Part shown: positions 1-64,000 of the stretch, piece after piece
Position numbering within the stretch: the first letter of the stretch is position 1
Layout: every line of letters starts with the position of its first letter
From: an uncultured Spirochaetales bacterium
Lineage (GTDB): Bacteria; Spirochaetota; Spirochaetia; Sphaerochaetales; Sphaerochaetaceae
Assembly (NCBI GenBank): GCA_949289305.1
Contig: CASENB010000029.1
Coordinates: 62,001 to 126,000, forward strand
Direction: 5' to 3'
Length of the DNA stretch: 64,000 bases
The notes under the pieces: generated by a model
The model's database searches: none
Seen by the model: the letters and a program-made list of their open reading frames with translations, nothing else
What the model was told of the DNA's origin: nothing
Position numbers and translations under genes: made by a program

Positions 1-1
1 T

Positions 2-757
2 GAAAATTCCATTCTTGTGACTAATGCTAATGCAAAGATTATTAATGCATTTGATGAGTATTTGCATTTCGGAGGACTTCCTGAAACTATAAAACGGTCT
101 AATAAAAGGGAATATATATCATCAGTTTATTCTAAAGTGCTTGAGGGAGACATTATAGCGCGGCATAAGATTAGAAATCCTTTATCTCTTCGTCTTATGG
201 TAAAAAAGATTGCAGAATCTGTAAAAGATACGATTTCTTATAATAGGATATCATCTAGTTTAAAGAGCATTGGAGTTAGCATTAACACTCAAACAGTCAT
301 AGATTATTTGTCCTATATTGAAGAATCCTATTTAATCTTCCCTGTTAAGAATTTCTTTTCTCACTTTTCTGAAAAAGAGAGCATGAGAAAGAACTACTTT
401 CTAGATAACGGCATTCTTTCTCTTTTCCTTTTTGATAAAGATCCTCTATTACTTGAGAATCTAGTTGCTATAGAGCTTCATAGACGTAATGTAGAGAGCG
501 TTTTCTTTATAAAGAGTGCAAGAACTAATTTAGATATAGACTTCTATCTTCCGCTTGAAAGTACTCTAATTCAAGTATCATATGAGTTAGATCAAAACTC
601 ATTTGAAAGGGAAGTTAATGCATTAGTAAAAGCAAAAAAGATAATGCCTGATGTGCAAAGACTAATAATACTCACATTAAATGAGAGCAAAACTATATTT
701 GAAGAGGGAGTTGATGTAGAAGTAATACCTCTCTGGAAATGGCTCTTAAAAGAATAG
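2..757 (+). CDS. AAA+ ATPase, DUF4143 family, C-terminal part
   Basis: The reading frame is open from the left edge, so the N-terminal ATPase domain lies outside the window. A GTG at position 17 is probably an internal valine and not the start. What remains is the part after the AAA+ core: a GGLPE motif of the kind that opens the helical region of COG1373-type ATPases, then a winged-helix-like stretch and the DUF4143 domain. The nuclease-fold signature is partial: the acidic part (LDIDFYL) is present, but the usual E-V-K is Q-V-S, as in two other copies in this window. It is the first of six such ATPase genes or remnants here. The cellular role of the family is not established. Confidence 0.8.
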   Translation, partial: ENSILVTNANAKIINAFDEYLHFGGLPETIKRSNKREYISSVYSKVLEGDIIARHKIRNPLSLRLMVKKIAESVKDTISYNRISSSLKSIGVSINTQTVIDYLSYIEESYLIFPVKNFFSHFSEKESMRKNYFLDNGILSLFLFDKDPLLLENLVAIELHRRNVESVFFIKSARTNLDIDFYLPLESTLIQVSYELDQNSFEREVNALVKAKKIMPDVQRLIILTLNESKTIFEEGVDVEVIPLWKWLLKE

Positions 758-1001
758 AAAGATAAAATAAAGGAGTTTGATAGTGATGATTTGTACTTAA
801 TATAATGGCCTAAAGAGAGGATACTACAACTTTTACTAAGCTTTATGCTATGAAATAGAAAGTGATAAAGTGATGTTGCTTTTTACGTATTTAAGCTTTT
901 TTATTTTTATGTTGGTTTTGAATATTTTACATTACGATTGACAATTTGAAAATTCGAAAGTACTCTATATTTGCAGGCATTAAAATAGATGACACTGCTT
1001 A
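758..1001. other. Intergenic AT-rich stretch
   Basis: No convincing gene. A TTGACA at about 940 could be the -35 of the promoter for the structured leader and DUF3800 gene that follow, but no good -10 stands at the right distance (TACTCT at 17 nt is weak). Confidence 0.35.
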
Positions 1002-1086
1002 CCAACGGAGTTCGAACGATTGTTTAAGCGGCCTGTGTGGTCGTCGCCCGTTGGGGAAGCCTCCCTTCGTGTTGGGAGGTTTTTTT
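1002..1086 (+). ncRNA. Structured leader upstream of DUF3800 gene (DUF3800-RNA-like)
   Basis: The outer stem pairs CCAACGG (1002-1008) with CCGTTGG (1048-1054), all seven pairs. An inner hairpin pairs GCGGCC (1028-1033) with GGTCGT (1039-1044) using two G-U pairs. Then comes a terminator-like hairpin, CCTCCC (1060-1065) with GGGAGG (1074-1079), and seven T. It ends 11 nt before the likely start of the DUF3800 gene. Candidate structured RNA classes named DUF3800 motifs have been described upstream of DUF3800 genes; assignment to any one class is inference. Confidence 0.55.
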
Positions 1087-1097
1087 ATGGGGAAGAT

Positions 1098-1804
1098 GTG
1101 GACATATACATATATTCAGACGAATCTGGAGTCTTTGATTATAAACATAGGAAGTTTTTCGTAATGGCTGGAATCTTATTTACAGATAAGATGGAAATGG
1201 ATTCGATGATACGAAGGTATAAGGCCGCAGAAAATAATTTCAGAAAGAAGAAACTATATAAGAATATTGGGGAGCTGAAAGCATCTAGACTCTCTTTTGA
1301 TGACAGAAGAAATCTTTTTAGATTAACTGCATGTGCCGATAGGTTTGCTTTTATAATAAACATGAACAGTTTGGATAAGAAAAAGGTTTTTGAAAGTTCT
1401 AAAACAAAGCAAATGCATCTTGATTGGGCATTCAAAGTTGGAATAAAAAAGTTATTTCCCGACTCATAGAAAAAGGGAGTATAACTTCAAGCGATTCCAT
1501 AAATATTCATTGTTTCATAGATGAACACACAACTGCAACGAAAGGCATATATGGGCTTGAAGAAGCCATATTCAAAGAACTTCATGAGGGAACAATAAAC
1601 TTCAAATATGGAAAATATTTTGAACCAATATTCAAAAATCAAACGCTATCTGTGACTGTAAAATATGTCAATTCGGAAGCATATGAACTAATTAGAGCAG
1701 CTGATATAATTGCTAATAGGGTTTTGTTCGAAATTGAGAAAGGGAATATTCAGAGTATCGAAGCAGAGAATTTATGCTTGAGATATTTTCCTTATGACAG
1801 ATAA
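1098..1804 (+). pseudogene. DUF3800 protein gene, frameshifted in an A tract
   Basis: The first half contains the N-terminal DUF3800 signature (DIYIYSDESG), which starts an RNase H-like fold in this family. GTG at 1098 is the likely start because the family normally begins directly before this strand. The frame ends at a TAG at 1467-1469, but the plus-one frame continues immediately with VISRLIEKGS and runs to 1804, including a conserved late acidic segment (IRAADIIANRV). The switch lies in an A6 run at about 1444-1449; A7 would restore one protein of roughly 235 residues. This may be a real mutation, slippage, or a base-calling error. Function of the family is unknown; some members sit in mobile or defence regions. 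Confidence 0.65.
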
Positions 1805-1879
1805 AAGTTTTCCTGTTGTGAAAACATTGTGAATGCTTTATTAGCTCTAACGGCGAAACATGCAGTCGTTAAAACCGTG

Positions 1880-2450
1880 GGTATAATACCCCGAGGCTTG
1901 CCTCGGAGGGGCCTGGAATTTAGAATAAATCACAGGGGGCAAATGGAAGAGGATAGCGGATATATATAGCGCACACAACGTATCAAATTTGATATATCAT
2001 ATAGTAACGCCAACAAAATACCGACGCTACGCGATAAGCGAATTAGTGGAAAAGAGTCTTAAGCAAATATGTGCTGGCATAGAGATGATGTATGACTGGA
2101 TAAGGTTTTTAGAAGTTGGCACGGACGGGGAGCACGTGCACTATCTAGTGCAGAGCGTGAGAGAAAAAGCTCGACAGAGATAGTGACAACGATAAAGAGC
2201 ATAACGGCGAGGCGCATATTTGCGGAGCATCCGGAAGTAAAAGAGATGTTGTGGGGAGGATCATTCTGGAGTAGCGGGTATTTTGTGTCTAGCGTAGAAA
2301 AAAGTGGAAGTGAGAATGCGATAAGGGGAGTATGGGCGCAATCAAGGAAGGGAAAAAGAGTACAAGCAACTATATCTAAATTTTTCCGAGCGAGACTAAG
2401 GTGACACTTTAGTCAGAGATGCCTCGGAGCTTGCCCTAGGCAGTTCATTC
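1880..2450 (+). mobile_element. Decayed IS200/IS605-type insertion sequence
   Basis: A single Y1-type transposase remnant lies between two subterminal hairpins: left CCGAGG (1891-1896)/CCTCGG (1901-1906), right GCCTCGG (2421-2427) pairing imperfectly with CCCTAGGC (2435-2442). Both hairpin loops contain CTTG, so the ends are related. This layout, with no inverted terminal repeats or target duplication, is that of the IS200/IS605 family. No TnpB is present. Exact ends cannot be fixed by eye. Confidence 0.65.
1943..2399 (+). pseudogene. tnpA: IS200/IS605 TnpA (Y1 transposase), three frameshifts
   Basis: Pieces in three frames assemble into one IS200-like transposase. ATG 1943 behind an AGGGGG ribosome site gives MEEDSGYIYS, but loss of one TA in the TATATATA run (1961-1968) breaks the frame. 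The frame around 1989-2160 holds KYRR and the HUH-type motif HVHYLV. Loss of one A in the A5 run near 2166 moves the frame to SSTEIVTTIK...FWSSGYFV. An extra G near 2325 shifts it again to IREY...EYKQLY, ending at TAA 2397. With three breaks the element cannot make its own transposase. Confidence 0.75.
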
Positions 2451-2634
2451 AAAAAAATATTTTTTTCTTACTCCCAAATTAGGGAATAATAGTCAAACAT
2501 AATACTACAGCTCCAAAAGCCCTTGAATCTTGTATAGAAATCGCACTTTTGCCGTCTCATGATACAGAAACGGCTTTTATTTTCCTTTTCTTCTATAGCT
2601 TAATATGTTATATCATAGTTAGGTCGGACACAAA

Positions 2635-2689
2635 GCCGAACAGGGGCGAGTCCCCGCCATAGAGCCGGAGGAAGCCTTCGGCATTTTTT
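2635..2689 (+). ncRNA. Attenuator-like structured leader upstream of second DUF3800 gene
   Basis: An 8-bp stem, GCCGGAGG (2664-2671) with CCTTCGGC (2675-2682), closes an AAG loop and is followed by A and six T: a strong intrinsic terminator only 17 nt before the gene. GCCGAA (2635-2640) can pair with TTCGGC (2677-2682) instead, and GGGG/CCCC (2643-2646/2652-2655) forms a hairpin between them. That gives two exclusive folds, as in attenuators. It differs in primary sequence from the leader at 1002 but has the same logic and position. Confidence 0.55.
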
Positions 2690-2706
2690 ATTGAAGGGGC
2701 TTTGGT

Positions 2707-3387
2707 TTGTCTGTACTATCTATCCACATAGATGAAAGCGGTAATCTGAATCTTACCAATAGACAGAATACTGAATACTGTATTGCTATGATTTTCCATA
2801 GTCAGAATGATGATATATCTTCTGAGATTGCATTTCTTGATAAGAAATTATCTGCGATAGGATGGCCAATTCCATTTGTTCATACTATGCCTCTGATAAG
2901 GCAGGATAAACCTTTTGAAACTATGATGGGGTATGAAAGAAAGAGAATTTTCAACACGTTCGCTTCATTTGTAAGTATTCTCCCCATCTCTTATACAGTG
3001 TTCTTTGCAGATAAGTCATTTTATCAGGAAGCCGACAAAATGCAGGTATCTTACGAACACCAGATAAAAAACTTCATAGTTAAACACCTTGAGTCCTTTC
3101 AAGGCTTTGACAAAATCATTTGCTACTATGACTCAGGCCAAGCAATCGTAAGACGCATATTGCAGAATACATTAGGAGATATTTTGGGTGATAGGGTTGA
3201 ATTTAGAAAGGCTTATCAGAAGGATTATAAGTTATTACAGGTTGCAGACTATATCTGCACTTTAGAACAAACAAAGATAAGGTGGGATGAAAATAGAGCT
3301 ACTAAATCAGAACAAGGGTTCTTTGTTTCTCGTCATCTGTTCATGAAGAATTACTATAGACATATAAGTAAAAAGAAAATCAGATGA
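2707..3387 (+). CDS. DUF3800 domain protein
   Basis: 226 residues. The N-terminal strand carries the family signature (SIHIDESGN, residues 5-13), with further acidic positions in CYYDSG (about 139-144) and the late LLQVADYICT segment (about 178-187), the usual spacing of DUF3800 proteins, which are predicted to have an RNase H-like nuclease fold. TTG is taken as start: GAAGGGG at 2693-2699 stands 7 nt upstream and the family starts directly before this strand. The gene is intact, unlike the copy at 1098. The leader terminator just upstream suggests expression only when the leader is antiterminated. Substrate and role unknown. Confidence 0.75.
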   Translation: MSVLSIHIDESGNLNLTNRQNTEYCIAMIFHSQNDDISSEIAFLDKKLSAIGWPIPFVHTMPLIRQDKPFETMMGYERKRIFNTFASFVSILPISYTVFFADKSFYQEADKMQVSYEHQIKNFIVKHLESFQGFDKIICYYDSGQAIVRRILQNTLGDILGDRVEFRKAYQKDYKLLQVADYICTLEQTKIRWDENRATKSEQGFFVSRHLFMKNYYRHISKKKIR

Positions 3388-3592
3388 TTGAATAATCAGC
3401 ATTGCTCAAATTCATATCAATCATTGATAATAGTTATTACCATCTATCACTGTAATTTATTATTATATCTGCACAAATTAAGCTAACTATTACTAATTGA
3501 TAGCTGTTTTGGTGGACTGAAAATTATCACTACATCTGAAAAGGGAATAGAGAAGTTTCCGTTAAGACTACTAATAATAGAAGTTGTGACAA

Positions 3593-3624
3593 TTAAAAAG
3601 GCCAGGCTATGAAGTCTGACCTTT
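3593..3624 (-). terminator. Terminator of the aldo/keto reductase gene
   Basis: Read on the minus strand, AAAGGTCAG pairs with CTGGCCTTT (one G-T pair) and is followed by five T. It lies about 20 nt after the stop of the reductase gene. Confidence 0.75.
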
Positions 3625-3643
3625 GGTTTTATCGCTATTGTTA

Positions 3644-4495
3644 TCAGTCGTGGATTTTCATTCCTGAGAGCATTCTAATAAATGCAGGATCTGAGTGATC
3701 TACGATTTCGCTCTTTCCGAGATCGAGAGTTTCAATTTCTTTCATTTCTTCATCTGTTAGACTGAAGTCGAATACGTTGATATTCTCTTCCATTCTCTCG
3801 CGGTGTGTTGACTTCGGAATTACGACAACCCCTCTTTCTATGTTCCATCTTAGTACAACCTGTGCTGCGCTCTTATTATATTTTGCACCGATTCTCGTAA
3901 GAATAGGGTTTGTAAATATTCCGTGCTTTCCTTCAGCAAACGGACTCCATGCCTCTGGTGTGATAGAGAAACTTTTCATATTCTCTATTGCTTTCTGCTG
4001 CTGGAAGAATGGATGAAGTTCTACCTGGTTTACAGCAGGAATTATCTCAGCGTGCAGTGCTAGATCCGTAATGCGCTCAGGATAGAAGTTGCATACTCCG
4101 ATTGCCCTGATCTTTCCTTCCTTATAAAGTTCTTCCATTGCCCTATATGCGCCATAGTAGTCACCTACAGGCTGATGGATAAGATAGAGGTCGAGGTAAT
4201 CAAGTCCTAGTTTCTTCAGTGATACATCAAATGCCTTTTTAGCACCTTCATAGGATGCGTCCTGTGTCCATAGTTTTGTAGTAATGAAGAGATCGTCTCT
4301 TTTTATTCCGCTGTTCTTTATTGCTTTTCCAACTGCCTCTTCATTCATGTATGCAGCGGCAGTGTCTATTAATCTGTAACCTGCTGCAATTGCGTTCTCA
4401 ACAGATTCCTGACAGATCTTATGATCAGGGATTTGGAAAACTCCAAAACCGAGAAGCGGCATTTTTACTCCGTTATTTAGTGTTGTGTATTCCAT
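3644..4495 (-). CDS. Aldo/keto reductase (AKR5-like, 2,5-diketogluconate-reductase type)
   Basis: 283 residues, normal for the short AKR5/YafB-type reductases, which are NADPH-dependent and act on carbonyl groups in the cytosol as a TIM barrel. The catalytic tetrad is complete: D44 (LIDTAAAY), Y49, K74 (TTKLW) and H107 (YLIHQP). The NADP-binding end is present (VVIPKSTHRERMEEN). The gene is transcribed away from a LysR regulator 106 bp away, so that regulator probably controls it. Substrate cannot be told from sequence. Confidence 0.93.
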   Translation of the reverse strand: MEYTTLNNGVKMPLLGFGVFQIPDHKICQESVENAIAAGYRLIDTAAAYMNEEAVGKAIKNSGIKRDDLFITTKLWTQDASYEGAKKAFDVSLKKLGLDYLDLYLIHQPVGDYYGAYRAMEELYKEGKIRAIGVCNFYPERITDLALHAEIIPAVNQVELHPFFQQQKAIENMKSFSITPEAWSPFAEGKHGIFTNPILTRIGAKYNKSAAQVVLRWNIERGVVVIPKSTHRERMEENINVFDFSLTDEEMKEIETLDLGKSEIVDHSDPAFIRMLSGMKIHD

Positions 4496-4601
4496 TTTTT
4501 TTCTTTTCTCCTATGCCTATAATTTATGATGTGTTATTTAATTTGAACAGGATAAATTCTCTATGCTAGTATAGAAAAAAGTTATAGCAAAAGGAGGCGT
4601 T

Positions 4602-5447
4602 ATGTTAGAACTTTATCAACTGGAAGAACTTGTAGCATTCAGTGAGGCAGGTACTATAAGTAAGGCTGCAGAGATGGTAGGGGTTTCTCAGCCCGCATTC
4701 TCTAGGGCGATGAAGCTTCTTGAAGAAGAGCTTGATGTAACGCTTTTTAACAGGACGAGCAATACGATCGCATTTACTGAAACTGGACGTATTGCAGCAG
4801 AGTACGCGCGAAACATTACCGATAGCGTTAAAAAGGCGAAAGATGGGATAAAGGCGTTCGACAGAAGCCTTAAGACGATATTAATCGGATCTGTTGCCCC
4901 AGCTCCTCTTTGGAGGGTCAGTTCTTATTTATCGACAATATTTGCCGATAAGACGATCGCTGCGGACTTAAAGAACGAAGATGAGCTAATTGATGGGATG
5001 AAAAAGGGATCTTATAGGTTTGTAATAACGACAAAGGCCGTAAACGCTCCTCTTTTAAGTTCAGTCCACTTATGTGAGGAAAATCTTTTTTTCGTATTGC
5101 CTGAAAAGCATCGGCTCTCTGGAAAGAGCGCTGTTTGTGCTAAGGAGCTTGATGGTGAGAATTTTCTTCTTTTCGAACATATCGGATTTTGGAAAAGGAG
5201 GGCTGAGATGCTGCTTCCTAATTCTAAGTTTTTTGTCCAGAGCGACAGGATGGCGTTTGAAACTCTTGTAAAGAACTCCACTTTATCTTCTTTTGGTTCA
5301 GATTTGGCATATGAGAAAGAAGATGGCAAGGCGATCATAAAAATATTGGACGATCTGGCTCATGTCGATTTCTTTATCACTGGGCAAAGAAGCGAGAATA
5401 AGATTCTATCGGACATCGTAAGGGCTTTCCCGTCTCTTAGATCTTGA
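4602..5447 (+). CDS. LysR-family transcriptional regulator
   Basis: 281 residues. Residues about 5-60 form the LysR winged helix-turn-helix (GTISKAAEMVGVSQPAFSRA) with the following linker helix; the rest is a short, weakly conserved inducer-binding domain. AAGGAGG stands just upstream of ATG. Divergent from the aldo/keto reductase gene; the 106-bp gap must hold both promoters and the binding site, which is the common LysR arrangement. Confidence 0.92.
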   Translation: MLELYQLEELVAFSEAGTISKAAEMVGVSQPAFSRAMKLLEEELDVTLFNRTSNTIAFTETGRIAAEYARNITDSVKKAKDGIKAFDRSLKTILIGSVAPAPLWRVSSYLSTIFADKTIAADLKNEDELIDGMKKGSYRFVITTKAVNAPLLSSVHLCEENLFFVLPEKHRLSGKSAVCAKELDGENFLLFEHIGFWKRRAEMLLPNSKFFVQSDRMAFETLVKNSTLSSFGSDLAYEKEDGKAIIKILDDLAHVDFFITGQRSENKILSDIVRAFPSLRS

Positions 5448-5455
5448 TTCTTTTA

Positions 5456-5504
5456 TTGAAAGTGTTATTATATGTTCTGTAATACCTACACCCCGTGGGG
5501 GTAT
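5456..5504 (+). promoter_or_regulatory. copA promoter with CsoR-type operator
   Basis: TTGAAA (5456-5461), an 18-nt spacer and TAATAC (5480-5485) form a plausible promoter. Overlapping its -10 and start region is a GC-rich pseudo-palindrome, ATACC...CCCCGTGGGGGTAT (5482-5504), unlike the AT-rich surroundings and like known CsoR operators. The csoR gene ends the same operon. GGAGG at 5506-5510 is the copA ribosome site. Confidence 0.75.
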
Positions 5505-5514
5505 TGGAGGCAAT

Positions 5515-8070
5515 ATGAAACACGAAAATTATGATGTAAGCGGAATGACATGCGCAGCCTGCTCTTCAAGGGTGGAAAAGAGCGTTAAAAATCTTAATGG
5601 TGTAAATTCCGTTTCTGTCAATTTATTAAAAAACAGCATGGTCGTAGACTATGATGAAAAGATATTAACAAGTGAGAATGTAATAGAGGCCGTTGAAAAA
5701 GCAGGATATGGCGCATCCCTTCAAAACGTAAGTAAAAAGGAAAGCTCTAAGGGCAACAGTGCCAGTGAAAAAGCTAAAGCGGAATATAAGGCGATGAAAA
5801 AGAGGGTGATATGGTCATTCGTATTCACCGTTCCTCTATTTTATATTTCGATGGGGCATATGATGCATTGGCCTCTTCCTTCATTCTTTTTAGGACTTGA
5901 GAATGCGATGACATTTGCCCTTACGCTGTTTTTACTTCTTCTTCCAATAGTCGTTATAAACAGAAAATACTTCATAGGAGGTTTTAAGAGTCTTTTCCAT
6001 AGATCTCCTAACATGGACTCTTTAATCGCTCTTGGCTCTGGCGCATCTCTTTTATATGGAGTTTATGCGCTCTATAAGATATCTTGGGGACTAGGACATG
6101 GGGATATGGCGATGGTCGCATCCTTTTCCCACGATCTCTATTTCGAGGGAGCTGGAACAATACTTACCCTTATAACCCTTGGAAAGTTCTTTGAAGCAAG
6201 GGCGAAAGGCAGGACCACGGATGCGATAAGCAAGCTTTTAGATCTTGCCCCTAAAAGCGCAAGAGTGCTTAAAGACGGCGTTGAGACTGTTGTGGATATC
6301 GATGATGTATCAAAAGGGGATATCGTTATCGTAAAGGCAGGAGAGTCAGTTCCTGTGGATGGAAAGATCATAGAGGGAAACGGATCGTTAGATGAATCTG
6401 CGCTTACAGGCGAAAGCATTCCTGTAGACAAAAAAGAAGGCGATAGGGTAATCGGGGCTACGATAAATAAAAGCGGTTATTTTAAGATGGTTGCAGAAAA
6501 GGTAGGGGATGAGAGCGCGCTGTCATCGATTATTAAGCTTGTAGATGAGGCGACAAGTTCTAAAGCTCCTATTGCAAAGACTGCCGATAAGGTCGCAGGG
6601 GTATTCGTTCCTGTTGTTATCGCCATTGCAATAGTTTCTGCTGCCGCTTGGCTGATTGCAGGATCAAGTTTCGAGTTTGCTTTAACGATTGCAGTATCTG
6701 TCTTGGTAGTATCTTGCCCATGTGCATTAGGACTTGCAACACCGACAGCGATAATGGTTGCAACGGGACGTGGGGCGACTAATGGAATACTGATTAAAAG
6801 TGCGGAGGCCTTGGAGACTGCACACTCTGTTAATACCGTAGTCCTTGATAAGACTGGAACCATAACGGTTGGAAAGCCTGAGGTGCGCTTTATGAAGGCC
6901 TATGAAGGCTTTTCTTTGGATGAGCTTTTAAATTATGCATACTCTATTGAAAAACTTTCAGAACATCCTCTATCCATTGCGATTGTTAAAGAGGCTGAAT
7001 TGAAGGGAATAAAAGGGCTTGGCGTGACAGATTTTACACAGATTCCAGGAGAAGGACTTAGTGCGAAAGCGGATGGTAAATTGCTTCTTGCAGGAAATAT
7101 GAGGCTTTTAAAACGTTATGCTTTAGATATTAGTGATGCGCAAAAAGAGCAGGATAGTGCTGCAGATGGTGGAATGACACCTCTCTTTTTCGCCCTTGAT
7201 GGCAAGTTAATCGGCATGATTGCCGTCTCCGATGTCGTAAAGGAGACGAGTAAGGCTGCTATCGAGACCCTTAAGAGCATGAATATTGAGACTATCATGC
7301 TCACAGGAGACCATGAAAAGACGGCTCTTGCTATAAAAAGGGAAGTTAATGTCGATGCATTTATTGCCGAGGTGCTTCCGGAGGATAAGGAGCGTGTTAT
7401 AAGAGATCTTCAGAAAAAAGGCAAGGTCGTTGCAATGGTAGGAGACGGTATAAACGATGCGCCTGCATTGGCAAGAGCGGATGTTGGAATCGCAATCGGA
7501 GCTGGAACGGATATCGCTATGGATGCTGCGGATATCGTGCTGATGAAGAGCGATTTAAATGATGTTGCAAAGGCCATAGATTTAAGCAGGCTTACGATTA
7601 AGAACATAAAGGAGAATCTTTTCTGGGCGTTCTTCTATAATGCGATCTGCATTCCTATTGCAGCCGGCGTATTCTATAGCGCGTTCACTCTTAAGATGAA
7701 TCCGATGGTTGCATCGCTTGCAATGAGTTTCAGTTCGGTTTTCGTAGTTTCAAATGCGCTTAGACTGAGATTTATTAAACTAGGAAAAAAGAAAAACGGC
7801 AAAAGTAAAGTTGAAAATAATACGAGCTTGGCTCAAGATAATATTTTAAGGAGTGAGAATATGGAAAAAGAGATGAAAATCGAAGGAATGATGTGCCAGA
7901 ACTGCGTAAGGCACGTTAAGAACGCTCTTTCTGCAGTTGATGGCGTTAAGGATGTTGACGTAAGCCTTGAGAATAAGAGTGCGAAAGTAACGCTTGAAAA
8001 GGATGTCGATTCTTCAATTTTAAAGAAGGCTGTAGAGGATGAAGGATACAGCGTTGTTGAAATTTTATGA
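5515..8070 (+). CDS. copA: Copper-exporting P1B-type ATPase with N- and C-terminal metal-binding domains
   Basis: 851 residues. Domains in order: HMA domain with GMTCAACS (about 10-17); transmembrane helices; actuator domain with TGES; transmembrane CPC motif (SCPCALGL); P-domain DKTGT (phosphorylated Asp); SEHPLS of the N-domain; TGDH and GDGINDAPAL; last helices; a charged linker; and a second HMA domain with MMCQNC in the last 70 residues. It pumps Cu(I) out of the cytoplasm. The C-terminal domain resembles the free copper chaperone CopZ and carries its own in-frame ATG at 7861 behind AAGGAG, so it may also be made separately. Its stop overlaps the csoR start. Confidence 0.95.
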   Translation: MKHENYDVSGMTCAACSSRVEKSVKNLNGVNSVSVNLLKNSMVVDYDEKILTSENVIEAVEKAGYGASLQNVSKKESSKGNSASEKAKAEYKAMKKRVIWSFVFTVPLFYISMGHMMHWPLPSFFLGLENAMTFALTLFLLLLPIVVINRKYFIGGFKSLFHRSPNMDSLIALGSGASLLYGVYALYKISWGLGHGDMAMVASFSHDLYFEGAGTILTLITLGKFFEARAKGRTTDAISKLLDLAPKSARVLKDGVETVVDIDDVSKGDIVIVKAGESVPVDGKIIEGNGSLDESALTGESIPVDKKEGDRVIGATINKSGYFKMVAEKVGDESALSSIIKLVDEATSSKAPIAKTADKVAGVFVPVVIAIAIVSAAAWLIAGSSFEFALTIAVSVLVVSCPCALGLATPTAIMVATGRGATNGILIKSAEALETAHSVNTVVLDKTGTITVGKPEVRFMKAYEGFSLDELLNYAYSIEKLSEHPLSIAIVKEAELKGIKGLGVTDFTQIPGEGLSAKADGKLLLAGNMRLLKRYALDISDAQKEQDSAADGGMTPLFFALDGKLIGMIAVSDVVKETSKAAIETLKSMNIETIMLTGDHEKTALAIKREVNVDAFIAEVLPEDKERVIRDLQKKGKVVAMVGDGINDAPALARADVGIAIGAGTDIAMDAADIVLMKSDLNDVAKAIDLSRLTIKNIKENLFWAFFYNAICIPIAAGVFYSAFTLKMNPMVASLAMSFSSVFVVSNALRLRFIKLGKKKNGKSKVENNTSLAQDNILRSENMEKEMKIEGMMCQNCVRHVKNALSAVDGVKDVDVSLENKSAKVTLEKDVDSSILKKAVEDEGYSVVEIL

Positions 8071-8330
8071 AAGCAGATAAAGACAAGATTTCACGAATGA
8101 TAAAGATTGCGCGCGGACAGCTTGACGGCGTTCTCAAGATGATTGAGGACGACCGTTACTGCCTCGACATTTCCAATCAGCTGTCTGCTACAAGCGCGAT
8201 AATAAAAAATGCGAATAAGGAGATACTGCACGCGCACATTAGAAGCTGCGTAAGGGATGCTTTAAAGACAGATGAACCTAATGAAAAGATAGAAGAGGCG
8301 TTATCCATCCTTGATAAGATGGTCCAGTAG
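8067..8330 (+). CDS. csoR: CsoR-family copper-sensing repressor
   Basis: 87 residues, all-helical CsoR/RcnR/FrmR type without a classic helix-turn-helix. The Cys-His-Cys copper triad is visible: C in RYCLDIS (about 32), then H and C in HAHIRSCVRDAL (about 57 and 61). ATG overlaps the copA stop (ATGA), so the two are translated together. It should repress at the palindrome 5482-5504 and release on Cu(I). Confidence 0.9.
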   Translation: MKADKDKISRMIKIARGQLDGVLKMIEDDRYCLDISNQLSATSAIIKNANKEILHAHIRSCVRDALKTDEPNEKIEEALSILDKMVQ

Positions 8331-8410
8331 ACGAATTTTCTGTAAATTTTTCTTTTCTTTTTACCCTTAATGGGATAGTGTATAAATAATAAATTTCGAG
8401 GGGTAAGAAT

Positions 8411-8455
8411 ATGACGCCAAATTGGACTCGATATCCTTGGAGGGCTTATGGATAA
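8411..8455 (+). CDS. Possible 14-codon leader ORF
   Basis: ATG 8411 follows GAGGGG at 8399-8404 and encodes MTPNWTRYPWRAYG; its TAA (8453-8455) overlaps the start of the E1 gene at 8448. The ribosome site and overlap suggest translational coupling, but so short a frame can occur by chance. TATAAA at about 8383 could be the -10. Confidence 0.25.
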   Translation: MTPNWTRYPWRAYG

Positions 8456-10388
8456 AAAAGAAATACTCTCTTTAATGCTGAAATCAAGGTATTTTGAAGA
8501 GAAGATAGACTCTCTTTTTAAAGAGGGAAAGCTATACGGTACTACGCATCTTAACATCGGACAGGAAGCAAGCCACACCGGTCTTATTGCAGGGCTTGAC
8601 GAGAAGGACTGGATCGTCCCGACGCATCGCTGCCACGGATTTAATATCGCTCGCGGTACGAAAATAGAGAGGATGTTCTCAGAAATGATGGGGCTTCGCG
8701 ACGGAATATGCCGCGGTCTTGGAGGCTCAATGCATATGAGCGATGTGAGCACTTGTAACGCTGGAAGCAGTGCGATAGTAGGCTCAGGAGTTCCTATTGC
8801 GACAGGCCTTGCATTCGCTTTAAAACAGCAGAAAAAGGATAATATCGCAGTCGCAATATTTGGCGATGGAGCGACAAGCAGAGGAAGCGTTCATGAGGCG
8901 ATGAACATTGCATCGGTTTGGAATATTCCTGTGCTGTTCTATCTGGAAAACAACCATTACGGAATGAGTGCTAAAGAAGAGAATGCGATAAGCACCGATG
9001 ATATCGCAGCCCGTGCTGACGGATATAAGATCAGACATATAAAGATAGACGGGAACGATGTTCTTCTTGTACGCGATACCGTAAAGAAGGCAAGAGAATA
9101 CATTATTAAAAATCAGAGGCCGTTCTTTATTGAAGTCGATACTTATCGCCTATGCGGACACAGTAAGTCGGATAAGCTTGTCTATAGGGATAGAAGCGAG
9201 GAAGAGGCTTGGAAGAAAAAAGATCCTATCGACCATTATTCTAATTATCTAATAGACGGCGGCATAATTGACGAAAGTGAATATGTACATATGAAGGAAG
9301 ATGCTGAAAAAGCGATTGAAGATGCTTATTCCATCGCTCTTTCGAAAAGCGGCGATGTAATGAGCCTTAACGAGCTTGACAGCTATCTTTTTGCTCCATC
9401 TCCTGTCTCATATAACGAGAGCGGGGAAAAGCATGAAGCAAGCTATAGGGATGCAATTTACGAAGCCCTTGATGAGATCTTAAGCGAAGACAGATATTCG
9501 TTCATGCTTGGAGAGGATATTGGAAAGTATGGAGGATGTTTCTCAGTAACGAAGGATTTATATAAAAAACATCCAGGAAAGGTTTTTGAGACTCCTGTGT
9601 CTGAAGAGGGCTTTACCGCACTTGCCGTAGGATCTAGCATGCTTGGCATGCATCCGATAGTCGAGATTATGTATGCAGACTTTTCAACTCTTGCATCCGA
9701 TCCTCTGATAAATCATGCGGCTAAGACCTATTTCATGTCAGCCGGTCAGCTTAACTGTCCTATGATCTACAGAACACCGATTGGAAGCGGAACAGGGCAC
9801 GGAAGCCAGCACACTGCAAATATCGAGGCGATGTTTTTAAACACCCCTGGGCTTATTGTTGTTGCACCAAGCGACGCTTATAGCGCTAAGGCCCTTTTAA
9901 AGAGCGCATCAAGAGAGAATAATCCAGTACTCTTTTTCGAGCATAAAGGTCTTTATAACGAAGAGGGTGTAGTCGGGGATGCCAACACATACCTACCTCT
10001 AAAAAAGGCAATTGTGAAAGGTAGCGGCAAGGATCTGCTTCTTATTTCATACTCACATGCAATGGCGACATCTATAAAGGCCGCTAGAAAATATTCCGAT
10101 AGCGTTACTTTTATCGATCTTGCCACGATAAGTCCTTTAGATGAAGAGACTATCGTAGAGCATGCATCCTTTTTCTCTAAGATCCTTCTTGTAGAGGATA
10201 CCCCTGTTAACGGAAGCGTTGCAGACAGCGTTATCAGTATAATCTCTCGTAAATGTAAAGGAGAAAAGGAGATAAGGCTGATAGCCGCACGATCTCTTCC
10301 TATTCCTTTTGCCAAAGAGCTTGAGGCAAAAGTAATTCCTACTGTTGATCAAGTGGAAAAAAAGATTGAAGAACTTTTAAGTCTTTAA
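8448..10388 (+). CDS. Fused alpha-beta E1 of a 2-oxoacid/acetoin dehydrogenase
   Basis: 646 residues, twice a normal subunit. Residues 1 to about 320 are an E1-alpha (PdhA/AcoA type) with the thiamine-diphosphate motif from GDGAT to ENNHYGMS; residues about 328-646 are an E1-beta (PdhB/AcoB type) starting at SYRDAIYEALDEI. The enzyme would decarboxylate a 2-oxoacid, or cleave acetoin, and pass the acyl group to a lipoyl E2. No E2, E3 or lipoate gene is near, so the partner must be elsewhere. Ribosome site GGAGG at 8439-8443. The substrate cannot be decided from sequence. Confidence 0.88.
   Translation: MDKKEILSLMLKSRYFEEKIDSLFKEGKLYGTTHLNIGQEASHTGLIAGLDEKDWIVPTHRCHGFNIARGTKIERMFSEMMGLRDGICRGLGGSMHMSDVSTCNAGSSAIVGSGVPIATGLAFALKQQKKDNIAVAIFGDGATSRGSVHEAMNIASVWNIPVLFYLENNHYGMSAKEENAISTDDIAARADGYKIRHIKIDGNDVLLVRDTVKKAREYIIKNQRPFFIEVDTYRLCGHSKSDKLVYRDRSEEEAWKKKDPIDHYSNYLIDGGIIDESEYVHMKEDAEKAIEDAYSIALSKSGDVMSLNELDSYLFAPSPVSYNESGEKHEASYRDAIYEALDEILSEDRYSFMLGEDIGKYGGCFSVTKDLYKKHPGKVFETPVSEEGFTALAVGSSMLGMHPIVEIMYADFSTLASDPLINHAAKTYFMSAGQLNCPMIYRTPIGSGTGHGSQHTANIEAMFLNTPGLIVVAPSDAYSAKALLKSASRENNPVLFFEHKGLYNEEGVVGDANTYLPLKKAIVKGSGKDLLLISYSHAMATSIKAARKYSDSVTFIDLATISPLDEETIVEHASFFSKILLVEDTPVNGSVADSVISIISRKCKGEKEIRLIAARSLPIPFAKELEAKVIPTVDQVEKKIEELLSL
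10368..10388 (+). repeat. Direct repeat copy 1, end of the E1 gene
   Basis: A 21-nt unit encoding EELLSL plus stop. It recurs with one silent difference at 11680-11700, on the far side of the broken rhuM gene. Confidence 0.6.
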
Positions 10389-10773
10389 CATAAGATCACA
10401 AGAAGTCCTTACCTCCTTTTAAGAGACGCAATGATAGGAATGAACGGAGAAGAGTATTCTTGCCGATTCAGGGATAATCAGTGTTAATGAGATGAATTTA
10501 TCTCCATATTTTGTCTCTTTTTAAATTTTTGTGCTACTTTAAAAATACCGAAATTAGCTGAAATGTTAATTTTATATTCTCTATTTTAGTCGAGTTAGAG
10601 AATAAAAGGGAATAAGAATTTGATGGGAGAATTAAGAAGATAAATAGTGAGCAAAAAAGCTCTCTTCGCCTATAGAAGGCATAAGCTGGATGTTAATTGC
10701 CACATTTGAGTCTTCTTCGGGTAGTTTAGAAACTTTCTGTGCTGTCAGAAGATGCTAGAAGTAGGAGAAAAAT
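10389..10773. other. Intergenic stretch before rhuM
   Basis: 385 bp without a recognisable gene or RNA. It is AT-rich with short T runs near 10510-10530. It probably entered together with rhuM, given the direct repeats on either side. Confidence 0.4.
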
Positions 10774-11608
10774 ATGAATCTTGATAACAATGCATTGGTG
10801 ATGTTCCATGATGGATCTTTTGAATTGAATGTCAGAATTTCTGCTGCTGAAAATACAGTATGGTTAACTCTTGATCAGATTGCTTCGCTATTTGAAAAAG
10901 ACAAATCGACGGTCTCTAGACACATAAAGAACATCTTTTCTGAAGGAGAGTTGGATAAAAAAGCAGTTGTTGCAAATTATGCAACTACTGCCTCTGATGG
11001 AAAGACATATCAAGTTGATTACTATAATCTCGACCTTATTATTTCTGTAGGCTATAGGATAAAGTCAAAGCGTGGTGTTGCATTTAGAAAGTGGGCAACG
11101 TCTGTGCTCAATGATTATCTTATAAAGGGATATGCTGAAAATAAGAGATTGCTTGAAGCACAGGGGAAGACTATCGAGTTGCAGTCGAGAATGATTTCAC
11201 ATCTTACAGAGATTGAAGAAACAGAACTTATGGATGTCATAAATCGATATACAGACGCTCTCGATTTACTTGATGACTATGATCATCAGTGTCTTGCTAG
11301 GCCGAAAGGCAATAAAGAGTATGTTCAGCTTTCTTATGATGAGTGCAAAGGTATCATAAAAGCAATGAAGTTCGGCCTTTCTTCTGATGTCTTCGGCACT
11401 GAGAAGACGAAAGGAGCATTAGAAGGAATTCTTGGCGCTACTCTATTCCTTGCGTTTTTGCAAAAGAATGGATTGCTTTTTTACTCCATATGGAAAGATG
11501 ACTATCTCAAATGGCGCACTGGTTGCCATAACGCTTATGATTGCAGAATCCAGACCTGAAGAAAAAGATATTATGGTGACGCTGGTAATGAATATTCTTA
11601 AAAGGTGA
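10774..11608 (+). pseudogene. rhuM: RhuM-family protein gene, Fic/Doc motif deleted and 3' end frameshifted
   Basis: Residues 1 to about 120 match the RhuM N-terminus (VWLTLDQIASLFEKDKSTVS, a winged-helix-like segment, then YRIKSKRGVAFRKWA). RhuM-like proteins usually end in a Fic/Doc-like domain with an H-x-F-x-D-G-N motif. Here the text jumps from FGTEKTKGALEGILG directly to ATLFLAFLQKNG, so the segment with the catalytic motif is missing. The frame then ends at 11559, but the neighbouring frame continues with NGALVAITLMIAESRPEEKD and stops at 11608: a frameshift near 11480-11500, by a T run. Product inactive or altered. Confidence 0.8.
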
Positions 11609-11679
11609 ACTTAGCCTCTGACCTGCTTTTTGTATGGCACATCAGATTTCAGGGTAAAGAACATTTTTAAGAAGAGAAA

Positions 11680-11700
11680 GAAGAACTTTTAAGCCTTTAA
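11680..11700 (+). repeat. Direct repeat copy 2, detached EELLSL-stop
   Basis: 20 of 21 bases match the last 21 bases of the E1 gene; the one change is silent in the matching frame. Here it is preceded within a few codons by a stop, so it is not part of a gene. Confidence 0.6.
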
Positions 11701-11711
11701 TTTGCCCGAGC

Positions 11712-11740
11712 TTTTCATTTAATAAATATGTTTGTATAAT
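11712..11740 (+). promoter_or_regulatory. Probable pheST promoter
   Basis: TTTTCA (11712-11717), a 17-nt spacer and a perfect TATAAT (11735-11740), 39 nt before pheS. Confidence 0.6.
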
Positions 11741-11779
11741 CTTATTCGATTTTTCAAACAATTATTATAGGAGCAAATA

Positions 11780-13321
11780 ATGGATATTGATGTAAAGAAG
11801 CTCCATCCGCTTGAAGTAAAGCTTCTAAGGCATGTAAGCCTTGGAGAAGAGATCTCCGCAGAGAGGATCATCAAAGAGCTTTCCTACAAGGTGGGGCAAT
11901 GCAATCAGGCATTCTCCTGGCTAAGCGCCAAAGGTCTTATAAAGGAGATTGATAGAAGTGTTAAAGTAGTCTATGAGATTACAGATTTCGGAAGAAAGGC
12001 CTTGACAGAAGGTTTGGTAACTGAGCGCATCTTTACATTTTTAGCTGAAAACGGAGCCCATACTCTTCCTGAAATTGCTGAAAAGCTTCAGATTGAGAAC
12101 AGCGAGGTAGGTTCTGCATTCGGATCTCTTTCCTCTAAGAAAGCGGTTGCTTTGAATTCTGAAAGAAAGGCTGAAAAGATTTCAGACAGCCTTCCTGATG
12201 AAGTTAAGATGCAGCGCTCCCTCCTAGAGAGGGCAAGCGAGAGCGGGGAGCTTGATGAGAAATCCCTCTCTCCGGAAGAGAAGAAAGTAATTTCCCAGAT
12301 GTCGAAGAAGAGGGGTGCAAGCCAGTCTCCGTTCAAACTATCTGAGAAGGAGATTGTAATCTATACCCTTACAGAAGATGGAAATAGCGCTAAAGAGGCG
12401 TTGAAGAAGGCTAACATCACAGGAGAGGAATTTGGAGTTTTAACTTCTGATATGCTTAAGAGCGGCTCATGGAGAAACGGAAGTTTCCGTCCTTATGGCG
12501 TAGATGCGCCGACAAGCAGACTCATTCCTGGAAGACGCAACGCATATGCATCCTACCTTGAGTGGGTAAAAAATAAGCTTACAGCTCTTGGCTTTGAAGA
12601 ATTTGACGGACCACTTGTAGAGAATGAATTCTGGAACGGGGATGCTCTTTTCATGCCGCAGTTCCACTCTGCACGCGATATCCATGATGTATATTACGTA
12701 AAAGATCCAAGACACGCTAAAAAGATAGACGAGCCATGGCTTAGCCAGGTTGCAAAAGTTCATGAGGACGGTTGGACTACAAACAGCCGTGGATGGGGAT
12801 ATTCATTCGATCATGAGTTTACAAGACGCCAGATCCTCAGAAGTCAGGGAACGGTTCTTTCTGCGCATCAGCTTACAAAGGCAAAGGTTCCTGGAAAATA
12901 CTTTGGAATCGTAAGATGCTTTAGATACGATCAGGTAGATGCGACACACGGTGCTGACTTCTATCAGACAGAAGGAATCGTGCTTGGAAACGATGTAAAC
13001 CTCAGAAACCTTCTAGGGCTGTTAAAGATGTTCGCAGAGGAGATTGCTGGAGCTGAGGAAGTAAAATACGTTCCTGGCTACTTCCCATTCACAGAGCCTA
13101 GCATCGAAGTCCATATCAAGCACCCGGTACTTGGCTGGTTCGAGCTGGGAGGATCCGGAATATTCCGTCCTGAGGTTACAAAGCCTCTTGGAATAGACGT
13201 TCCTGTCCTTGCATGGGGACTTGGTATAGACAGAATGGCCCTTATGCACTTAGGTCTTAATGATTTAAGAGAACTCTTTACTCCGGATATCGATTCCGTT
13301 AGAACGAGGAGGGGAAACTAA
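11780..13321 (+). CDS. pheS: Phenylalanine--tRNA ligase alpha subunit, archaeal/eukaryotic type
   Basis: 513 residues, much longer than the usual bacterial PheS (about 330). The N-terminal half (1 to about 215) has winged-helix DNA-binding-like repeats as in archaeal and eukaryotic PheS. The class II catalytic core follows, with motif 2 (GIVRCFRYDQVDATH) and motif 3 near the C-terminus (LAWGLGIDRMALM). It charges tRNA-Phe as a tetramer with PheT, whose gene overlaps by one base (TAATG). Spirochaetes are known to carry this type. Confidence 0.95.
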   Translation: MDIDVKKLHPLEVKLLRHVSLGEEISAERIIKELSYKVGQCNQAFSWLSAKGLIKEIDRSVKVVYEITDFGRKALTEGLVTERIFTFLAENGAHTLPEIAEKLQIENSEVGSAFGSLSSKKAVALNSERKAEKISDSLPDEVKMQRSLLERASESGELDEKSLSPEEKKVISQMSKKRGASQSPFKLSEKEIVIYTLTEDGNSAKEALKKANITGEEFGVLTSDMLKSGSWRNGSFRPYGVDAPTSRLIPGRRNAYASYLEWVKNKLTALGFEEFDGPLVENEFWNGDALFMPQFHSARDIHDVYYVKDPRHAKKIDEPWLSQVAKVHEDGWTTNSRGWGYSFDHEFTRRQILRSQGTVLSAHQLTKAKVPGKYFGIVRCFRYDQVDATHGADFYQTEGIVLGNDVNLRNLLGLLKMFAEEIAGAEEVKYVPGYFPFTEPSIEVHIKHPVLGWFELGGSGIFRPEVTKPLGIDVPVLAWGLGIDRMALMHLGLNDLRELFTPDIDSVRTRRGN

Positions 13322-15012
13322 TGCCAAAGATTGACGCGCCAGAGAATATTTTCTTCTCTCTTCTTGGTAAAAAGATGAGCGATAATGAGTTGATAGACAT
13401 CTTTCCTGTTGCAAAGGCAGAACTCGACGGACACGATGGAGATGTAATAAAGATCGAGCTAAACGATACAAACCGTCCCGATCTTTGGTCTGCTGCAGGT
13501 GTTGCAAGGGCTTTAAAAACATATGAAAGCTCAGAGATTAAAAAATACGATTTCTTCAGTACAAAAGAAAAAGAACTTCCAAACGAAGGAAGAATGGTAA
13601 TAGACGATGCATCTGCTATCGGAATCAGGGATTTCTCTATTGGATTTGCAGCACGAGGAAAGAGCGTTACGGACGAGCTTCTTGTCAATTTAATACAAAG
13701 CCAGGAGAAGCTATGTACGAATTTTGGAAGAAAGAGAAAGACGATTGCACTCGGTATTTACCGCTCTGATCTGATCAAATACCCTGTTCATTATGCAGCA
13801 GTCGATCCTGATAAGACTGCATTCGTTCCGCTAGCAATGGATGAAAAGCTTACGCTTAGAGAGATTTGCGAAAAACATCCTAAAGGCAGGGAGTATGGAT
13901 ATATCGTATCCGATAAGCCGTTATTCCCATATCTATATGATGACAATGGAGATACGCTATCATTTCCTCCTGTAATCAACAGTGCGAGAATCGGAGCGGT
14001 TGAAGTAGGGGATTCCGATCTGTTCATTGAGCTTTCAGGCCCTATCCTCGACGATCTTCTATTAGCTGCATCAATCCTTGCTTGCGATATGGCTGACATG
14101 GGATTCGAGATCCTTCCTGTAAAAGTAAAGCTCGCAAAAGAGACGAAGTATGGAAACGAGATTACGGTTCCTTTCTACTTCCAGAACACGATCGAGACTA
14201 CTACAGAGGCTGTTGAGAAAAAACTTGGCCTTGCTATAAGCGCAGAAGATTGTGTTAAGGCTTTAAGGAGAATGGGAGTTGAAGCTGAGGCTGACAAAAA
14301 CGTCGTAAAGGCGAAATGCCCTGTATACAGAAACGACTTCTTACATGAGGTTGATGTCATCGAGGACATTGAAATAGGCTATGGACTTGAAAACTTCATT
14401 CCTGTTATGCCTACGGACTTCACCGTAGGAAGGCTAAGCAAGGAAGAGGAGTTCTCGAGAAAAGTAAAAGAGATCATGGTCGGCCTTGGTTTCCAGGAGA
14501 TGATGTATAACTATCTTGGGTCGAAGAAAGAGTATATCGAGAGGATGCATGTAGATGGAAAGGATGCCGTATTCATTCTCAACCCTATGAGCGAGAACTA
14601 CGAGGTAGTGCGTCCATCCATCATTCCAAGCCTTCTTGAGAGCGAGAGCGTATCTGCGCATGCTGTTTTCCCTCATAAGATCTTCGAATGCGGTAAGGTT
14701 TGCGTAAAGGATGATAGCGACAATAGCGGAACGGTTACAAAGAACAACCTTGGTTTCCTTTATTCGGACAGCCAGGTAGGCTACAACGAGGCATCCAGTA
14801 TTGTCTATACTCTGATGTATTTCTTAAGAAAGGACTACAAGCTTGAGGCGGTGGATGGAGATCCTCGTTTCATTCCAGGACGTGCTGCTTATATCATCTA
14901 CAATGGCAATAGGGTTGGAGTTTTCGGAGAGATCCATCCTGAGGTTTTGACGAGCTGGGGATCTGAGACTCCTACAATTGCAGCAGAGATAGAATTGGAT
15001 TCTTTACTTTAA
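13321..15012 (+). CDS. pheT: Phenylalanine--tRNA ligase beta subunit, archaeal/eukaryotic type
   Basis: 563 residues, against about 800 in common bacterial PheT; the tRNA-binding OB domain and C-terminal anticodon-binding domain of that form are absent, as expected for the archaeal/eukaryotic type. B3/B4 editing domain in the first half (KTIALGIYRSD), B5 domain around 270-350, and a catalytic-like domain to the end. ATG overlaps the pheS stop. Confidence 0.95.
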   Translation: MPKIDAPENIFFSLLGKKMSDNELIDIFPVAKAELDGHDGDVIKIELNDTNRPDLWSAAGVARALKTYESSEIKKYDFFSTKEKELPNEGRMVIDDASAIGIRDFSIGFAARGKSVTDELLVNLIQSQEKLCTNFGRKRKTIALGIYRSDLIKYPVHYAAVDPDKTAFVPLAMDEKLTLREICEKHPKGREYGYIVSDKPLFPYLYDDNGDTLSFPPVINSARIGAVEVGDSDLFIELSGPILDDLLLAASILACDMADMGFEILPVKVKLAKETKYGNEITVPFYFQNTIETTTEAVEKKLGLAISAEDCVKALRRMGVEAEADKNVVKAKCPVYRNDFLHEVDVIEDIEIGYGLENFIPVMPTDFTVGRLSKEEEFSRKVKEIMVGLGFQEMMYNYLGSKKEYIERMHVDGKDAVFILNPMSENYEVVRPSIIPSLLESESVSAHAVFPHKIFECGKVCVKDDSDNSGTVTKNNLGFLYSDSQVGYNEASSIVYTLMYFLRKDYKLEAVDGDPRFIPGRAAYIIYNGNRVGVFGEIHPEVLTSWGSETPTIAAEIELDSLL

Positions 15013-15056
15013 TTGATTATCAGGCTGTAGCAAAGAAATTGCTATGGCCTTTTCTA

Positions 15057-15085
15057 TTGACCATCAGCAAAATTGGATACATTAT
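15057..15085 (+). promoter_or_regulatory. Promoter of DUF1847 gene with GntR-type half site
   Basis: TTGACC (15057-15062), 17-nt spacer, CATTAT (15080-15085). TGGATACATTAT (15074-15085) overlaps the -10 and recurs exactly at 17006-17017 before the tartrate operon, so it is probably an operator for the GntR proteins encoded just downstream. Confidence 0.5.
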
Positions 15086-15091
15086 TTTATT

Positions 15092-15727
15092 ATGATCTAT
15101 ACATGTGATTCATGCAAAGTATTGGAGTGCAGCAATAAAATAAAAGGAACTCTTCCAGACAACTGTCCTATGAGGAACAAGGAACTGATGGAATCTTCTT
15201 TTGCAGAATATTTTAAAGAAGAAAACCATAAATTCTATGTAAAATCATCTGAAATTGAAGCTTTAGGATACTGCAATTGGCCACGGCTCAGAGAGATTAT
15301 GGAATTTTCCCATCTGATGGGCTATAAGCATTTAGGTCTTGCTTTTTGCCGTGGACTTAGGAAAGAAGCAAAAGAGACTGCGAAGATATTAAGAGAAAAC
15401 GGTTTTACCGTCTCTTCTGTCATATGCAAAACAGGGGGGATGGACAAAACAGAAGCAGGTATTGAGAACAAAGTGCATGACGGTAAGTTTGAGAGCATGT
15501 GCAATCCTATAGCGCAAGCAAAGTTCTTAAAAGATGCGAAAACTGATTTTAATATTACTTTGGGACTTTGCGTAGGGCATGACAGCCTTTTCTATAAGTA
15601 TTCACATGTAAATGCCACAGCTTTTGTCACGAAGGACAGGGTAACGGGCCATAATCCTTTAGCGTGCGTCTATCTTAGCGATGGGTACATGAAAAAGAAA
15701 TTGGAGACAGGGTATGGAAAGGCTTAA
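15092..15727 (+). CDS. DUF1847 metal-binding protein
   Basis: 211 residues from ATG 15092. The family begins with a Cys-rich segment, seen here as YTCDSCKVLEC; further cysteines (NCPM, YCNW, CRG, CNP, LCVGHD) suggest metal or Fe-S binding. An in-frame ATG at 15044 would add 16 residues not expected in the family and would lie upstream of the promoter. ATG 15092 is only 7 nt after the -10 and has no ribosome site, so the mRNA may be leaderless. Function unknown. Its end overlaps the next GntR gene by 14 nt. Confidence 0.8.
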   Translation: MIYTCDSCKVLECSNKIKGTLPDNCPMRNKELMESSFAEYFKEENHKFYVKSSEIEALGYCNWPRLREIMEFSHLMGYKHLGLAFCRGLRKEAKETAKILRENGFTVSSVICKTGGMDKTEAGIENKVHDGKFESMCNPIAQAKFLKDAKTDFNITLGLCVGHDSLFYKYSHVNATAFVTKDRVTGHNPLACVYLSDGYMKKKLETGYGKA

Positions 15728-16259
15728 TCCAGGGCAGACAAAAGATATTATTGCAAATGAAATAAAAAAACTCATTTTTTCCGGAGAACTTAAGGATGGA
15801 AGTGAGATAACGCAAAATGAGATTGCTGAGAGCTTATCGCTTTCACGCATGCCTGTACGAGAAGCATTTCAAAGTCTTGCAAATGAAGGCTTTCTAACAC
15901 GCCTAGCTAATAGGCATGTAAGGATAAATGGAATAAGCTACGAAAAATGTGAGGCCGTATTTAAAGTTTTAATAGCAATTGAAATGGAAGCTTTTGATTA
16001 TGTGGACTTATCAAAGCTGAGAATGACAGATAATGAAAAAGATTGGCATTTGAAATATATTGCAGAGACAAACAATTCAGTCCTTCATTCCATTGTAGAG
16101 ACAATAATTTCGGGGTACCCTGGATATTTCTTTTTAGAAAAAAGAGATGAGAAACGCATTGAGATTCTGAACAACATAATAGAAAAAAAAGATAGAAGTC
16201 TTTTTTCTCTGTATTTAGATAACGTCTTATGCAATCTGAAGGAGGCTTTTAATGCTTAG
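15714..16259 (+). CDS. GntR-family regulator, divergent C-terminal domain
   Basis: 181 residues. Residues about 8-70 are a GntR winged helix (ITQNEIAESLSLSRMPVREAFQSL). The remaining 110 residues are shorter than a standard FCD domain and lack clear FCD metal-binding histidines, so this may be a reduced FCD. It overlaps the genes on both sides (14 and 8 nt), hence one operon with the DUF1847 gene and the second GntR. Confidence 0.82.
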   Translation: MERLNPGQTKDIIANEIKKLIFSGELKDGSEITQNEIAESLSLSRMPVREAFQSLANEGFLTRLANRHVRINGISYEKCEAVFKVLIAIEMEAFDYVDLSKLRMTDNEKDWHLKYIAETNNSVLHSIVETIISGYPGYFFLEKRDEKRIEILNNIIEKKDRSLFSLYLDNVLCNLKEAFNA

Positions 16260-16902
16260 TTTAAAACCTATCGAACTTCTTCCTGCCAGAGAAAGAGTCG
16301 CATCTGCTCTAAGAAAAGCGATAATGAGCAAAGAGATCAGAAAGGATCAGGAGATAAGCATAGAAAGCATGGCAGAACTTCTTGGGGTATCTGCAACTCC
16401 TGTGCGAGAGGCATATCAGATATTAGCACAGGAAGGGCTGATAAAACTCAGGCCAAATAAGGGCGCGATTGTAATAGGGCTTTCAGAACAGTGGGTTAAG
16501 GATCATTATGGAGTAAGAGCCGCATTGGAAGCAGAGGCTGCAAGATTAGTTGCAGAGAACAATTCAGATATATCTGAGCTTGAACGCATCGTAGTAAGAT
16601 CTGGAAACTTAATAGAAAACGGAGACTATTCAGCATATGCGGATTTGAACCAGGCATTTCATGTCGCAATTTGGAAATTATCTGGAAACCAGAAACTTCA
16701 AAGCATGTGCTCATCCCTTTGGAATGGACTGTCTATGGGCTATAGAGTGACTGTAGAAGAGTATGCGAGAATATCTATTACAGAACACATCGAGATATTT
16801 AACAGGATTGAAAGCAAGGACAGAATGGGGGCTTACGAGCTCATGAGGAACCATATCATAAGAAGCATGGGCGATATGCTAACGCATATGAAAGAGGAGT
16901 AG
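16252..16902 (+). CDS. GntR-family regulator with FCD domain
   Basis: 216 residues, standard size. GntR winged helix at about 15-72 (SMAELLGVSATPVREAYQIL) and an all-helical FCD ligand domain after it (FHVAIWKLSGNQKL). FCD regulators usually sense carboxylates, which fits the tartrate/dicarboxylate genes directly downstream. ATG lies inside the end of the preceding gene. The two GntR proteins may act as a hetero-pair or on separate sites. Confidence 0.88.
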   Translation: MLSLKPIELLPARERVASALRKAIMSKEIRKDQEISIESMAELLGVSATPVREAYQILAQEGLIKLRPNKGAIVIGLSEQWVKDHYGVRAALEAEAARLVAENNSDISELERIVVRSGNLIENGDYSAYADLNQAFHVAIWKLSGNQKLQSMCSSLWNGLSMGYRVTVEEYARISITEHIEIFNRIESKDRMGAYELMRNHIIRSMGDMLTHMKEE

Positions 16903-16968
16903 TTAGCTTCTCTTTTTCACATCTCATCTGGTGATTATGTTTTTCATAAAAAAATGAATTAATTTTTC

Positions 16969-17017
16969 TTGACAGAGTGGAAATGTATGCTATGATCTAA
17001 ATAAATGGATACATTAT
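16969..17017 (+). promoter_or_regulatory. Promoter and inverted operator of the tartrate operon
   Basis: TTGACA (16969-16974), 16-nt spacer, TATGAT (16991-16996). AATGTATGC (16982-16990) sits in the spacer and its near-inverse GGATACATT (17007-17015) lies downstream of the -10, flanking the start region as a repressor operator would. Ribosome site AAGGGAGG at 17044-17051. Confidence 0.65.
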
Positions 17018-17056
17018 CAAAGATCAAATATCAAAGATAGTGTAAGGGAGGTATAT

Positions 17057-18331
17057 ATGAGTCCAGCTATAATCACGTTACTATTTTTACTAGTGGCTGT
17101 AGTGCTATTCGTATGGGAAAAAATTCCTCTAGCACTAACGAGCATGATCGTATGCGTTGGCTTGATTATCACGGGCGTCTTAACTCCTGCACAGGCATTT
17201 GCAGGATTTGTAGACACGAACGTTATTCTCTTTGTCGCTATGTTCATAGTAGGGGGAGCATTCTTTGAAACTGGCATGGCGGAAAAAGTCGGAGGAATCG
17301 TTACTAGATTTGCTAAATCCGAAAGACAGACGATCGTAGCTGTCATGTTAGTGACAGGAATAATGAGCGGCTTTCTGTCTAACACAGGAACTGCAGCAGT
17401 CTTAATTCCTGTAGTTATTGGAATTGCTGCAAAATCAGGGTATTCGAGATCGAGGCTTCTTCTTCCTCTTGTATTTGCAGCGGCAATGGGCGGAAACCTT
17501 TCTTTAATTGGCGCTCCAGGCAATATGATCGCACAGTCCGCTCTTCAGAATATCGGACTTGAGTTCGGTTTCTTTGAATATAGTTTGACAGGTTTGCCTC
17601 TTTTGCTCTTAGGAATTGTTTACTTTGCTTTATTCGGTTATAAGCTTCTTCCCGATGCATCAAAGTGCGTGGCAACAGATACTGCATTTGACGAAAAACC
17701 GAAAACAGAGAATATAGAGCCATGGAAGCAGTGGGCATCGCTGATAATCTTAGTTCTATCAGTTCTTGCCATGATATTCGAAAAGCAGATTGGAATTCCT
17801 CTATACGTTTCAGGATGTATTGGCGCTATTCTTCTCGTGCTTTTAGGCGTTATTTCTGAAAAGCAGGCTTATAAATCTATCGATATGCAAACCATATTCC
17901 TTTTTGGAGGGACGCTTGCTCTTGCAAAAGCACTTGAAGTATCTGGAGCGGGAACCATGATTGCAGATGCCGTTATAGGTCTTATGGGTTCTAATCCTTC
18001 TCCTCTATTGCTGACATTTGTAATCTTCATGATTTCTTGCATACTTACGAACTTTATGAGCAATACTGCAACGACAGCTCTTCTAGTTCCAATTGCTTTG
18101 AGCATCGCTACAGAACTTGGTGCGGATCCTAGGGCAGTATTGATGGCAACAGTAATAGGCGGAAGCTGCGCATATGCGACTCCAATTGGAATGCCTGCTA
18201 ACACGATGGTGTTCGGAGTAGGCGGTTATCGCTTTATTGATTATGTAAAAGCAGGACTTCCTTTGATTGTGATAGCAATAATCGTCAATATGATATTGCT
18301 TCCGATTTTCTTCCCATTCTTTCCAGCATAA
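17057..18331 (+). CDS. SLC13/ArsB-superfamily anion transporter
   Basis: 424 residues, nearly all hydrophobic, about 10-12 membrane helices. Two inverted halves each carry a conserved re-entrant motif: FLSNTGTAAVLIP in the first and FMSNTATTALLVP in the second, the SNT motifs of the DASS/SLC13 group that binds carboxylate and sodium. Placed directly before ttdAB, it probably imports tartrate or a related dicarboxylate, in place of E. coli TtdT. Substrate is inferred from context. Confidence 0.85.
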   Translation: MSPAIITLLFLLVAVVLFVWEKIPLALTSMIVCVGLIITGVLTPAQAFAGFVDTNVILFVAMFIVGGAFFETGMAEKVGGIVTRFAKSERQTIVAVMLVTGIMSGFLSNTGTAAVLIPVVIGIAAKSGYSRSRLLLPLVFAAAMGGNLSLIGAPGNMIAQSALQNIGLEFGFFEYSLTGLPLLLLGIVYFALFGYKLLPDASKCVATDTAFDEKPKTENIEPWKQWASLIILVLSVLAMIFEKQIGIPLYVSGCIGAILLVLLGVISEKQAYKSIDMQTIFLFGGTLALAKALEVSGAGTMIADAVIGLMGSNPSPLLLTFVIFMISCILTNFMSNTATTALLVPIALSIATELGADPRAVLMATVIGGSCAYATPIGMPANTMVFGVGGYRFIDYVKAGLPLIVIAIIVNMILLPIFFPFFPA

Positions 18332-18346
18332 GTGAGGTAAAACAAT

Positions 18347-19240
18347 ATGGAAAACAAAAGAGAACAGATGACACATCTAATGGCTTCATTCATCTCATAT
18401 GTTTCTAAGAAACTTCCAGACGATGTTGAAGCAAAGCTGAAAGAGCTTAAAGAGATCGAAACAGGAGATCTTGCAAGCACTATTTACGATACGATGAGCA
18501 AAAACCAAGAGCTGGCATGGAATTTAAACAGGCCGTGCTGCCAAGATACGGGAGTGTTGCAATTCTGGGTTAAGTGCGGAACTGACTTTCCTCTCTTAGG
18601 AGAGCTTGAAGCGCTATTAAAAGACGCTGTAGTTGAAGCAACGTTTAAAATGCCTTTAAGACATAACAGCGTTGAGACATTTGACGAGTACAATACAGGA
18701 AGAAACGTCGGTAAGGGAACTCCTACCGTATTTTGGGATATCGTGCCAAATTCAGATAAGGTTGAGATCTATACATATATGGCTGGAGGAGGATGCACTC
18801 TGCCTGGAAAAGCTGGAGTTCTAATGCCAGGCATGGGATACGAAGGTGTTACAAGATTCGTACTCGATGTAATGACTTCTTACGGCCTGAATGCATGCCC
18901 GCCGCTTCTTGTTGGCGTTGGAGTTGCGACGAGCGTGGAGACTGCGGCGCTTCTTTCTAAAAAAGCACTCATGAGGCCGATTGGAAGTCATAACAAAAAC
19001 GAAAGAGCTGCAGAGATGGAAAAACTTTTGGAAGATGGAATAAACCATATAGGACTAGGACCTCAGGGAATGGGAGGAAAGATGTCTGTAATGGGAGTAA
19101 ACATTGAAAATACGGCAAGGCATCCATCTACAATTGGCGTTGCTGTGAATGTCGGCTGCTGGTCGCATAGAAGAGGCCATATCATATTCGATAAGAATTT
19201 GAATTATGAAATCACAACGCACACGGGGGTTATACTATGA
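18347..19240 (+). CDS. ttdA: L(+)-tartrate dehydratase alpha subunit
   Basis: 297 residues, matching E. coli TtdA closely in recalled segments ([53 protein letters not shown]). The three cysteines in [13 protein letters not shown] and [10 protein letters not shown] are the expected [4Fe-4S] ligands. With TtdB it converts L-tartrate to oxaloacetate and water. A class I fumarase split into two genes is the alternative, since the families are homologous. Overlaps ttdB by 4 nt. Confidence 0.88.
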
Positions 19241-19851
19241 GCGAGAAGAAAATATTGACGACTCCGATTAAAGAAGAAGATCTTAGAGACATACACGTTG
19301 GAGATATCATCTACCTAACTGGACATATTGTCACATGCCGCGATGTTGCACATCGCCGTCTCATAGAAGAGAAAATGCCTCTTCCTGTTGATGTAAGGGG
19401 TGGGGCGATACTTCATGCAGGGCCAATCATTCGTCCTTTAGATAATGACAAATTCGAAATGGTTTCAGTCGGACCTACCACCAGTATGAGAATGGAGAAG
19501 TTCGAATATGATTTTATTAAGGAGACTGGGGTAAGGCTTGTTGTTGGAAAAGGCGGAATGGGGGAAGGCACGCAAAGAGCATGTAAGGAATTTAAAGCGC
19601 TGCATTGCGTTTTTCCTGCAGGCTGTGCCGTTCTTGCTGCAACCGAAGTTGAAGAAATCGAGGATGCTCAGTGGAGGGATTTAGGAATGCCGGAAACTCT
19701 CTGGGTGTGCAGAGTGAAAGAATTCGGACCTCTAATTGTTTCAATCGATACGGATGGAAGAAACATGTTTGAAGAGAAGAAAGTAGAGTATAACAAGAGG
19801 AAGGAAGAAGCTTACGAAGAGATCATCAAGCATGTGAAGTTCATCAAATAG
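19237..19851 (+). CDS. ttdB: L(+)-tartrate dehydratase beta subunit
   Basis: 204 residues, same length as E. coli TtdB and near-identical over recalled stretches: LTTPIK at the start, [52 protein letters not shown] and the C-terminal [14 protein letters not shown]. It supplies the second half of the active site. Followed after 27 nt by a terminator. Confidence 0.9.
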
Positions 19852-19878
19852 GAAATGATTCTCCTTATATTGCAGTTT

Positions 19879-19905
19879 GGCTGGATGTAAAACTCCAGCC
19901 TTTTT
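19879..19905 (+). terminator. Terminator of the tartrate operon
   Basis: GGCTGGA (19879-19885) pairs with TCCAGCC (19894-19900), followed by five T. The minus-strand lipoprotein gene ends at its edge. Confidence 0.85.
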
Positions 19906-20822
19906 CATATCAGAATTTCTGAATACAGTATGTTGTTGCTCATTCCTGCAACGGAGAGCGTAGCACTGTTTATTGCGATTGCGTTCTTTATATATATGAA
20001 GTCGAGTCTTTCGTAGATATCGCCGCTATGCCTTGTAATGCCTGGATCTGTTTCCGCACTGTAATGTGTCGCCCTATATACATCGGTGTATCCATTATCA
20101 TTAAAGAATTCGCTCTCATCGGATATGTAGTTCGTCCTGTAATCGTAATACGTAAAAGGAACCCAGTCTGTGCTAGAGGGTTTTGACGATGAGACTGCGA
20201 AAAGCGACACATTCTCTTCTATGCTGATATTCTCAAGCTCGCTTCTGCTTTCATCAAGAGAGAGAAGGTAATCCTCCATCTTGCTTGAATCTTCAGGAAG
20301 GGTAGTGTAGTTATTTACTATGGCAATCTCTATGTTCTTTTGATCGTTTAGAATGAAAGACGCAGAATCTTTATCGTATTTCTTTAGAGCCGCCTTATAT
20401 AAAATAGCGCCTTCGTCAAACAATATCGCATTGTATCCTGCCTTTTCTATAAAGGAAATGATGTCATCTTCTTCTCCTGTTAGAAAAGCGAAATCCAGAT
20501 CCAAACTTCTTATTGAAGATATTACCTTGTCGATATCAGCATCTTTTTCAAGAGGAATTAAGACGCTCTTAACGCTGTTTATCTCCGTCTCGATTGTAGT
20601 TGATTCGTTTGATACGACGTAATTATAAGGAAGGTCAGGAGTAGTCTCTTCGTCTTTCAGACTTTCCCATTCCGCATCTCTCTCTTTTATCTTGCTGTAT
20701 CGAGTCTCTGGTTCGTTTATATCTTCAGGCACTACGATATTCGCCTTTCCCTGCCCGATTGTGTAAATAGCGCAGGACGAAAGGAGAAGAGCCAATGCGA
20801 TGATACTTAGAAATTTTCTCAT
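19905..20822 (-). CDS. Lipoprotein with possible endonuclease/exonuclease/phosphatase-like C-terminus
   Basis: 305 residues. Signal peptide with a lipobox ending in LLSSC (Cys about 16), so the protein is anchored in a membrane. The middle is acidic. The C-terminus has GDIYERLDFIYIKNA, which resembles the last strand of EEP-family enzymes, but the catalytic residues of that family are not clearly visible, so the fold is only a suggestion. Overlaps the upstream HIT gene by 4 nt (ATGA), so the two form one operon. Confidence 0.7.
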   Translation of the reverse strand: MRKFLSIIALALLLSSCAIYTIGQGKANIVVPEDINEPETRYSKIKERDAEWESLKDEETTPDLPYNYVVSNESTTIETEINSVKSVLIPLEKDADIDKVISSIRSLDLDFAFLTGEEDDIISFIEKAGYNAILFDEGAILYKAALKKYDKDSASFILNDQKNIEIAIVNNYTTLPEDSSKMEDYLLSLDESRSELENISIEENVSLFAVSSSKPSSTDWVPFTYYDYRTNYISDESEFFNDNGYTDVYRATHYSAETDPGITRHSGDIYERLDFIYIKNAIAINSATLSVAGMSNNILYSEILI

Positions 20823-21217
20823 ATCTTTAGTTTTTCGCCATACTCTTTGGCTTCATTTTCTTCATATTTAAGAGCTGGTGGAAAGAAGGAAATCCCATCG
20901 TCTTTGAAACGCGGAATCACATGGATATGCAAATGAGGCACTTCCTGTCCAGATGCAGGGCTGTTGTTTATGATTACGTTAGTTCCGTCTGCCTTAAGAG
21001 CTAGCCTCATCTTTTTATCAACTTTCTTTACGATCTCCATCATATGGGAAAGCACGTCAAGCGGCACTTCTTCAATCGTAGGGTAGACATTCTTGCTTAT
21101 TACTAATGTGTGTCCCTTTGCTCTTGGCGCGATATCTAAAATAGCGATTACGCTATCATCCTCATAAATTTTTGTGCTTGGGATATCACCTTTGATAATC
21201 ATTTCAAATACAGTCAT
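20819..21217 (-). CDS. HIT-family nucleotide-binding hydrolase
   Basis: 132 residues from ATG 21217, which has GAGG just upstream; a GTG two codons earlier is less likely. The HIT motif HLHIHVIPRF (about 96-105) is complete, with the nucleophile in the central His. Such small HIT proteins hydrolyse phosphoramidate or adenylyl nucleotides such as AMP-lysine or ADP-NH2. Confidence 0.93.
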   Translation of the reverse strand: MTVFEMIIKGDIPSTKIYEDDSVIAILDIAPRAKGHTLVISKNVYPTIEEVPLDVLSHMMEIVKKVDKKMRLALKADGTNVIINNSPASGQEVPHLHIHVIPRFKDDGISFFPPALKYEENEAKEYGEKLKI

Positions 21218-21488
21218 AAACACCTCGTAAAGATTATATCATTTAAATTTGCTCAAATAAATAGAGCAAAATGAACTCGATAAGACAAAAAGAGTGCGCA
21301 ATTGTTAAATCTTTTAAGCTATTGTGTTAAGTCAAAAAGAAAAAACAAAAACGAGTATTGCATAAAATTCTCAAAATCCATATTATACATCCTTGGTACT
21401 TTTGATAGTGCTATTTTGTTATGCCAATTAAGTTAGGACAGAGTTCCTATATGGATATACAGAACATTAGACAACGCGAGGTTAGCAA

Positions 21489-23603
21489 ATGATTAACGAC
21501 CTACAGGGCATGAGGAACATTGGAATTAGTGCCCACATTGACTCAGGAAAGACAACACTTTCCGAACGCATTCTTTATTTCTGTAACAAGATCCATGCAA
21601 TCCACGAGGTACGTGGAAAAGATGGAGTTGGAGCAACCATGGACTCCATGGAGCTCGAGAGAGAAAGAGGAATTACAATTGCAAGTGCTGCAACTAACGT
21701 AAACTGGAAGGGGCACGAAATCAACATCATCGACACTCCGGGACACGTAGACTTCACAATCGAAGTAGAGAGATCGCTTCGTGTTCTTGACGGTGCCATT
21801 CTTGTTCTATGCTCAGTAGGAGGAGTACAGAGCCAGTCTATTACTGTAGACCGCCAGATGAAGAGATACCATGTACCTAGAATCGCATTCGTTAACAAGT
21901 GCGACAGAACAGGTGCAAACCCATATAAAGTAAAGCAGCAGCTTGTAGAGAAGCTCGGCTTGAACGCTGTTTTAATGCAGATCCCAATCGGACTTGAGGA
22001 TCGCCTAGAAGGTGTTGTAGACCTTGTTGAGATGAAAGCAATCTACTTTGATTCAGGAGCAGATGGACTTCAGGCAAGAGAGACAGAGATTCCAGAGGAG
22101 TTAAGAGCTGAGGCAGAAGCAAAGAGAGAAGAGATGCTTGATGCAGTATCTATGTTCTCAGATGAGCTTATGGAAGCAATGCTCGAAGAGAACGTTACTC
22201 CGGAGCTTATCAAGTCAGCTGTTAGAAAAGGAACAATTTCATTACAGCTTTGCCCTGTATTCATGGGTTCTGCTTATAAGAACAAGGGTATTCAGCCATT
22301 ACTTGATGCTGTTGTCGATTACCTTCCAAACCCATCAGAGGTAGAGAACGTAGCATTAGATCTTGACAACAACGAGCAGCAGGTAGTGCTTGAATCCAAT
22401 CCTAATAAGCCGACTGTAATTCTTGCATTCAAGCTTGAAGACGGCCAGTTCGGACAGCTCACATACATCCGTGTTTACCAGGGAAAGATCAAGAAAGGCG
22501 ACACTCTTTACAACACAAGAACGAAGAGGAAGTTCAACGTTGGACGTCTTATCAAGATGCACGCATCTGAAATGGAAGACATCAGCGAATGTGGTTGTGG
22601 TGAGATTGCAGCTCTGTTCGGCATCGACTGTGCAAGCGGCGATACTTTCTGCGATCCTTCAATCAACTACTCAATGACAAGCATGTTCGTTCCAAATCCT
22701 GTTATCTCACTTGCTATCAAGCCTGTGGATAAGAAGAGCGCAGACAACATGGCTAAGGCTCTTAACCGCTTCACAAAGGAAGACCCGACATTCCAGACAT
22801 ATGTAGATCCGGAGAGCAATCAGACGATCATCAAAGGAATGGGAGAGCTTCACCTTGATGTTTACATCGAGAGAATGAAGAGAGAGTATAAGGCGGAAGT
22901 TGAGGTAGGTAAGCCAGAGGTTGCATACAGAGAGGCTATCAGCCAGAGAGCAGACTTCAACTATACTCACAAGAAGCAGACAGGTGGATCCGGTCAGTAT
23001 GCACGTGTTGCTGGATATATCGAGCCAATTACGCAGGAGAGCGGAGATGAGGAAGTAAAGGATTACGAGTTCATCGACGAAATCAAAGGCGGTGCAATTC
23101 CAACCGAATACATTCCATCTTGTGACAAGGGATTCCAGAGCGCTATGAAGAAGGGTACTCAGGTTGGCTTCCCTGTAATCGGCGTAAGAGTTTGCATCAA
23201 CGATGGAGCATGGCACCCAGTTGACTCTTCAGATATGGCATTCCAAACTGCTGCAATCGGCGCTTTCAGAGAGGCATTCGAGAAGGCAAAGCCTGTAATT
23301 CTAGAGCCTATCATGAAGGTTGAGGTAACAGGACCAAGTGAATTCCAGGGAAACATCTTCGGATCTATCAACCAGAGAAGAGGTATCATCGTATCTTCAA
23401 CAGAGGATAATAACCAGTGTCAGGTTATTGCAGAAGTACCTCTAAGCGAGATGTTCGGTTACTCTACAGTCCTAAGATCCCTAACTCAGGGTAAGGCAGA
23501 GTTCACAATGGAAGTATCTCGCTACGGCAGAGTTCCTGCTTCTGTTTCCGAAGAGCTTAAGAAAGCTTATCAGGAGAAAAAGAAGAAGGAATCTGGAAAA
23601 TAA
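21489..23603 (+). CDS. fusA: Elongation factor G, spirochaete/mitochondrial EFG1 type
   Basis: 704 residues. GTPase motifs AHIDSGKTT (G1), RGITI (G2), DTPGH (G3) and NKCD (G4) are intact; domains II-V follow, with a C-terminus rich in Lys. The text between G1 and G2 ([25 protein letters not shown]) is like mitochondrial EFG1, as in the spd-EFG group of spirochaetes, planctomycetes and delta-proteobacteria. It moves tRNA-mRNA on the ribosome with GTP. GAGG at 21478-21481 is the ribosome site. A 13-codon frame at 21451 overlaps the start, with no clear ribosome site. Confidence 0.95.
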
Positions 23604-23604
23604 G

Positions 23605-24375
23605 CTATATATTCTTGTATTCTTCAAAGAATACGCCAAGTTCGCCATGGTAGCCTTTGCGCCATGGCTTATTTTTTCCGCAGTAATGTATGATTGCAGT
23701 ATTTTTTCTCACGTAATCGAGGCTCAGATATTTTGCTCCTCTCAATTTCTCAAGCGTGTATATCCTGTCTGAAAGGTTATACCTTATACTGTCTATCTTT
23801 AAAATCTTGTCCTGGTAAAGCAGTGTTATGATATCCTGGTCGGGAAGCAGCAGGCGGTGTTTGTTCGCTATAATCGTTTTTAGAATCTTTTCCTTGTCAA
23901 ATGAAGATCTAAGGCTTTTTATATTCAGTAGTAGCACTCCCGTATTTAAATATGTCGTTGCATTTTCAGCTCCGATTCTAAGCGCGTTTAATTTCGTTAA
24001 CGGTTCTTTTATATGAGTGCATCCTGCAGCATAGTATCCTTCAATATTCGTCTCATATAGTTCTCTTAGACTCTTGTTGACTATGATGTCTGGATCTAAA
24101 TAGAGGATCTTATCGATGTCGGCGCTTAATAGGGAGGAGGCAAAAAGGCGGTAATACATCTCTTCGGGGTACCTGGCAGTCGTAAATGCGCTGTCTAGGT
24201 TTAATTCGGGATTTATTATTGAGATGTCGTACTCTTTTGGAAAATCAACCTCTTTCAAATCTTTTGATATCACATACAGCTTGATATCTTCATCTTCATT
24301 GTTCAGATAAAGCGATTTCAACATTATTTTTGCAATATCCAAATATGCATTATTTAAAGTCAATAAAATGTTCAC
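23605..24375 (-). CDS. Glycosyltransferase family 8 protein
   Basis: 256 residues. N-terminal strand-helix of the GT-A fold (MNILLTLNNAY), and the metal-binding D-x-D in KILYLDPDIIV (about 94-104). C-terminal IIHYCGKNKPW is the usual GT8 end. Such enzymes transfer hexoses from nucleotide sugars to surface glycans. Shorter than many GT8 proteins (about 300). Its stop is one base from the fusA stop, tail to tail. Confidence 0.88.
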   Translation of the reverse strand: MNILLTLNNAYLDIAKIMLKSLYLNNEDEDIKLYVISKDLKEVDFPKEYDISIINPELNLDSAFTTARYPEEMYYRLFASSLLSADIDKILYLDPDIIVNKSLRELYETNIEGYYAAGCTHIKEPLTKLNALRIGAENATTYLNTGVLLLNIKSLRSSFDKEKILKTIIANKHRLLLPDQDIITLLYQDKILKIDSIRYNLSDRIYTLEKLRGAKYLSLDYVRKNTAIIHYCGKNKPWRKGYHGELGVFFEEYKNI

Positions 24376-24423
24376 TATAGAGTAACTTCCTTCTTATCTA
24401 TATAATAACTATAAGGATTTAAA

Positions 24424-24696
24424 ATGAAAAAGAGCATAATAACAGTTGTAGGAAAGGATCAGGTTGGAATAATTGCTAAAGTATGTACGTATCTAGCCTG
24501 TAATAATATCAATATTCTCGATATCTCTCAGACTATCGTTGATGGTTACTTCAATATGATGATGATATGCGATGCTAATAACGCCGAAAAGCCATTTTCC
24601 TTATTATCAGACGAGCTTGAGGCGCTTGGCGGAGAGATCGGCGTAATCATCAAACTTCAGAGAGAAGAGATATTTGAGAAGATTCAGAGGCTTTAG
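24424..24696 (+). CDS. ACT-domain protein, UPF0237 type
   Basis: 90 residues, a single ACT domain ([23 protein letters not shown]) as in UPF0237/GcvR-like proteins, which bind small ligands, usually amino acids. It is followed at once by the UPF0210 gene, its standard partner in many bacteria. Likely a sensor or regulatory subunit; target unknown. Confidence 0.88.
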
Positions 24697-24698
24697 TC

Positions 24699-26063
24699 AT
24701 GATAAACATTAATGAAGTAATCGAGACTAATCGCATGATCGAAAAGGAAAATCTCGATGTGAGAACAATTACGTTGGGTCTTTCTTTGATAGGATGCGAG
24801 AGCGACAGTTTGGAAAAAACCTGTTCCAACATCTATTCATTAATCACTAAAAAAGCAGAAAAGCTAATCAGCGTAAGTGGTGATATAGAGAAGGAATACG
24901 CAATTCCAATTGTCAATAAAAGAATATCTGTAACGCCGATTTCTATTATTGGATCTTCCTGTTGTAAAAGCGCAAAGGATTATGTTGAGATTGCGAAGAC
25001 TCTTGATAGGGCTGCAAAAGAAGTCGGCGTTAACTTTCTTGGGGGATTTTCAGCTCTTCCTGCAAAAGGCATGAGAGAGAGCGAGAGGCTTTTAATCGAG
25101 AGTATTCCAGAAGCTCTTTCTGTAACTGATAACGTTTGCGCTTCAGTCAACCTTGGATCTACGAAGACCGGAATCAATATGGATGCGGTTGCTCTTATGG
25201 GGAAGATCATAAAAGAGACAGCGTATCTGACAAGAGACAGGGAGAGCATAGGGTGTGCAAAGCTCGTAGTCTTTACAAACGCGCCTGATGACAACCCGTT
25301 CATGGCAGGAGCGTTCCACGGCGTAACGGAAGCCGATGCAGTGCTTAACGTAGGCGTAAGCGGTCCCGGCGTTATAAAAACGGCGTTGAAAGGCGCTGAG
25401 AATTTTGACTTCGGATCGCTATGCGAACTGATAAAAAAGACAGCATTTAAGATCACGCGTCTTGGGGTTTTAGTTGCAGAAGAAGCATCAAAGAGACTAG
25501 ATATCCCATTTGGAATTATCGATCTTTCCCTTGCTCCGACGCCTGCAATAGGGGACAGCATAGCAGAGATCATAGAAGCCATGGGAATAGAGAAGGTAGG
25601 AGCTCCTGGCACCACAGCTGCCTTGGCGCTTTTGAACGACAGCGTTAAAAAAGGCGGAATAATGGCATCTTCTTCTGTAGGAGGACTAAGCGGCGCATTC
25701 ATCCCCGTAAGCGAGGATCATGGCATGATAGACGCTGTAAATGCAGGATCTCTTTGCATAGAGAAGCTTGAGGCAATGACATCGGTATGCTCGGTCGGCC
25801 TTGATATGATTGCTGTTCCAGGGGAAACGAGCGCAGAAACGCTAAGCGGAATCATTGCAGATGAGATGGCAATTGGTATGATAAACCAGAAGACAACGGC
25901 TGTAAGGATTATTCCTGCATATGGAAAGAAGGAAGGTGAGAAGGTCGAATTCGGAGGTCTTTTAGGCGAAGCTCCAATCATGAAGGTTAATAATTTCTCA
26001 TGCTCCGATTTCATTAAGAGAGGCGGAAGGATTCCAGCACCTATCCATAGTTTTAAAAACTGA
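24699..26063 (+). CDS. UPF0210 (PFL/DUF711) family protein
   Basis: 454 residues, full length for UPF0210. Gly/Ala-rich segments ([42 protein letters not shown]) are characteristic. The fold is related to glycyl-radical-like barrels, but no activity has been assigned. It starts 2 nt after the ACT gene and ends 1 nt before the GNAT gene, so the three are co-transcribed. Confidence 0.88.
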
Positions 26064-26064
26064 T

Positions 26065-26553
26065 ATGGTCAGAAAATCTACCAAAAAAGACATTCCTGCC
26101 TTGCTTGATATCTTCAGTGAGGCAAGAGAGAGAATGTATGAAAGCGGAAACACAAAGCAGTGGGGGCCTGGCTACCCACCGCTTGATGCCCTTGAAAAAG
26201 AGGTTGAGAAGGGATTTTCGTATATAATAGAAGAGAACGAAATCCCTATTGCAACATTCTCTATAATGACAGGAAAAGAGCCTACATACAGCTATATCTT
26301 TGACGGATCATGGCCAATTGGCGAATACGAGTATGTGACTATTCACCGCGTTGCAGGGAAAAGGAAAGCCCATCATGTTTTAAAAACGGCGGTAGCAGAG
26401 GCTGAAAAGCTATCTAGAATAATAAGGATAGATACCCACCAGGATAATAAAAAGATGCAGGCCCTTATAAAAAGATACGGTTTCTCATACTGCGGTAAGA
26501 TCTACTTGGAAGATGGATCTGAGCGTCTTGCATTTCAAAAGGGGAAAATTTGA
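26065..26553 (+). CDS. GNAT-family N-acetyltransferase
   Basis: 162 residues. GNAT fold with N-terminal RKSTKKDIPALLDIF and a C-terminal IDTHQDNKKMQALIKRYGF, the usual acetyl-CoA-side end. The R/Q-x-x-G-x-G/A loop is poorly conserved (HRVAGKRKAHHV). Acceptor unknown. Last gene of the ACT/UPF0210 operon. Confidence 0.85.
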   Translation: MVRKSTKKDIPALLDIFSEARERMYESGNTKQWGPGYPPLDALEKEVEKGFSYIIEENEIPIATFSIMTGKEPTYSYIFDGSWPIGEYEYVTIHRVAGKRKAHHVLKTAVAEAEKLSRIIRIDTHQDNKKMQALIKRYGFSYCGKIYLEDGSERLAFQKGKI

Positions 26554-26617
26554 AGAAAGCGAAAAAATGCTATTGACACTTATGTTTATTTAGTAGTATA
26601 TTCACTTAGTTGATCGA

Positions 26618-26690
26618 CGCAGGGTAGAGCAGTTGGCAGCTCGTCGGGCTCATAACCCGGAGGCCGTAGGTTCGAGTCCTACCCCTGCTA
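26618..26690 (+). tRNA. Initiator tRNA-fMet (CAT)
   Basis: All arms pair: acceptor CGCAGGG with CCCTGCT (first pair C-T unpaired, a mark of bacterial initiators), D arm GAGC/GCTC with A11-T24, anticodon stem with three G-C pairs at the loop (GGG/CCC) and loop CTCATAA, T arm GTAGG/CCTAC around TTCGAGT. CCA is not encoded. Confidence 0.93.
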
Positions 26691-26760
26691 AAGAAAGATG
26701 TTTGGACTCTAGAATCGACTTTAATGCGACTAGGGGTGTAGCTCTCCAATATCTAGAACG

Positions 26761-26812
26761 GGCACTCGCAGCTTTAAAACAATGGTTTTTTAGCGGAGTG
26801 CCTTTATTTTTG
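26761..26812 (+). terminator. Terminator downstream of tRNA-fMet
   Basis: GGCACTC (26761-26767) pairs with GAGTGCC (26796-26802), with an inner AAAAC/GTTTT stem, followed by TTTATTTTT. Confidence 0.75.
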
Positions 26813-26820
26813 TCTAAATT

Positions 26821-27802
26821 CTATGTTTCCCGTTTAGATCTTGTCATGTTTAGTGCTAGCACTCTCCCTTCATCAAATCCGTTCCAGAAATCTTCAATAG
26901 ATATAGGCCAGAGTGGATGATCGCAAATTGCAAGGCCGTCATTATTATTCTCACGTGCATTCTTCATTCTATCTACAGCAGAGAAGCCAAAAGCTATAGC
27001 TTGTTTAAATCCTTGTTCTTTTAAGGAAGAAACAAAACCGTACTTAATACCTAAGACTATTCCTCCTTTGTTATCTAGAGGAAAAGTCTGTTTGCTTTTT
27101 CTTGATATTTTTCGCACGGCAGTCTCAAGTTCTGTAAATATCTCTTCTGAGAATTTTAGTCTTTCATATGTTCCCAAGCCGCACATCACGTATTTGCCGC
27201 CTGAACTACCGTAATCTTTCTGCCAGTCTCCATAAATATCTGCAAAGGTCAACGTCATTAAAAAGCAACTTCTGCATATAATTGTAGGACGTTTAGATAT
27301 GTAGAAAATCAGAGAGCAATTGTTCCTATCATCAGGAATATTTTGAAATTCAGGAGGAATATAGCTTTGCATTCTCTTTTTCTCTAATGCTTTCTCTACC
27401 ATCTTTTCTTTGTTGTCTTTTAGATATCTAGAAATATTAGCGCCCAAAGTTCTTGCGGCTATGACAAATCTTTCATCATGGACGTTTGATCTTTCTGTGT
27501 AACCTTCAGTTGCATGATCAAGGCCATGTGCAAGTTCATGTAGCATTATCTCATCAGTATAAGCTCTTCCCTTACTGAGATATCTATCATAAATCCTTAT
27601 TGCCCTTGTCTTCATTCTTATAATAGCCTGCTGTTATAGCCCCTCCTTGCCCTTTTGAGTATCCTGTTGTGAATAGAACAGTAGAGAAAAGTTCTCTTGG
27701 CTTTTTTCCCAACTTCTTTTCCTTTCTCCGTCCAAGAGCAATAAGCCTTAACCTTCCGTAATTCATATTTTCATTTAGTTTTGTTATCTTGCCGATTCCC
27801 AT
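26821..27802 (-). pseudogene. Putative zinc metallopeptidase, frameshifted
   Basis: The first part, from ATG 27802 behind GGAGA, encodes about 71 residues (MGIGKITKLNENMNYG...) and stops at 27587. The next frame carries on without a break (IRIYDRYLSKGRAYTDEIMLHELAHGLDH) to 26821. HELAHGLDH is a zincin H-E-x-x-H motif and comes at the expected point after a conserved strand, so one broken gene of about 320 codons is more likely than two; the shift lies near 27600. The C-terminal half is Cys-containing and unrecognised. Two overlapping coupled genes remain possible. Confidence 0.6.
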
Positions 27803-27942
27803 AAAGCATCTCCAATTAGATCTATGGAAATATATTGCATTTCTTATGTATATTTTGCTGTACACTTATTGTTTACAAATGTTGAAGCCTTGGGAAAAAG
27901 ACAAAATAGAGGTATTTTTACAAAGTAGCGGAGTCATGATGA

Positions 27943-27977
27943 AAAAAAAGCAACTCCTCTTTTTCAAGAAGTTGCTA
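27943..27977 (-). terminator. Terminator of tRNA-Gly
   Basis: On the minus strand, GCAACT pairs with AGTTGC around a 14-nt loop and is followed by eight T, directly after the tRNA. Confidence 0.8.
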
Positions 27978-27979
27978 AA

Positions 27980-28051
27980 AGCAGCAGAGGGGAATCGAAC
28001 CCCCATCACGAGCTTGGGAAGCTCGGATAATAACCACTATATGACTGCTGC
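27980..28051 (-). tRNA. tRNA-Gly (CCC)
   Basis: On the minus strand, acceptor GCAGCAG pairs with CTGCTGC, anticodon stem CGAGC/GCTCG closes loop TTCCCAA (anticodon CCC), and T arm GGGGG/CCCCT closes TTCGATT. Discriminator base T, normal for glycine tRNA. No encoded CCA. Confidence 0.93.
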
Positions 28052-28130
28052 GAAATCTATAATGAAATATATATGAATTTTCCTTTTTTGCATAGGGTGA
28101 AGATCAAGCTAAATTCATGCAAATTTTTCT

Positions 28131-28159
28131 TTGCCTAAATCATTATGAAATAGTAGAAT
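28131..28159 (+). promoter_or_regulatory. Promoter of the AfuABC-like operon
   Basis: TTGCCT (28131-28136), 17-nt spacer, TAGAAT (28154-28159), 33 nt before the start codon. Confidence 0.6.
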
Positions 28160-28191
28160 TATGTAAGATAATGAACAGAAGGAGAATACTA

Positions 28192-29202
28192 ATGAAAAAA
28201 CTTTTAGTTCTATTGATGTGCCTAGTCATGGCAACATCTCTATTTGCTGCTACAGGCAGTGTGAATGCGTATACCACACTTGAAGAGCCTCTAGCTGCAG
28301 CATTATTTGCACGCTTTGAAGAAGAGACTGGAATACACGTAAACTTTGTAAGACTCTCAGGAGGAGAGTGTGTTGCTCGTCTTGAAGCTGAAAGCGCTAA
28401 TCCTCAGGCATCGATCTGGGTTGGTGGAGTAGGCCTTGACCATATCACAGCAAAAAGCAAGGGATTAACAACTCCTTACATCTCTCGCTACAGCAGAAAC
28501 ACCCCTGCAGAGTTCAAAGATCCGGACAATTACTGGATTGGACTTTATGTAGGACCTCTTACATTCGTTACAAATCTTGACAGAGCTGCAGAGCTCGGAC
28601 TTGAAGTTCCTCAGTCATGGGAAGATCTTACAAAGCCTGAGTATAAGGGATATATTCGTATGGCTAACCCGAACTCATCTGGAACTGCATATAACGTACT
28701 TACAACAATGCGCTATATCTTCAATGAAGATGAAGAAGCTATGATGGATTACCTCAAGAGACTTGATGCTAATATCGACCAGTACACAAGAAGCGGATCT
28801 GCTCCTGGCAAGAGCGTTGCAATCGGAGAAATCCCAATTGCTATCGGATATGCACACGATCAGGTAAAACTTAAGGTAGAAGGTGCAAATGTCGCTATTA
28901 CAGCTCCAAGCGAAGGAACAGGATATGAGCTGGCTTCCATGTCTTTAATCAAGGGAGGCCCTGATGCTGTTAACGCAAGAAGACTCTATGACTGGATTAT
29001 TAGCGACCCTGATGCACAGCAGATTTTCACAGAATGGTACGTAGTACTAGTTGCTGACGGTGCTGTAAAACATCCGGATGCACTTTCAATCGATGAGATC
29101 AAGACAGTTAAGCAGGATTTCGCATGGGATGGCGATGCTGTTAACAAGGAAAGACTCCTCAATATGTGGACAGAAGAGATTGGAAACAAGAGAGGAAACT
29201 AA
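28192..29202 (+). CDS. ABC transporter substrate-binding protein, AfuA/FbpA-like
   Basis: 336 residues. ATG 28192 is chosen because AAGGAG stands 7 nt upstream and the signal peptide (KKLLVLLMCLVMATSLFA) begins there. The mature protein starts GSVNAYTTLEEPLAAALFARFEEETG, typical of the ferric-type cluster. The adjacent tyrosine pair that binds iron in FbpA is absent. Instead IGYAHDQVKL contains a His-Asp pair like that used by AfuA to bind hexose-6-phosphates. A sugar phosphate or other phosphorylated ligand is therefore more likely than iron. Confidence 0.85.
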   Translation: MKKLLVLLMCLVMATSLFAATGSVNAYTTLEEPLAAALFARFEEETGIHVNFVRLSGGECVARLEAESANPQASIWVGGVGLDHITAKSKGLTTPYISRYSRNTPAEFKDPDNYWIGLYVGPLTFVTNLDRAAELGLEVPQSWEDLTKPEYKGYIRMANPNSSGTAYNVLTTMRYIFNEDEEAMMDYLKRLDANIDQYTRSGSAPGKSVAIGEIPIAIGYAHDQVKLKVEGANVAITAPSEGTGYELASMSLIKGGPDAVNARRLYDWIISDPDAQQIFTEWYVVLVADGAVKHPDALSIDEIKTVKQDFAWDGDAVNKERLLNMWTEEIGNKRGN

Positions 29203-29221
29203 TTTAAATTATTGATTTTAG

Positions 29222-29250
29222 AGGCCTGTCTTTATGGCAGGCCTTCTTTC
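29222..29250 (+). terminator. Intercistronic hairpin after the binding-protein gene
   Basis: AGGCCTG (29222-29228) pairs with CAGGCCT (29238-29244), then TCTTTC. The T run is poor, so it probably acts as a leaky terminator or 3' stabiliser, giving more binding protein than permease. Confidence 0.6.
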
Positions 29251-29278
29251 AGATTTTATCAAGCAAAAAGGATAATCG

Positions 29279-31519
29279 ATGTTTACAAAGAAGAAAATCA
29301 TACAGTATTTAGCCCTTGTGATAATCTTCCTTGCAGCCATCTTTTGGATTTACAGTCAGCTTTCTACAAATTTTGAGACGTATGTAGAAGAGAGGAATTT
29401 CAATGAAATCGAACTCTTTGCAAGAACATTTCCAGAAGAGGATGTAAGCGATGAAAATATCTCCATGTGGTTAGATAGCGTTTCTGATATGATCCCGGGA
29501 GCCCGTGCTGCATATCTTGGATACGATTTTGATACCTTCCAGTTCAGTGCAAGCCTTGGAAGCCAGCCTTTAATCAATCTATATAATGAGAACCAAAGCA
29601 CTCCCGATTTCATTAACGCAACCGATAGCTGTTATTACCTAGTTCCGATGCGTCTTAGCACGATGTACATGGTAAATTACTCTCTTGATTCCGATGAGAC
29701 GGTCTCTACGAGAGAAAATAGCTTATTATATTTCATTCCTATTGTTGCAGAGTCAGGATACGAAGCATCTGGCGCACTGATGATAGCAGTACCTGATATT
29801 GCATCTACAGGATTTGAAAGCCTGCTTAGAACACTTCTTGCTATGTTATCTTTTGCATTTATCATAGTAAGTTTCATTATAATGTTCACAAGAGACCCGA
29901 TTACAGGATTCTTAGTCCTTGGACTGTTTGTGATCGTTGCTCTCTTTGTCGCATATCCTCTCTTCGAGGCTGTAAGACTTTCGTTTGTCGTAAATGGAAG
30001 ACTAAGCCTAGATACTTGGAAAGCATGTCTTTCTCCTACATACCTTCAGGCATTATGGGGATCTCTCAAACTTGGAGTTCTGACTGCGACATCATCAACA
30101 ATCGTAGGATTCTTATTCGCATTCCTAATTGAAAGGACGAGTTTTAAGCAGAAGAAGCTTATGACGACCCTTGCGACAATGCCGATGATAAGCCCTCCGT
30201 TCTCTCTGTCCCTTTCTATCATTCTTTTATTTGGAAACAACGGATTAATTACGAAACAGCTTTTGAACTGGAATATTTCAATCTATGGACTTGGCGGTCT
30301 TACACTCGTTGAGACTATTGGAATGTTCCCAATCGCATTCATGACTATAAGCGGCGTACTTAAGCAGATAGACAGTACGGTAGAGGAGGTCGCACTGGAT
30401 TTAAGCGCCACAAGATTCCAAACCTTCAGAACGATCACGCTTCCTCTTGCAATGCCAGGAATTCTATCTGCATGGCTGCTTGTATTTACGAACTCCCTTG
30501 CAGACTTTGCAAACCCTCTTCTTCTTTCAGGAGATTACAGGGTTCTTTCAACAGAAGCCTATATGATCGTAACAGGAAGAAATAACCTTGGAGCAGGAGC
30601 AGCGCTATCATTCCTCCTTCTTCTCCCAACTCTCACTGCATTCCTTGCACAGCGATTCTGGGTATCTAAGAAGAGCTTCGTAACCGTTACCGGTAAGCCT
30701 AATACGAACCTTACAGAGCTTACGAATGCGCCTGTTAGAAGAACGCTTACTGTAATTGCATGGATCATAATGGGATTTATCATAGGTCTTTATCTCACGA
30801 TATTCGCTGGTTGCTTCGTACGCAACTGGGGAATCGATTACTCGTTCACGCTCTCTAACTGGGGAGAGGCTCTTAGCCGCGGCTGGACTAGCATCAGGGA
30901 TACTGTTCTTCTTGCTGCTATCGCAACTCCTATTGCAGGCATACTCGCAATGGTTGCTGCCATGCTTATAGTAAGAAAGAAATTTCCTGGAAAGAGGCTT
31001 CTTGAGATGCTTATTATGACGCCTTATGCAATTCCTGGAACATTAATCGGTATTTCCTACATCTTGGCTTTCAACAAGCCTCCAATTCTTCTTGTCGGAA
31101 CTGCTGCGATTATTGTTATCAACTACGTAATAAGAGAGCTTCCTGTAGGAGTTGAAAACGGCATTACGGCTCTTCATCAGATAGATCCTGCAATCGAAGA
31201 GGCTGCATCGGATTTAGGTGCGGATGTTACGACGGTGTTCAGATCCATCGTTCTTCCTCTTGTGCGTCCGGCGTTCCTCTCTTCAATGAGCTATACGTTC
31301 GTTCGCTCAATGACAGCTGTTAGCGCTATCATCTTCTTAATCAGCGCAAGATGGAATCACCTTACTGTTCTCATTTTCAACTTCTCAGAGAACTTGAGAT
31401 TCTCACTTGCATGCGTGCTCTCAACGGTGCTTATTGCAATTGTTCTTGCAGTATTCTTCTTGATGAACCATCTGGTAAAAGATGACAAGCTTACTCAAAA
31501 GACGATATCTTCGAGGTAA
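29279..31519 (+). CDS. ABC transporter permease, double module, AfuB-like
   Basis: 746 residues. Residues 1-200: a membrane helix (ALVIIFLAAIFWIY), an extracytoplasmic segment of about 160 residues and a second helix, not usual for this family. Then two fused permease modules, each with an EAA loop: first VALDLSATRFQTFRTITLPLAMPG, second EAASDLGADVTTVFRSIVLPLVRPA. One chain therefore supplies both halves of the channel, as in AfuB and FbpB. The N-terminal addition may contact the binding protein or sense ligand. Confidence 0.88.
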   Translation: MFTKKKIIQYLALVIIFLAAIFWIYSQLSTNFETYVEERNFNEIELFARTFPEEDVSDENISMWLDSVSDMIPGARAAYLGYDFDTFQFSASLGSQPLINLYNENQSTPDFINATDSCYYLVPMRLSTMYMVNYSLDSDETVSTRENSLLYFIPIVAESGYEASGALMIAVPDIASTGFESLLRTLLAMLSFAFIIVSFIIMFTRDPITGFLVLGLFVIVALFVAYPLFEAVRLSFVVNGRLSLDTWKACLSPTYLQALWGSLKLGVLTATSSTIVGFLFAFLIERTSFKQKKLMTTLATMPMISPPFSLSLSIILLFGNNGLITKQLLNWNISIYGLGGLTLVETIGMFPIAFMTISGVLKQIDSTVEEVALDLSATRFQTFRTITLPLAMPGILSAWLLVFTNSLADFANPLLLSGDYRVLSTEAYMIVTGRNNLGAGAALSFLLLLPTLTAFLAQRFWVSKKSFVTVTGKPNTNLTELTNAPVRRTLTVIAWIIMGFIIGLYLTIFAGCFVRNWGIDYSFTLSNWGEALSRGWTSIRDTVLLAAIATPIAGILAMVAAMLIVRKKFPGKRLLEMLIMTPYAIPGTLIGISYILAFNKPPILLVGTAAIIVINYVIRELPVGVENGITALHQIDPAIEEAASDLGADVTTVFRSIVLPLVRPAFLSSMSYTFVRSMTAVSAIIFLISARWNHLTVLIFNFSENLRFSLACVLSTVLIAIVLAVFFLMNHLVKDDKLTQKTISSR

Positions 31520-31522
31520 TTT

Positions 31523-32623
31523 ATGGAAAATAAAAGTGTATCAGTAACGTTAGAACACGTTACAAAGAGATTTAAAAACGTAAAGGGAAAGGCGGACGTT
31601 ATCGCCGTTAACGATTCTAATTTCGTTATAGAGCCGGGTGAGCTTGTAACCCTTCTTGGCCCATCGGGTTGTGGAAAGACGACAACCCTTAGAATGGTCG
31701 CAGGATTCGAGCTTCCAAGCGAAGGTAAGATTTTCATAGGAAATGAAGATGTTACCATGCTTCCTCCGAACAAGAGGAATACGGCAACGATGTTCCAGTC
31801 CTATGGACTATTTCCTCATATGACCGTATTCGATAATGTCGCATATGGTCTTAGGCTTAGAAAAGTAGATGAGGCAGAGATTAAAACAAGGGTAGAGGAG
31901 ATGCTTGAGCTTCTTGGTCTTAAGGATATGGGAGACAGGGCTCCAAGTAAGCTCTCTGGAGGACAGCAGCAGAGGGTTGCTCTTGCCCGTACTTTGATCG
32001 TTGCACCTCAGGTACTCCTATTTGACGAGCCTCTTTCAAACTTGGATGCCCTTTTAAGAGAGCAGATGAGGGTAGAGATTAAGAAGATTCAGAAGAGCCT
32101 TGGCATTACAGCTATCTATGTAACCCACGATAGAACTGAGGCTATGAGCCTTTCAGATAGGGTTATCGTAATGAAGGATGGCTTTGTACGTCAGATTGGA
32201 AAGCCAAGCGAGATCTACGAGGAGCCGAACTCGCGATTTGTTGCAGGATTTGTAGGAAAGGCTGCTTTCTTCCCTGTAAAGGTATTAAGCGAGGATGAGG
32301 GTAAGTTCAAGACGCTCTTAGACGGAAGAGAGGTCGATGTCCATAGCGCAGCTCCAGATGTAAAGGCAGGGGATGATGCTGTTATCATGGCACGTCCGGA
32401 AAGCCTCCGTCTTGTTGATAAGGGCCTTGGAAAGTTCGATGCGAAGGTAAAGCTCAATGTATACCTTGGAAACAGCATTGAGACGTTCCTTGAAACTGAC
32501 TTTGGCGAAGTGCTTGTAGAAATAGACGATCCGAAAGTCAAGAAAGTCTATGATGAAGGAACAGAGGTCTCTGTAGATTTCGATCCAGGGCGCGTACGCC
32601 TCCTTCCAATGAGTGAAGATTAA
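31523..32623 (+). CDS. ABC transporter ATP-binding protein, AfuC/PotA-like
   Basis: 366 residues. Walker A GPSGCGKTT, Q-loop MFQSYGLFPH, signature LSGGQQQRVALARTL, Walker B VLLFDEPLSNLDA, and switch His in YVTHDRTEA. The C-terminal 120 residues are a TOBE domain (VIMARPESLRL), as in the ferric/polyamine/sugar group. It starts 3 nt after the permease stop and powers that importer. Confidence 0.93.
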   Translation: MENKSVSVTLEHVTKRFKNVKGKADVIAVNDSNFVIEPGELVTLLGPSGCGKTTTLRMVAGFELPSEGKIFIGNEDVTMLPPNKRNTATMFQSYGLFPHMTVFDNVAYGLRLRKVDEAEIKTRVEEMLELLGLKDMGDRAPSKLSGGQQQRVALARTLIVAPQVLLFDEPLSNLDALLREQMRVEIKKIQKSLGITAIYVTHDRTEAMSLSDRVIVMKDGFVRQIGKPSEIYEEPNSRFVAGFVGKAAFFPVKVLSEDEGKFKTLLDGREVDVHSAAPDVKAGDDAVIMARPESLRLVDKGLGKFDAKVKLNVYLGNSIETFLETDFGEVLVEIDDPKVKKVYDEGTEVSVDFDPGRVRLLPMSED

Positions 32624-32630
32624 TGCAATG

Positions 32631-32666
32631 TCCCCTCAAAATAAAAAGAGGGGACTTCTTTTTTTA
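32631..32666 (+). terminator. Terminator of the AfuABC-like operon
   Basis: TCCCCTC (32631-32637) pairs with GAGGGGA (32648-32654), followed by CTTC and seven T. Confidence 0.88.
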
Positions 32667-32716
32667 CCCTCTTTTTTTGTATTATTTAGCTAGACTAAAT
32701 CCTTTTGGAGGAGACA

Positions 32717-34267
32717 TTGGCAATTACTAATCACGATTTAATAGTCGTACTCGATTTCGGAGCGCAGTATAGTCAGCTTATAGCAAGGCGCGTAAGGGAG
32801 TGCGGGGTGTACTCTGAGATTGTACCGTTCTATACGAAAGCAGAAGAGATAAAAAAGATGAACGCCAAAGGCATCATCTTTTCTGGCGGTCCTGCATCTG
32901 TAAAAGACGAGGGATCCCCAAGGCCTGATGCTGAAGTATTTAATTTAGGCATTCCTATCTTAGGCATTTGTTACGGCCTTCAAGTAATGACGGAGATGTT
33001 AGGCGGTTCAGTCACATGCCCAGATAAGAAGGAGTACGGACTTGCAAATATAAACATCGTAAAAAATTCGCCTCTTTTTGATGGTGTCAGCGCTAACAGT
33101 CAGGTCTGGATGAGCCATGGAGACTCTGTCGAAAAACCTGCTCCAGGTTTTGAATTGACGGCAAACACTCCAAATTGTCCTTATACCGCAGTGGAGGACA
33201 GAAAGAGGAATTTCTATGGCGTTCAGTTCCATCCGGAAGTAGTTCATTCCATTGAAGGCGTTAAGATGATTAGTAATTTCGTTCTTAACATCGTAAAGTG
33301 CAAAGCCGACTGGAATATGGGATCTTTTATTAATGATGCAATTGCTAGCATCAGGGAAAAGGTCGGAAACAAGAGAGTCCTTTGCGGCCTTTCTGGCGGT
33401 GTCGATTCTTCCGTTGCCGCAGTTTTAATCCATAAGGCTATCGGAGATCAGCTTGTCTGCGTGTTTGTAAACAACGGAATGCTTAGAAAGAATGAAGCAG
33501 AATCAGTGCTTGACCTCTTTGGAAAGAATTTCAATATGGATTTGCGTTATGCGGATGCTGAAAAAGATTTCCTAGATGCATTAAAAGGCGTAACAGAGCC
33601 TGAGAGCAAGAGAAAGATAATTGGTAAGCTCTTTGTAGATGTTTTCTATAGAGAGGCAAGAAAATGCGGCGATGTCTCATTCTTGGCACAAGGCACGTTA
33701 TATCCTGATGTTATAGAGTCCAAAAGCGCATTTGGCGGCCCATCAAGTACGATTAAGAGCCATCATAATGTAGGTGGGCTTCCATCCGATTTGAAGTGGG
33801 ATCTTCTTGAACCGTTAAAAGACCTTTTTAAAGATGAGGTTAGAGAGCTTGGCAAGGAATTAGGCCTTCCTGATGAGCTTGTCTACCGCCATCCGTTCCC
33901 AGGCCCAGGCCTTGGCGTAAGATGCATCGGGGAAGTTACAAAAGAGCGTCTAGATACCCTTCGTGATGTTGATGCGATCTTTATTGAAGAGATAAGAAAA
34001 GCGGGGCTTTATGATAAGATCTGGCAGGCTCTTGCAGATCTGCTTCCAGTAAAGAGCGTAGGCGTTCAGGGGGATGAGAGAACTTACAAGGAAGTATGTA
34101 CCCTTCGCGCCGTTACAAGCGAAGATGCGATGACTGCAGACTGGTACAGAATGCCATATGACGTTATGCAAAGATGTGCCGTTAGAATCTGCAATGAAGT
34201 AAAAGGGGTAAACAGAGTCCTCTATGATATTACTTCAAAACCACCAGGAACTATTGAGTGGGAATAG
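32717..34267 (+). CDS. guaA: GMP synthase (glutamine-hydrolysing)
   Basis: 516 residues from TTG 32717, which has GGAGG 5 nt upstream; a TTG at 32705 lies before that site and is rejected. Class I amidotransferase domain with the nucleophile in GICYG, then the ATP-pyrophosphatase domain (LSGGVDSS) and dimerisation domain ending in KPPGTIEWE. Converts XMP to GMP. The last bases contain GAGTGGGA (34256-34263), a known target of guaA-specific integration, and copies of it follow downstream. Confidence 0.95.
34256..34263 (+). repeat. guaA-end att-like core, copy 1
   Basis: GAGTGGGA in the last codons of guaA. Recurs exactly at 36444-36451 and with one change at 38221-38228; flanking bases match as well (18 of 20 across the TIEWE-stop codons). 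Confidence 0.65.
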
Positions 34268-34300
34268 TATTATATAGGATTAAAATTTGGTTTGACCCCG

Positions 34301-34367
34301 AACCAAATTGTGCAACTAACAATGTCTGGAAATAATATGGTATGAAAATAGTTGCACATTTTGGGTT
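34301..34367. repeat. Inverted repeat, possible operator of a lost gene
   Basis: Left arm AACCAAATTGTGCAACTA (34301-34318), right arm TAGTTGCACATTTTGGGTT (34349-34367); the inner ten bases pair perfectly. It resembles in layout the paired arms upstream of the ATPase at 36659. Confidence 0.6.
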
Positions 34368-34507
34368 GTTTTCTTATTTTGCACTATAATCTGCTCGCCT
34401 GTGAGGTAACGCATTCAGAACATTCCAGTCTCAAAGGATGTAACATAAAACAATGTATTGCATCCTGTGATAGCAACAGAGATGGCAATATGGGTTAAAA
34501 GGCATTC

Positions 34508-34699
34508 ATGGATGGAAAGATTGAGCATAAGGATACATTCAGCTGTAGGAAGCTTTCCCAGATACCGAAGTTCGTCCAAAAGAAGATGGCAGACAAGGCC
34601 GAGCTGAACTGCATCAGGAAGAAACTGGCATGGAGGAGAGAGGATGTTCCTCCTTCTGTAGATGAGCCTCTGTCTACTTTTGAAAAATCCACTGAATGA
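34508..34699 (+). CDS. Small hypothetical protein
   Basis: 63 residues, basic, two cysteines, no recognised domain, no clear ribosome site. It may be a gene fragment; on its own the evidence is weak. Confidence 0.25.
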   Translation: MDGKIEHKDTFSCRKLSQIPKFVQKKMADKAELNCIRKKLAWRREDVPPSVDEPLSTFEKSTE

Positions 34700-34784
34700 A
34701 AAACTTCTTTTATGTAAACTTTTGAAAAAGAGAACTACGATTATTTATTTTTGTCTACTTTTGTTGACAAATTTAAAAATTCTT

Positions 34785-34831
34785 AAAAACGTGATAAATA
34801 TACACTTTAAAAAAATAAAAAACGTGATAAA
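34785..34831 (+). repeat. Tandem AAAAACGTGATAAA repeats before ATPase A
   Basis: Two identical 14-nt copies at 34785-34798 and 34818-34831, 33 nt apart (three helical turns). The second overlaps a TAAAAT that could be the -10. Probable binding sites of one regulator. Confidence 0.6.
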
Positions 34832-34870
34832 ATGACTGCAACAAAGGCTTAGAAACGGGAGATAGGTATC

Positions 34871-36223
34871 ATGAGAAGAAAGATCACTGAAGAATTACTT
34901 AAGTGGAAAAAGGAAGATCATGGGCGCACGGCCCTGCTTGTAGAAGGAGCCCGCCGCGTAGGTAAGAGCTACATCGTGGAAGAGTTTGGCAGAGAGTGCT
35001 ACAAAAGCTATATACTCATCGATTTCATGGCGGCAGGCCCCCAGATTAGGCAGCTTTTTGAAGATTATCTTGATGATCTTGATTCTTTTTTCTCACGTCT
35101 TTCCCTCATCTTCCGTACTGAGTTGATTGAACGTGATACGCTCATCATTTTCGATGAGGTCCAGATGTATCCAAGGGCAAGAGCTGCAATAAAATACCTG
35201 GTTAAGGACGGTCGTTATGATTACATTGAAACAGGATCTCTGCTCTCAATTAGAAAAAACATAAAGGGTATTGTAATCCCTTCTGAAGAAAAGCATATAA
35301 GGCTTAATCCCATGGACTTTGAGGAGTATCTCTGGGCTCGTAACGATAATGTTACGATGAACATTATCCGGTCATGTTTTGAAAAAAGAAAACCTTTAGG
35401 GCAGATCGTACACAGGGAGATAATGAAAAGATTTAGGGAATACCTTCTTATAGGAGGGATGCCTCAGGTAGTCGAGGCTTTCAACAGAACCAATGATTTT
35501 CTCAAGGTAGAAGAAACTAAGAGAATGATCATCAATCTCTATCGCGATGATATCGCTAAATATGCAGAAGGGTACCAGGAGAAGGTTAGGGCAATCTTTG
35601 ATGAGATTCCTTTTTCACTTTCAAGGCATGAAATCTCTTTCAAGCTTTCCTCCATCAGTGATAAGGCGCGTATGAGGGAATATGAGAGGGCGTTTTTCTG
35701 GCTGAATGATTCCAGGATCTGTAATATGTGCTATCTCAGTACGGATCCGAATATAGGCTTGAATATGAATGCTGAGCGTTTAAGGTTCAGGCCATATGTG
35801 GCCGATACTGGCCTGCTGATAAGCATGATATTCGATGAAAACGGACTAGCTGACCGACAGATCTATGAAAAGATACTATCGGATAAACTTGAAGTGAATC
35901 TGGGCATTGTAATTGAGAATGCCGTGGCTCAGATGCTGACTGCGTCAGGACGCAGACTGTTCTACTATTCCTCATATGATACTGCAGACAAAGAAAATCG
36001 TATGGAGATAGATTTCCTTATAAGAAAAAGGAATGTAACCAGCCGTCATAATATCGTCCCTGTTGAGGTCAAATCAACAACACATTACAAAACTATATCG
36101 CTGAAGAAGTTTGCAAGAAAGTTTCAGGGGTATTCAGCAGAACCGATTATCATACATGCTGGAGACTACATGGTCAGAGACGGAATTGAATGTTTTCCTG
36201 TCTATATGACACAGCTTGTGTGA
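34871..36223 (+). CDS. AAA+ ATPase, DUF4143 family (copy A)
   Basis: 450 residues. Walker A GARRVGKS (26-33), Walker B LIIFDEVQ (about 92-99), sensor ETGS, helical GGMPQVVEA, winged-helix region, then DUF4143 with RMEIDFLI...NIVPVEVKST. The last part keeps the D...E-x-K pattern of PD-(D/E)XK nucleases. ATG has GGGAGA 9 nt upstream. It is the only complete gene in the first cassette behind guaA. Codon use (more CTG, ATC and CAG) differs from guaA, which suggests transfer. Function of the family is not known. Confidence 0.85.
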   Translation: MRRKITEELLKWKKEDHGRTALLVEGARRVGKSYIVEEFGRECYKSYILIDFMAAGPQIRQLFEDYLDDLDSFFSRLSLIFRTELIERDTLIIFDEVQMYPRARAAIKYLVKDGRYDYIETGSLLSIRKNIKGIVIPSEEKHIRLNPMDFEEYLWARNDNVTMNIIRSCFEKRKPLGQIVHREIMKRFREYLLIGGMPQVVEAFNRTNDFLKVEETKRMIINLYRDDIAKYAEGYQEKVRAIFDEIPFSLSRHEISFKLSSISDKARMREYERAFFWLNDSRICNMCYLSTDPNIGLNMNAERLRFRPYVADTGLLISMIFDENGLADRQIYEKILSDKLEVNLGIVIENAVAQMLTASGRRLFYYSSYDTADKENRMEIDFLIRKRNVTSRHNIVPVEVKSTTHYKTISLKKFARKFQGYSAEPIIIHAGDYMVRDGIECFPVYMTQLV

Positions 36224-36374
36224 TCTATTCTTCCTCTTGACCATTGTGCAATGATGACCTGAGAAAGGCTATATTTGACTTCTCCCAGAGTCTTACCTAT
36301 GGGGATCAGATGTATTAATGCTATGAGCCAGTTTTGGCCGCAAAAATTCCTGAGATGCGTGAGACGAGAGAGAT

Positions 36375-36455
36375 TAAAGAGATATATATAGTCATTTTGA
36401 GACGGGGTAACGCCATATATATATTTGAGATAATGGAACAATAGAGTGGGAATAG
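36375..36455 (+). repeat. 81-bp repeat ending in guaA-like tail, copy 1
   Basis: Matches 38151-38232 with few differences. Its last 20 bases match the guaA 3' end in 18 positions and contain GAGTGGGA (36444-36451) in the same frame (GTIEWE-stop). It looks like the right junction of an insertion into guaA. Confidence 0.65.
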
Positions 36456-36596
36456 AGGCTATTTGATATGGTATGAATAGCGCATGAAACGATGAAATTA
36501 TTTTGTTGGTGGTAGTTTTAAATCACAGCAACCTCTGTCTGCGTCATTTCAGGTCCCTATAGCCTCCGATGCATCTCACATTCAGGTAAAAACCCA

Positions 36597-36651
36597 TCTG
36601 AAACGGACTAATTCTATTTTTGTTGTAATTTAGTCCGTTTCAGAGCATAAT
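36597..36651 (+). promoter_or_regulatory. Inverted repeat and promoter of ATPase B
   Basis: TCTGAAACGGACTAA (36597-36611) and its perfect inverse TTAGTCCGTTTCAGA (36630-36644), 18 nt apart. Promoter TTGTAA (36623-36628), 17 nt, CATAAT (36646-36651): the right arm fills the spacer, so a bound protein would block polymerase. The ATG at 36659 is 7 nt from the -10, so the mRNA may be leaderless. Confidence 0.7.
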
Positions 36652-36658
36652 TTAATGT

Positions 36659-37909
36659 ATGAATAGAGAAGAAAGTCTATATTCACGAGAAAAATATCTT
36701 AGCGTATTGAGACCATTTTATTCCGACAGGGAACTGATAAAGGTCGTGACTGGTGTACGTCGCTGTGGCAAATCCTCTCTGCTCGAGCTTGTCAGAAAAG
36801 AAATTCAATCACATGGAACGGCAGAAGCAAATGTTTTGAGTATCAATCTCGATCAACGTCCCTACATTGGGATAAAAAGTCCTGAAGCATTGGAAAGAGT
36901 TATAGACAAAGGTTTTGAAAAAGCAGAAGGACTCAAATACCTTTTCATTGATGAGATTCAGAATGTGAACGGCTTTGAAATCCTTATCAATGCCTATAGG
37001 GAAAGTGGCGAGTATTCGATTTTCATCACAGGCAGCAATTCCTATCTTCTCTCTGGTGAGCTGGTAACAAAGCTTACCGGCAGGTATCTGGAGGTAGAGA
37101 TGACTACCTTGACCTTTGATGAATATATAGGGATGAAGAGGTTTCTCAATCTGCATGTTGATGAAGATCTCTCGCGTGAGCTTAGATCCTATATTGTCGA
37201 GGGCGGATTTCCATATGCACTGAATTTTGAACGTATTGAAGAGAAACGTTTCTATGTGCACAGTGTCATCAGCGAGATATTCGACAAAGACGTGAAGTCC
37301 AACCCAAAGATACGAAAGAAGCATCTGTTCGATCTTATCATGCAGTTTGTCATAAACAATTTTGGTTGCACAATTTCGATAGACAATATAGTCAATCATC
37401 TGAAGGATGCGCTACATGATAATGTAAGAAAGGAAACCGTCTACCGATATCTGGAGCAGCTTGAGAATCTCAAGATTGTATCGAAGTGCACCCGCTTTGA
37501 TCTTAAGAGCAAGAGATCTTTAAGAGGGGGTGAAAAATACTACCTGTCTGACTTGAGCTTCTACTTTCTGCGCAACACAGACAACCGCATATCATACGGC
37601 CCTGTGCTGGAGAACATTGTCTATCAGTATGCTAAAAGTCTTGGCTATAAAGTAAGCATAGGCAGGATAGGCAATTTTGAAGTCGACTTCATCCTGCGAA
37701 ATCCATCCCTGTCCTATTCTTATGTCCAGGTTGCCATGTATATCTTCACGGACTCTCCCCAGACCGAGGAGCGCGAATACCGCTCTCTAGAAAAGATAAG
37801 GGACAACTATCCAAAGTATCTTTTGACTCTGGATGCCCTGCAGCAGGAGCGTGGAGGAATTGTCCATGCAAATCTGACGGAATTCATCGCTAATGGAAAT
37901 CGCTTCTAA
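36659..37909 (+). CDS. AAA+ ATPase, DUF4143 family (copy B)
   Basis: 416 residues. Walker A GVRRCGKS (32-39), Walker B YLFIDEIQN, sensor FITGSNS, then GGFPYALNF, winged helix and DUF4143. In the nuclease-like part EVDFIL is kept but the E-x-K strand reads YVQVAMY, so the pattern is degenerate. No ribosome site upstream; a -10 stands 7 nt before ATG. The gene is bracketed on both sides by versions of the same inverted repeat (AAACGGACT / AGTCCGTTT). Confidence 0.85.
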   Translation: MNREESLYSREKYLSVLRPFYSDRELIKVVTGVRRCGKSSLLELVRKEIQSHGTAEANVLSINLDQRPYIGIKSPEALERVIDKGFEKAEGLKYLFIDEIQNVNGFEILINAYRESGEYSIFITGSNSYLLSGELVTKLTGRYLEVEMTTLTFDEYIGMKRFLNLHVDEDLSRELRSYIVEGGFPYALNFERIEEKRFYVHSVISEIFDKDVKSNPKIRKKHLFDLIMQFVINNFGCTISIDNIVNHLKDALHDNVRKETVYRYLEQLENLKIVSKCTRFDLKSKRSLRGGEKYYLSDLSFYFLRNTDNRISYGPVLENIVYQYAKSLGYKVSIGRIGNFEVDFILRNPSLSYSYVQVAMYIFTDSPQTEEREYRSLEKIRDNYPKYLLTLDALQQERGGIVHANLTEFIANGNRF

Positions 37910-37952
37910 AACGGACTTTTTTGTCATTTTGTGCGACTTAGTCCGTTTAAGA
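37905..37952 (+). repeat. Second inverted repeat, downstream of ATPase B
   Basis: TCTAAAACGGACT (37905-37917) overlaps the stop codon; TTAGTCCGTTTAAGA (37938-37952) is its inverse and matches the upstream right arm in 14 of 15 positions. As a hairpin it could also end transcription. Confidence 0.65.
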
Positions 37953-38150
37953 TGAGGTTAAGAGGTTGGAAATATGCTAAAAAAAAGTTCTTCACGGAAA
38001 GTTGAGGGATTAAGGGATAGAGATTGAAAAGAAGAGCATGTGAGTTCTAAAGTTTGTTTACCACAACAAAAGAAGGAACGAACACATGCTCTTTGAACAG
38101 ATTATAGTAAATAACCCATCTCTTCAACCATATGAATACATCAATACAGA

Positions 38151-38232
38151 TAAAGAGATATATAGATTCATTTTGAGACGAGGTAACACCATATATAGTA
38201 TTTGAGATAATGGAACAATAGAGTGGAAATAG
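38151..38232 (+). repeat. 82-bp repeat ending in guaA-like tail, copy 2
   Basis: Second copy of 36375-36455. Its core is GAGTGGAA (38221-38228), one base different from the guaA core, reading GTIEWK-stop. Confidence 0.65.
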
Positions 38233-38297
38233 GGTAAATCATTATGTTTCAGGTGCATATTCTCTTTCTCGCTATTTTATCGTTCTAAAAGTTCTGG

Positions 38298-38328
38298 AAA
38301 AGCACCCATCATAAAGACGGGTGCTTGA
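38298..38328 (-). terminator. Terminator of the lipoprotein gene
   Basis: On the minus strand AAGCACCC pairs with GGGTGCTT, followed by TT, 20 nt after the stop. Confidence 0.7.
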
Positions 38329-38346
38329 AGCAATAGTACTTGCTGA

Positions 38347-39900
38347 TCAGATTTCGTAAATCTGATGAATATCCATTGTGCTTAGGGAAATTACAGTTTC
38401 TGTACCAGTTTCCGGATTGTATTCATATGTGCCGACATCTATGCCGTTACCTGTATATCCATGATAGATGATATTTCCGCTTTGAGTAGCTCCAAGCTCG
38501 TCAGAAGCGAGTTCATGGTTAAGCGTAATGGTTCTGACTTTGCCAGATGTAAAATCAGCCATGTAGATTGTTCCATTAGCTATATCGCCTACCCAGAACA
38601 TCGCAGTCTCCAAGATTGCGGTCTTATCGCTGATAGGATGCGGAAAATATGAACCGCGGTTCAACCTGATTACGTTGATATCTGAAAGCCTTCCATCTGT
38701 ATCTGCCTTTAGCCAGATCAGGGCAGGATTCTCCAGATAGTTCTCAGCTCTGATAAGGAATGATTCAGTTTCACCGTAGATTGTTACACTTGAGTTCTTT
38801 GGTTTCTGACCTCCTGAAAAGTCACCAGCGAAGTCTGTCGCAATCTGATAATAGACATCTTCTCCTACAGTAAGGCCGAGATTATCATCAACCGTAAGAG
38901 GGTAGATTGTAAAGCCGTATTCCTGGTCATTGCCTATAGTCCGTTCTCTAAGAAATAGGTTATTTCCAACACGGAAAATCATATTTTGTAACGGGTCGTT
39001 GCTGCCTGACATTTGTATTGGCTTTGGAGGCTTCGGATTCTTTGCACTGTAGATCTCAATATATCCTTTTCCCAGTTCGCCTAAAGTTTCCTCATCATAC
39101 TGATAGATTGCATAGTCATCGGTATAGATAGTTGCGTTCGTTGTTAGAGGATTGAATCTGGAATTATTGATAGGCTTCATGTTCTCAGGGATATCTTTCT
39201 CAAAGCTATAGAGAGCCTTATCTTCTGTTAGAAGATAAATTCTGTTGTCTGAATATCCGTATGCATCATCAGTGTTGTGCAGTATACTGAAATCAAGATT
39301 ATCTGAGTCTGTGAGAGTATAGGGTGGGTTAAGAAGATATGCTTTTCCTGCCTCTGTATCTATGAATGCGATGTTTTTCTTGTGGCTTACGCTGACAGCG
39401 TTTATCTCAAGCATGATATCAGGTATATTCTCGAGCGCATTCCTGATAGGCTTCAGAATTGGCAGAGAATCAATTACTACGAGGCGGTCAAAAATAGCGA
39501 GATATGTACCGCTTCCAGTATCAATGATCTCTACTTTGCCATTGTTGCAGTTTCTTGAGGCTCCGAGAAGGATATCCGTGCCAGCATCTGTGGTAAATAC
39601 TATCGGGCTGAAAAGACTGTCTGAAGTATAGCCAGAGAGATAACTGATGACATCAGATACATCAATAGTTCTTGCCTTTGCTTGGAAACTTGAACTAGCA
39701 AATGATGATTGCGTAGGTTCAGCAAAATTAAAGGAGGCAATTGCTGAAATATCTGACAGGTCAACTTCAAATCTCTTAGATGCGAATGTGATTTCCTCAT
39801 TGCCGCCTTCATTTCCAGCATTTCCATTATCAGAAGGATTCGGCGTGCATGCTGCAAAAAGAATAAGCATTAGAGCCAATAAGCTAATAATTCTTTTCAT
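38347..39900 (-). CDS. Large lipoprotein of unknown function
   Basis: 517 residues. Signal peptide and lipobox LFAAC with Cys 18, followed by a Ser/Gly/Asn-rich linker. The rest is rich in beta strands with repeated short blocks (DTGSGTYLAIFD, AYGYSDNRIYLLTED, IANGTIYMADF), suggesting a beta-propeller-like surface protein that reads as a sequence of strands. No enzyme motif seen. Monocistronic between a terminator and an AT-rich gap. Confidence 0.8.
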   Translation of the reverse strand: MKRIISLLALMLILFAACTPNPSDNGNAGNEGGNEEITFASKRFEVDLSDISAIASFNFAEPTQSSFASSSFQAKARTIDVSDVISYLSGYTSDSLFSPIVFTTDAGTDILLGASRNCNNGKVEIIDTGSGTYLAIFDRLVVIDSLPILKPIRNALENIPDIMLEINAVSVSHKKNIAFIDTEAGKAYLLNPPYTLTDSDNLDFSILHNTDDAYGYSDNRIYLLTEDKALYSFEKDIPENMKPINNSRFNPLTTNATIYTDDYAIYQYDEETLGELGKGYIEIYSAKNPKPPKPIQMSGSNDPLQNMIFRVGNNLFLRERTIGNDQEYGFTIYPLTVDDNLGLTVGEDVYYQIATDFAGDFSGGQKPKNSSVTIYGETESFLIRAENYLENPALIWLKADTDGRLSDINVIRLNRGSYFPHPISDKTAILETAMFWVGDIANGTIYMADFTSGKVRTITLNHELASDELGATQSGNIIYHGYTGNGIDVGTYEYNPETGTETVISLSTMDIHQIYEI

Positions 39901-40273
39901 ATTTTTCTGTATGTGAGTATATCATATCACAAATACATTCTGATGGGGATATGCTTTTTCTCTATTGCTTACAGTCTCAGCTGTACTCAGAGTATGCTTT
40001 TGCATTCCCACATGATTTCGGCAGAGAGGAATGGCCTGCAGAAGAGATTATCAAAAGCGGTTAAGGAACTCAGAATGTTCCTTATTGAGAGAAGCATATT
40101 TCTTTCTGGCGGTGGAGCCATCCTCTGTCTATTTCCCGATTGCAGTAAATGATACCAAGATGTCCGTAAGTATATTTTTTACAAAGTTTGCTGTATTCTT
40201 GTTTTTATAATATACTGATTGTAAAATCAATGAATAAATTTCACTGATTTAAAAATCAGTAAAAGGAGGCAAG
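39901..40273. other. Gap with operator before ATPase C
   Basis: Nothing gene-like is convincing up to 40200; a frame at 39913-40152 has no domain and no ribosome site. The right end carries a TATAAT (40206-40211) and the palindromes described next. Confidence 0.45.
40214..40260 (+). promoter_or_regulatory. Paired palindromes before ATPase C
   Basis: ACTGATTTAAAAATCAGT (40243-40260) is a perfect 18-nt palindrome. ACTGATTGTAAAATCAAT (40214-40231) is a 15/18 copy 29 nt upstream. Both lie between a TATAAT and the AAGGAGG ribosome site. A partial copy (ACTGTAAAATCA) follows the gene at 41693-41704. Confidence 0.65.
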
Positions 40274-41644
40274 ATGTTTTATCATCGCTTGGAAGAAATC
40301 AAGGCAGTAAAAAATTTCCTTTGCTCAGAAGGGCATGGAATGCTGGTTTATGGCAGAAGGCGTGTAGGTAAGACAACCTTGATCAATAAGGCTCTGGAAG
40401 ATTATAAAGGGAAGCTTGTTTTTTTCCAGTGTACTAGTGAAAACTATGAGAGCAACTGCCAGCAGTTTTTAAGTGAAATGGAAATATCTTTAGGTGGATA
40501 CTGGGGACGTTTTGACTCTTTTCATGACATCTTCCGGCTTCTTGTCAGTCTTGATACGCCGATCGCCGTAGTCCTTGATGAGTACAATGAGCTTAAGGAG
40601 TCTTATGGCAGCATACAGACTGATTCAATGATGCAGAAGATAATTGATGGTCTGAAAGGGACAAAAGTCCGCATCATCATTTCTGGTTCTTCCATTTCTG
40701 TTATGAAGGAACTGCTTGAATCATCAAATCCGCTCTTCGGGCGCTTCCATACAATCCTGGAAGTGAAGAATTTTAATTATTATGAATCTTCGGCTTTTCT
40801 TTCTTCATGGCCTGTCAGGAAAAAAGTTGCATGTTACTCTGTATTTGGCGGTTCCCCGGCGGCTCTTGAATGCATAGATACATCTCTTTCTCTTGATGAT
40901 AACATCAGGCATCTTATGCTTGAGCCACGGGGAAATGCCCGTATTCTTGTTGAGAATGTATTGCTGAAGGAATTTAACAAGCTTGGCCCTGTTCTTAATA
41001 TTTTGAGCCGCATCGGCAATGGGAAACGGACTTACAGCGAACTGAAAGATGTTTTTGATCCCGCAAACACAGGTAATTTATCCCGATGGCTGACGAAACT
41101 TGTAAATAACGGCGTTATATTGAAAAATGCTCCTGTCAACGGGAATGAGAATCCCAAAAAGGCTTTTTACTCCATTAAGGACAATCTTTTCCGCTTCTAT
41201 TTCTCCTATGTTTATCCAAACCGTTCAAGAATTGAACATATAGGTGCATCTGCTGTATATGAGGGAATTATCAGGCCTTCGATTGAGACATACATGAGTT
41301 ACAGGTTCGAAGATATTGCAAAGGAGTATTTCTCTCGTCTTGCCCATTCGGGTAAGCTGGAAGGTATCATCGATATAGGCAGTTACTGGTATGATGACAG
41401 GAAAAGGCATGCAAATGGAGAGTTCGATGTCGTTCTTGAGTTTGTCAATGGATATGATGTTTTTGAAGTAAAATACCTGAAAGGCAAGATGGACAGGCTG
41501 CTGGCAGAACAGGAAGCAGAAAAAATCAGAAGCATTGAATCCTTTAAGGCGAGGAAGATTGGTTTTGTATCAATTGATGGTTTTGATTTCACTTCATCCG
41601 AATACGTCCTTATAGACGGTTCACTGCTGTATGAGAAAATTTGA
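40274..41644 (+). CDS. Archaeal-type AAA+ ATPase with DUF234-like C-terminus (copy C)
   Basis: 456 residues. Walker A GRRRVGKT (27-34), Walker B IAVVLDEYNE, sensor IISGSSIS, winged-helix region (KRTYSELKDVFDPANTGNLSRWL), then a DUF234-like domain with GEFDVVLEF...VFEVKYLKGK, a complete D...E-x-K nuclease pattern. Belongs to the COG1672 branch, related to but distinct from the DUF4143 copies. Ribosome site AAGGAGG. Function unknown. Confidence 0.85.
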   Translation: MFYHRLEEIKAVKNFLCSEGHGMLVYGRRRVGKTTLINKALEDYKGKLVFFQCTSENYESNCQQFLSEMEISLGGYWGRFDSFHDIFRLLVSLDTPIAVVLDEYNELKESYGSIQTDSMMQKIIDGLKGTKVRIIISGSSISVMKELLESSNPLFGRFHTILEVKNFNYYESSAFLSSWPVRKKVACYSVFGGSPAALECIDTSLSLDDNIRHLMLEPRGNARILVENVLLKEFNKLGPVLNILSRIGNGKRTYSELKDVFDPANTGNLSRWLTKLVNNGVILKNAPVNGNENPKKAFYSIKDNLFRFYFSYVYPNRSRIEHIGASAVYEGIIRPSIETYMSYRFEDIAKEYFSRLAHSGKLEGIIDIGSYWYDDRKRHANGEFDVVLEFVNGYDVFEVKYLKGKMDRLLAEQEAEKIRSIESFKARKIGFVSIDGFDFTSSEYVLIDGSLLYEKI

Positions 41645-41900
41645 TGGAATCGTTGTAAAAAATGGAGATTCGTCTTTTTGGCATTCTACGTAGACTGTAA
41701 AATCATGGTGTATGTTATAATATTCTTATTCAATTGTATAGAAAGAATAAAACTGATAGAAAAAGAGTCTGTTTTACGCAGTTACTATTGGAATATGCTT
41801 TTATTGTTCTGACTAATTTTGTGGAAAGTGGGTGTCTTGTATCAGAATGATAATCTGAATGGCTCATCTTATGGGGTGAACAGGTTGCAGAAAATAGAGG

Positions 41901-41925
41901 CCTGCCGTTTTGCGGCAAGCCCTAT
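41901..41925 (-). terminator. Terminator of the DUF362 gene
   Basis: An interrupted stem, AGGCCTGCCG with CGGCAAGCCCT around TTTTG, just after the stop on the minus strand. The T run is weak. Confidence 0.5.
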
Positions 41926-41930
41926 ATAAT

Positions 41931-43034
41931 TCATTTTACTTTGATAAGATTGTATTCCCTTGTTCCAAGCCCGATTGATTCAGCATATTCAAGCCCCTGT
42001 TTCCAAGAGGTGTCTGGATGGACATCGTGGAAATGGTCTCCTGTATGCTCGTGAACCTCTGAAAGGGCGCTTCCGCCTACTGCAGGCATTGCATTTACAG
42101 CATCCGCACAGGCTTGATCGAGTGCAACCGGATCAAAGGATGCGAAAAGCCCTATGTTCGGTGTGATCGCAAGATCATTCTCTGCATGGCAGTCACAGTT
42201 AGGGGAGATGTCGATTGCGATTGAGATATGGAAACTCGGTCTTCCATCGAGTACGGCTTTCGCATATTCCATCATCCTGCAGTTGAGGATCTCATTGCTG
42301 TTGCTTACTCCCTCGTTTATAGCATCCACGGGACATACTCCGATACATCTTCCGCATCCGACGCATTTACTGAGGTCGATGTGGCACTTCCTGTCGGTGA
42401 ATGCAGGTGCGTCATGGGCGCAGATCTTCTCACAGCGGTGGCATCCTATGCATTTCTCTTCATTGACTACTGGCTTTCCTTGAGAGTGCATGTCCATCTT
42501 TCCCGCTCTGGAGCCGCATCCCATCCCGATATTCTTAAGCGCTCCTCCGAAACCTGTCGCCTCATGTCCCTTGAAATGGCTTAGGGAGATGAACACGTCA
42601 GCATCCATCACAGCCCTTCCTATATGCGCGTTCCTGACATATTGTCCATTCACTGGGACATCGACATCATCCGTTCCCTTAAGGCCATCTGCGATAATGA
42701 TCTGGCATCCTGTTGAAATTGGATTGAAACCGTTGAGATTTGCACTGTCCAGATGGTCAAGCGCATTCTTCCTTCCACCGACATAAAGTGTGTTGCAGTC
42801 TGTTAGAAATGGTTTTCCTCCCAGTTTTTTTACCTCATCAGCAACGCATTTTGCCCAGTTCGGACGAAGAAAGGCGAGGTTTCCTGGTTCCCCGAAATGC
42901 ATTTTTATCGCGGCATAGTGGTTTTTGAAATCGATGTTTCCTATTCCTGCCGCCTCCATGAGACGCGTTAGCTTATCGAGTAGTGAATTGTTGAATCCCG
43001 TCCTCAAATCACTATAATAGACATCACTTTTCAT
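41931..43034 (-). CDS. DUF362 protein with two [4Fe-4S] ferredoxin clusters
   Basis: 367 residues. N-terminal two-thirds are DUF362 (YAAIKMHFGEPGN, SLSHFKGHEATGFGGALKNIGMG). At about 190-240 lie two ferredoxin motifs, CIGCHRCEKIC and CVGCGRCIGVC, each followed by a Cys-Pro or equivalent. A cytosolic electron-transfer protein; partner unknown. Confidence 0.9.
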   Translation of the reverse strand: MKSDVYYSDLRTGFNNSLLDKLTRLMEAAGIGNIDFKNHYAAIKMHFGEPGNLAFLRPNWAKCVADEVKKLGGKPFLTDCNTLYVGGRKNALDHLDSANLNGFNPISTGCQIIIADGLKGTDDVDVPVNGQYVRNAHIGRAVMDADVFISLSHFKGHEATGFGGALKNIGMGCGSRAGKMDMHSQGKPVVNEEKCIGCHRCEKICAHDAPAFTDRKCHIDLSKCVGCGRCIGVCPVDAINEGVSNSNEILNCRMMEYAKAVLDGRPSFHISIAIDISPNCDCHAENDLAITPNIGLFASFDPVALDQACADAVNAMPAVGGSALSEVHEHTGDHFHDVHPDTSWKQGLEYAESIGLGTREYNLIKVK

Positions 43035-43091
43035 ATATTCATATCTCCTCTTCGGCTTTTGATTTAGAATATGTAATTTCTTTTTGTAGTC

Positions 43092-43625
43092 TTACTTTGT
43101 CACGTATATCTGACAGCTCTCCATCGTTTTAATGGCTGCCTCATGCCTTTCTACCGTCACGCCGGCACAGCATGTAGGATCGACATAAATTGGAATTTCA
43201 GGAAGGAAGCCCTTTATCATGAGTGCATTTGATACGACGCATATGTCCGTACAAAGTCCAATGAGTTCAATGCTCTTGATGGGGTGTTTCCTGTTGATTT
43301 CATAAAGATCCTCAGCAAGATTTCTGGATGCGAACGTATTCTTTTTGTAAACTGGAAATCCTTTTTCCTTCTGCAGCTCATCCAGATCTCTTATCAGATG
43401 CCAGCCTTCGCTGCCTTCGATGCAGTGCCTTACAGGAAGGAGCTTTCCTTCTTGCGTCTCTAGATAATCCTCTCCATGTGTGTCGAGAGTAAAGATGATG
43501 TTTCCTCTGAAGGCCCTGACCTTGCTGATCACGCGCTCCGTTATTTCCCGTGCCTCATTCGTGCCCAATGAGCCTGAGACGAAATCATTCTGCATGTCGA
43601 TTACAATCAAATAGGTGTTTTCCAC
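43092..43625 (-). CDS. Cysteine hydrolase, isochorismatase/nicotinamidase family
   Basis: 177 residues. Catalytic Asp 10 (LIVIDMQNDF), Lys in VYKKNTF (about 94) and Cys in LIGLCTDICV form the triad. The GLCTDICV context and DTHGEDY are like nicotinamidases (PncA), which release nicotinate from nicotinamide in NAD salvage, but the family has several substrates. 57 nt before the DUF362 gene on the same strand. Confidence 0.85.
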   Translation of the reverse strand: MENTYLIVIDMQNDFVSGSLGTNEAREITERVISKVRAFRGNIIFTLDTHGEDYLETQEGKLLPVRHCIEGSEGWHLIRDLDELQKEKGFPVYKKNTFASRNLAEDLYEINRKHPIKSIELIGLCTDICVVSNALMIKGFLPEIPIYVDPTCCAGVTVERHEAAIKTMESCQIYVTK

Positions 43626-43842
43626 ATCTCCTCCTTATCATTCCAGAATGGATTATATTGTAAACGGTGCATGAGAAAAAGAGGGGTGCTTATTTGCTAT
43701 GGAAATAGAATATATAGTTCTAAAGCAGAAGTTGAAGTCAAGAGAATTTCTTTTATATGGTTTAATAGATCATTTGCGCCGTATTGGATTGTCATTTCTT
43801 TTTCCTTACCGTAATCTGTTTTCATCTGTAATGGAGAGTCTT

Positions 43843-44487
43843 ATGGAGAATGTCCTGATAAGAAACGAAAAGAAAGAAGATTACTGTGCTGTTGAGAATC
43901 TGGTACGAGAGGCTTTCTACAATCTCTACATTCCCGGCTGTATCGAGCATTATTTGGTGCATTTGATGAGAGGGCATGAGGATTTCATTCCTGAGCTTGA
44001 TCTTGTTTTAGAGACAGAGGAGGGAAGGATCATAGGGTGCATCATGTATACGAAGGCTTTTCTTTTCGATGAGGATGAAAACAAGAAGCCGATACTCACG
44101 TTTGGTCCGCTCTGCATTCATCCAGAGTATCAGAGGAGGGGATATGGCCGATATCTGATGGAATGTTCCTTTCAGAAGGCAATCAGTATCGGTTATGACA
44201 CTGTTGTCATTTTCGGAAGTCCTGTAAATTATGTCGGCAGCAACTTCAGGAGCTGTCACAGATTCGGAGTCTCAGTGGATGGCGAAAGATATCCTGCCGC
44301 AATGCTGGTGAAGGAACTTGTTCCCGGCACGCTAGGCGACAGAAAGTGGAGATATCAGGACAGTCCCGTCATGTCTGTCAGCAGGGAGGATGCTCTCCGG
44401 TATGATGATACTCTTGAGAGGAAAGAAAGGCTGGTTCTGCCTTCTCAGGAGGAGTTCTACATAATGAGTCATGCTTTCATCGAATGA
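43843..44487 (+). CDS. GNAT-family N-acetyltransferase
   Basis: 214 residues from ATG 43843 with GGAGAG upstream; longer frames from 43699 add a segment unlike GNAT proteins. Acetyl-CoA loop QRRGYGRYL (Q-x-x-G-x-G) follows FGPLCIHPEY, a clear GNAT core. The C-terminal 70 residues are an extension of unknown role. Acceptor unknown. Confidence 0.88.
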   Translation: MENVLIRNEKKEDYCAVENLVREAFYNLYIPGCIEHYLVHLMRGHEDFIPELDLVLETEEGRIIGCIMYTKAFLFDEDENKKPILTFGPLCIHPEYQRRGYGRYLMECSFQKAISIGYDTVVIFGSPVNYVGSNFRSCHRFGVSVDGERYPAAMLVKELVPGTLGDRKWRYQDSPVMSVSREDALRYDDTLERKERLVLPSQEEFYIMSHAFIE

Positions 44488-44505
44488 AATACTCAATCTT
44501 AATTA

Positions 44506-45612
44506 CTATTTATGGCGGAAGGCCTTGCAGTTAAAATACTTTTCTTCCCATTCAGGATCTTTTTCTTTTCCATATTCTGAAAATTGGCAATCATGAAAGA
44601 GGTCGTCAGCAATTTCCATAATAATGCCTTTCAGTTCCAGATTGCTGATCCATTTATCAGGGATTCCTGATAAACCTAAATAAGCGCCAATTATATTCCC
44701 TGTTATTGATCCTGTGGAATCACTGTCTCCATTATGATTTACGGCTGCTATTATTGCTTTACTGAAATCATTGCTGTAGCGCAGAGAACAGAAGATAGCT
44801 ATCGCAAGCGCCTCCTCTGCTACCCATCCTTCTCCCAATCTTTTTATAGCATCTGCATCACAGATTTTCCTGTCATTAGCAAGATCTACCGCATCCCGAG
44901 TCAAGTTGAGAAAATAATCGATATATTTATCATCATGATACTGTTGACCAATTACGTGTCTCATATCTGCAACTGCTTCATTAATTGAGCAATCATGATG
45001 GGTGACAAGTGCAATGATATGGGTTAGTGCAGCAGCTGGTATATATCCAAGGGGATGGCCATGAGTAAGCGCAGCAACTTCAGCTCCTATATAATCTGCA
45101 ATGCCAATCTCATATAGTCGCCCGAAATAAAGGCCAATGGGGGCAATTCTCATTACGCCTCCACAGCCTTTGCTGTCATTTATTGGATTCTCAACTGTGC
45201 CGTTGTTTGGGGATGCAAGAGCATTGATGCATGTGCTTCCTGGAGCACGTCTGGAGAAAAGTTCAGGTACATCATCAAGCCACGAGTAATGGTATCCATT
45301 TAGCGGATATTTCTCAGTTTGTGTCCTGTACCAGTCCTTATAACTGTAGCGGATATAATCCCATGGTTTTGCAGATATGCCACGCATTTTTGCTCTCGTG
45401 ATGCCAATAAGAATACCAGTGGCTGTGAATAGTGTCATTTGCGTATCATCAGAGATCTCTGCAATTCCGTTATTCAGTTCATATGAAACAATTCCATGCT
45501 TACCGTATTTATTTTTGATGGAATTCATGCTCATGAATTCCACTGGGTACCCAAGTGCATCGCCAGAGGCTCCTCCAATAAGGCATCCTCGATATCTATC
45601 AATTAATTCCAT
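44506..45612 (-). CDS. ADP-ribosylglycohydrolase (DraG/ARH family)
   Basis: 368 residues from ATG 45612, where the family begins (DRYRGCLIGGASGDALG); a longer frame from 45729 adds a non-homologous stretch that overlaps the SPFH remnant. Metal-binding residues appear in DDTQMT and in HNGDSDSTGSI. It removes ADP-ribose from proteins or small molecules with Mg2+. TATAAT lies 7 nt before ATG with no ribosome site, so it may be leaderless. Confidence 0.9.
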   Translation of the reverse strand: MELIDRYRGCLIGGASGDALGYPVEFMSMNSIKNKYGKHGIVSYELNNGIAEISDDTQMTLFTATGILIGITRAKMRGISAKPWDYIRYSYKDWYRTQTEKYPLNGYHYSWLDDVPELFSRRAPGSTCINALASPNNGTVENPINDSKGCGGVMRIAPIGLYFGRLYEIGIADYIGAEVAALTHGHPLGYIPAAALTHIIALVTHHDCSINEAVADMRHVIGQQYHDDKYIDYFLNLTRDAVDLANDRKICDADAIKRLGEGWVAEEALAIAIFCSLRYSNDFSKAIIAAVNHNGDSDSTGSITGNIIGAYLGLSGIPDKWISNLELKGIIMEIADDLFHDCQFSEYGKEKDPEWEEKYFNCKAFRHK

Positions 45613-45718
45613 AAATAATATTATATACACCAATAATAAATTCAGAAATTTTTGTTTGCATTGAGGAATGGAATAATGGTCATCTTTGAAAAATAAGAAA
45701 AAACTTGATAGAAGGCTC

Positions 45719-45990
45719 TTATTTTCCATTCTTTAACAGTTCTCCTAAAGCTCCGATGCTTCCTAAAGACATCTCTGTCTCATAAGACATGAAAATGGTC
45801 TTATTGTCCTTGTGTAGATGATGTCTTGAATCCTTCTGTTTCGAGAATCTTAGCCTGTTTTTCTCATTCGGCAATGGATATCATTGCCATCTGATCTCTT
45901 TCTGCAGACATATGCTTTTCTATCTGGTTGCGAATTGAGGAGATAACATCAATGTCCTTTTCTTCGATGCGATTGTAGAATTATTAAGGA
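45719..45990 (-). pseudogene. SPFH/band-7 protein, C-terminal remnant
   Basis: On the minus strand, ISSIRNQIEKHMSAERDQMAMISIAE, then a stop, EKQAKILETEG in the same frame, and after a shift TIFMSYETEMSLGSIGALGELLKNGK. This is the C-terminal coiled coil and end of a stomatin/HflC-like protein. It has an internal stop and frame changes and no N-terminus. Confidence 0.65.
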
Positions 45991-45998
45991 GAGGATAA

Positions 45999-46241
45999 AA
46001 AGTATACGTTGGCAAAATTGGAGTAGCAGAGGTTGGTTTTGTTGCAATCGGAGAATTAGGGGAAGAGTATTATCAGGTTGCATATACTTTAAAAGACAAT
46101 GACGCATGCTTACTTGAAAGAGAACTCAGACCTTTGTTACATAATCCTAAATATCTTCTTACTTTTGATTACGAAATACCTATTAATCATAACGGAATAA
46201 GACAGATTAATGTTTTAGATTGGCTACTAGGAAATGGGTAA
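45999..46241 (+). pseudogene. DUF4143 ATPase, C-terminal remnant
   Basis: About 80 codons reading VGKIGVAEVGFVAIGELG, EYYQVAYTL, LERELRPL, PKYLLTFD, NGIRQINVLDWLLG and stop: the DUF4143 tail, with the Q-V-A form as in copy B. A stop lies directly upstream and there is no start, so this is a fossil of a sixth ATPase. It lies tail to tail with copy D. Confidence 0.75.
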
Positions 46242-46288
46242 AACTCCATATCAAATAGACGTGAAATTCTATCTTATGTTAAGTTTGC

Positions 46289-47590
46289 TTATATATCTAT
46301 TGCGGTATCATTTAATAGGAATTCTTCAATGCCGATATAAAGTATTCCTTTTTCATCGTGCCATGGAATAATGTCGTCTTTTACCACTACGATCTTTTTA
46401 AATGAGTCATGCACCCTGTTGAGAGAATTAGTTTCTTGTATGCGTTTTTCTTCATCAGCAACGGTAAGGGCAGATTGTATGTAATAGCGTTTGCTACCTT
46501 TGTTGGCAATGAAATCTATTTCCAGCTGACTTCTAATTTTCTTACCGTTTTCATCTTTCCAATTGTATTCTATTACTCCTACATCGACATCAAATTCCCT
46601 TGCTATGAGCTCATTAAAGATAATATTTTCCATAATGTGGTTCTCTTCTTGTTGCCTGAAATTTAATCTGGCATTCCTAAGACCAACGTCTGTGAAATAA
46701 TATTTAAGTGGTGTTTCTATGTATTTCTTGCCTTTGATATCATAGCGGTAAGCTTTATATAAAATAAATGCATCAATAAAATAATCTAAATATTTGCTAA
46801 GTGTGTTTGCACTAATTTTAGTTTGCTTTACGCTTTTAAAAGAGTTTGATAACTTTGTTGGATTTGTAAGTGAACCAATGGAAGAAGAAATTATGTTAAG
46901 CAGATCTTCTAATATCTCATTGCTATTTATAATATGGTTGTGTTCGATGACATCTGTAAGATAAGTTTTTGAAAAAAGATCTTTTAAATATTTGCTTTTA
47001 TCTTCATGTGTCTTTAAATGCAGAAGCATAGGCATCCCACCATATGTGCAATACTCCCTCCATGCATAGCGTTTATCACCATCATATGAATTATAAAACT
47101 CTTTATAAGTCAATGGATTTACTCGTATCTCGTCGCCTCGGCCTCTGAATTCTGTAAGAATGTCTGAAGATAGTAGGTGGGAATTACTGCCTGTTACGTA
47201 TATATCTACATTTTTTAACTTCATTAATCCATTGATAACATCTACAAATCCAATTTTTGCATTTTTATCGTCTACATATGGGTTTTGGATTTCTGACACA
47301 TTTTGTATTTCATCTAGAAACACATAGTATTTTTGCGTTTTATCTGACACTAAGTTTCGTATATATTTATCAAGTTCAAGTGGATTACGATACTTTACAC
47401 TACTAATATCATCTAAAGCCAATTCTATTATGTTAGAATCATTGATACCTATTGAATTGAGATAACTATGATATAGTTCAAAGAGTAAAAAAGATTTTCC
47501 ACATCTGCGAATGCCTGTGATTACTTTGACCAGTCCATTTTCTTTTTTAGAAATAAGTTTATTAAGATAGTGATTTCGTTCAATGATCAT
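46289..47590 (-). CDS. AAA+ ATPase, DUF4143 family (copy D)
   Basis: 433 residues. Walker A GIRRCGKS (26-33), Walker B YVFLDEIQN, sensor VTGSNSH, GGMPMLLHL, winged helix and DUF4143. In the nuclease-like part LEIDFIA is kept, but the next strand is YYIQSALTV, so E-x-K is lost. AAAGGA 6 nt before ATG. Upstream on its own strand are two 32-nt repeats with an inner palindrome. Closest in type to copy B. Function unknown. Confidence 0.85.
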   Translation of the reverse strand: MIIERNHYLNKLISKKENGLVKVITGIRRCGKSFLLFELYHSYLNSIGINDSNIIELALDDISSVKYRNPLELDKYIRNLVSDKTQKYYVFLDEIQNVSEIQNPYVDDKNAKIGFVDVINGLMKLKNVDIYVTGSNSHLLSSDILTEFRGRGDEIRVNPLTYKEFYNSYDGDKRYAWREYCTYGGMPMLLHLKTHEDKSKYLKDLFSKTYLTDVIEHNHIINSNEILEDLLNIISSSIGSLTNPTKLSNSFKSVKQTKISANTLSKYLDYFIDAFILYKAYRYDIKGKKYIETPLKYYFTDVGLRNARLNFRQQEENHIMENIIFNELIAREFDVDVGVIEYNWKDENGKKIRSQLEIDFIANKGSKRYYIQSALTVADEEKRIQETNSLNRVHDSFKKIVVVKDDIIPWHDEKGILYIGIEEFLLNDTAIDI

Positions 47591-47606
47591 ATTTCATCCT
47601 TTGTAA

Positions 47607-47722
47607 CTCGAAATATTTTTGCGGATAACCGCATTTTTGATTCATGTTAATTATATATCGTGATTTCATGAAGTCAAGAATGCTCGAAATATTTTTGCGG
47701 ATAACCGCATTTTTACTTCGAG
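47607..47722 (-). promoter_or_regulatory. Two 32-nt repeats with palindrome before ATPase D
   Basis: Identical 32-nt units at 47607-47638 and 47683-47714, each with CTCGAA at the left and the dyad TGCGGATAACCGCA inside. The second is extended by TTCGAG (47717-47722), making a larger nested palindrome. They lie 17-132 nt before the ATPase start, so they are likely operators. Confidence 0.65.
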
Positions 47723-47756
47723 TTTTTTTGCTGTGCTAAGTGTTACTAAATTTTTA

Positions 47757-47785
47757 TTGACAGATGGGTAGTGCTTTTATAATAT
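47757..47785 (+). promoter_or_regulatory. Promoter of the NADAR operon
   Basis: TTGACA (47757-47762), 17-nt spacer, TAATAT (47780-47785). The region 47790-47820 is AT-rich with short TGTTATA repeats that could be the site of the GntR/UTRA regulator at the operon's end. Confidence 0.65.
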
Positions 47786-47829
47786 AATACATATTTGTTA
47801 TATCTTCATGTTATAATAATGGAGGTCAT

Positions 47830-48267
47830 ATGCAGGAGATCAGATTCTACCATGAATATGATGATTACGGTTATTTCTCCAACTACTGGGTTGCTCCGAT
47901 TACTCTCGAAGAGAAGGTCTGGCCTTCTTCTGAGCACTACTATCAGTCTTGCAAGTCTCTAGATCCTGAGTTCAGAGAGAGAATACGCACTGCAGCTACT
48001 CCAGATGATGCGAAGACTCTTGGAAACAGTGAGGAGTGCGTTTACCGTGATGATTGGGATACGTACAAGGATACGGCCATGAGGATCGCTTTAAAAGCAA
48101 AATTCACGCAGCATGAGGATTTGAAATCCCTTCTTTTGGCAAGCGATGATGCCATTTTGATAGAAGCCTCTGATCGTGATTATTACTGGGGTTGCGGAGC
48201 TGATGGATCTGGTAAGAGCATGCTTGGAAAGCTCTTGATGGAACTTCGTTCACAATTGCTCGCCTAA
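47830..48267 (+). CDS. NADAR family protein (YbiA-like)
   Basis: 145 residues, full-length NADAR: GYFSNYWVAPI at the start, the conserved WPSSEHYYQSCK, and YWGCGADGSGKSMLGKLLMELR at the end. Family members cleave N-glycosidic bonds: YbiA/RibX-type enzymes act on riboflavin intermediates, and others remove ADP-ribose from guanine in DNA. Here it is the first gene of an operon with a sugar-type ABC importer and other N-glycoside-acting families, which suggests metabolism rather than a toxin-antitoxin role. Ribosome site GGAGG. Confidence 0.88.
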   Translation: MQEIRFYHEYDDYGYFSNYWVAPITLEEKVWPSSEHYYQSCKSLDPEFRERIRTAATPDDAKTLGNSEECVYRDDWDTYKDTAMRIALKAKFTQHEDLKSLLLASDDAILIEASDRDYYWGCGADGSGKSMLGKLLMELRSQLLA

Positions 48268-48285
48268 GCAGAATCAGGAGGGGAT

Positions 48286-49929
48286 ATGAAGATAGGAAAT
48301 AAAGCCATAGACAGGTTTATAAAGCTTGCTTATATGACGCTTAGAAGTACTGTAAAGTTTCCTTTATCCCGTCTGGAACAGTCATATAAGGCCATGAGGC
48401 CTTTCATGCATCCTAAGGCAGATGAAGCTGAGTTTGACAGCGATGCTTTCCTATATGCTTCAGCTCGGCTCCCTTCATGCATATTTAAAGCACAGCATGT
48501 TGTTTTAGGTCAGAGCATCACTTATTTTGAAGAGGTAGGCATATCCGTTTCCAAATGGGAAGAGGTATATGCGAAGGCAAGACGCAGAAGATATCTTTAT
48601 GATGGAAAGGATACCGTTGCCGCATTTATATCGAGCAAATCAGATATAGATGACGTAATCCCAACTCTGCTCTGCTTTCAGATAGAGTGGAACAAACTTG
48701 CAAAAAACATACGGCTATTGTCATCAGATGGACTTTCTTCTGATTATGAGTCTCTTTTAATTAAAGCGACTGGAACTGATTCTTCCTATGTACGTTCTGT
48801 CTTTTCTAATTTAGAAGATAGCGTTAAATCCCTATATTCTTTTGATTGTAATTTCAGCATCCAGAACTTTGAGGCAAGTTATTCAAGATATATGAAGGAA
48901 ACGTCCTCTTGGTGGGATCAGATATGCTCGGCTTTTCCTGATATCGAAGACAGGGAAGTCTACTTCGTCTCATCAAATACTCATAGCCTTATAAACATAA
49001 TATCCGGATTTGCCGAAAAGCATGAGCGCGAGATTCTTGAAACCGCATCAGAAATAGAAGATCTTGGAGAGCTTGTCAGAAAATACAATGACTCGTCTTC
49101 TTCTCTCTACAAGAGCAATCTTCTTTACTACCTTCTCATGAAGTGTGAATCGTGCGATGACGGCGCTTTAAGGGACAAGAGGATAGCCTATGAAGAGAGT
49201 CTTGGAATAAAACGCATAAGGAGTTCCCGCTTCTTAGACGTTCCTACACAGATTATTGATTTTGGTACGGTATCTAAAACTAGGATGGCAGATAGGATAG
49301 GGGATTCCAATGCGATCATATTGAATATAGATTATCCGCTTGGCAGAACTGCATATTTCGTTCTGAGCAAAGTCAGCGAACACATAGATAAGCTTCGCGG
49401 CGTCTACGTGATAGGCAAGGCTGCTTCTGTTTTCGCTGAACGAGGCGACGTGCTTATTCCTTCTTCTGTGGTTGATCTGCATAATGGAAACAACTATTAT
49501 TTTTCAAATGCGATAGGAGCTTCAGATCTAGAAAGATATATAAGCCAGAAAAACCACAGCATATATGATAAGCAGAGAGCAGTGACTGTTCTTGGAACGT
49601 TTTTGCAAAATAAAAAACTGCTCAATGATATACTTGCAGCTGGAATTACGGACATAGAGATGGAGTTCGGGCCTTATCTTGCTGCATTTTATGAGATCGT
49701 ATATCCGAAGAGATATCCTGAGGAAGAGATAATAACTATACCGTCAGATTCGATTGATCTTGGAATCGCTCATTACGTCTCTGACAATCCATTCTCTTCT
49801 TCTCCAGGACTTAGCCATGCGCTTGCACTTGATGGCGTTGAGGCGACATATGCTGTTTCCTATGCCGTCCTCGATAAGATTCTAAGCGATATCAGCAAAA
49901 GAAGGAGGATCTTAGATGGCACAAATTAA
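48286..49929 (+). CDS. Unknown protein with nucleoside-phosphorylase-like C-terminus
   Basis: 547 residues. The N-terminal half is helical, Ser-rich and unrecognised. The C-terminal 230 residues read like the NP-1 phosphorylase fold: strand-loop IILNIDYPLGR, VYVIGKAASVFAERGDVLIPSSVVD (compare G-D-x-V-I-P), and ITDIEMEFGPYLAAFYE (compare the ligand-binding V-E-M-E). It may belong to the DUF6909 family; that name is from memory. Starts 18 nt after the NADAR gene and overlaps the next permease by 14 nt. Confidence 0.6.
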   Translation: MKIGNKAIDRFIKLAYMTLRSTVKFPLSRLEQSYKAMRPFMHPKADEAEFDSDAFLYASARLPSCIFKAQHVVLGQSITYFEEVGISVSKWEEVYAKARRRRYLYDGKDTVAAFISSKSDIDDVIPTLLCFQIEWNKLAKNIRLLSSDGLSSDYESLLIKATGTDSSYVRSVFSNLEDSVKSLYSFDCNFSIQNFEASYSRYMKETSSWWDQICSAFPDIEDREVYFVSSNTHSLINIISGFAEKHEREILETASEIEDLGELVRKYNDSSSSLYKSNLLYYLLMKCESCDDGALRDKRIAYEESLGIKRIRSSRFLDVPTQIIDFGTVSKTRMADRIGDSNAIILNIDYPLGRTAYFVLSKVSEHIDKLRGVYVIGKAASVFAERGDVLIPSSVVDLHNGNNYYFSNAIGASDLERYISQKNHSIYDKQRAVTVLGTFLQNKKLLNDILAAGITDIEMEFGPYLAAFYEIVYPKRYPEEEIITIPSDSIDLGIAHYVSDNPFSSSPGLSHALALDGVEATYAVSYAVLDKILSDISKRRRILDGTN

Positions 49930-50824
49930 GAAAGGTATGGTGAGATACAGCCGTCGTGAAGTCATGACAGCTGTACTTTTCCTGCTTCCGGCATTCGTTC
50001 TATTTCTTGTTTTCAAGTATTATCCTTTGGTTGACAATTTCAGAATAAGCCTTACAAGCTGGAACTTCTTCAGTGAACATAAGACGTTCGTCGGACTTCA
50101 GAATTTCATCAACATATTCACATCCGACACATTTTGGAAGATATTAAAAAACACGTTCTTCTACACCATATGTTCCACTTTGATATCCATCGTCATAGGG
50201 TTCTTTCTTGCAATAGCTCTTTTCAGGATGAAGGGGAGACTTCCTAAGGTTTTGAAGACGCTTCTTTTCGTACCGAATGTTACAACAGCAAGTGCGATGG
50301 CTATTTTATGGATGTGGATATTCGATCCGGACTTTGGACTTTCAGGACAGATTTTCTCAGCTATTGGAAAAGCAAGTCCCAGGTGGCTTCTCGATTCAAA
50401 TCTTGCAATGTGGGTCATAATATCGCTTTCTGTATGGAGGAGCATGGGGTATGTCATGCTCATCTATATGAGCGGCCTTTCTGGGATAAATGATGAAATA
50501 TATGAAGCAGCAAGGATCGACGGGGCATCGAATGCGCAGCAGGTATTTAAAATAACGCTGCCATTGCTAAAGCCTACGACTTATTTCCTTGCTTTAACGA
50601 TGTTTATTCAGGCAATGCAGGTATTCGATATCGTATCTGTAATGACTGGTGGCGGTCCTTACGATTCTACGAACGTGTTGAATCTTTATATCTATCAGAT
50701 GGCGTTTGGCCGTTCAAGGGCAGGATATGCGGCAGCTCTTTCAGTAATACTCTTTTTAATCCTTCTGCTTTGTACCGTAATACAGCAGATAGCAAGCAGG
50801 AAAAAGGAGGAGTCTTATGTCTAA
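49916..50824 (+). CDS. Sugar-type ABC transporter permease (UgpA/MsmF-like)
   Basis: 302 residues, six membrane helices, EAA loop EAARIDGASNAQQVFKITLPLLKP (about 198-222). This is the first permease of a CUT1-type importer, the group for oligosaccharides and glycerol-3-phosphate. Overlaps the gene before (14 nt) and the second permease (8 nt). Confidence 0.9.
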   Translation: MAQIKKGMVRYSRREVMTAVLFLLPAFVLFLVFKYYPLVDNFRISLTSWNFFSEHKTFVGLQNFINIFTSDTFWKILKNTFFYTICSTLISIVIGFFLAIALFRMKGRLPKVLKTLLFVPNVTTASAMAILWMWIFDPDFGLSGQIFSAIGKASPRWLLDSNLAMWVIISLSVWRSMGYVMLIYMSGLSGINDEIYEAARIDGASNAQQVFKITLPLLKPTTYFLALTMFIQAMQVFDIVSVMTGGGPYDSTNVLNLYIYQMAFGRSRAGYAAALSVILFLILLLCTVIQQIASRKKEESYV

Positions 50825-51656
50825 TTATAGAAAAACCAGCATTGAAACCATTGTTAAGATTATTTTTCTCCTTGTTGCTGCTGTAGTAGTTGTAATCCCA
50901 TTTTTATGGATGATAATGACGAGCTTACAGCCTTCCTCTGCCGCAGTGCTTCAGCGTCCTATAAGGTTTCCCCTCCCTCCTAATTTTGAAAACTATTTGA
51001 AAATCTGGAGTGTGGAGCCTTTTGGAATTTATGGTGTAAACAGCATATTCGTATCCCTTTCCGCAGCGTTTTTACAGGTTGTTGTGGCAATTCTTGCTGC
51101 ATATGCTTTCGCTGTTCTTCGGTTTCCTTTTAAAAAGATTGCATTCCTTTTCGTTCTTGCAGTCCTTATGATGCCGACGCAGGTAGCAATAATTCCGCTT
51201 TATTCGTTAATGACGAAGCTTGGGTGGCTTGATAGTTATGCAGGACTTATCATTCCGTTTGCAGCAGACGCTTATGGCATCTTCCTTATAAGACAAAGTT
51301 TTCTGTCTGTTCCTCGTGATTTCGTGGAAGCAGCTCAGATTGAGGGAATGGGGCACGGACGGATTGCGTTTAGCATCATGCCGCATCTTATAAAGCCATC
51401 ATTAATCGCATATATAATCATGGCGATTAAATGGAGATGGAATGATTATTTCTGGGTATTGGTAATGACAAGCAGTGTGGACAAGAGGACGCTTCCTGTT
51501 GGTATTGTAATGATGAAGGAAGTCAGCGACGGTGGGACGCAGTGGCATCTTTTAATGGCTGCGACGCTGGTTGTTCTTCTTCCTATGCTCATCCTCTTTC
51601 TTTGTCTGCAGAAATACTTTACCAATGATTATATGTCAGGAGCTATTAAAGGGTAA
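50817..51656 (+). CDS. Sugar-type ABC transporter permease (UgpE/MsmG-like)
   Basis: 279 residues, six membrane helices, EAA loop EAAQIEGMGHGRIAFSIMPHLIKPS. Second half of the channel. No ATPase gene lies in the operon; CUT1 importers often share a common MsmK/UgpC ATPase encoded elsewhere. A small hairpin (GTGGC/GCCAC, 51662-51674) lies before the next gene. Confidence 0.9.
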   Translation: MSNYRKTSIETIVKIIFLLVAAVVVVIPFLWMIMTSLQPSSAAVLQRPIRFPLPPNFENYLKIWSVEPFGIYGVNSIFVSLSAAFLQVVVAILAAYAFAVLRFPFKKIAFLFVLAVLMMPTQVAIIPLYSLMTKLGWLDSYAGLIIPFAADAYGIFLIRQSFLSVPRDFVEAAQIEGMGHGRIAFSIMPHLIKPSLIAYIIMAIKWRWNDYFWVLVMTSSVDKRTLPVGIVMMKEVSDGGTQWHLLMAATLVVLLPMLILFLCLQKYFTNDYMSGAIKG

Positions 51657-51689
51657 TTCATGTGGCAAGGCCACATTTTAGGAGGATTT

Positions 51690-52979
51690 ATGAAAAAGCT
51701 TATTGTAGCGCTTCTCATCGCGTCATCTGTCTTTTCTTTGTGGGCAGGTGGAAATACCGAGACGACGGCTGTAAGTAACGGCCCTGTCACAATCGAATTA
51801 TGGAGTTCCTTAAGCGGAACAAAGGCAAATGTGTTCGATACTCAGGTTGAAAGGTTCAACTCATCGCAGAATGAGGTTGTCGTTAATGTAATACATCAGG
51901 GCGGATATTCTATTTTAAGACAGAAGGTTGCTGCTGCAGCTAATGCAAGAAACATGCCTGACATGCTTATCTGCGACTACATCGATGTCGCATATTATGC
52001 ACAGCTAGGACTTCTAAGAAGCCTTGAGGGACTTTTCAGTGATGAACTTATTAATGATTATTACGAGTCAATGCTTGTTGATCTCAGATACGACGGACAG
52101 CTTTATGCAATCCCTTACAATAGAAGCACTCAGGGATTCTATGTAAATAACGACGTTCTTAAAGAGGCCGGCATAGACAGAGTTGCATCAAATTGGGATG
52201 AATTTTTAGAGGATGCGAAAAAGTTCAAGGAACTTGGAGATGACTATTACTATGGATACGCTTTCTTTAATCAGTTCCTATTTGATGCTATCGCATATAC
52301 ATGGGGAGCTGATATCAGCACTCCTGATGGAGAAGTAAAGCTTAACAGTCCTGAAATTGTTGAGATGATGACTTACTTCCAGCAGATGTACAACGACGGT
52401 CTTCTTTTAATGCCTCCAGCACTCGTCGGAGGATTTGAAGAGCTTAACGGAGCATTCCTTTCAGGCAATGTTGCAACAGTTTTCCAGACATCTTCTTTTG
52501 CTCCAACAGCAGAGCAGATTCTCGACTGCGATTGGTCGTTTGAATTCATCCCTGCAGGAGAGGGTGGAAACGCAATAACGATTGGTGGAGGAAACTTCGC
52601 AATCTGCTCTGGCACAAGCGATGAGGAAGCAGCTGCTGCTGTGAAGTTCCTTGAGTACATGTCTTCTCCTGACATTGTGACTGAGTTCTTCATGGAGACT
52701 GGTAATCTTCCAATAAGAAAGAGTATTATGGATCGTGAAGATGTTAAGACATATCTTGCGGAAAATCCTTCATACCAGACTATGCTTGATCAGCTTGAGT
52801 ATGGTAAGCCTGCTCCAAGCATTACGAAGAATATCCGTGACGTGTTTAACAGAGTAAATGACATGATGAGCCGCATAATTCTTAATGGAGAAGATCCAAA
52901 GACTGTTCTTGATGAGTATACAGCCGAGTTCCAGGCTGAGATTGATGAACAGAAGAGTTTGGGCGAGTTCATTTACTAA
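51690..52979 (+). CDS. ABC transporter substrate-binding protein (family 1, UgpB-like)
   Basis: 429 residues from ATG 51690 behind AGGAGG; an upstream ATG at 51660 lacks a site and lies in the hairpin. Signal peptide (LIVALLIASSVFSLWAGG) without a lipobox Cys, so a soluble periplasmic protein. Mature part VTIELWSSLSGTKANVFDTQVERFN and GGYSILRQKVAAA follow the family 1 pattern close to UgpB, which binds glycerol-3-phosphate and its diesters. The actual ligand is unknown. Confidence 0.9.
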   Translation: MKKLIVALLIASSVFSLWAGGNTETTAVSNGPVTIELWSSLSGTKANVFDTQVERFNSSQNEVVVNVIHQGGYSILRQKVAAAANARNMPDMLICDYIDVAYYAQLGLLRSLEGLFSDELINDYYESMLVDLRYDGQLYAIPYNRSTQGFYVNNDVLKEAGIDRVASNWDEFLEDAKKFKELGDDYYYGYAFFNQFLFDAIAYTWGADISTPDGEVKLNSPEIVEMMTYFQQMYNDGLLLMPPALVGGFEELNGAFLSGNVATVFQTSSFAPTAEQILDCDWSFEFIPAGEGGNAITIGGGNFAICSGTSDEEAAAAVKFLEYMSSPDIVTEFFMETGNLPIRKSIMDREDVKTYLAENPSYQTMLDQLEYGKPAPSITKNIRDVFNRVNDMMSRIILNGEDPKTVLDEYTAEFQAEIDEQKSLGEFIY

Positions 52980-52995
52980 TAAAGAGGAGATTCTT

Positions 52996-54465
52996 ATGGA
53001 GATATGCCGCAGCAAGTGCAGGATACTTTACTCAGGAGAAGATGAGTCTCAGAGCAAGAGATATTTTATGTTATCTTTTTCTGTCCCATCTTCCTGCGGC
53101 ATTTTAAAACTATCTCTTTCCCGTTTCACAGAGAAGGAAGCGCAGATTCCTATCGCTCTATTTGACAGCGATGGGAAGATGCGTATATTTCGCGCCCCTG
53201 AAGGCGCAAAGGGATTCTATACGGATTCTTATGTGATTTCTGGAAAAAACGCCTCATCTGGAGCCGTTCCCGGTCCGATAAAAGAAGGAGAGTGGAAACT
53301 CGTATTATATAAGAGGCGTTTTTTCGAGGATATCGAAATTGATCTTGTCATAGAAGCTCTAAAAGCTGATTTCTGCACTGATTCTGCTTTGCCTCTTACT
53401 TTCCAAGATAAGGTTGTCAACCAGGCGGATGGGTGGTACAGAGGGGAGCTCCACGTTCACTCTTCAGAGAGTACAGGAAGACGACCTATTGAAGATGTGC
53501 TTGCTGCTGCAGATGAGGAGAATCTTGACTTTCTTGCTATAACGGATCATTTCACGTCAAGCCATTGGAGGCTTATAGAAGAATCGAGTAAGGCTCATAA
53601 GGTGCTATGTCTAAGATCTATGGAGGTCTCGGGAGATAAAGGCCATGCGAACGTTCATGGATTGACAGATTGGATTAATCCCCTTGTTGATGATAATGAG
53701 CGTCTATCTGCTTTTCTGGGCCTTAAGGAAAGACCGAGTATGGAAGCTATTGCCGATTCTGTTCATTTGATGGGCGGCATCTTTGGAATCAACCATCCTC
53801 TTAGCGGGATGGTTGGCTGGCAGTATGCGGATTTTCCTATTGAGAAAGCCGACATGATAGATATCTGGGCGTCTCCCGACAATGCTACATCCCTTTGTTA
53901 TCCGACTCTTTATGATTCCTATTTAGTCCAAGGATACAGGCTTGTCGCTGTCGGATCATCAGATAGCCATGATCCGCGCCAGGAGAAAGGCCCATGGAGA
54001 TTCGGACAGCTATATACGTACGTATATGCCGAATCTTTGTCTTCAAAAGGAATAATAGAGGGAATAAGGAGGGGGCGCGTGTATGTCGCATGCGGAAAGT
54101 CACGTATGGATATGACCATTTCTTATAAGGGGAAGCGCTATTATATGGGAGACTCTGTTCCTTATGAAGGAGGAGATGTTGAGCTTTCTGTTGAAATAGG
54201 ATCAAATCCTTCAGGAAATTTATTTATAATGATTTCCGGTCAGCTTAATTCTGTGCAATACATTGACTCCTCATCTGATATGAGAACTTATGCATTCAAC
54301 ATTCATGAGCATGATATTCATATGTTGAAGTCGCAATCTGCGTTTATCCGCATTGAATTCTTTGAGGATGTTGTAAAGGCGAAATTCTGGGGCATGGCGC
54401 ATAGGGATTCAGAAAGCATGAGACTTCTTTCAAATCCGATATGGCTTAATAAGGAGATAAGATAA
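52996..54465 (+). CDS. CehA/McbA-type PHP-superfamily metallohydrolase
   Basis: 489 residues from ATG 52996 (GAGGAG 6 nt upstream). N-terminal 140 residues are beta-rich. The PHP metal site is visible: GELHVHSSES (H-x-H), AITDHF, NHPLSG and GSSDSHD. C-terminal beta domain. Enzymes of this group hydrolyse phosphoesters or related esters outside or inside the cell; no signal peptide is seen, so it probably acts in the cytosol on the imported compound. It starts 16 nt after the binding-protein stop. Confidence 0.85.
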   Translation: MEICRSKCRILYSGEDESQSKRYFMLSFSVPSSCGILKLSLSRFTEKEAQIPIALFDSDGKMRIFRAPEGAKGFYTDSYVISGKNASSGAVPGPIKEGEWKLVLYKRRFFEDIEIDLVIEALKADFCTDSALPLTFQDKVVNQADGWYRGELHVHSSESTGRRPIEDVLAAADEENLDFLAITDHFTSSHWRLIEESSKAHKVLCLRSMEVSGDKGHANVHGLTDWINPLVDDNERLSAFLGLKERPSMEAIADSVHLMGGIFGINHPLSGMVGWQYADFPIEKADMIDIWASPDNATSLCYPTLYDSYLVQGYRLVAVGSSDSHDPRQEKGPWRFGQLYTYVYAESLSSKGIIEGIRRGRVYVACGKSRMDMTISYKGKRYYMGDSVPYEGGDVELSVEIGSNPSGNLFIMISGQLNSVQYIDSSSDMRTYAFNIHEHDIHMLKSQSAFIRIEFFEDVVKAKFWGMAHRDSESMRLLSNPIWLNKEIR

Positions 54466-55031
54466 TGGATATAAAGCATGTAGCGGTATTTTGCGGTTCA
54501 AACTTAGGAAACGATCCTGCATTTAAGACAGAAATAATAGCTTTGGCTAATGCTCTTTTAGAAAAAGAGTGGGGGCTTGTCTATGGTGGAGGACATAGAG
54601 GCCTTATGGGTGAGATATCGTCCTATATGCTTCAAAACGGTGCGCATACGATAGGCGTTTCTCCAAAAAGGTTTTATAAGGCGGGAGATGAGGAGAAATC
54701 CTCTGAGTTCCATCTTGTTGATACCATGCATGAAAGAAAGGCCATGATGTACCGGCTTTCGGATGCGTTTATAATATTTCCAGGAGGAATTGGAACGCTT
54801 GATGAATATGCCGAAATATCGACATGGCATCAGATCGGCTTTTCAGGAAAGCCTGTAGCTGTTTTGAATGTCAACGGATTCTTTGACGGTCTTATTGCTC
54901 AAATCGACCACATGATCGAATGTGGATTTATAAAAGAGGAGACAAGAGGGGAGTATTTCTTTTCAGATAGCATTGATGAGATAATCAACTATCTATCAGA
55001 ATATGAGTATGTCAAAGGAAAGTGGGAGTGA
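54465..55031 (+). CDS. LOG-family protein (nucleotide phosphoribohydrolase)
   Basis: 188 residues, TIGR00730 type. GGGHRGLMGEIS and FPGGIGTLDEYAEI are the two LOG motifs (P-G-G-x-G-T-x-x-E) with the Arg/Glu residues that cut the N-glycosidic bond of a nucleoside 5'-monophosphate, giving base and ribose-5-phosphate. ATG shares one base with the preceding stop. Its 3' end overlaps the convergent regulator gene by 20 nt. Confidence 0.92.
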   Translation: MDIKHVAVFCGSNLGNDPAFKTEIIALANALLEKEWGLVYGGGHRGLMGEISSYMLQNGAHTIGVSPKRFYKAGDEEKSSEFHLVDTMHERKAMMYRLSDAFIIFPGGIGTLDEYAEISTWHQIGFSGKPVAVLNVNGFFDGLIAQIDHMIECGFIKEETRGEYFFSDSIDEIINYLSEYEYVKGKWE

Positions 55032-55740
55032 TGTTTCCCCCTTCCGATACCGTGAATTTATAATATGCGGGATTGAAGATGGATTTGTCGTATTGTATAG
55101 GCATTCCATCTTCAAGATAAGCCGTGCTTTCCAAAAGGATTCCAGCCGAAATCTCTTTCATCTTTAACAGCCTTGTTATCTCTTTTTTTGGAATTACGGC
55201 GGAAATTGAGAATATGTTCTTTCCTATGTTCTTCTCATATATTCTTGTATAGATGGAGAAAAAAGAGTCTTTTTCCAGATCATAGCTGTGCATTAATTCG
55301 CTTGTCTCCAAACGAACATACGTATCCATTACTGCGATTGGAATGCCCTTTATAATTCTTAAGCGTCTGAAATGCCAGACTTCTTCTTCTGAATCTTTTA
55401 AAAGCAGCTCTTTTCGTATCTCCTGAGTTGCTTCTATTTTCTCATCGATGCATAGTCTGGACGTGACATCGATTCCAGACTGTTTCAGATGCTGTGAGAA
55501 GCCTAATGCTGAATTGCCGGAACGAAACTGCATCGGCCTTGTTGCAAATGTCCCTTTTCCATGCATGCGTACCACATAGCCAGCATCCGAGAGTTCTTCT
55601 AGAGCCCGGCGTATTGTGATCCTGCTGACATCATACATTGAACAAAGTTCAAACTCTGAGGGTAATAGAAAGCCTTCTGCCCATATTCCGTTAGTTATCC
55701 TGTTCTTTATATCTTCAATAACTTTCTGATATTTTGTCAC
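55012..55740 (-). CDS. GntR-family regulator with UTRA domain
   Basis: 242 residues. Winged helix at about 8-70 (SEFELCSMYDVSRITIRRALEELSDAGYVVRMHGKGTF) and a UTRA ligand domain (about 95-235). UTRA regulators usually respond to phosphorylated sugars or similar metabolites. Convergent with the preceding operon, which it most likely controls. Confidence 0.9.
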   Translation of the reverse strand: MTKYQKVIEDIKNRITNGIWAEGFLLPSEFELCSMYDVSRITIRRALEELSDAGYVVRMHGKGTFATRPMQFRSGNSALGFSQHLKQSGIDVTSRLCIDEKIEATQEIRKELLLKDSEEEVWHFRRLRIIKGIPIAVMDTYVRLETSELMHSYDLEKDSFFSIYTRIYEKNIGKNIFSISAVIPKKEITRLLKMKEISAGILLESTAYLEDGMPIQYDKSIFNPAYYKFTVSEGGNITPTFL

Positions 55741-55996
55741 TTCGATATTCTATCATACGGATAATGTATTTTCCATTATTATTGTTTTTTACTGTAGTAG
55801 GATTTACTTATTGGATGTCTTCTCTGTAGTATTTTAATGTCAGGGCAGTAAAATGGTAAAAACTAAATCTTTTTAAATAGAAACGACTAGTATGCAGCAT
55901 TAAAAACACAAAAGAAAATGAAAAAAGATTATAATTTTCAGAAATTTCTTGTTTATTTGTGAAAAAATCACATATCATTATATGAGAAGGTTTAAA

Positions 55997-57343
55997 ATGC
56001 TTGTTAGGTTTATTGTTGAAAATTTTTTATCATTTAAAGAGCGTCAGGTCTTTTCTATGGTTGCAGCAAAGCATACAAGACATCCAGATCACGTTATAAC
56101 TTTGAAAGGTAAAAGAATATTAAAAGGCAGTTTTTTATTTGGAGCCAACGCTTCAGGGAAATCAAATTTTATAAAGTCAATTAACTATGCGAAACAAATT
56201 ATTCTTTTTAATCTTGATATGGTTGATATTGATAGAAAATATTTCCGACTGGATTCTGAATATTCTAATAAGCCTAGTATGTTTCAGTTTGATTTTTTCG
56301 CCAATAATGAATATTACTCATATGGCATTGCTTTTTCAAATAAAGAAAAGGAAATTCTTTCTGAATGGTTATATAGGGTTGATGGAGAAAATGAGGAGTG
56401 CATATTTGAGCGTGAAACAAAGAATGGAAAATCTATTATAAAAACAGGCTTGAAATTAGACAAAGATACTAAATATCGTTTCCGAATATATAGTGAGGAC
56501 CTTCCACGAAGTAAGACTTTCTTACGTGATATATCTGAAAAAGAGATTATCAATACAAAACAATTTAAAGCTTTTTCTGATGCTTGGAAGTGGATTAACG
56601 GAATTTTCATATTGATCCCTGATCGCCATTTGACTATGGAAGGAATAAGAAAATGTGCATCTACATTAGAAATAGACCATTTATTAGAAGCTCTTGATAC
56701 TGGAATAAAATCTGTAATTATCAAAGAAGAAACGTTAGATAATGTCATTGGAAATTTGTCTCCTAATGTTCGTCCTTATATTTTAAGAGATATAAAGAAT
56801 GGATTACGAGGAAATAGGGGGAAAGTTAATTTTATCATTGATGGCAATAATTATCTTTTTGAGGATAAAAATGGCGAGATAGTTGCATCTCTTCAACTTA
56901 ATGATCATGGAAATTCTGAAGAACTTTTTTCTTTTAAAGAAGAATCTGATGGCACGAAGAAACTTTTTGATTTGCTTCCTTTCGTTGTGGGACTGCCTAA
57001 TATTAGTATTGTTTTAATAGATGAAATTGATCGTAGCTTGCATACAAAACTATTAATACAGTATGTAGAATTGTTTTATGAACAAAATAAAGATAGACAT
57101 GTACAACTTATTGCCACGCTTCATGATGTAAATCTTATGAATTTAAATATAATTAGGCAGGATGAAATTTGGTTTATAAGAAGGGATGAATACACGGGAG
57201 CATCGGATATGTACTCTCTAAATAAGTTCCAAATAAGATATGATAAGAAAATAATAAAGGATTACTTGTTAGGCAGGTTTGGTTCTATTCCTTGTTTTGA
57301 TCAGATTGATTTTATTGAAAAAGAGGATGGTTCTGATGAGTAA
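55997..57343 (+). CDS. AAA ATPase, RloA/AbiL-type, of a two-gene defence-like unit
   Basis: 448 residues from ATG 55997, with AGAAGG 6 nt upstream; the family begins here (MLVRFIVENFLSFKE). Walker A GANASGKS (49-56), signature-like SDGTKKLFDLLPF, Walker B ISIVLIDEIDRSLH, and His switch in ATLHDVNLM: an SMC/OLD-like ATPase. Together with the RloB gene, which it overlaps by 8 nt, it matches the RloA-RloB or AbiLi-AbiLii layout, an abortive-infection type. Very AT-rich. Confidence 0.82.
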   Translation: MLVRFIVENFLSFKERQVFSMVAAKHTRHPDHVITLKGKRILKGSFLFGANASGKSNFIKSINYAKQIILFNLDMVDIDRKYFRLDSEYSNKPSMFQFDFFANNEYYSYGIAFSNKEKEILSEWLYRVDGENEECIFERETKNGKSIIKTGLKLDKDTKYRFRIYSEDLPRSKTFLRDISEKEIINTKQFKAFSDAWKWINGIFILIPDRHLTMEGIRKCASTLEIDHLLEALDTGIKSVIIKEETLDNVIGNLSPNVRPYILRDIKNGLRGNRGKVNFIIDGNNYLFEDKNGEIVASLQLNDHGNSEELFSFKEESDGTKKLFDLLPFVVGLPNISIVLIDEIDRSLHTKLLIQYVELFYEQNKDRHVQLIATLHDVNLMNLNIIRQDEIWFIRRDEYTGASDMYSLNKFQIRYDKKIIKDYLLGRFGSIPCFDQIDFIEKEDGSDE

Positions 57344-58217
57344 TCAATATAGGATAAAAACGTCTGATTTGTTTACACGATCAGATGATGACGTAAAAGA
57401 AGAGCCTCAAAGCGTTGTTTTTATTGCAACAGAAGGTACTGTTACTGAGTATGATTATTTTCGATATGTAGATAAATATAGAGTTTTTTTAGGTATAAAT
57501 AAGCTTGTTAGGATAGAAGCAATCAAACGAGAAAAAAAGAATTCACAAAGTAATCCAGAAGCTATTTTAGACGTATTAAATGAAATTGTAGAACTTCATG
57601 AAAATGGTATTGATATCGATAGACTGTTCTCAGATTTACCTAATGGCAATGATATTAATAGATTAAGACAATGCATTAATAATTCTGAAATTAATGACGA
57701 TAATTATCCTTTGCTGGAGGATTTGCAAAAAACGTTAAAAGATAAAGGACTTAATTTAGCTTATCTAAAATTTATTTCAGAATATGGTGAAAGAAATGAT
57801 ATTTTTTGCGTGTTATTAGACAAGGATAAAGCATCTCATAGTAAAAAACAGTTGTTATCGGTTTTAGAAAATTGTGATATTAATGGGTATAAATTTTATA
57901 TATCTTCTCCATGTTTTGAATTTTGGCTACTGCTTCATTTATGTGATGTAAAAAAGGAATATGCTGAAAGACTTATCAAGATAAAAGATAATGAAAAGAT
58001 TTCAGATTCTCATACTTATGTAAGTAAGGAAGTATCGACAATAGCGCATCATTCAAAGCATATCTCAGAAAAGATTTTTGTTGATCATTATTTAAATTCA
58101 ATTGATAAAGCTATTGAACATGCTTTTGCATTTGAATCAGATGAAAAGGTTCTAATTACATCTGATGTTATTGGAACGAATATCCCTGAGTTATTTTCAT
58201 TATTATTTGCAAAATAA
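57336..58217 (+). CDS. RloB-family protein (TOPRIM-like nuclease partner)
   Basis: 293 residues from ATG 57336, inside the end of the ATPase gene (ATGAGTAA). TEGTVTEYDYF (32-42) is the E-G-x-x-T-E motif of RloB, and VLLDKDKASHSK carries the D-x-D-type segment; YISSPCFEFWLLLHL is the typical family core. RloB is predicted to be a TOPRIM-fold nuclease released or controlled by its ATPase. Confidence 0.82.
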   Translation: MSNQYRIKTSDLFTRSDDDVKEEPQSVVFIATEGTVTEYDYFRYVDKYRVFLGINKLVRIEAIKREKKNSQSNPEAILDVLNEIVELHENGIDIDRLFSDLPNGNDINRLRQCINNSEINDDNYPLLEDLQKTLKDKGLNLAYLKFISEYGERNDIFCVLLDKDKASHSKKQLLSVLENCDINGYKFYISSPCFEFWLLLHLCDVKKEYAERLIKIKDNEKISDSHTYVSKEVSTIAHHSKHISEKIFVDHYLNSIDKAIEHAFAFESDEKVLITSDVIGTNIPELFSLLFAK

Positions 58218-58263
58218 TCAGATGCATAATTGAAATTTGTTGTAGTGGATAAGAGAGTTTAAA

Positions 58264-58830
58264 ATGCTGACAACTATTTTTACGGCTGTTATTTCTTTTA
58301 TCAGTACCAATATTGATGACATCTTCGTGCTTATGATTTTATATACGCAAGCAAAGGATAGAAGGGGTATCATGCACATAATTGCAGGGCAGTATTTAGG
58401 AATTTGCGTCTTATTTGCAATAAGCGTACTTGGCGCTCTTGGTGCGCAGCTTTTCTTCTCTCAATATATTAGATATTTAGGTTTTCTGCCGTTGTTTCTA
58501 GGCTTAAAACTTCTGATAAACTATCGCAATGAAGAATCAGATGATAAAAAAGAGACGGAAGGTTCGAGGCAGGTTAGCATTATCAGCGTTGCCTTAATTG
58601 CAATAGCAAATGGATCAGACAATATAGGTGTGTATATTCCAATATTCAGCTATTATTCTTCCTTAGATTTTGTAATAACATTTATTATTTTTTGCTTAAT
58701 GACTGCCATATGGTGTTATCTTGGCTTTGCTCTTGTAAGTTATCCTTATATCAAAGATAAAATTGTACGCTATCAGCATATAATAGTTCCTGCAGTATTT
58801 ATTGTATTGGGAATTTTAATTCTTTTTTGA
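58264..58830 (+). CDS. CadD-family heavy-metal resistance transporter
   Basis: 188 residues, about five membrane helices in the LysE-like layout. N-terminal FISTNIDDIFVLMI and the second-half IAIANGSDNIGVYIPIF are the paired acidic motifs of CadD proteins, which export cadmium or related ions in Firmicutes plasmids. No regulator gene is nearby. It may be a passenger of the island. Confidence 0.85.
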   Translation: MLTTIFTAVISFISTNIDDIFVLMILYTQAKDRRGIMHIIAGQYLGICVLFAISVLGALGAQLFFSQYIRYLGFLPLFLGLKLLINYRNEESDDKKETEGSRQVSIISVALIAIANGSDNIGVYIPIFSYYSSLDFVITFIIFCLMTAIWCYLGFALVSYPYIKDKIVRYQHIIVPAVFIVLGILILF

Positions 58831-58873
58831 AATAAATAAGAATATGTCCTCTTTTTGTTCTACAATATAAAAT

Positions 58874-60478
58874 ATGAGTAAATCAGATACGACTTGGCAA
58901 GATTGGTTTTCAAATACGATTCTCCTTAGGGGATATGAATATTATGAATCTGGAAGGGTGACAAAGATAGATAAGACGATTTCGGGGTATAGCGCAATAG
59001 TTGAAGGTTCTATGTCTTATAATGTTGAAATAGAAATGACAGGGGATGATTTTGCGGATGCAAATTGTTCATGCCCATATGCTTCTGACGGCAAATATTG
59101 TAAACATGAGGCTGCTGTTCTTTACAGCATTATGGAAATGAAAATCGAGAATGATTCTCCTTCGTTTAACGACATAGATGCAGAGTTGGATAAAATCATA
59201 AATAATATGGATGAAAAGGATGTGAGAGATCTTCTATTTTCGATAGCTAAAAATAATAGTTCCGTCCGCAAAAAAATATATTTAGATTATGATGCTTCTG
59301 TTTCAGAAAACCTAATGAAAGATATCAAGAAAAGTGCAGGAAAATATATTCGTGGTTTGAATAAAAAATACAATTATTATAATGAAGATAGGTTGTGGTC
59401 TATAACAACAGAATTCATTCATTTTATTAGCGAAGAGATTGAAGAATTATTATATAAGAAAAAATGCTGTTATGAAGTGTTTTGTCTCTCTTTTGACATC
59501 TATAAAGAGATTCCTTTTGGTGATTTGACGGATTTAGATTGTTCAATATATTTAGAAAATTCATTAAGAGATTTAATGAGCGAAGCATATAATTTGTCGA
59601 ACGATAGGGTAAAAGCAGAAATTGTTAAAATAGCAAAAGATAAGATGGATACCTATTACATCTTAAAAGAATTCCTTATTTATACCGTAAAAGATAGGGT
59701 AATAGCTGAAAAGGAGTTACAGAGATTAAAAAGTAAAACTTACAAAGCAGAATGGGAAATTCCTTATTACCAAATAATTAGTTTGATGGAGTTCCTTGAA
59801 TATTCTGAAGATGAAATCATTTCATACATGAAAGAAAATAGTGACGTTTGGGGAATCAGAAAAAGGTTAGTTCATCGTCTCTATAGTAATGGACGATGGA
59901 GAGAATGTATTGATCTTATTTTGAGCAGTAAGGATATGTATGGAACTTATGATGAAGAAATAGAGTTATTAAAAAAGATCTACAGGGAACATAATATGAT
60001 CGATGAATTAAAATCATATCTCATCAATAATGTAAAGACATGTACTCAATATAATCTAAGCAATATTAAGGAGTTAGAAAAAATTCTGGATAAAAAAGAG
60101 TGGGAAGAGCTTTGCTCTTCTTTAAAGAATTTGCATTCCTTGGATAGTATAAGATCTACATTTTTAGTTTATATTGAGGACTGGGAATCATTAATGGATT
60201 ATATGGAGAAATCTGAGAATCATTGGCATGAAGATTATTATGAGAAATTAGCCTCGTTATATCCCGATAGAGTTGTAGCGGTTTATGAAAAACGTGCAAA
60301 AACAGTAGAAAAATATATGGGAAACCGTGATGAGTATTCATTATATGCTTATTGGTTAGATCGGATGAGAATTACAAAAAGTGGAAAGGATCAAGCTCGA
60401 AAGATGGCTGAAGATGTAAAGATTGAATATCCCAGGCATAGGGCGCTTCATGATGAGTTAAGAAAGATTGGATTATAG
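58874..60478 (+). CDS. SWIM zinc-finger protein
   Basis: 534 residues. The SWIM motif lies early: NCSCPYASDGKYCKHEAAVLY (C-x-C...C-x-H), about residues 60-80. The rest is helical with repeated 35-40 residue units, possibly TPR-like. SWIM proteins bind DNA or proteins, often next to helicases; a TOTE-type helicase gene follows two genes downstream. No exact role can be given. Confidence 0.85.
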   Translation: MSKSDTTWQDWFSNTILLRGYEYYESGRVTKIDKTISGYSAIVEGSMSYNVEIEMTGDDFADANCSCPYASDGKYCKHEAAVLYSIMEMKIENDSPSFNDIDAELDKIINNMDEKDVRDLLFSIAKNNSSVRKKIYLDYDASVSENLMKDIKKSAGKYIRGLNKKYNYYNEDRLWSITTEFIHFISEEIEELLYKKKCCYEVFCLSFDIYKEIPFGDLTDLDCSIYLENSLRDLMSEAYNLSNDRVKAEIVKIAKDKMDTYYILKEFLIYTVKDRVIAEKELQRLKSKTYKAEWEIPYYQIISLMEFLEYSEDEIISYMKENSDVWGIRKRLVHRLYSNGRWRECIDLILSSKDMYGTYDEEIELLKKIYREHNMIDELKSYLINNVKTCTQYNLSNIKELEKILDKKEWEELCSSLKNLHSLDSIRSTFLVYIEDWESLMDYMEKSENHWHEDYYEKLASLYPDRVVAVYEKRAKTVEKYMGNRDEYSLYAYWLDRMRITKSGKDQARKMAEDVKIEYPRHRALHDELRKIGL

Positions 60479-60487
60479 GAGAACGCA

Positions 60488-60754
60488 ATGGAAAAGGCAG
60501 ACACAAAAGAAGCTATGAAGGAATTAACGATGGTTCTTATGTTTTTAAGTAGATTTACACATGGGGAAAAATTTGAAAGTGCTAAAAATTTCTCTTCGTG
60601 GAAAAACTATGATTTTGATATAGTTAATGAACTTGAAGAAGAAAACTATATTTACCAAGGTAAAAAATCTTCTAAAAGCGTATCCATAACAGAAGAAGGT
60701 AAGGCATATGCAAAATCATTGCTCGAAAAGTATGGAATAAATGACTGGCTTTAA
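60488..60754 (+). CDS. Small winged-helix-like protein, DUF6429 type
   Basis: 88 residues. KELTMVLMFLSRF, WKNYDFDIVNELEEENYI and SVSITEEGKAYAKSLLEKYGI follow the DUF6429 pattern (name from memory), which looks like a one-domain winged helix with a turn before the last helix. 9 nt after the SWIM gene and 17 nt before the TOTE gene, so probably co-transcribed. Ribosome site GGAGAA. Confidence 0.7.
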   Translation: MEKADTKEAMKELTMVLMFLSRFTHGEKFESAKNFSSWKNYDFDIVNELEEENYIYQGKKSSKSVSITEEGKAYAKSLLEKYGINDWL

Positions 60755-60771
60755 TACAATCATGATATCAT

Positions 60772-63734
60772 ATGGACATGGATGGAAATGGTTCTCTTTT
60801 TATAGATGATTTACATTTGCAAGATAGCAGTGATCAATACGATGAAGCTACTTTGAAAAATAGAATTATTTCTATTGAAAAAGAGATGCATTCTTTATTT
60901 GAACGCATTAAAGTATTGCAAGAAAAAAAGGAAATGCTTTCTAAGAAATTAAAAACAGTCACTAGAGAAGAGATTCCACGTCTGGTTTTAGAGCCTCCAT
61001 TAAAAATTGGTAAAACTTCTTTTGAAAAAGCGACATTCATTTTAAATTTATTTTCTCCTAGAAAAGATGTATATGCAGTGAGACGATATAATAAAGAGAC
61101 GGAGAAAACTACATATTTCCCTCAATGCTTAAACTTTTGGAAAGATGGGTGTTTAAAAAAGTTGGGAGAAAAGGGGAAAGTTGTTTGTTCTTCATGTGGA
61201 TTTAAAAAATATGAAGAGTTGACGCCAGAGGTCGTAATTAAAAATAATTTTCTAAATACGGATCTAAACGGCGTTGGTGCTATTGGAATTTATCCTTTAA
61301 AAGGCGGCAATTTAACTAGATTCGTTGCAATAGATTTAGATGAAAACTCATGGAAAGATGACGCTAAATGTATATTACGTACTGCTAGAAACTTAGGTTT
61401 CAGTATGGTATGGGAGAGAAGTTTTAGTGGAAGAGGTGCTCACTTATGGATATTTTTTTCAGAAGATATGCCTTCTTCCTTAGCTAGAGAATTAGCTTTC
61501 GTCATTATTGATAAAGCTAGAGAGGAAAATCCTTCTATTAGTCTTTCCTCTTATGATCGGCTTTTTCCTTCACAGAATGAATTGCAAAATGGAGGAATTG
61601 GTAATTTAATACTTCTACCTCTTGTCTCTTCCGCAGCAAAGAGAGGTTGTACTCTTTTTTTAGATGAAAATGGAGATTCATATAAGACAGAGTACCAATT
61701 AGAATATCTTTCAGCTATACATCGACACTCTCAGAGAGAAGTAAATGAATTTCTTCTTTTAAACAAAAAGGTATATTTGATTCCTGATGCATTTAAGCTT
61801 TCTGATGATGATATTAATCCTGTATGGAAAAAAGAATTCCAAAGATTACTTCTGCAGATTTAAAAGGTCCCCTAATAATATATCTTTCTTCCGGAATAAG
61901 TTTTGATAAGCAGGTTATTTCTTCTAAGATGCAAGAAGCTTTGCGTCGGTTCGCTACGATATCGAATCCTGAATATTATAAAAATCTTTCAAAGTATGAC
62001 GGAGCTTTTTCTAACGAGCCTTCTCGCATCCCTCTTTATGAAGAGAATGAGCGTGTTCTGAAATTACCTAGAGGTATTTGGCCTTCAATTAAAAAAGTAT
62101 TTGATTACAGTCAAATAGAATATGAGGTTGAAGATCATACAATAAGTAAAACGGGTTTGGAAGTATCTTTTAATGGTAATCTTAGAATGGAACAGCAAGA
62201 TGCTTTAGATGTATTATTAAAATCTGAAATAGGCATATTATCAACTGCAACAGGATTTGGGAAAACTGTTGTCGCTCTTGCTTTGGTTGCAATGCGAGAA
62301 GAAAGGACGATGATTATTGTTAGCTCAATAGCTTTGTTAAAACAATGGGAAGATGCGGTCTAGTCTTTCTTGGAAATAAGAAATATTCCAGAGAATATAG
62401 GTCAAAGAAAAGGAAGAAATTATACTGTTGGAATATGGAATGGTTCTAAGAAAAAGCTTTCTTTTTTAATAGATATTGTAATGTTGCAAAGTATCTCATC
62501 TTCTATTGAAAAAGGTGAATTGGATTTTGTTTCAAAATATGGAATGGTGATTGTCGATGAGTGTCATCATATTGCAGCTGAAACATTTAGAACGGTTTTA
62601 AGTGTTTTCAATTCGAAATATGTATATGGACTCTCTGCAACAGTAAAACGCCGTGATGGGCTAGAGAAAATAGTATATTCTCAATGCGGTAATATAATTT
62701 TTACATATGATGCTGCAAAACTCTCGTATGAGAGAGGAATTGCTCAGAGATATAAGGTAAGATTTTTAGACACCATTTATCCTAAAAAGTATGTGAATTT
62801 AACGTTTGCTCAGATTCTAGATTTAATTTCGACAGATCCGGAGAGAACCCGAATTATTGCAGATGATATTGTATCAGCATATAAAGAGGGTAGAAAAGTA
62901 ATTGTATTTACAAGGAGACTTTCTCAAAATAATGCATTGGCAAAAGAGTTGGATGCGAAATGTATTCCATATTTTAGCCTCGATAGTAAGTCAGGAAAAC
63001 ATGTTATAGAAAATACTATAAGAGAGTTAAAATTAGCAAAATATTCATTTGTCCTAATAGCTACAGATAAACTATTAGGTGAAGGTGTTGATATTCCTAG
63101 CCTTGATACTCTTTTTTTAGTATCACCATATATGCAAGAGAGAGTTATTCAACAGTGCATAGGTAGATTATCAAGAGCATCTGAGGAAAAAAATTCTATC
63201 CTGATCTATGATTATGTTGATTATCGAATACCGAAACTAAGTTATATGTTTTCTAGAAGGCTATCTATTTACATAAAATTAGGATGTATTCCATATTCAA
63301 ATATATCAGAACCTTATGAGAAAATTCTTTATGATGAGTCAGATTTCTTAGAAACGCTTATTTCTGACATCACGAAAGCAAAAAATGAAATAGTTTTTTC
63401 AGCTTCGTACATTCTTCCTTCAGAGATAACAAAAAAGATATTTAGTGTAAGTGCACAGAGGAAGATTTCGGTCTATTTGAGGGGGAAAACTAGTAGAGAG
63501 AATTTTGCAATAGAAAATGAAAATAAAAGAATGCTTTCAGAATATGGGTTGAACATGACAATCGTAAATAACCCTAAAAACTATATAGTGATTGATAGAT
63601 ACATAAGTTGGTATGGAGAAATGAATATTCTAGGGCAAAGTAAGCGAAATATAAGCGATAAGAAAAGTGTTATGCGTATTATAGATAAAGACACTGCTTA
63701 TTGCCTTCTTGAAGATGATGAAATGTTGGTATGA
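60772..63734 (+). pseudogene. TOTE-type primase-helicase, one frameshift and one amber
   Basis: Three pieces make one protein of about 985 codons. Piece 1 (60772-61863): coiled coil, zinc-type cysteines (CLNFW, CSSCG) and an archaeo-eukaryotic primase domain with AIDLDEN and GRGAHLWIFF. Piece 2 (frame from 61824) starts where an A6 run breaks the frame (A7 would join WKK to RIPKIT) and contains the helicase Walker A TATGFGKT. It ends at TAG 62361; piece 3 continues in the same frame (SFLEIRN) with VIVDECHH, LSAT, QCIGRLSR and a phospholipase-D-like C-terminus in which the HKD residues are not seen (NPKNYIVID). TAG is an ordinary stop in other genes here, so readthrough is unlikely. Confidence 0.8.
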
Positions 63735-64000
63735 TTTTTGTTTTATGAGAATATAAGATTGGGTTTGCATTAAATTGAGGTTCTTTCTCTGAGTCTAGTA
63801 TTTCTTACTGTTTCATATATATTTTTTATATCAATTAAACATTGTTAAGTCAGAAATATAATCATGTAATTACTTTTTGTTAATTTTCTTTTTATTGGGT
63901 ATAGAATTGATAATAGGGGGTATTAAGATATCTTTGCTGTAAGTTAGTTTTATACTCTTATGATACGATATTTTATGTATACAACCTATTTTATTTGAAT
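63735..64000. other. AT-rich right edge
   Basis: No gene, RNA or clear terminator is visible in these 266 bases; T-rich runs near 63820 and 63880 only. Confidence 0.4.

Follow-up and report, generated by a model that had tools for sequence, protein, structure and literature searches.

The E. coli ugpBAEC-Q system takes up glycerol-3-phosphate and glycerophosphodiesters, and the operon described here, located in a 64,000-nucleotide stretch of DNA (the window), resembles it in having an importer of the UgpA/UgpE/UgpB class beside a cytoplasmic, potentially phosphodiester-cutting enzyme. It differs in carrying CehA instead of UgpQ, in the absence of an ATPase gene, and in the presence of three N-glycosidase-type enzymes and a GntR-UTRA regulator. 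Modules in Deinococcus share with it the order permease A, permease B, solute-binding protein and CehA (23–36% identity), and CUT1-CehA modules are also found in Rhizobiales; in contrast to the operon, they lack NADAR, DUF6909 and LOG, with a sugar isomerase or other genes in place of N-glycosidases. Given such modules, CehA and an importer alone do not imply nucleotides.

Nucleoside uptake and salvage operons with a phosphorylase and a ribokinase, represented here by the type-II NADAR loci L200–L202, also combine an importer with N-glycosidic cleavage and a YbiA-type NADAR, but they use another importer class and carry PNP_UDP_1, a kinase and amidohydrolases, without CehA, LOG or DUF6909. E. 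coli YbiA itself, an N-glycosidase acting on a riboflavin intermediate, belongs to the same subfamily as the operon NADAR (48% identity); however, ybiA adjoins dinG and rhlE, whereas the operon NADAR sits in a transport operon. A literature search with thin coverage of subscription journals turned up no paper describing either this gene set or the CUT1-CehA pair.

Layout and conservation of the operon

Seven co-directional genes (47,830–55,031, forward strand), together with a convergent GntR-UTRA gene, lie downstream of one promoter and probable operator. Their tight packing, with overlaps or gaps of at most 33 nt, was confirmed as first described, as were the ORFs and their families. The gene encoding a NADAR N-glycosidase of the YbiA subfamily (47,830–48,267) is separated by 18 nt from that of DUF6909 (48,286–49,929), which overlaps by 14 nt with the gene of a UgpA-like CUT1 permease (49,916–50,824), and this one by 8 nt with that of a UgpE-like CUT1 permease (50,817–51,656). 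After a gap of 33 nt, the gene of an extracellular solute-binding protein of the UgpB class follows (51,690–52,979), with its true start at 51,690, preceded by aggagg, and not at 51,660 as in the ORF list. A further 16 nt downstream lies the gene of an apparently cytoplasmic PHP metallohydrolase of the CehA/McbA family (52,996–54,465), whose true start, preceded by gaggag, is at 52,996 (52,885 in the ORF list). It overlaps by 1 nt with the gene of a LOG-type nucleotide 5'-monophosphate phosphoribohydrolase (54,465–55,031), and the latter by 20 nt with the convergent gene of the GntR-family regulator (55,012–55,740, reverse strand). No Rfam elements were found.

All eight genes recur in unchanged order in four further genomes of the family (L007–L010; 38–93% identity), so that the set is shared by five genomes from two genera, and it was found complete nowhere else among 139 family genomes. 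Since the order is kept while the outer flanks differ among L007–L010, the operon is more than a chance assembly. The neighbourhood search that the preliminary description had proposed thus disposed of the main objection to it, namely that the genes might not be conserved together.

The N-glycosidase-type proteins, CehA and the importer

The NADAR protein scored above the cut-offs of PF08719 (E = 1.4e-34; 120.1 versus 35.1 bits) and TIGR02464 (129.8 versus 73.7 bits), and was placed in the YbiA clade. The last-strand residue of NADARs is Glu in the YbiA type, Asp in the BC4488 type and His in the phage type (PMC11125620), and in all five operon NADARs a Glu occupies the catalytic position, in alignment with the Glu of E. 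coli YbiA. Separate NADAR loci in the family lie beside, or are fused to, ribokinase-like kinases and near a nucleoside phosphorylase; these loci combine NADAR with PNP_UDP_1, a PfkB protein resembling ribokinase or ribose-1-phosphate kinase (fused in one genome), an ABC importer and, in L201, an 8-oxoguanine deaminase. The existence of these NADAR-kinase and NADAR-phosphorylase loci lends support to a riboside as substrate. Riboflavin catabolism was also considered as the pathway and rejected, as the described anaerobic neighbourhood carries different genes.

The LOG protein exceeded the TIGR00730 cut-off (156.6 versus 96.35 bits) with its MHxRKAxM...PGGxGTxxE catalytic motifs intact, and remained below that of the curated cytokinin phosphoribohydrolase equivalog (107.6 versus 300 bits). 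Because the genome keeps a second, separate LOG elsewhere, the operon copy is a dedicated one.

The 547-residue protein, previously labelled simply NP-1-like, corresponds to DUF6909, a Pfam family of unknown function (PF21850, E = 1e-152), and the NP-1 assignment holds for its C-terminal half only. In the AF2 model (pLDDT 89), residues 205–537 adopt an NP-1/AMP-nucleosidase-like fold, matching uridine and purine nucleoside phosphorylases and AMP nucleosidase with VIA Z scores of 15.9–17.1 for the predicted model (rmsd 2.4–4.1 Å over 207–241 residues; Foldseek E of about 1e-6). Across 66 relatives, E458-M459-E460 and the catalytic-type Asp D500 do not vary, and the EME and SDxP motifs are essentially constant. 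A motif of the (E/D)ME ribose-binding type and an Asp of the catalytic type thereby accompany the structural match over residues 200–540, approximately. AMP nucleosidase (Amn) shows DME..SDKP in matching order, a correspondence drawn from motif order and not from superposition. In contrast, homology to Amn was undetectable by profile comparison (hhalign probability below 1%, not significant, with one or several Amn sequences), and the link between both is one of predicted fold and motif only. A PDB sequence search returned no relevant match. The N-terminal domain (residues 1–200, approximately) gave no confident fold match, and when folded alone its best Z was 3.5, to uridine phosphorylases, with Foldseek E values of at least 0.6; the genome encodes no member of the Amn N-terminal family. 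In Anaerolineae of the Chloroflexota, DUF6909 was found near genes for xanthine dehydrogenase (FAD/FeS subunit in 28 of 76 loci, Mo subunit in 25 of 76), which mostly flank it directly on either side, and near XdhC or YqeC genes in 9–10 loci, a neighbourhood that points to purines. DUF6909 is thus probably an N-ribosyl-cleaving enzyme, as judged from its modelled fold and its neighbours, and this would give a testable function to PF21850, present in many Chloroflexota and spirochaetes with a role so far unknown. On plasmids, two weak partial matches were the only ones detected, and no papers naming DUF6909 were found in a literature search thin in subscription journals.

CehA scored above the NF038032 cut-off (185.6 versus 80 bits), and its PHP ligand-type residues H153, H155, D184, H185, E210, H267, D323 and H325 are invariant in the five orthologs. 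It would be expected to act on phosphoesters; the CehA/McbA family also includes carbamate hydrolases.

Regarding the importer, both permeases match PF00528 and the solute-binding protein PF13416 (SBP_bac_8, E = 7e-40). The UgpABE class proposed earlier was recovered as the best NCBIfam match for all three proteins, but each fell below its equivalog cut-off (UgpA 131.1/335, UgpB 80.7/411, UgpE 147.8/297 bits), so that this is a best-matching class only. PDB matches of the solute-binding protein include UgpB and UspB, and its closest solved relatives include sugar binders; pocket positions of UgpB such as E66 and Y346 are not kept in it. The nearest importer paralogs have a GDPD phosphodiesterase gene directly downstream, a place occupied by CehA in the operon, and this linkage supports a phosphodiester as cargo. 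A stand-alone UgpC-like ATPase, 50% identical to E. coli UgpC, is encoded elsewhere in the genome.

A possible uptake route and its alternatives

We propose, with a probability that we put at slightly under one half (about 0.48), that the operon is a locally regulated system for the uptake and dismantling of a phosphoester-linked, ribonucleotide-like compound. The importer, powered by the shared UgpC-like ATPase, would bring in a small ribosyl phosphodiester, whose phosphoester would be split by CehA. The nucleotide or nucleoside so released would next be cleaved at its N-glycosidic bond by LOG, NADAR and DUF6909, perhaps with differing base preferences, and central metabolism would receive the free base together with ribose 5-phosphate (alternatively ribose or ribose 1-phosphate). 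The earlier proposal of import followed by phosphodiester and N-glycosidic cleavage finds support as a class in the conserved set, the predicted DUF6909 fold, the GDPD-linked paralogs and the NADAR-kinase/phosphorylase loci; the substrate, the CehA chemistry and the order of the steps are what we infer. Against this reading, three N-glycosidases for one substrate look redundant, and the unconserved UgpB pocket positions, the sugar binders among the closest solved relatives of the binding protein, the CUT1-CehA modules devoid of N-glycosidases and the limitation of the Amn link to fold and motif also count against it. If confirmed, these gut spirochaetes would possess a pathway devoted to using nucleotide-type phosphodiesters as food, and NADAR would gain a physiological context beyond toxin-antitoxin pairs and riboflavin control.

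The cargo could instead be a glycerophosphodiester or a sugar phosphoester without a base, with CehA substituting for UgpQ, and NADAR, LOG and DUF6909 being housekeeping or damage-control nucleosidases recruited otherwise. The GDPD-linked paralogs, the CUT1-CehA modules devoid of N-glycosidases and the description of YbiA-type NADARs as regulatory or detoxifying enzymes of riboflavin synthesis (PMC11125620, PMC9503650) all speak for this possibility, but we consider it unlikely, since three unrelated N-glycosidase-type families are kept in one tight operon over 38–93% identity and the LOG copy is a dedicated one. Transport of a plain oligosaccharide, with the remaining genes as passengers, would agree with the sugars mostly carried by SBP_bac_8 and CUT1 families; the GDPD linkage of the nearest paralogs, the conservation of the whole set and the fact that the operon encodes neither glycosidases nor sugar kinases make it very improbable.

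Another explanation that was weighed resembles the phage NADAR-SLOG-Macro networks: the operon would scavenge ADP-ribose compounds derived from NAD, or act as a counter-signal system for them. In vitro, every NADAR subtype tested can free guanosine bases of ADP-ribose (PMC11125620); NAD-ADPr systems of phages contain SLOG together with NADAR domains (PMC9503650); and 2 kb upstream of the operon there is a gene for an ADP-ribosylglycohydrolase. However, this gene does not recur next to the other four operons, the LOG protein is of the TIGR00730 type, acting on nucleotides, no ART, Macro or Nudix gene is present in the operon, and having a dedicated importer fits poorly with a role in defence, all of which leaves this explanation improbable. 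A defence system as such was not supported, the defence models yielding a weak NADAR match only.

The described substrate of YbiA is chemically a deformylated FapyG nucleotide, and in L201 an 8-oxoguanine deaminase gene (588.6 bits, cut-off 532) overlaps the NADAR gene. These two facts suggest, as a long shot, that the operon and the type-II NADAR loci are dedicated to recovering purine ribonucleotides that have been damaged or modified, such as nucleotides of the ring-opened FapyG type or of 8-oxoguanine, imported here as phosphodiesters. DUF6909 would in such a case be a new family of N-ribosyl hydrolases or phosphorylases, and the role of YbiA-type NADARs would extend beyond damage control and antitoxin activity to the catabolic cleavage of ribosides.

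Promoter, probable operator and regulator

A single sigma-70-type promoter, TTGACA-N17-TAATAT, was located upstream of the operon (47,757–47,785, forward strand). The promoter scan as such found no more promoters than in shuffled sequences; the TTGACA box, the -10-like hexamer and an adjoining palindrome are repeated ahead of each of the five orthologous operons. In the window, this probable GntR operator (47,786–47,801, forward strand) reads AATACATATTTGTTAT, a degenerate form of the palindrome ATAACAAATTTGTTAT that, taken alone, is not rarer than chance. L007 has the palindrome in perfect form, and L009 and L008 come close to it; the copies of the window operon and of L010 are degenerate. 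Elsewhere in the genome, it was found at three places at two mismatches, none of them within the window, and no clear regulon emerged.

The UTRA-type regulator of the preliminary description was borne out by matches to PF00392 and PF07702. It would bind the palindrome next to the -10 box and keep the operon repressed in the absence of a sugar-phosphate-like inducer. Its gene adjoins all five operons, including that of L008, where the regulator is 49% identical.

Organization and distribution of the operon

In this spirochaete assembly (2.27 Mb, metagenome-type), seven genes lie on one strand at 47830–55031, spaced by no more than 33 nt or overlapping (by 14, 8, and 1 nt), and the last of them converges with a regulator gene, the two overlapping by 20 nt. 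Family matches assigned the seven, in order, to NADAR (TIGR02464), DUF6909 (PF21850), two CUT1 permeases, a solute-binding protein (SBP_bac_8), CehA/McbA, and LOG (TIGR00730), and the convergent gene to GntR with UTRA. The starts of the binding-protein and CehA genes were corrected to 51690 and 52996, respectively, from good ribosome-binding sites ahead of them and alignment with orthologs.

DUF6909 was present in 5 of the 139 Sphaerochaetaceae-like genomes compared, all five carrying the eight genes in identical order: that of the window, G121 (locus L007), G066 (L008), G041 (L009), and G055 (L010), with the binding-protein gene confirmed in L007 and the regulator gene in L008. The genes flanking the block vary among these genomes, and therefore its boundaries are real. 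A profile search with the binding protein gave E < 1e-200 in the five operon genomes and about 1e-61 for the next best, and in a sample of 393 genomes of the phylum, a strict CehA profile recovered just two members, each from a genome that has the operon. The block is a single unit of patchy distribution. In a tree, the operon DUF6909 proteins formed their own clade (support 0.999) on the Chloroflexota side, away from other spirochaete homologues, a placement that suggests, rather than proves, a transfer.

Ahead of NADAR in all five operons, TTGACA and a -10-like hexamer are directly followed by a palindrome of the ATAACAAATTTGTTAT type. L007 has a perfect copy, L009 and L008 have close ones, and the copies in L010 and the window (47786–47801) are degenerate. 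As the window copy by itself is no rarer than chance, the operator assignment rests on position and orthologs; we infer that the linked GntR protein represses the operon. Further upstream, a 42-nt direct repeat (47607–47648 and 47683–47724, copies 90% identical) contains in both copies a terminator-like hairpin, TGCGGATAACCGCA-TTTTT.

Predicted fold and genomic context of DUF6909

The structure of DUF6909 predicted from 48 sequences (pLDDT 89.3, pTM 0.89) matched, over residues ~200–540, uridine/purine nucleoside phosphorylases and AMP nucleosidase (Z 15.9–17.1; Foldseek E ~1e-6). Across 66 relatives, some of them distant spirochaete proteins with a fused cNMP-binding domain, E458-M459-E460 and D500-x-P502 were invariant; in E. 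coli AMP nucleosidase, D-M-E is likewise followed by S-D428-K-P, these residues being matched by motif and not by superposition. Because of this predicted fold match and the shared motifs, DUF6909 is probably an N-ribosyl-cleaving enzyme, the assignment likeliest to serve others. Sequence-profile comparison alone failed to detect the link to AMP nucleosidase, and no paper naming DUF6909 was found in a literature search that covered a minority of subscription journals. Structure comparison gave no confident fold match for the first 200 residues; the best weak matches of the N-terminal domain (residues 28–201, window 48367–48888) were uridine phosphorylases (Z ≤ 3.5), and it is possibly a degenerate NP-1-like half, which is far from conclusive.

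Among 76 Anaerolineae DUF6909 loci, which share descent and hence are not independent, genes for xanthine-dehydrogenase FAD/FeS and molybdenum subunits were found nearby in 28 and 25, respectively, mostly as immediate neighbours, one on each side, and XdhC or YqeC genes in 9–10. This context points to purine bases. Across the Chloroflexota loci L062–L138, such flanking subunit genes occur in about one third (e.g., L067, 3147–8648). In other spirochaetes (L039–L054), DUF6909 follows an N-terminal cNMP-binding domain (tested in two) in proteins of ~700 aa, with unrelated neighbourhoods.

NADAR, LOG, and CehA

The operon NADAR shares 48% identity with E. coli YbiA and has the Glu characteristic of the YbiA type, and LOG retains MHxRKAxM and PGGxGTxxE; a second LOG gene is present elsewhere in the genome, so the operon copy is a dedicated one. 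CehA keeps PHP metal-ligand-type residues, and no signal peptide was seen on inspection of its sequence by eye. Three N-glycosidase families would hardly come together in seven genes by chance: taking ~15 such genes among 2100, both numbers being assumed and uncounted, the probability is of the order of 1e-5.

YbiA-clade NADARs were also detected in a different uptake locus of three other family genomes (L200, 9682–17940; L201, 2376–10049; L202, 9800–18200). Their neighbours, typed in two loci, encode a PNP_UDP_1 phosphorylase, a PfkB kinase whose best models are ribose-1-phosphate kinase and ribokinase, amidohydrolases, a creatininase, and ABC-importer components. NADAR is fused to the kinase in L200 (genome G122), and in L201 (G067), its gene overlaps one for 8-oxoguanine deaminase, scoring above cut-off. 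These loci independently support a catabolic N-ribosidase role for the clade and are silent on the import substrate of the window operon.

Importer and proposed pathway

The permeases and binding protein are nearest to the UgpAEB class, with scores under the equivalog cut-offs. Their closest paralogs in the family (30–31% for the binding protein, 37–40% for the permeases) are directly followed by a GDPD phosphodiesterase gene, whose place CehA occupies in the operon. An R-S-T motif is common to the operon binding protein and its GDPD-linked paralogs, and some positions of what we take to be the UgpB pocket differ. The genome carries a UgpC-like ATPase gene at another location. Several family genomes (L205–L209) have UgpABE-like importers to which a GDPD gene is directly linked. 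Similar importer–CehA modules occur in Deinococcus (permA-permB-SBP-CehA, in the same order) and in Rhizobiales, making the pair a wider module; both lack N-glycosidases, whereas the operon here joins the pair to three N-glycosidase-type enzymes.

The most likely reading, at a probability of roughly one half (0.48), is that the importer would take up a ribosyl phosphodiester, CehA would cleave the phosphoester, and LOG, NADAR, and DUF6909 would then cut the N-glycosidic bond, yielding base and ribose (phosphate). A glycerophosphodiester or sugar phosphoester pathway, to which the nucleosidases would be unrelated, is appreciably less probable. Scavenging or counter-signalling that involves ADP-ribose seems improbable beside ribosyl phosphodiester import, and uptake of a plain oligosaccharide even more so; the remaining probability falls to explanations other than these. 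No description of this gene set was found in the literature searched, which took in a minority of subscription journals, and as a system the operon is a variant, itself new, of nucleotide/phosphodiester uptake operons.

Around the operon, an ADP-ribosylglycohydrolase (44506–45729, minus strand) and an AAA/DUF4143 protein matching the candidate defence family PDC-S01 (46289–47590, minus strand) are not conserved beside the other operons. Finally, an AbiLi/AbiLii-like defence pair (55985–58217; PADLOC E = 3.5e-79 and 8.9e-18) lies directly past the GntR gene.
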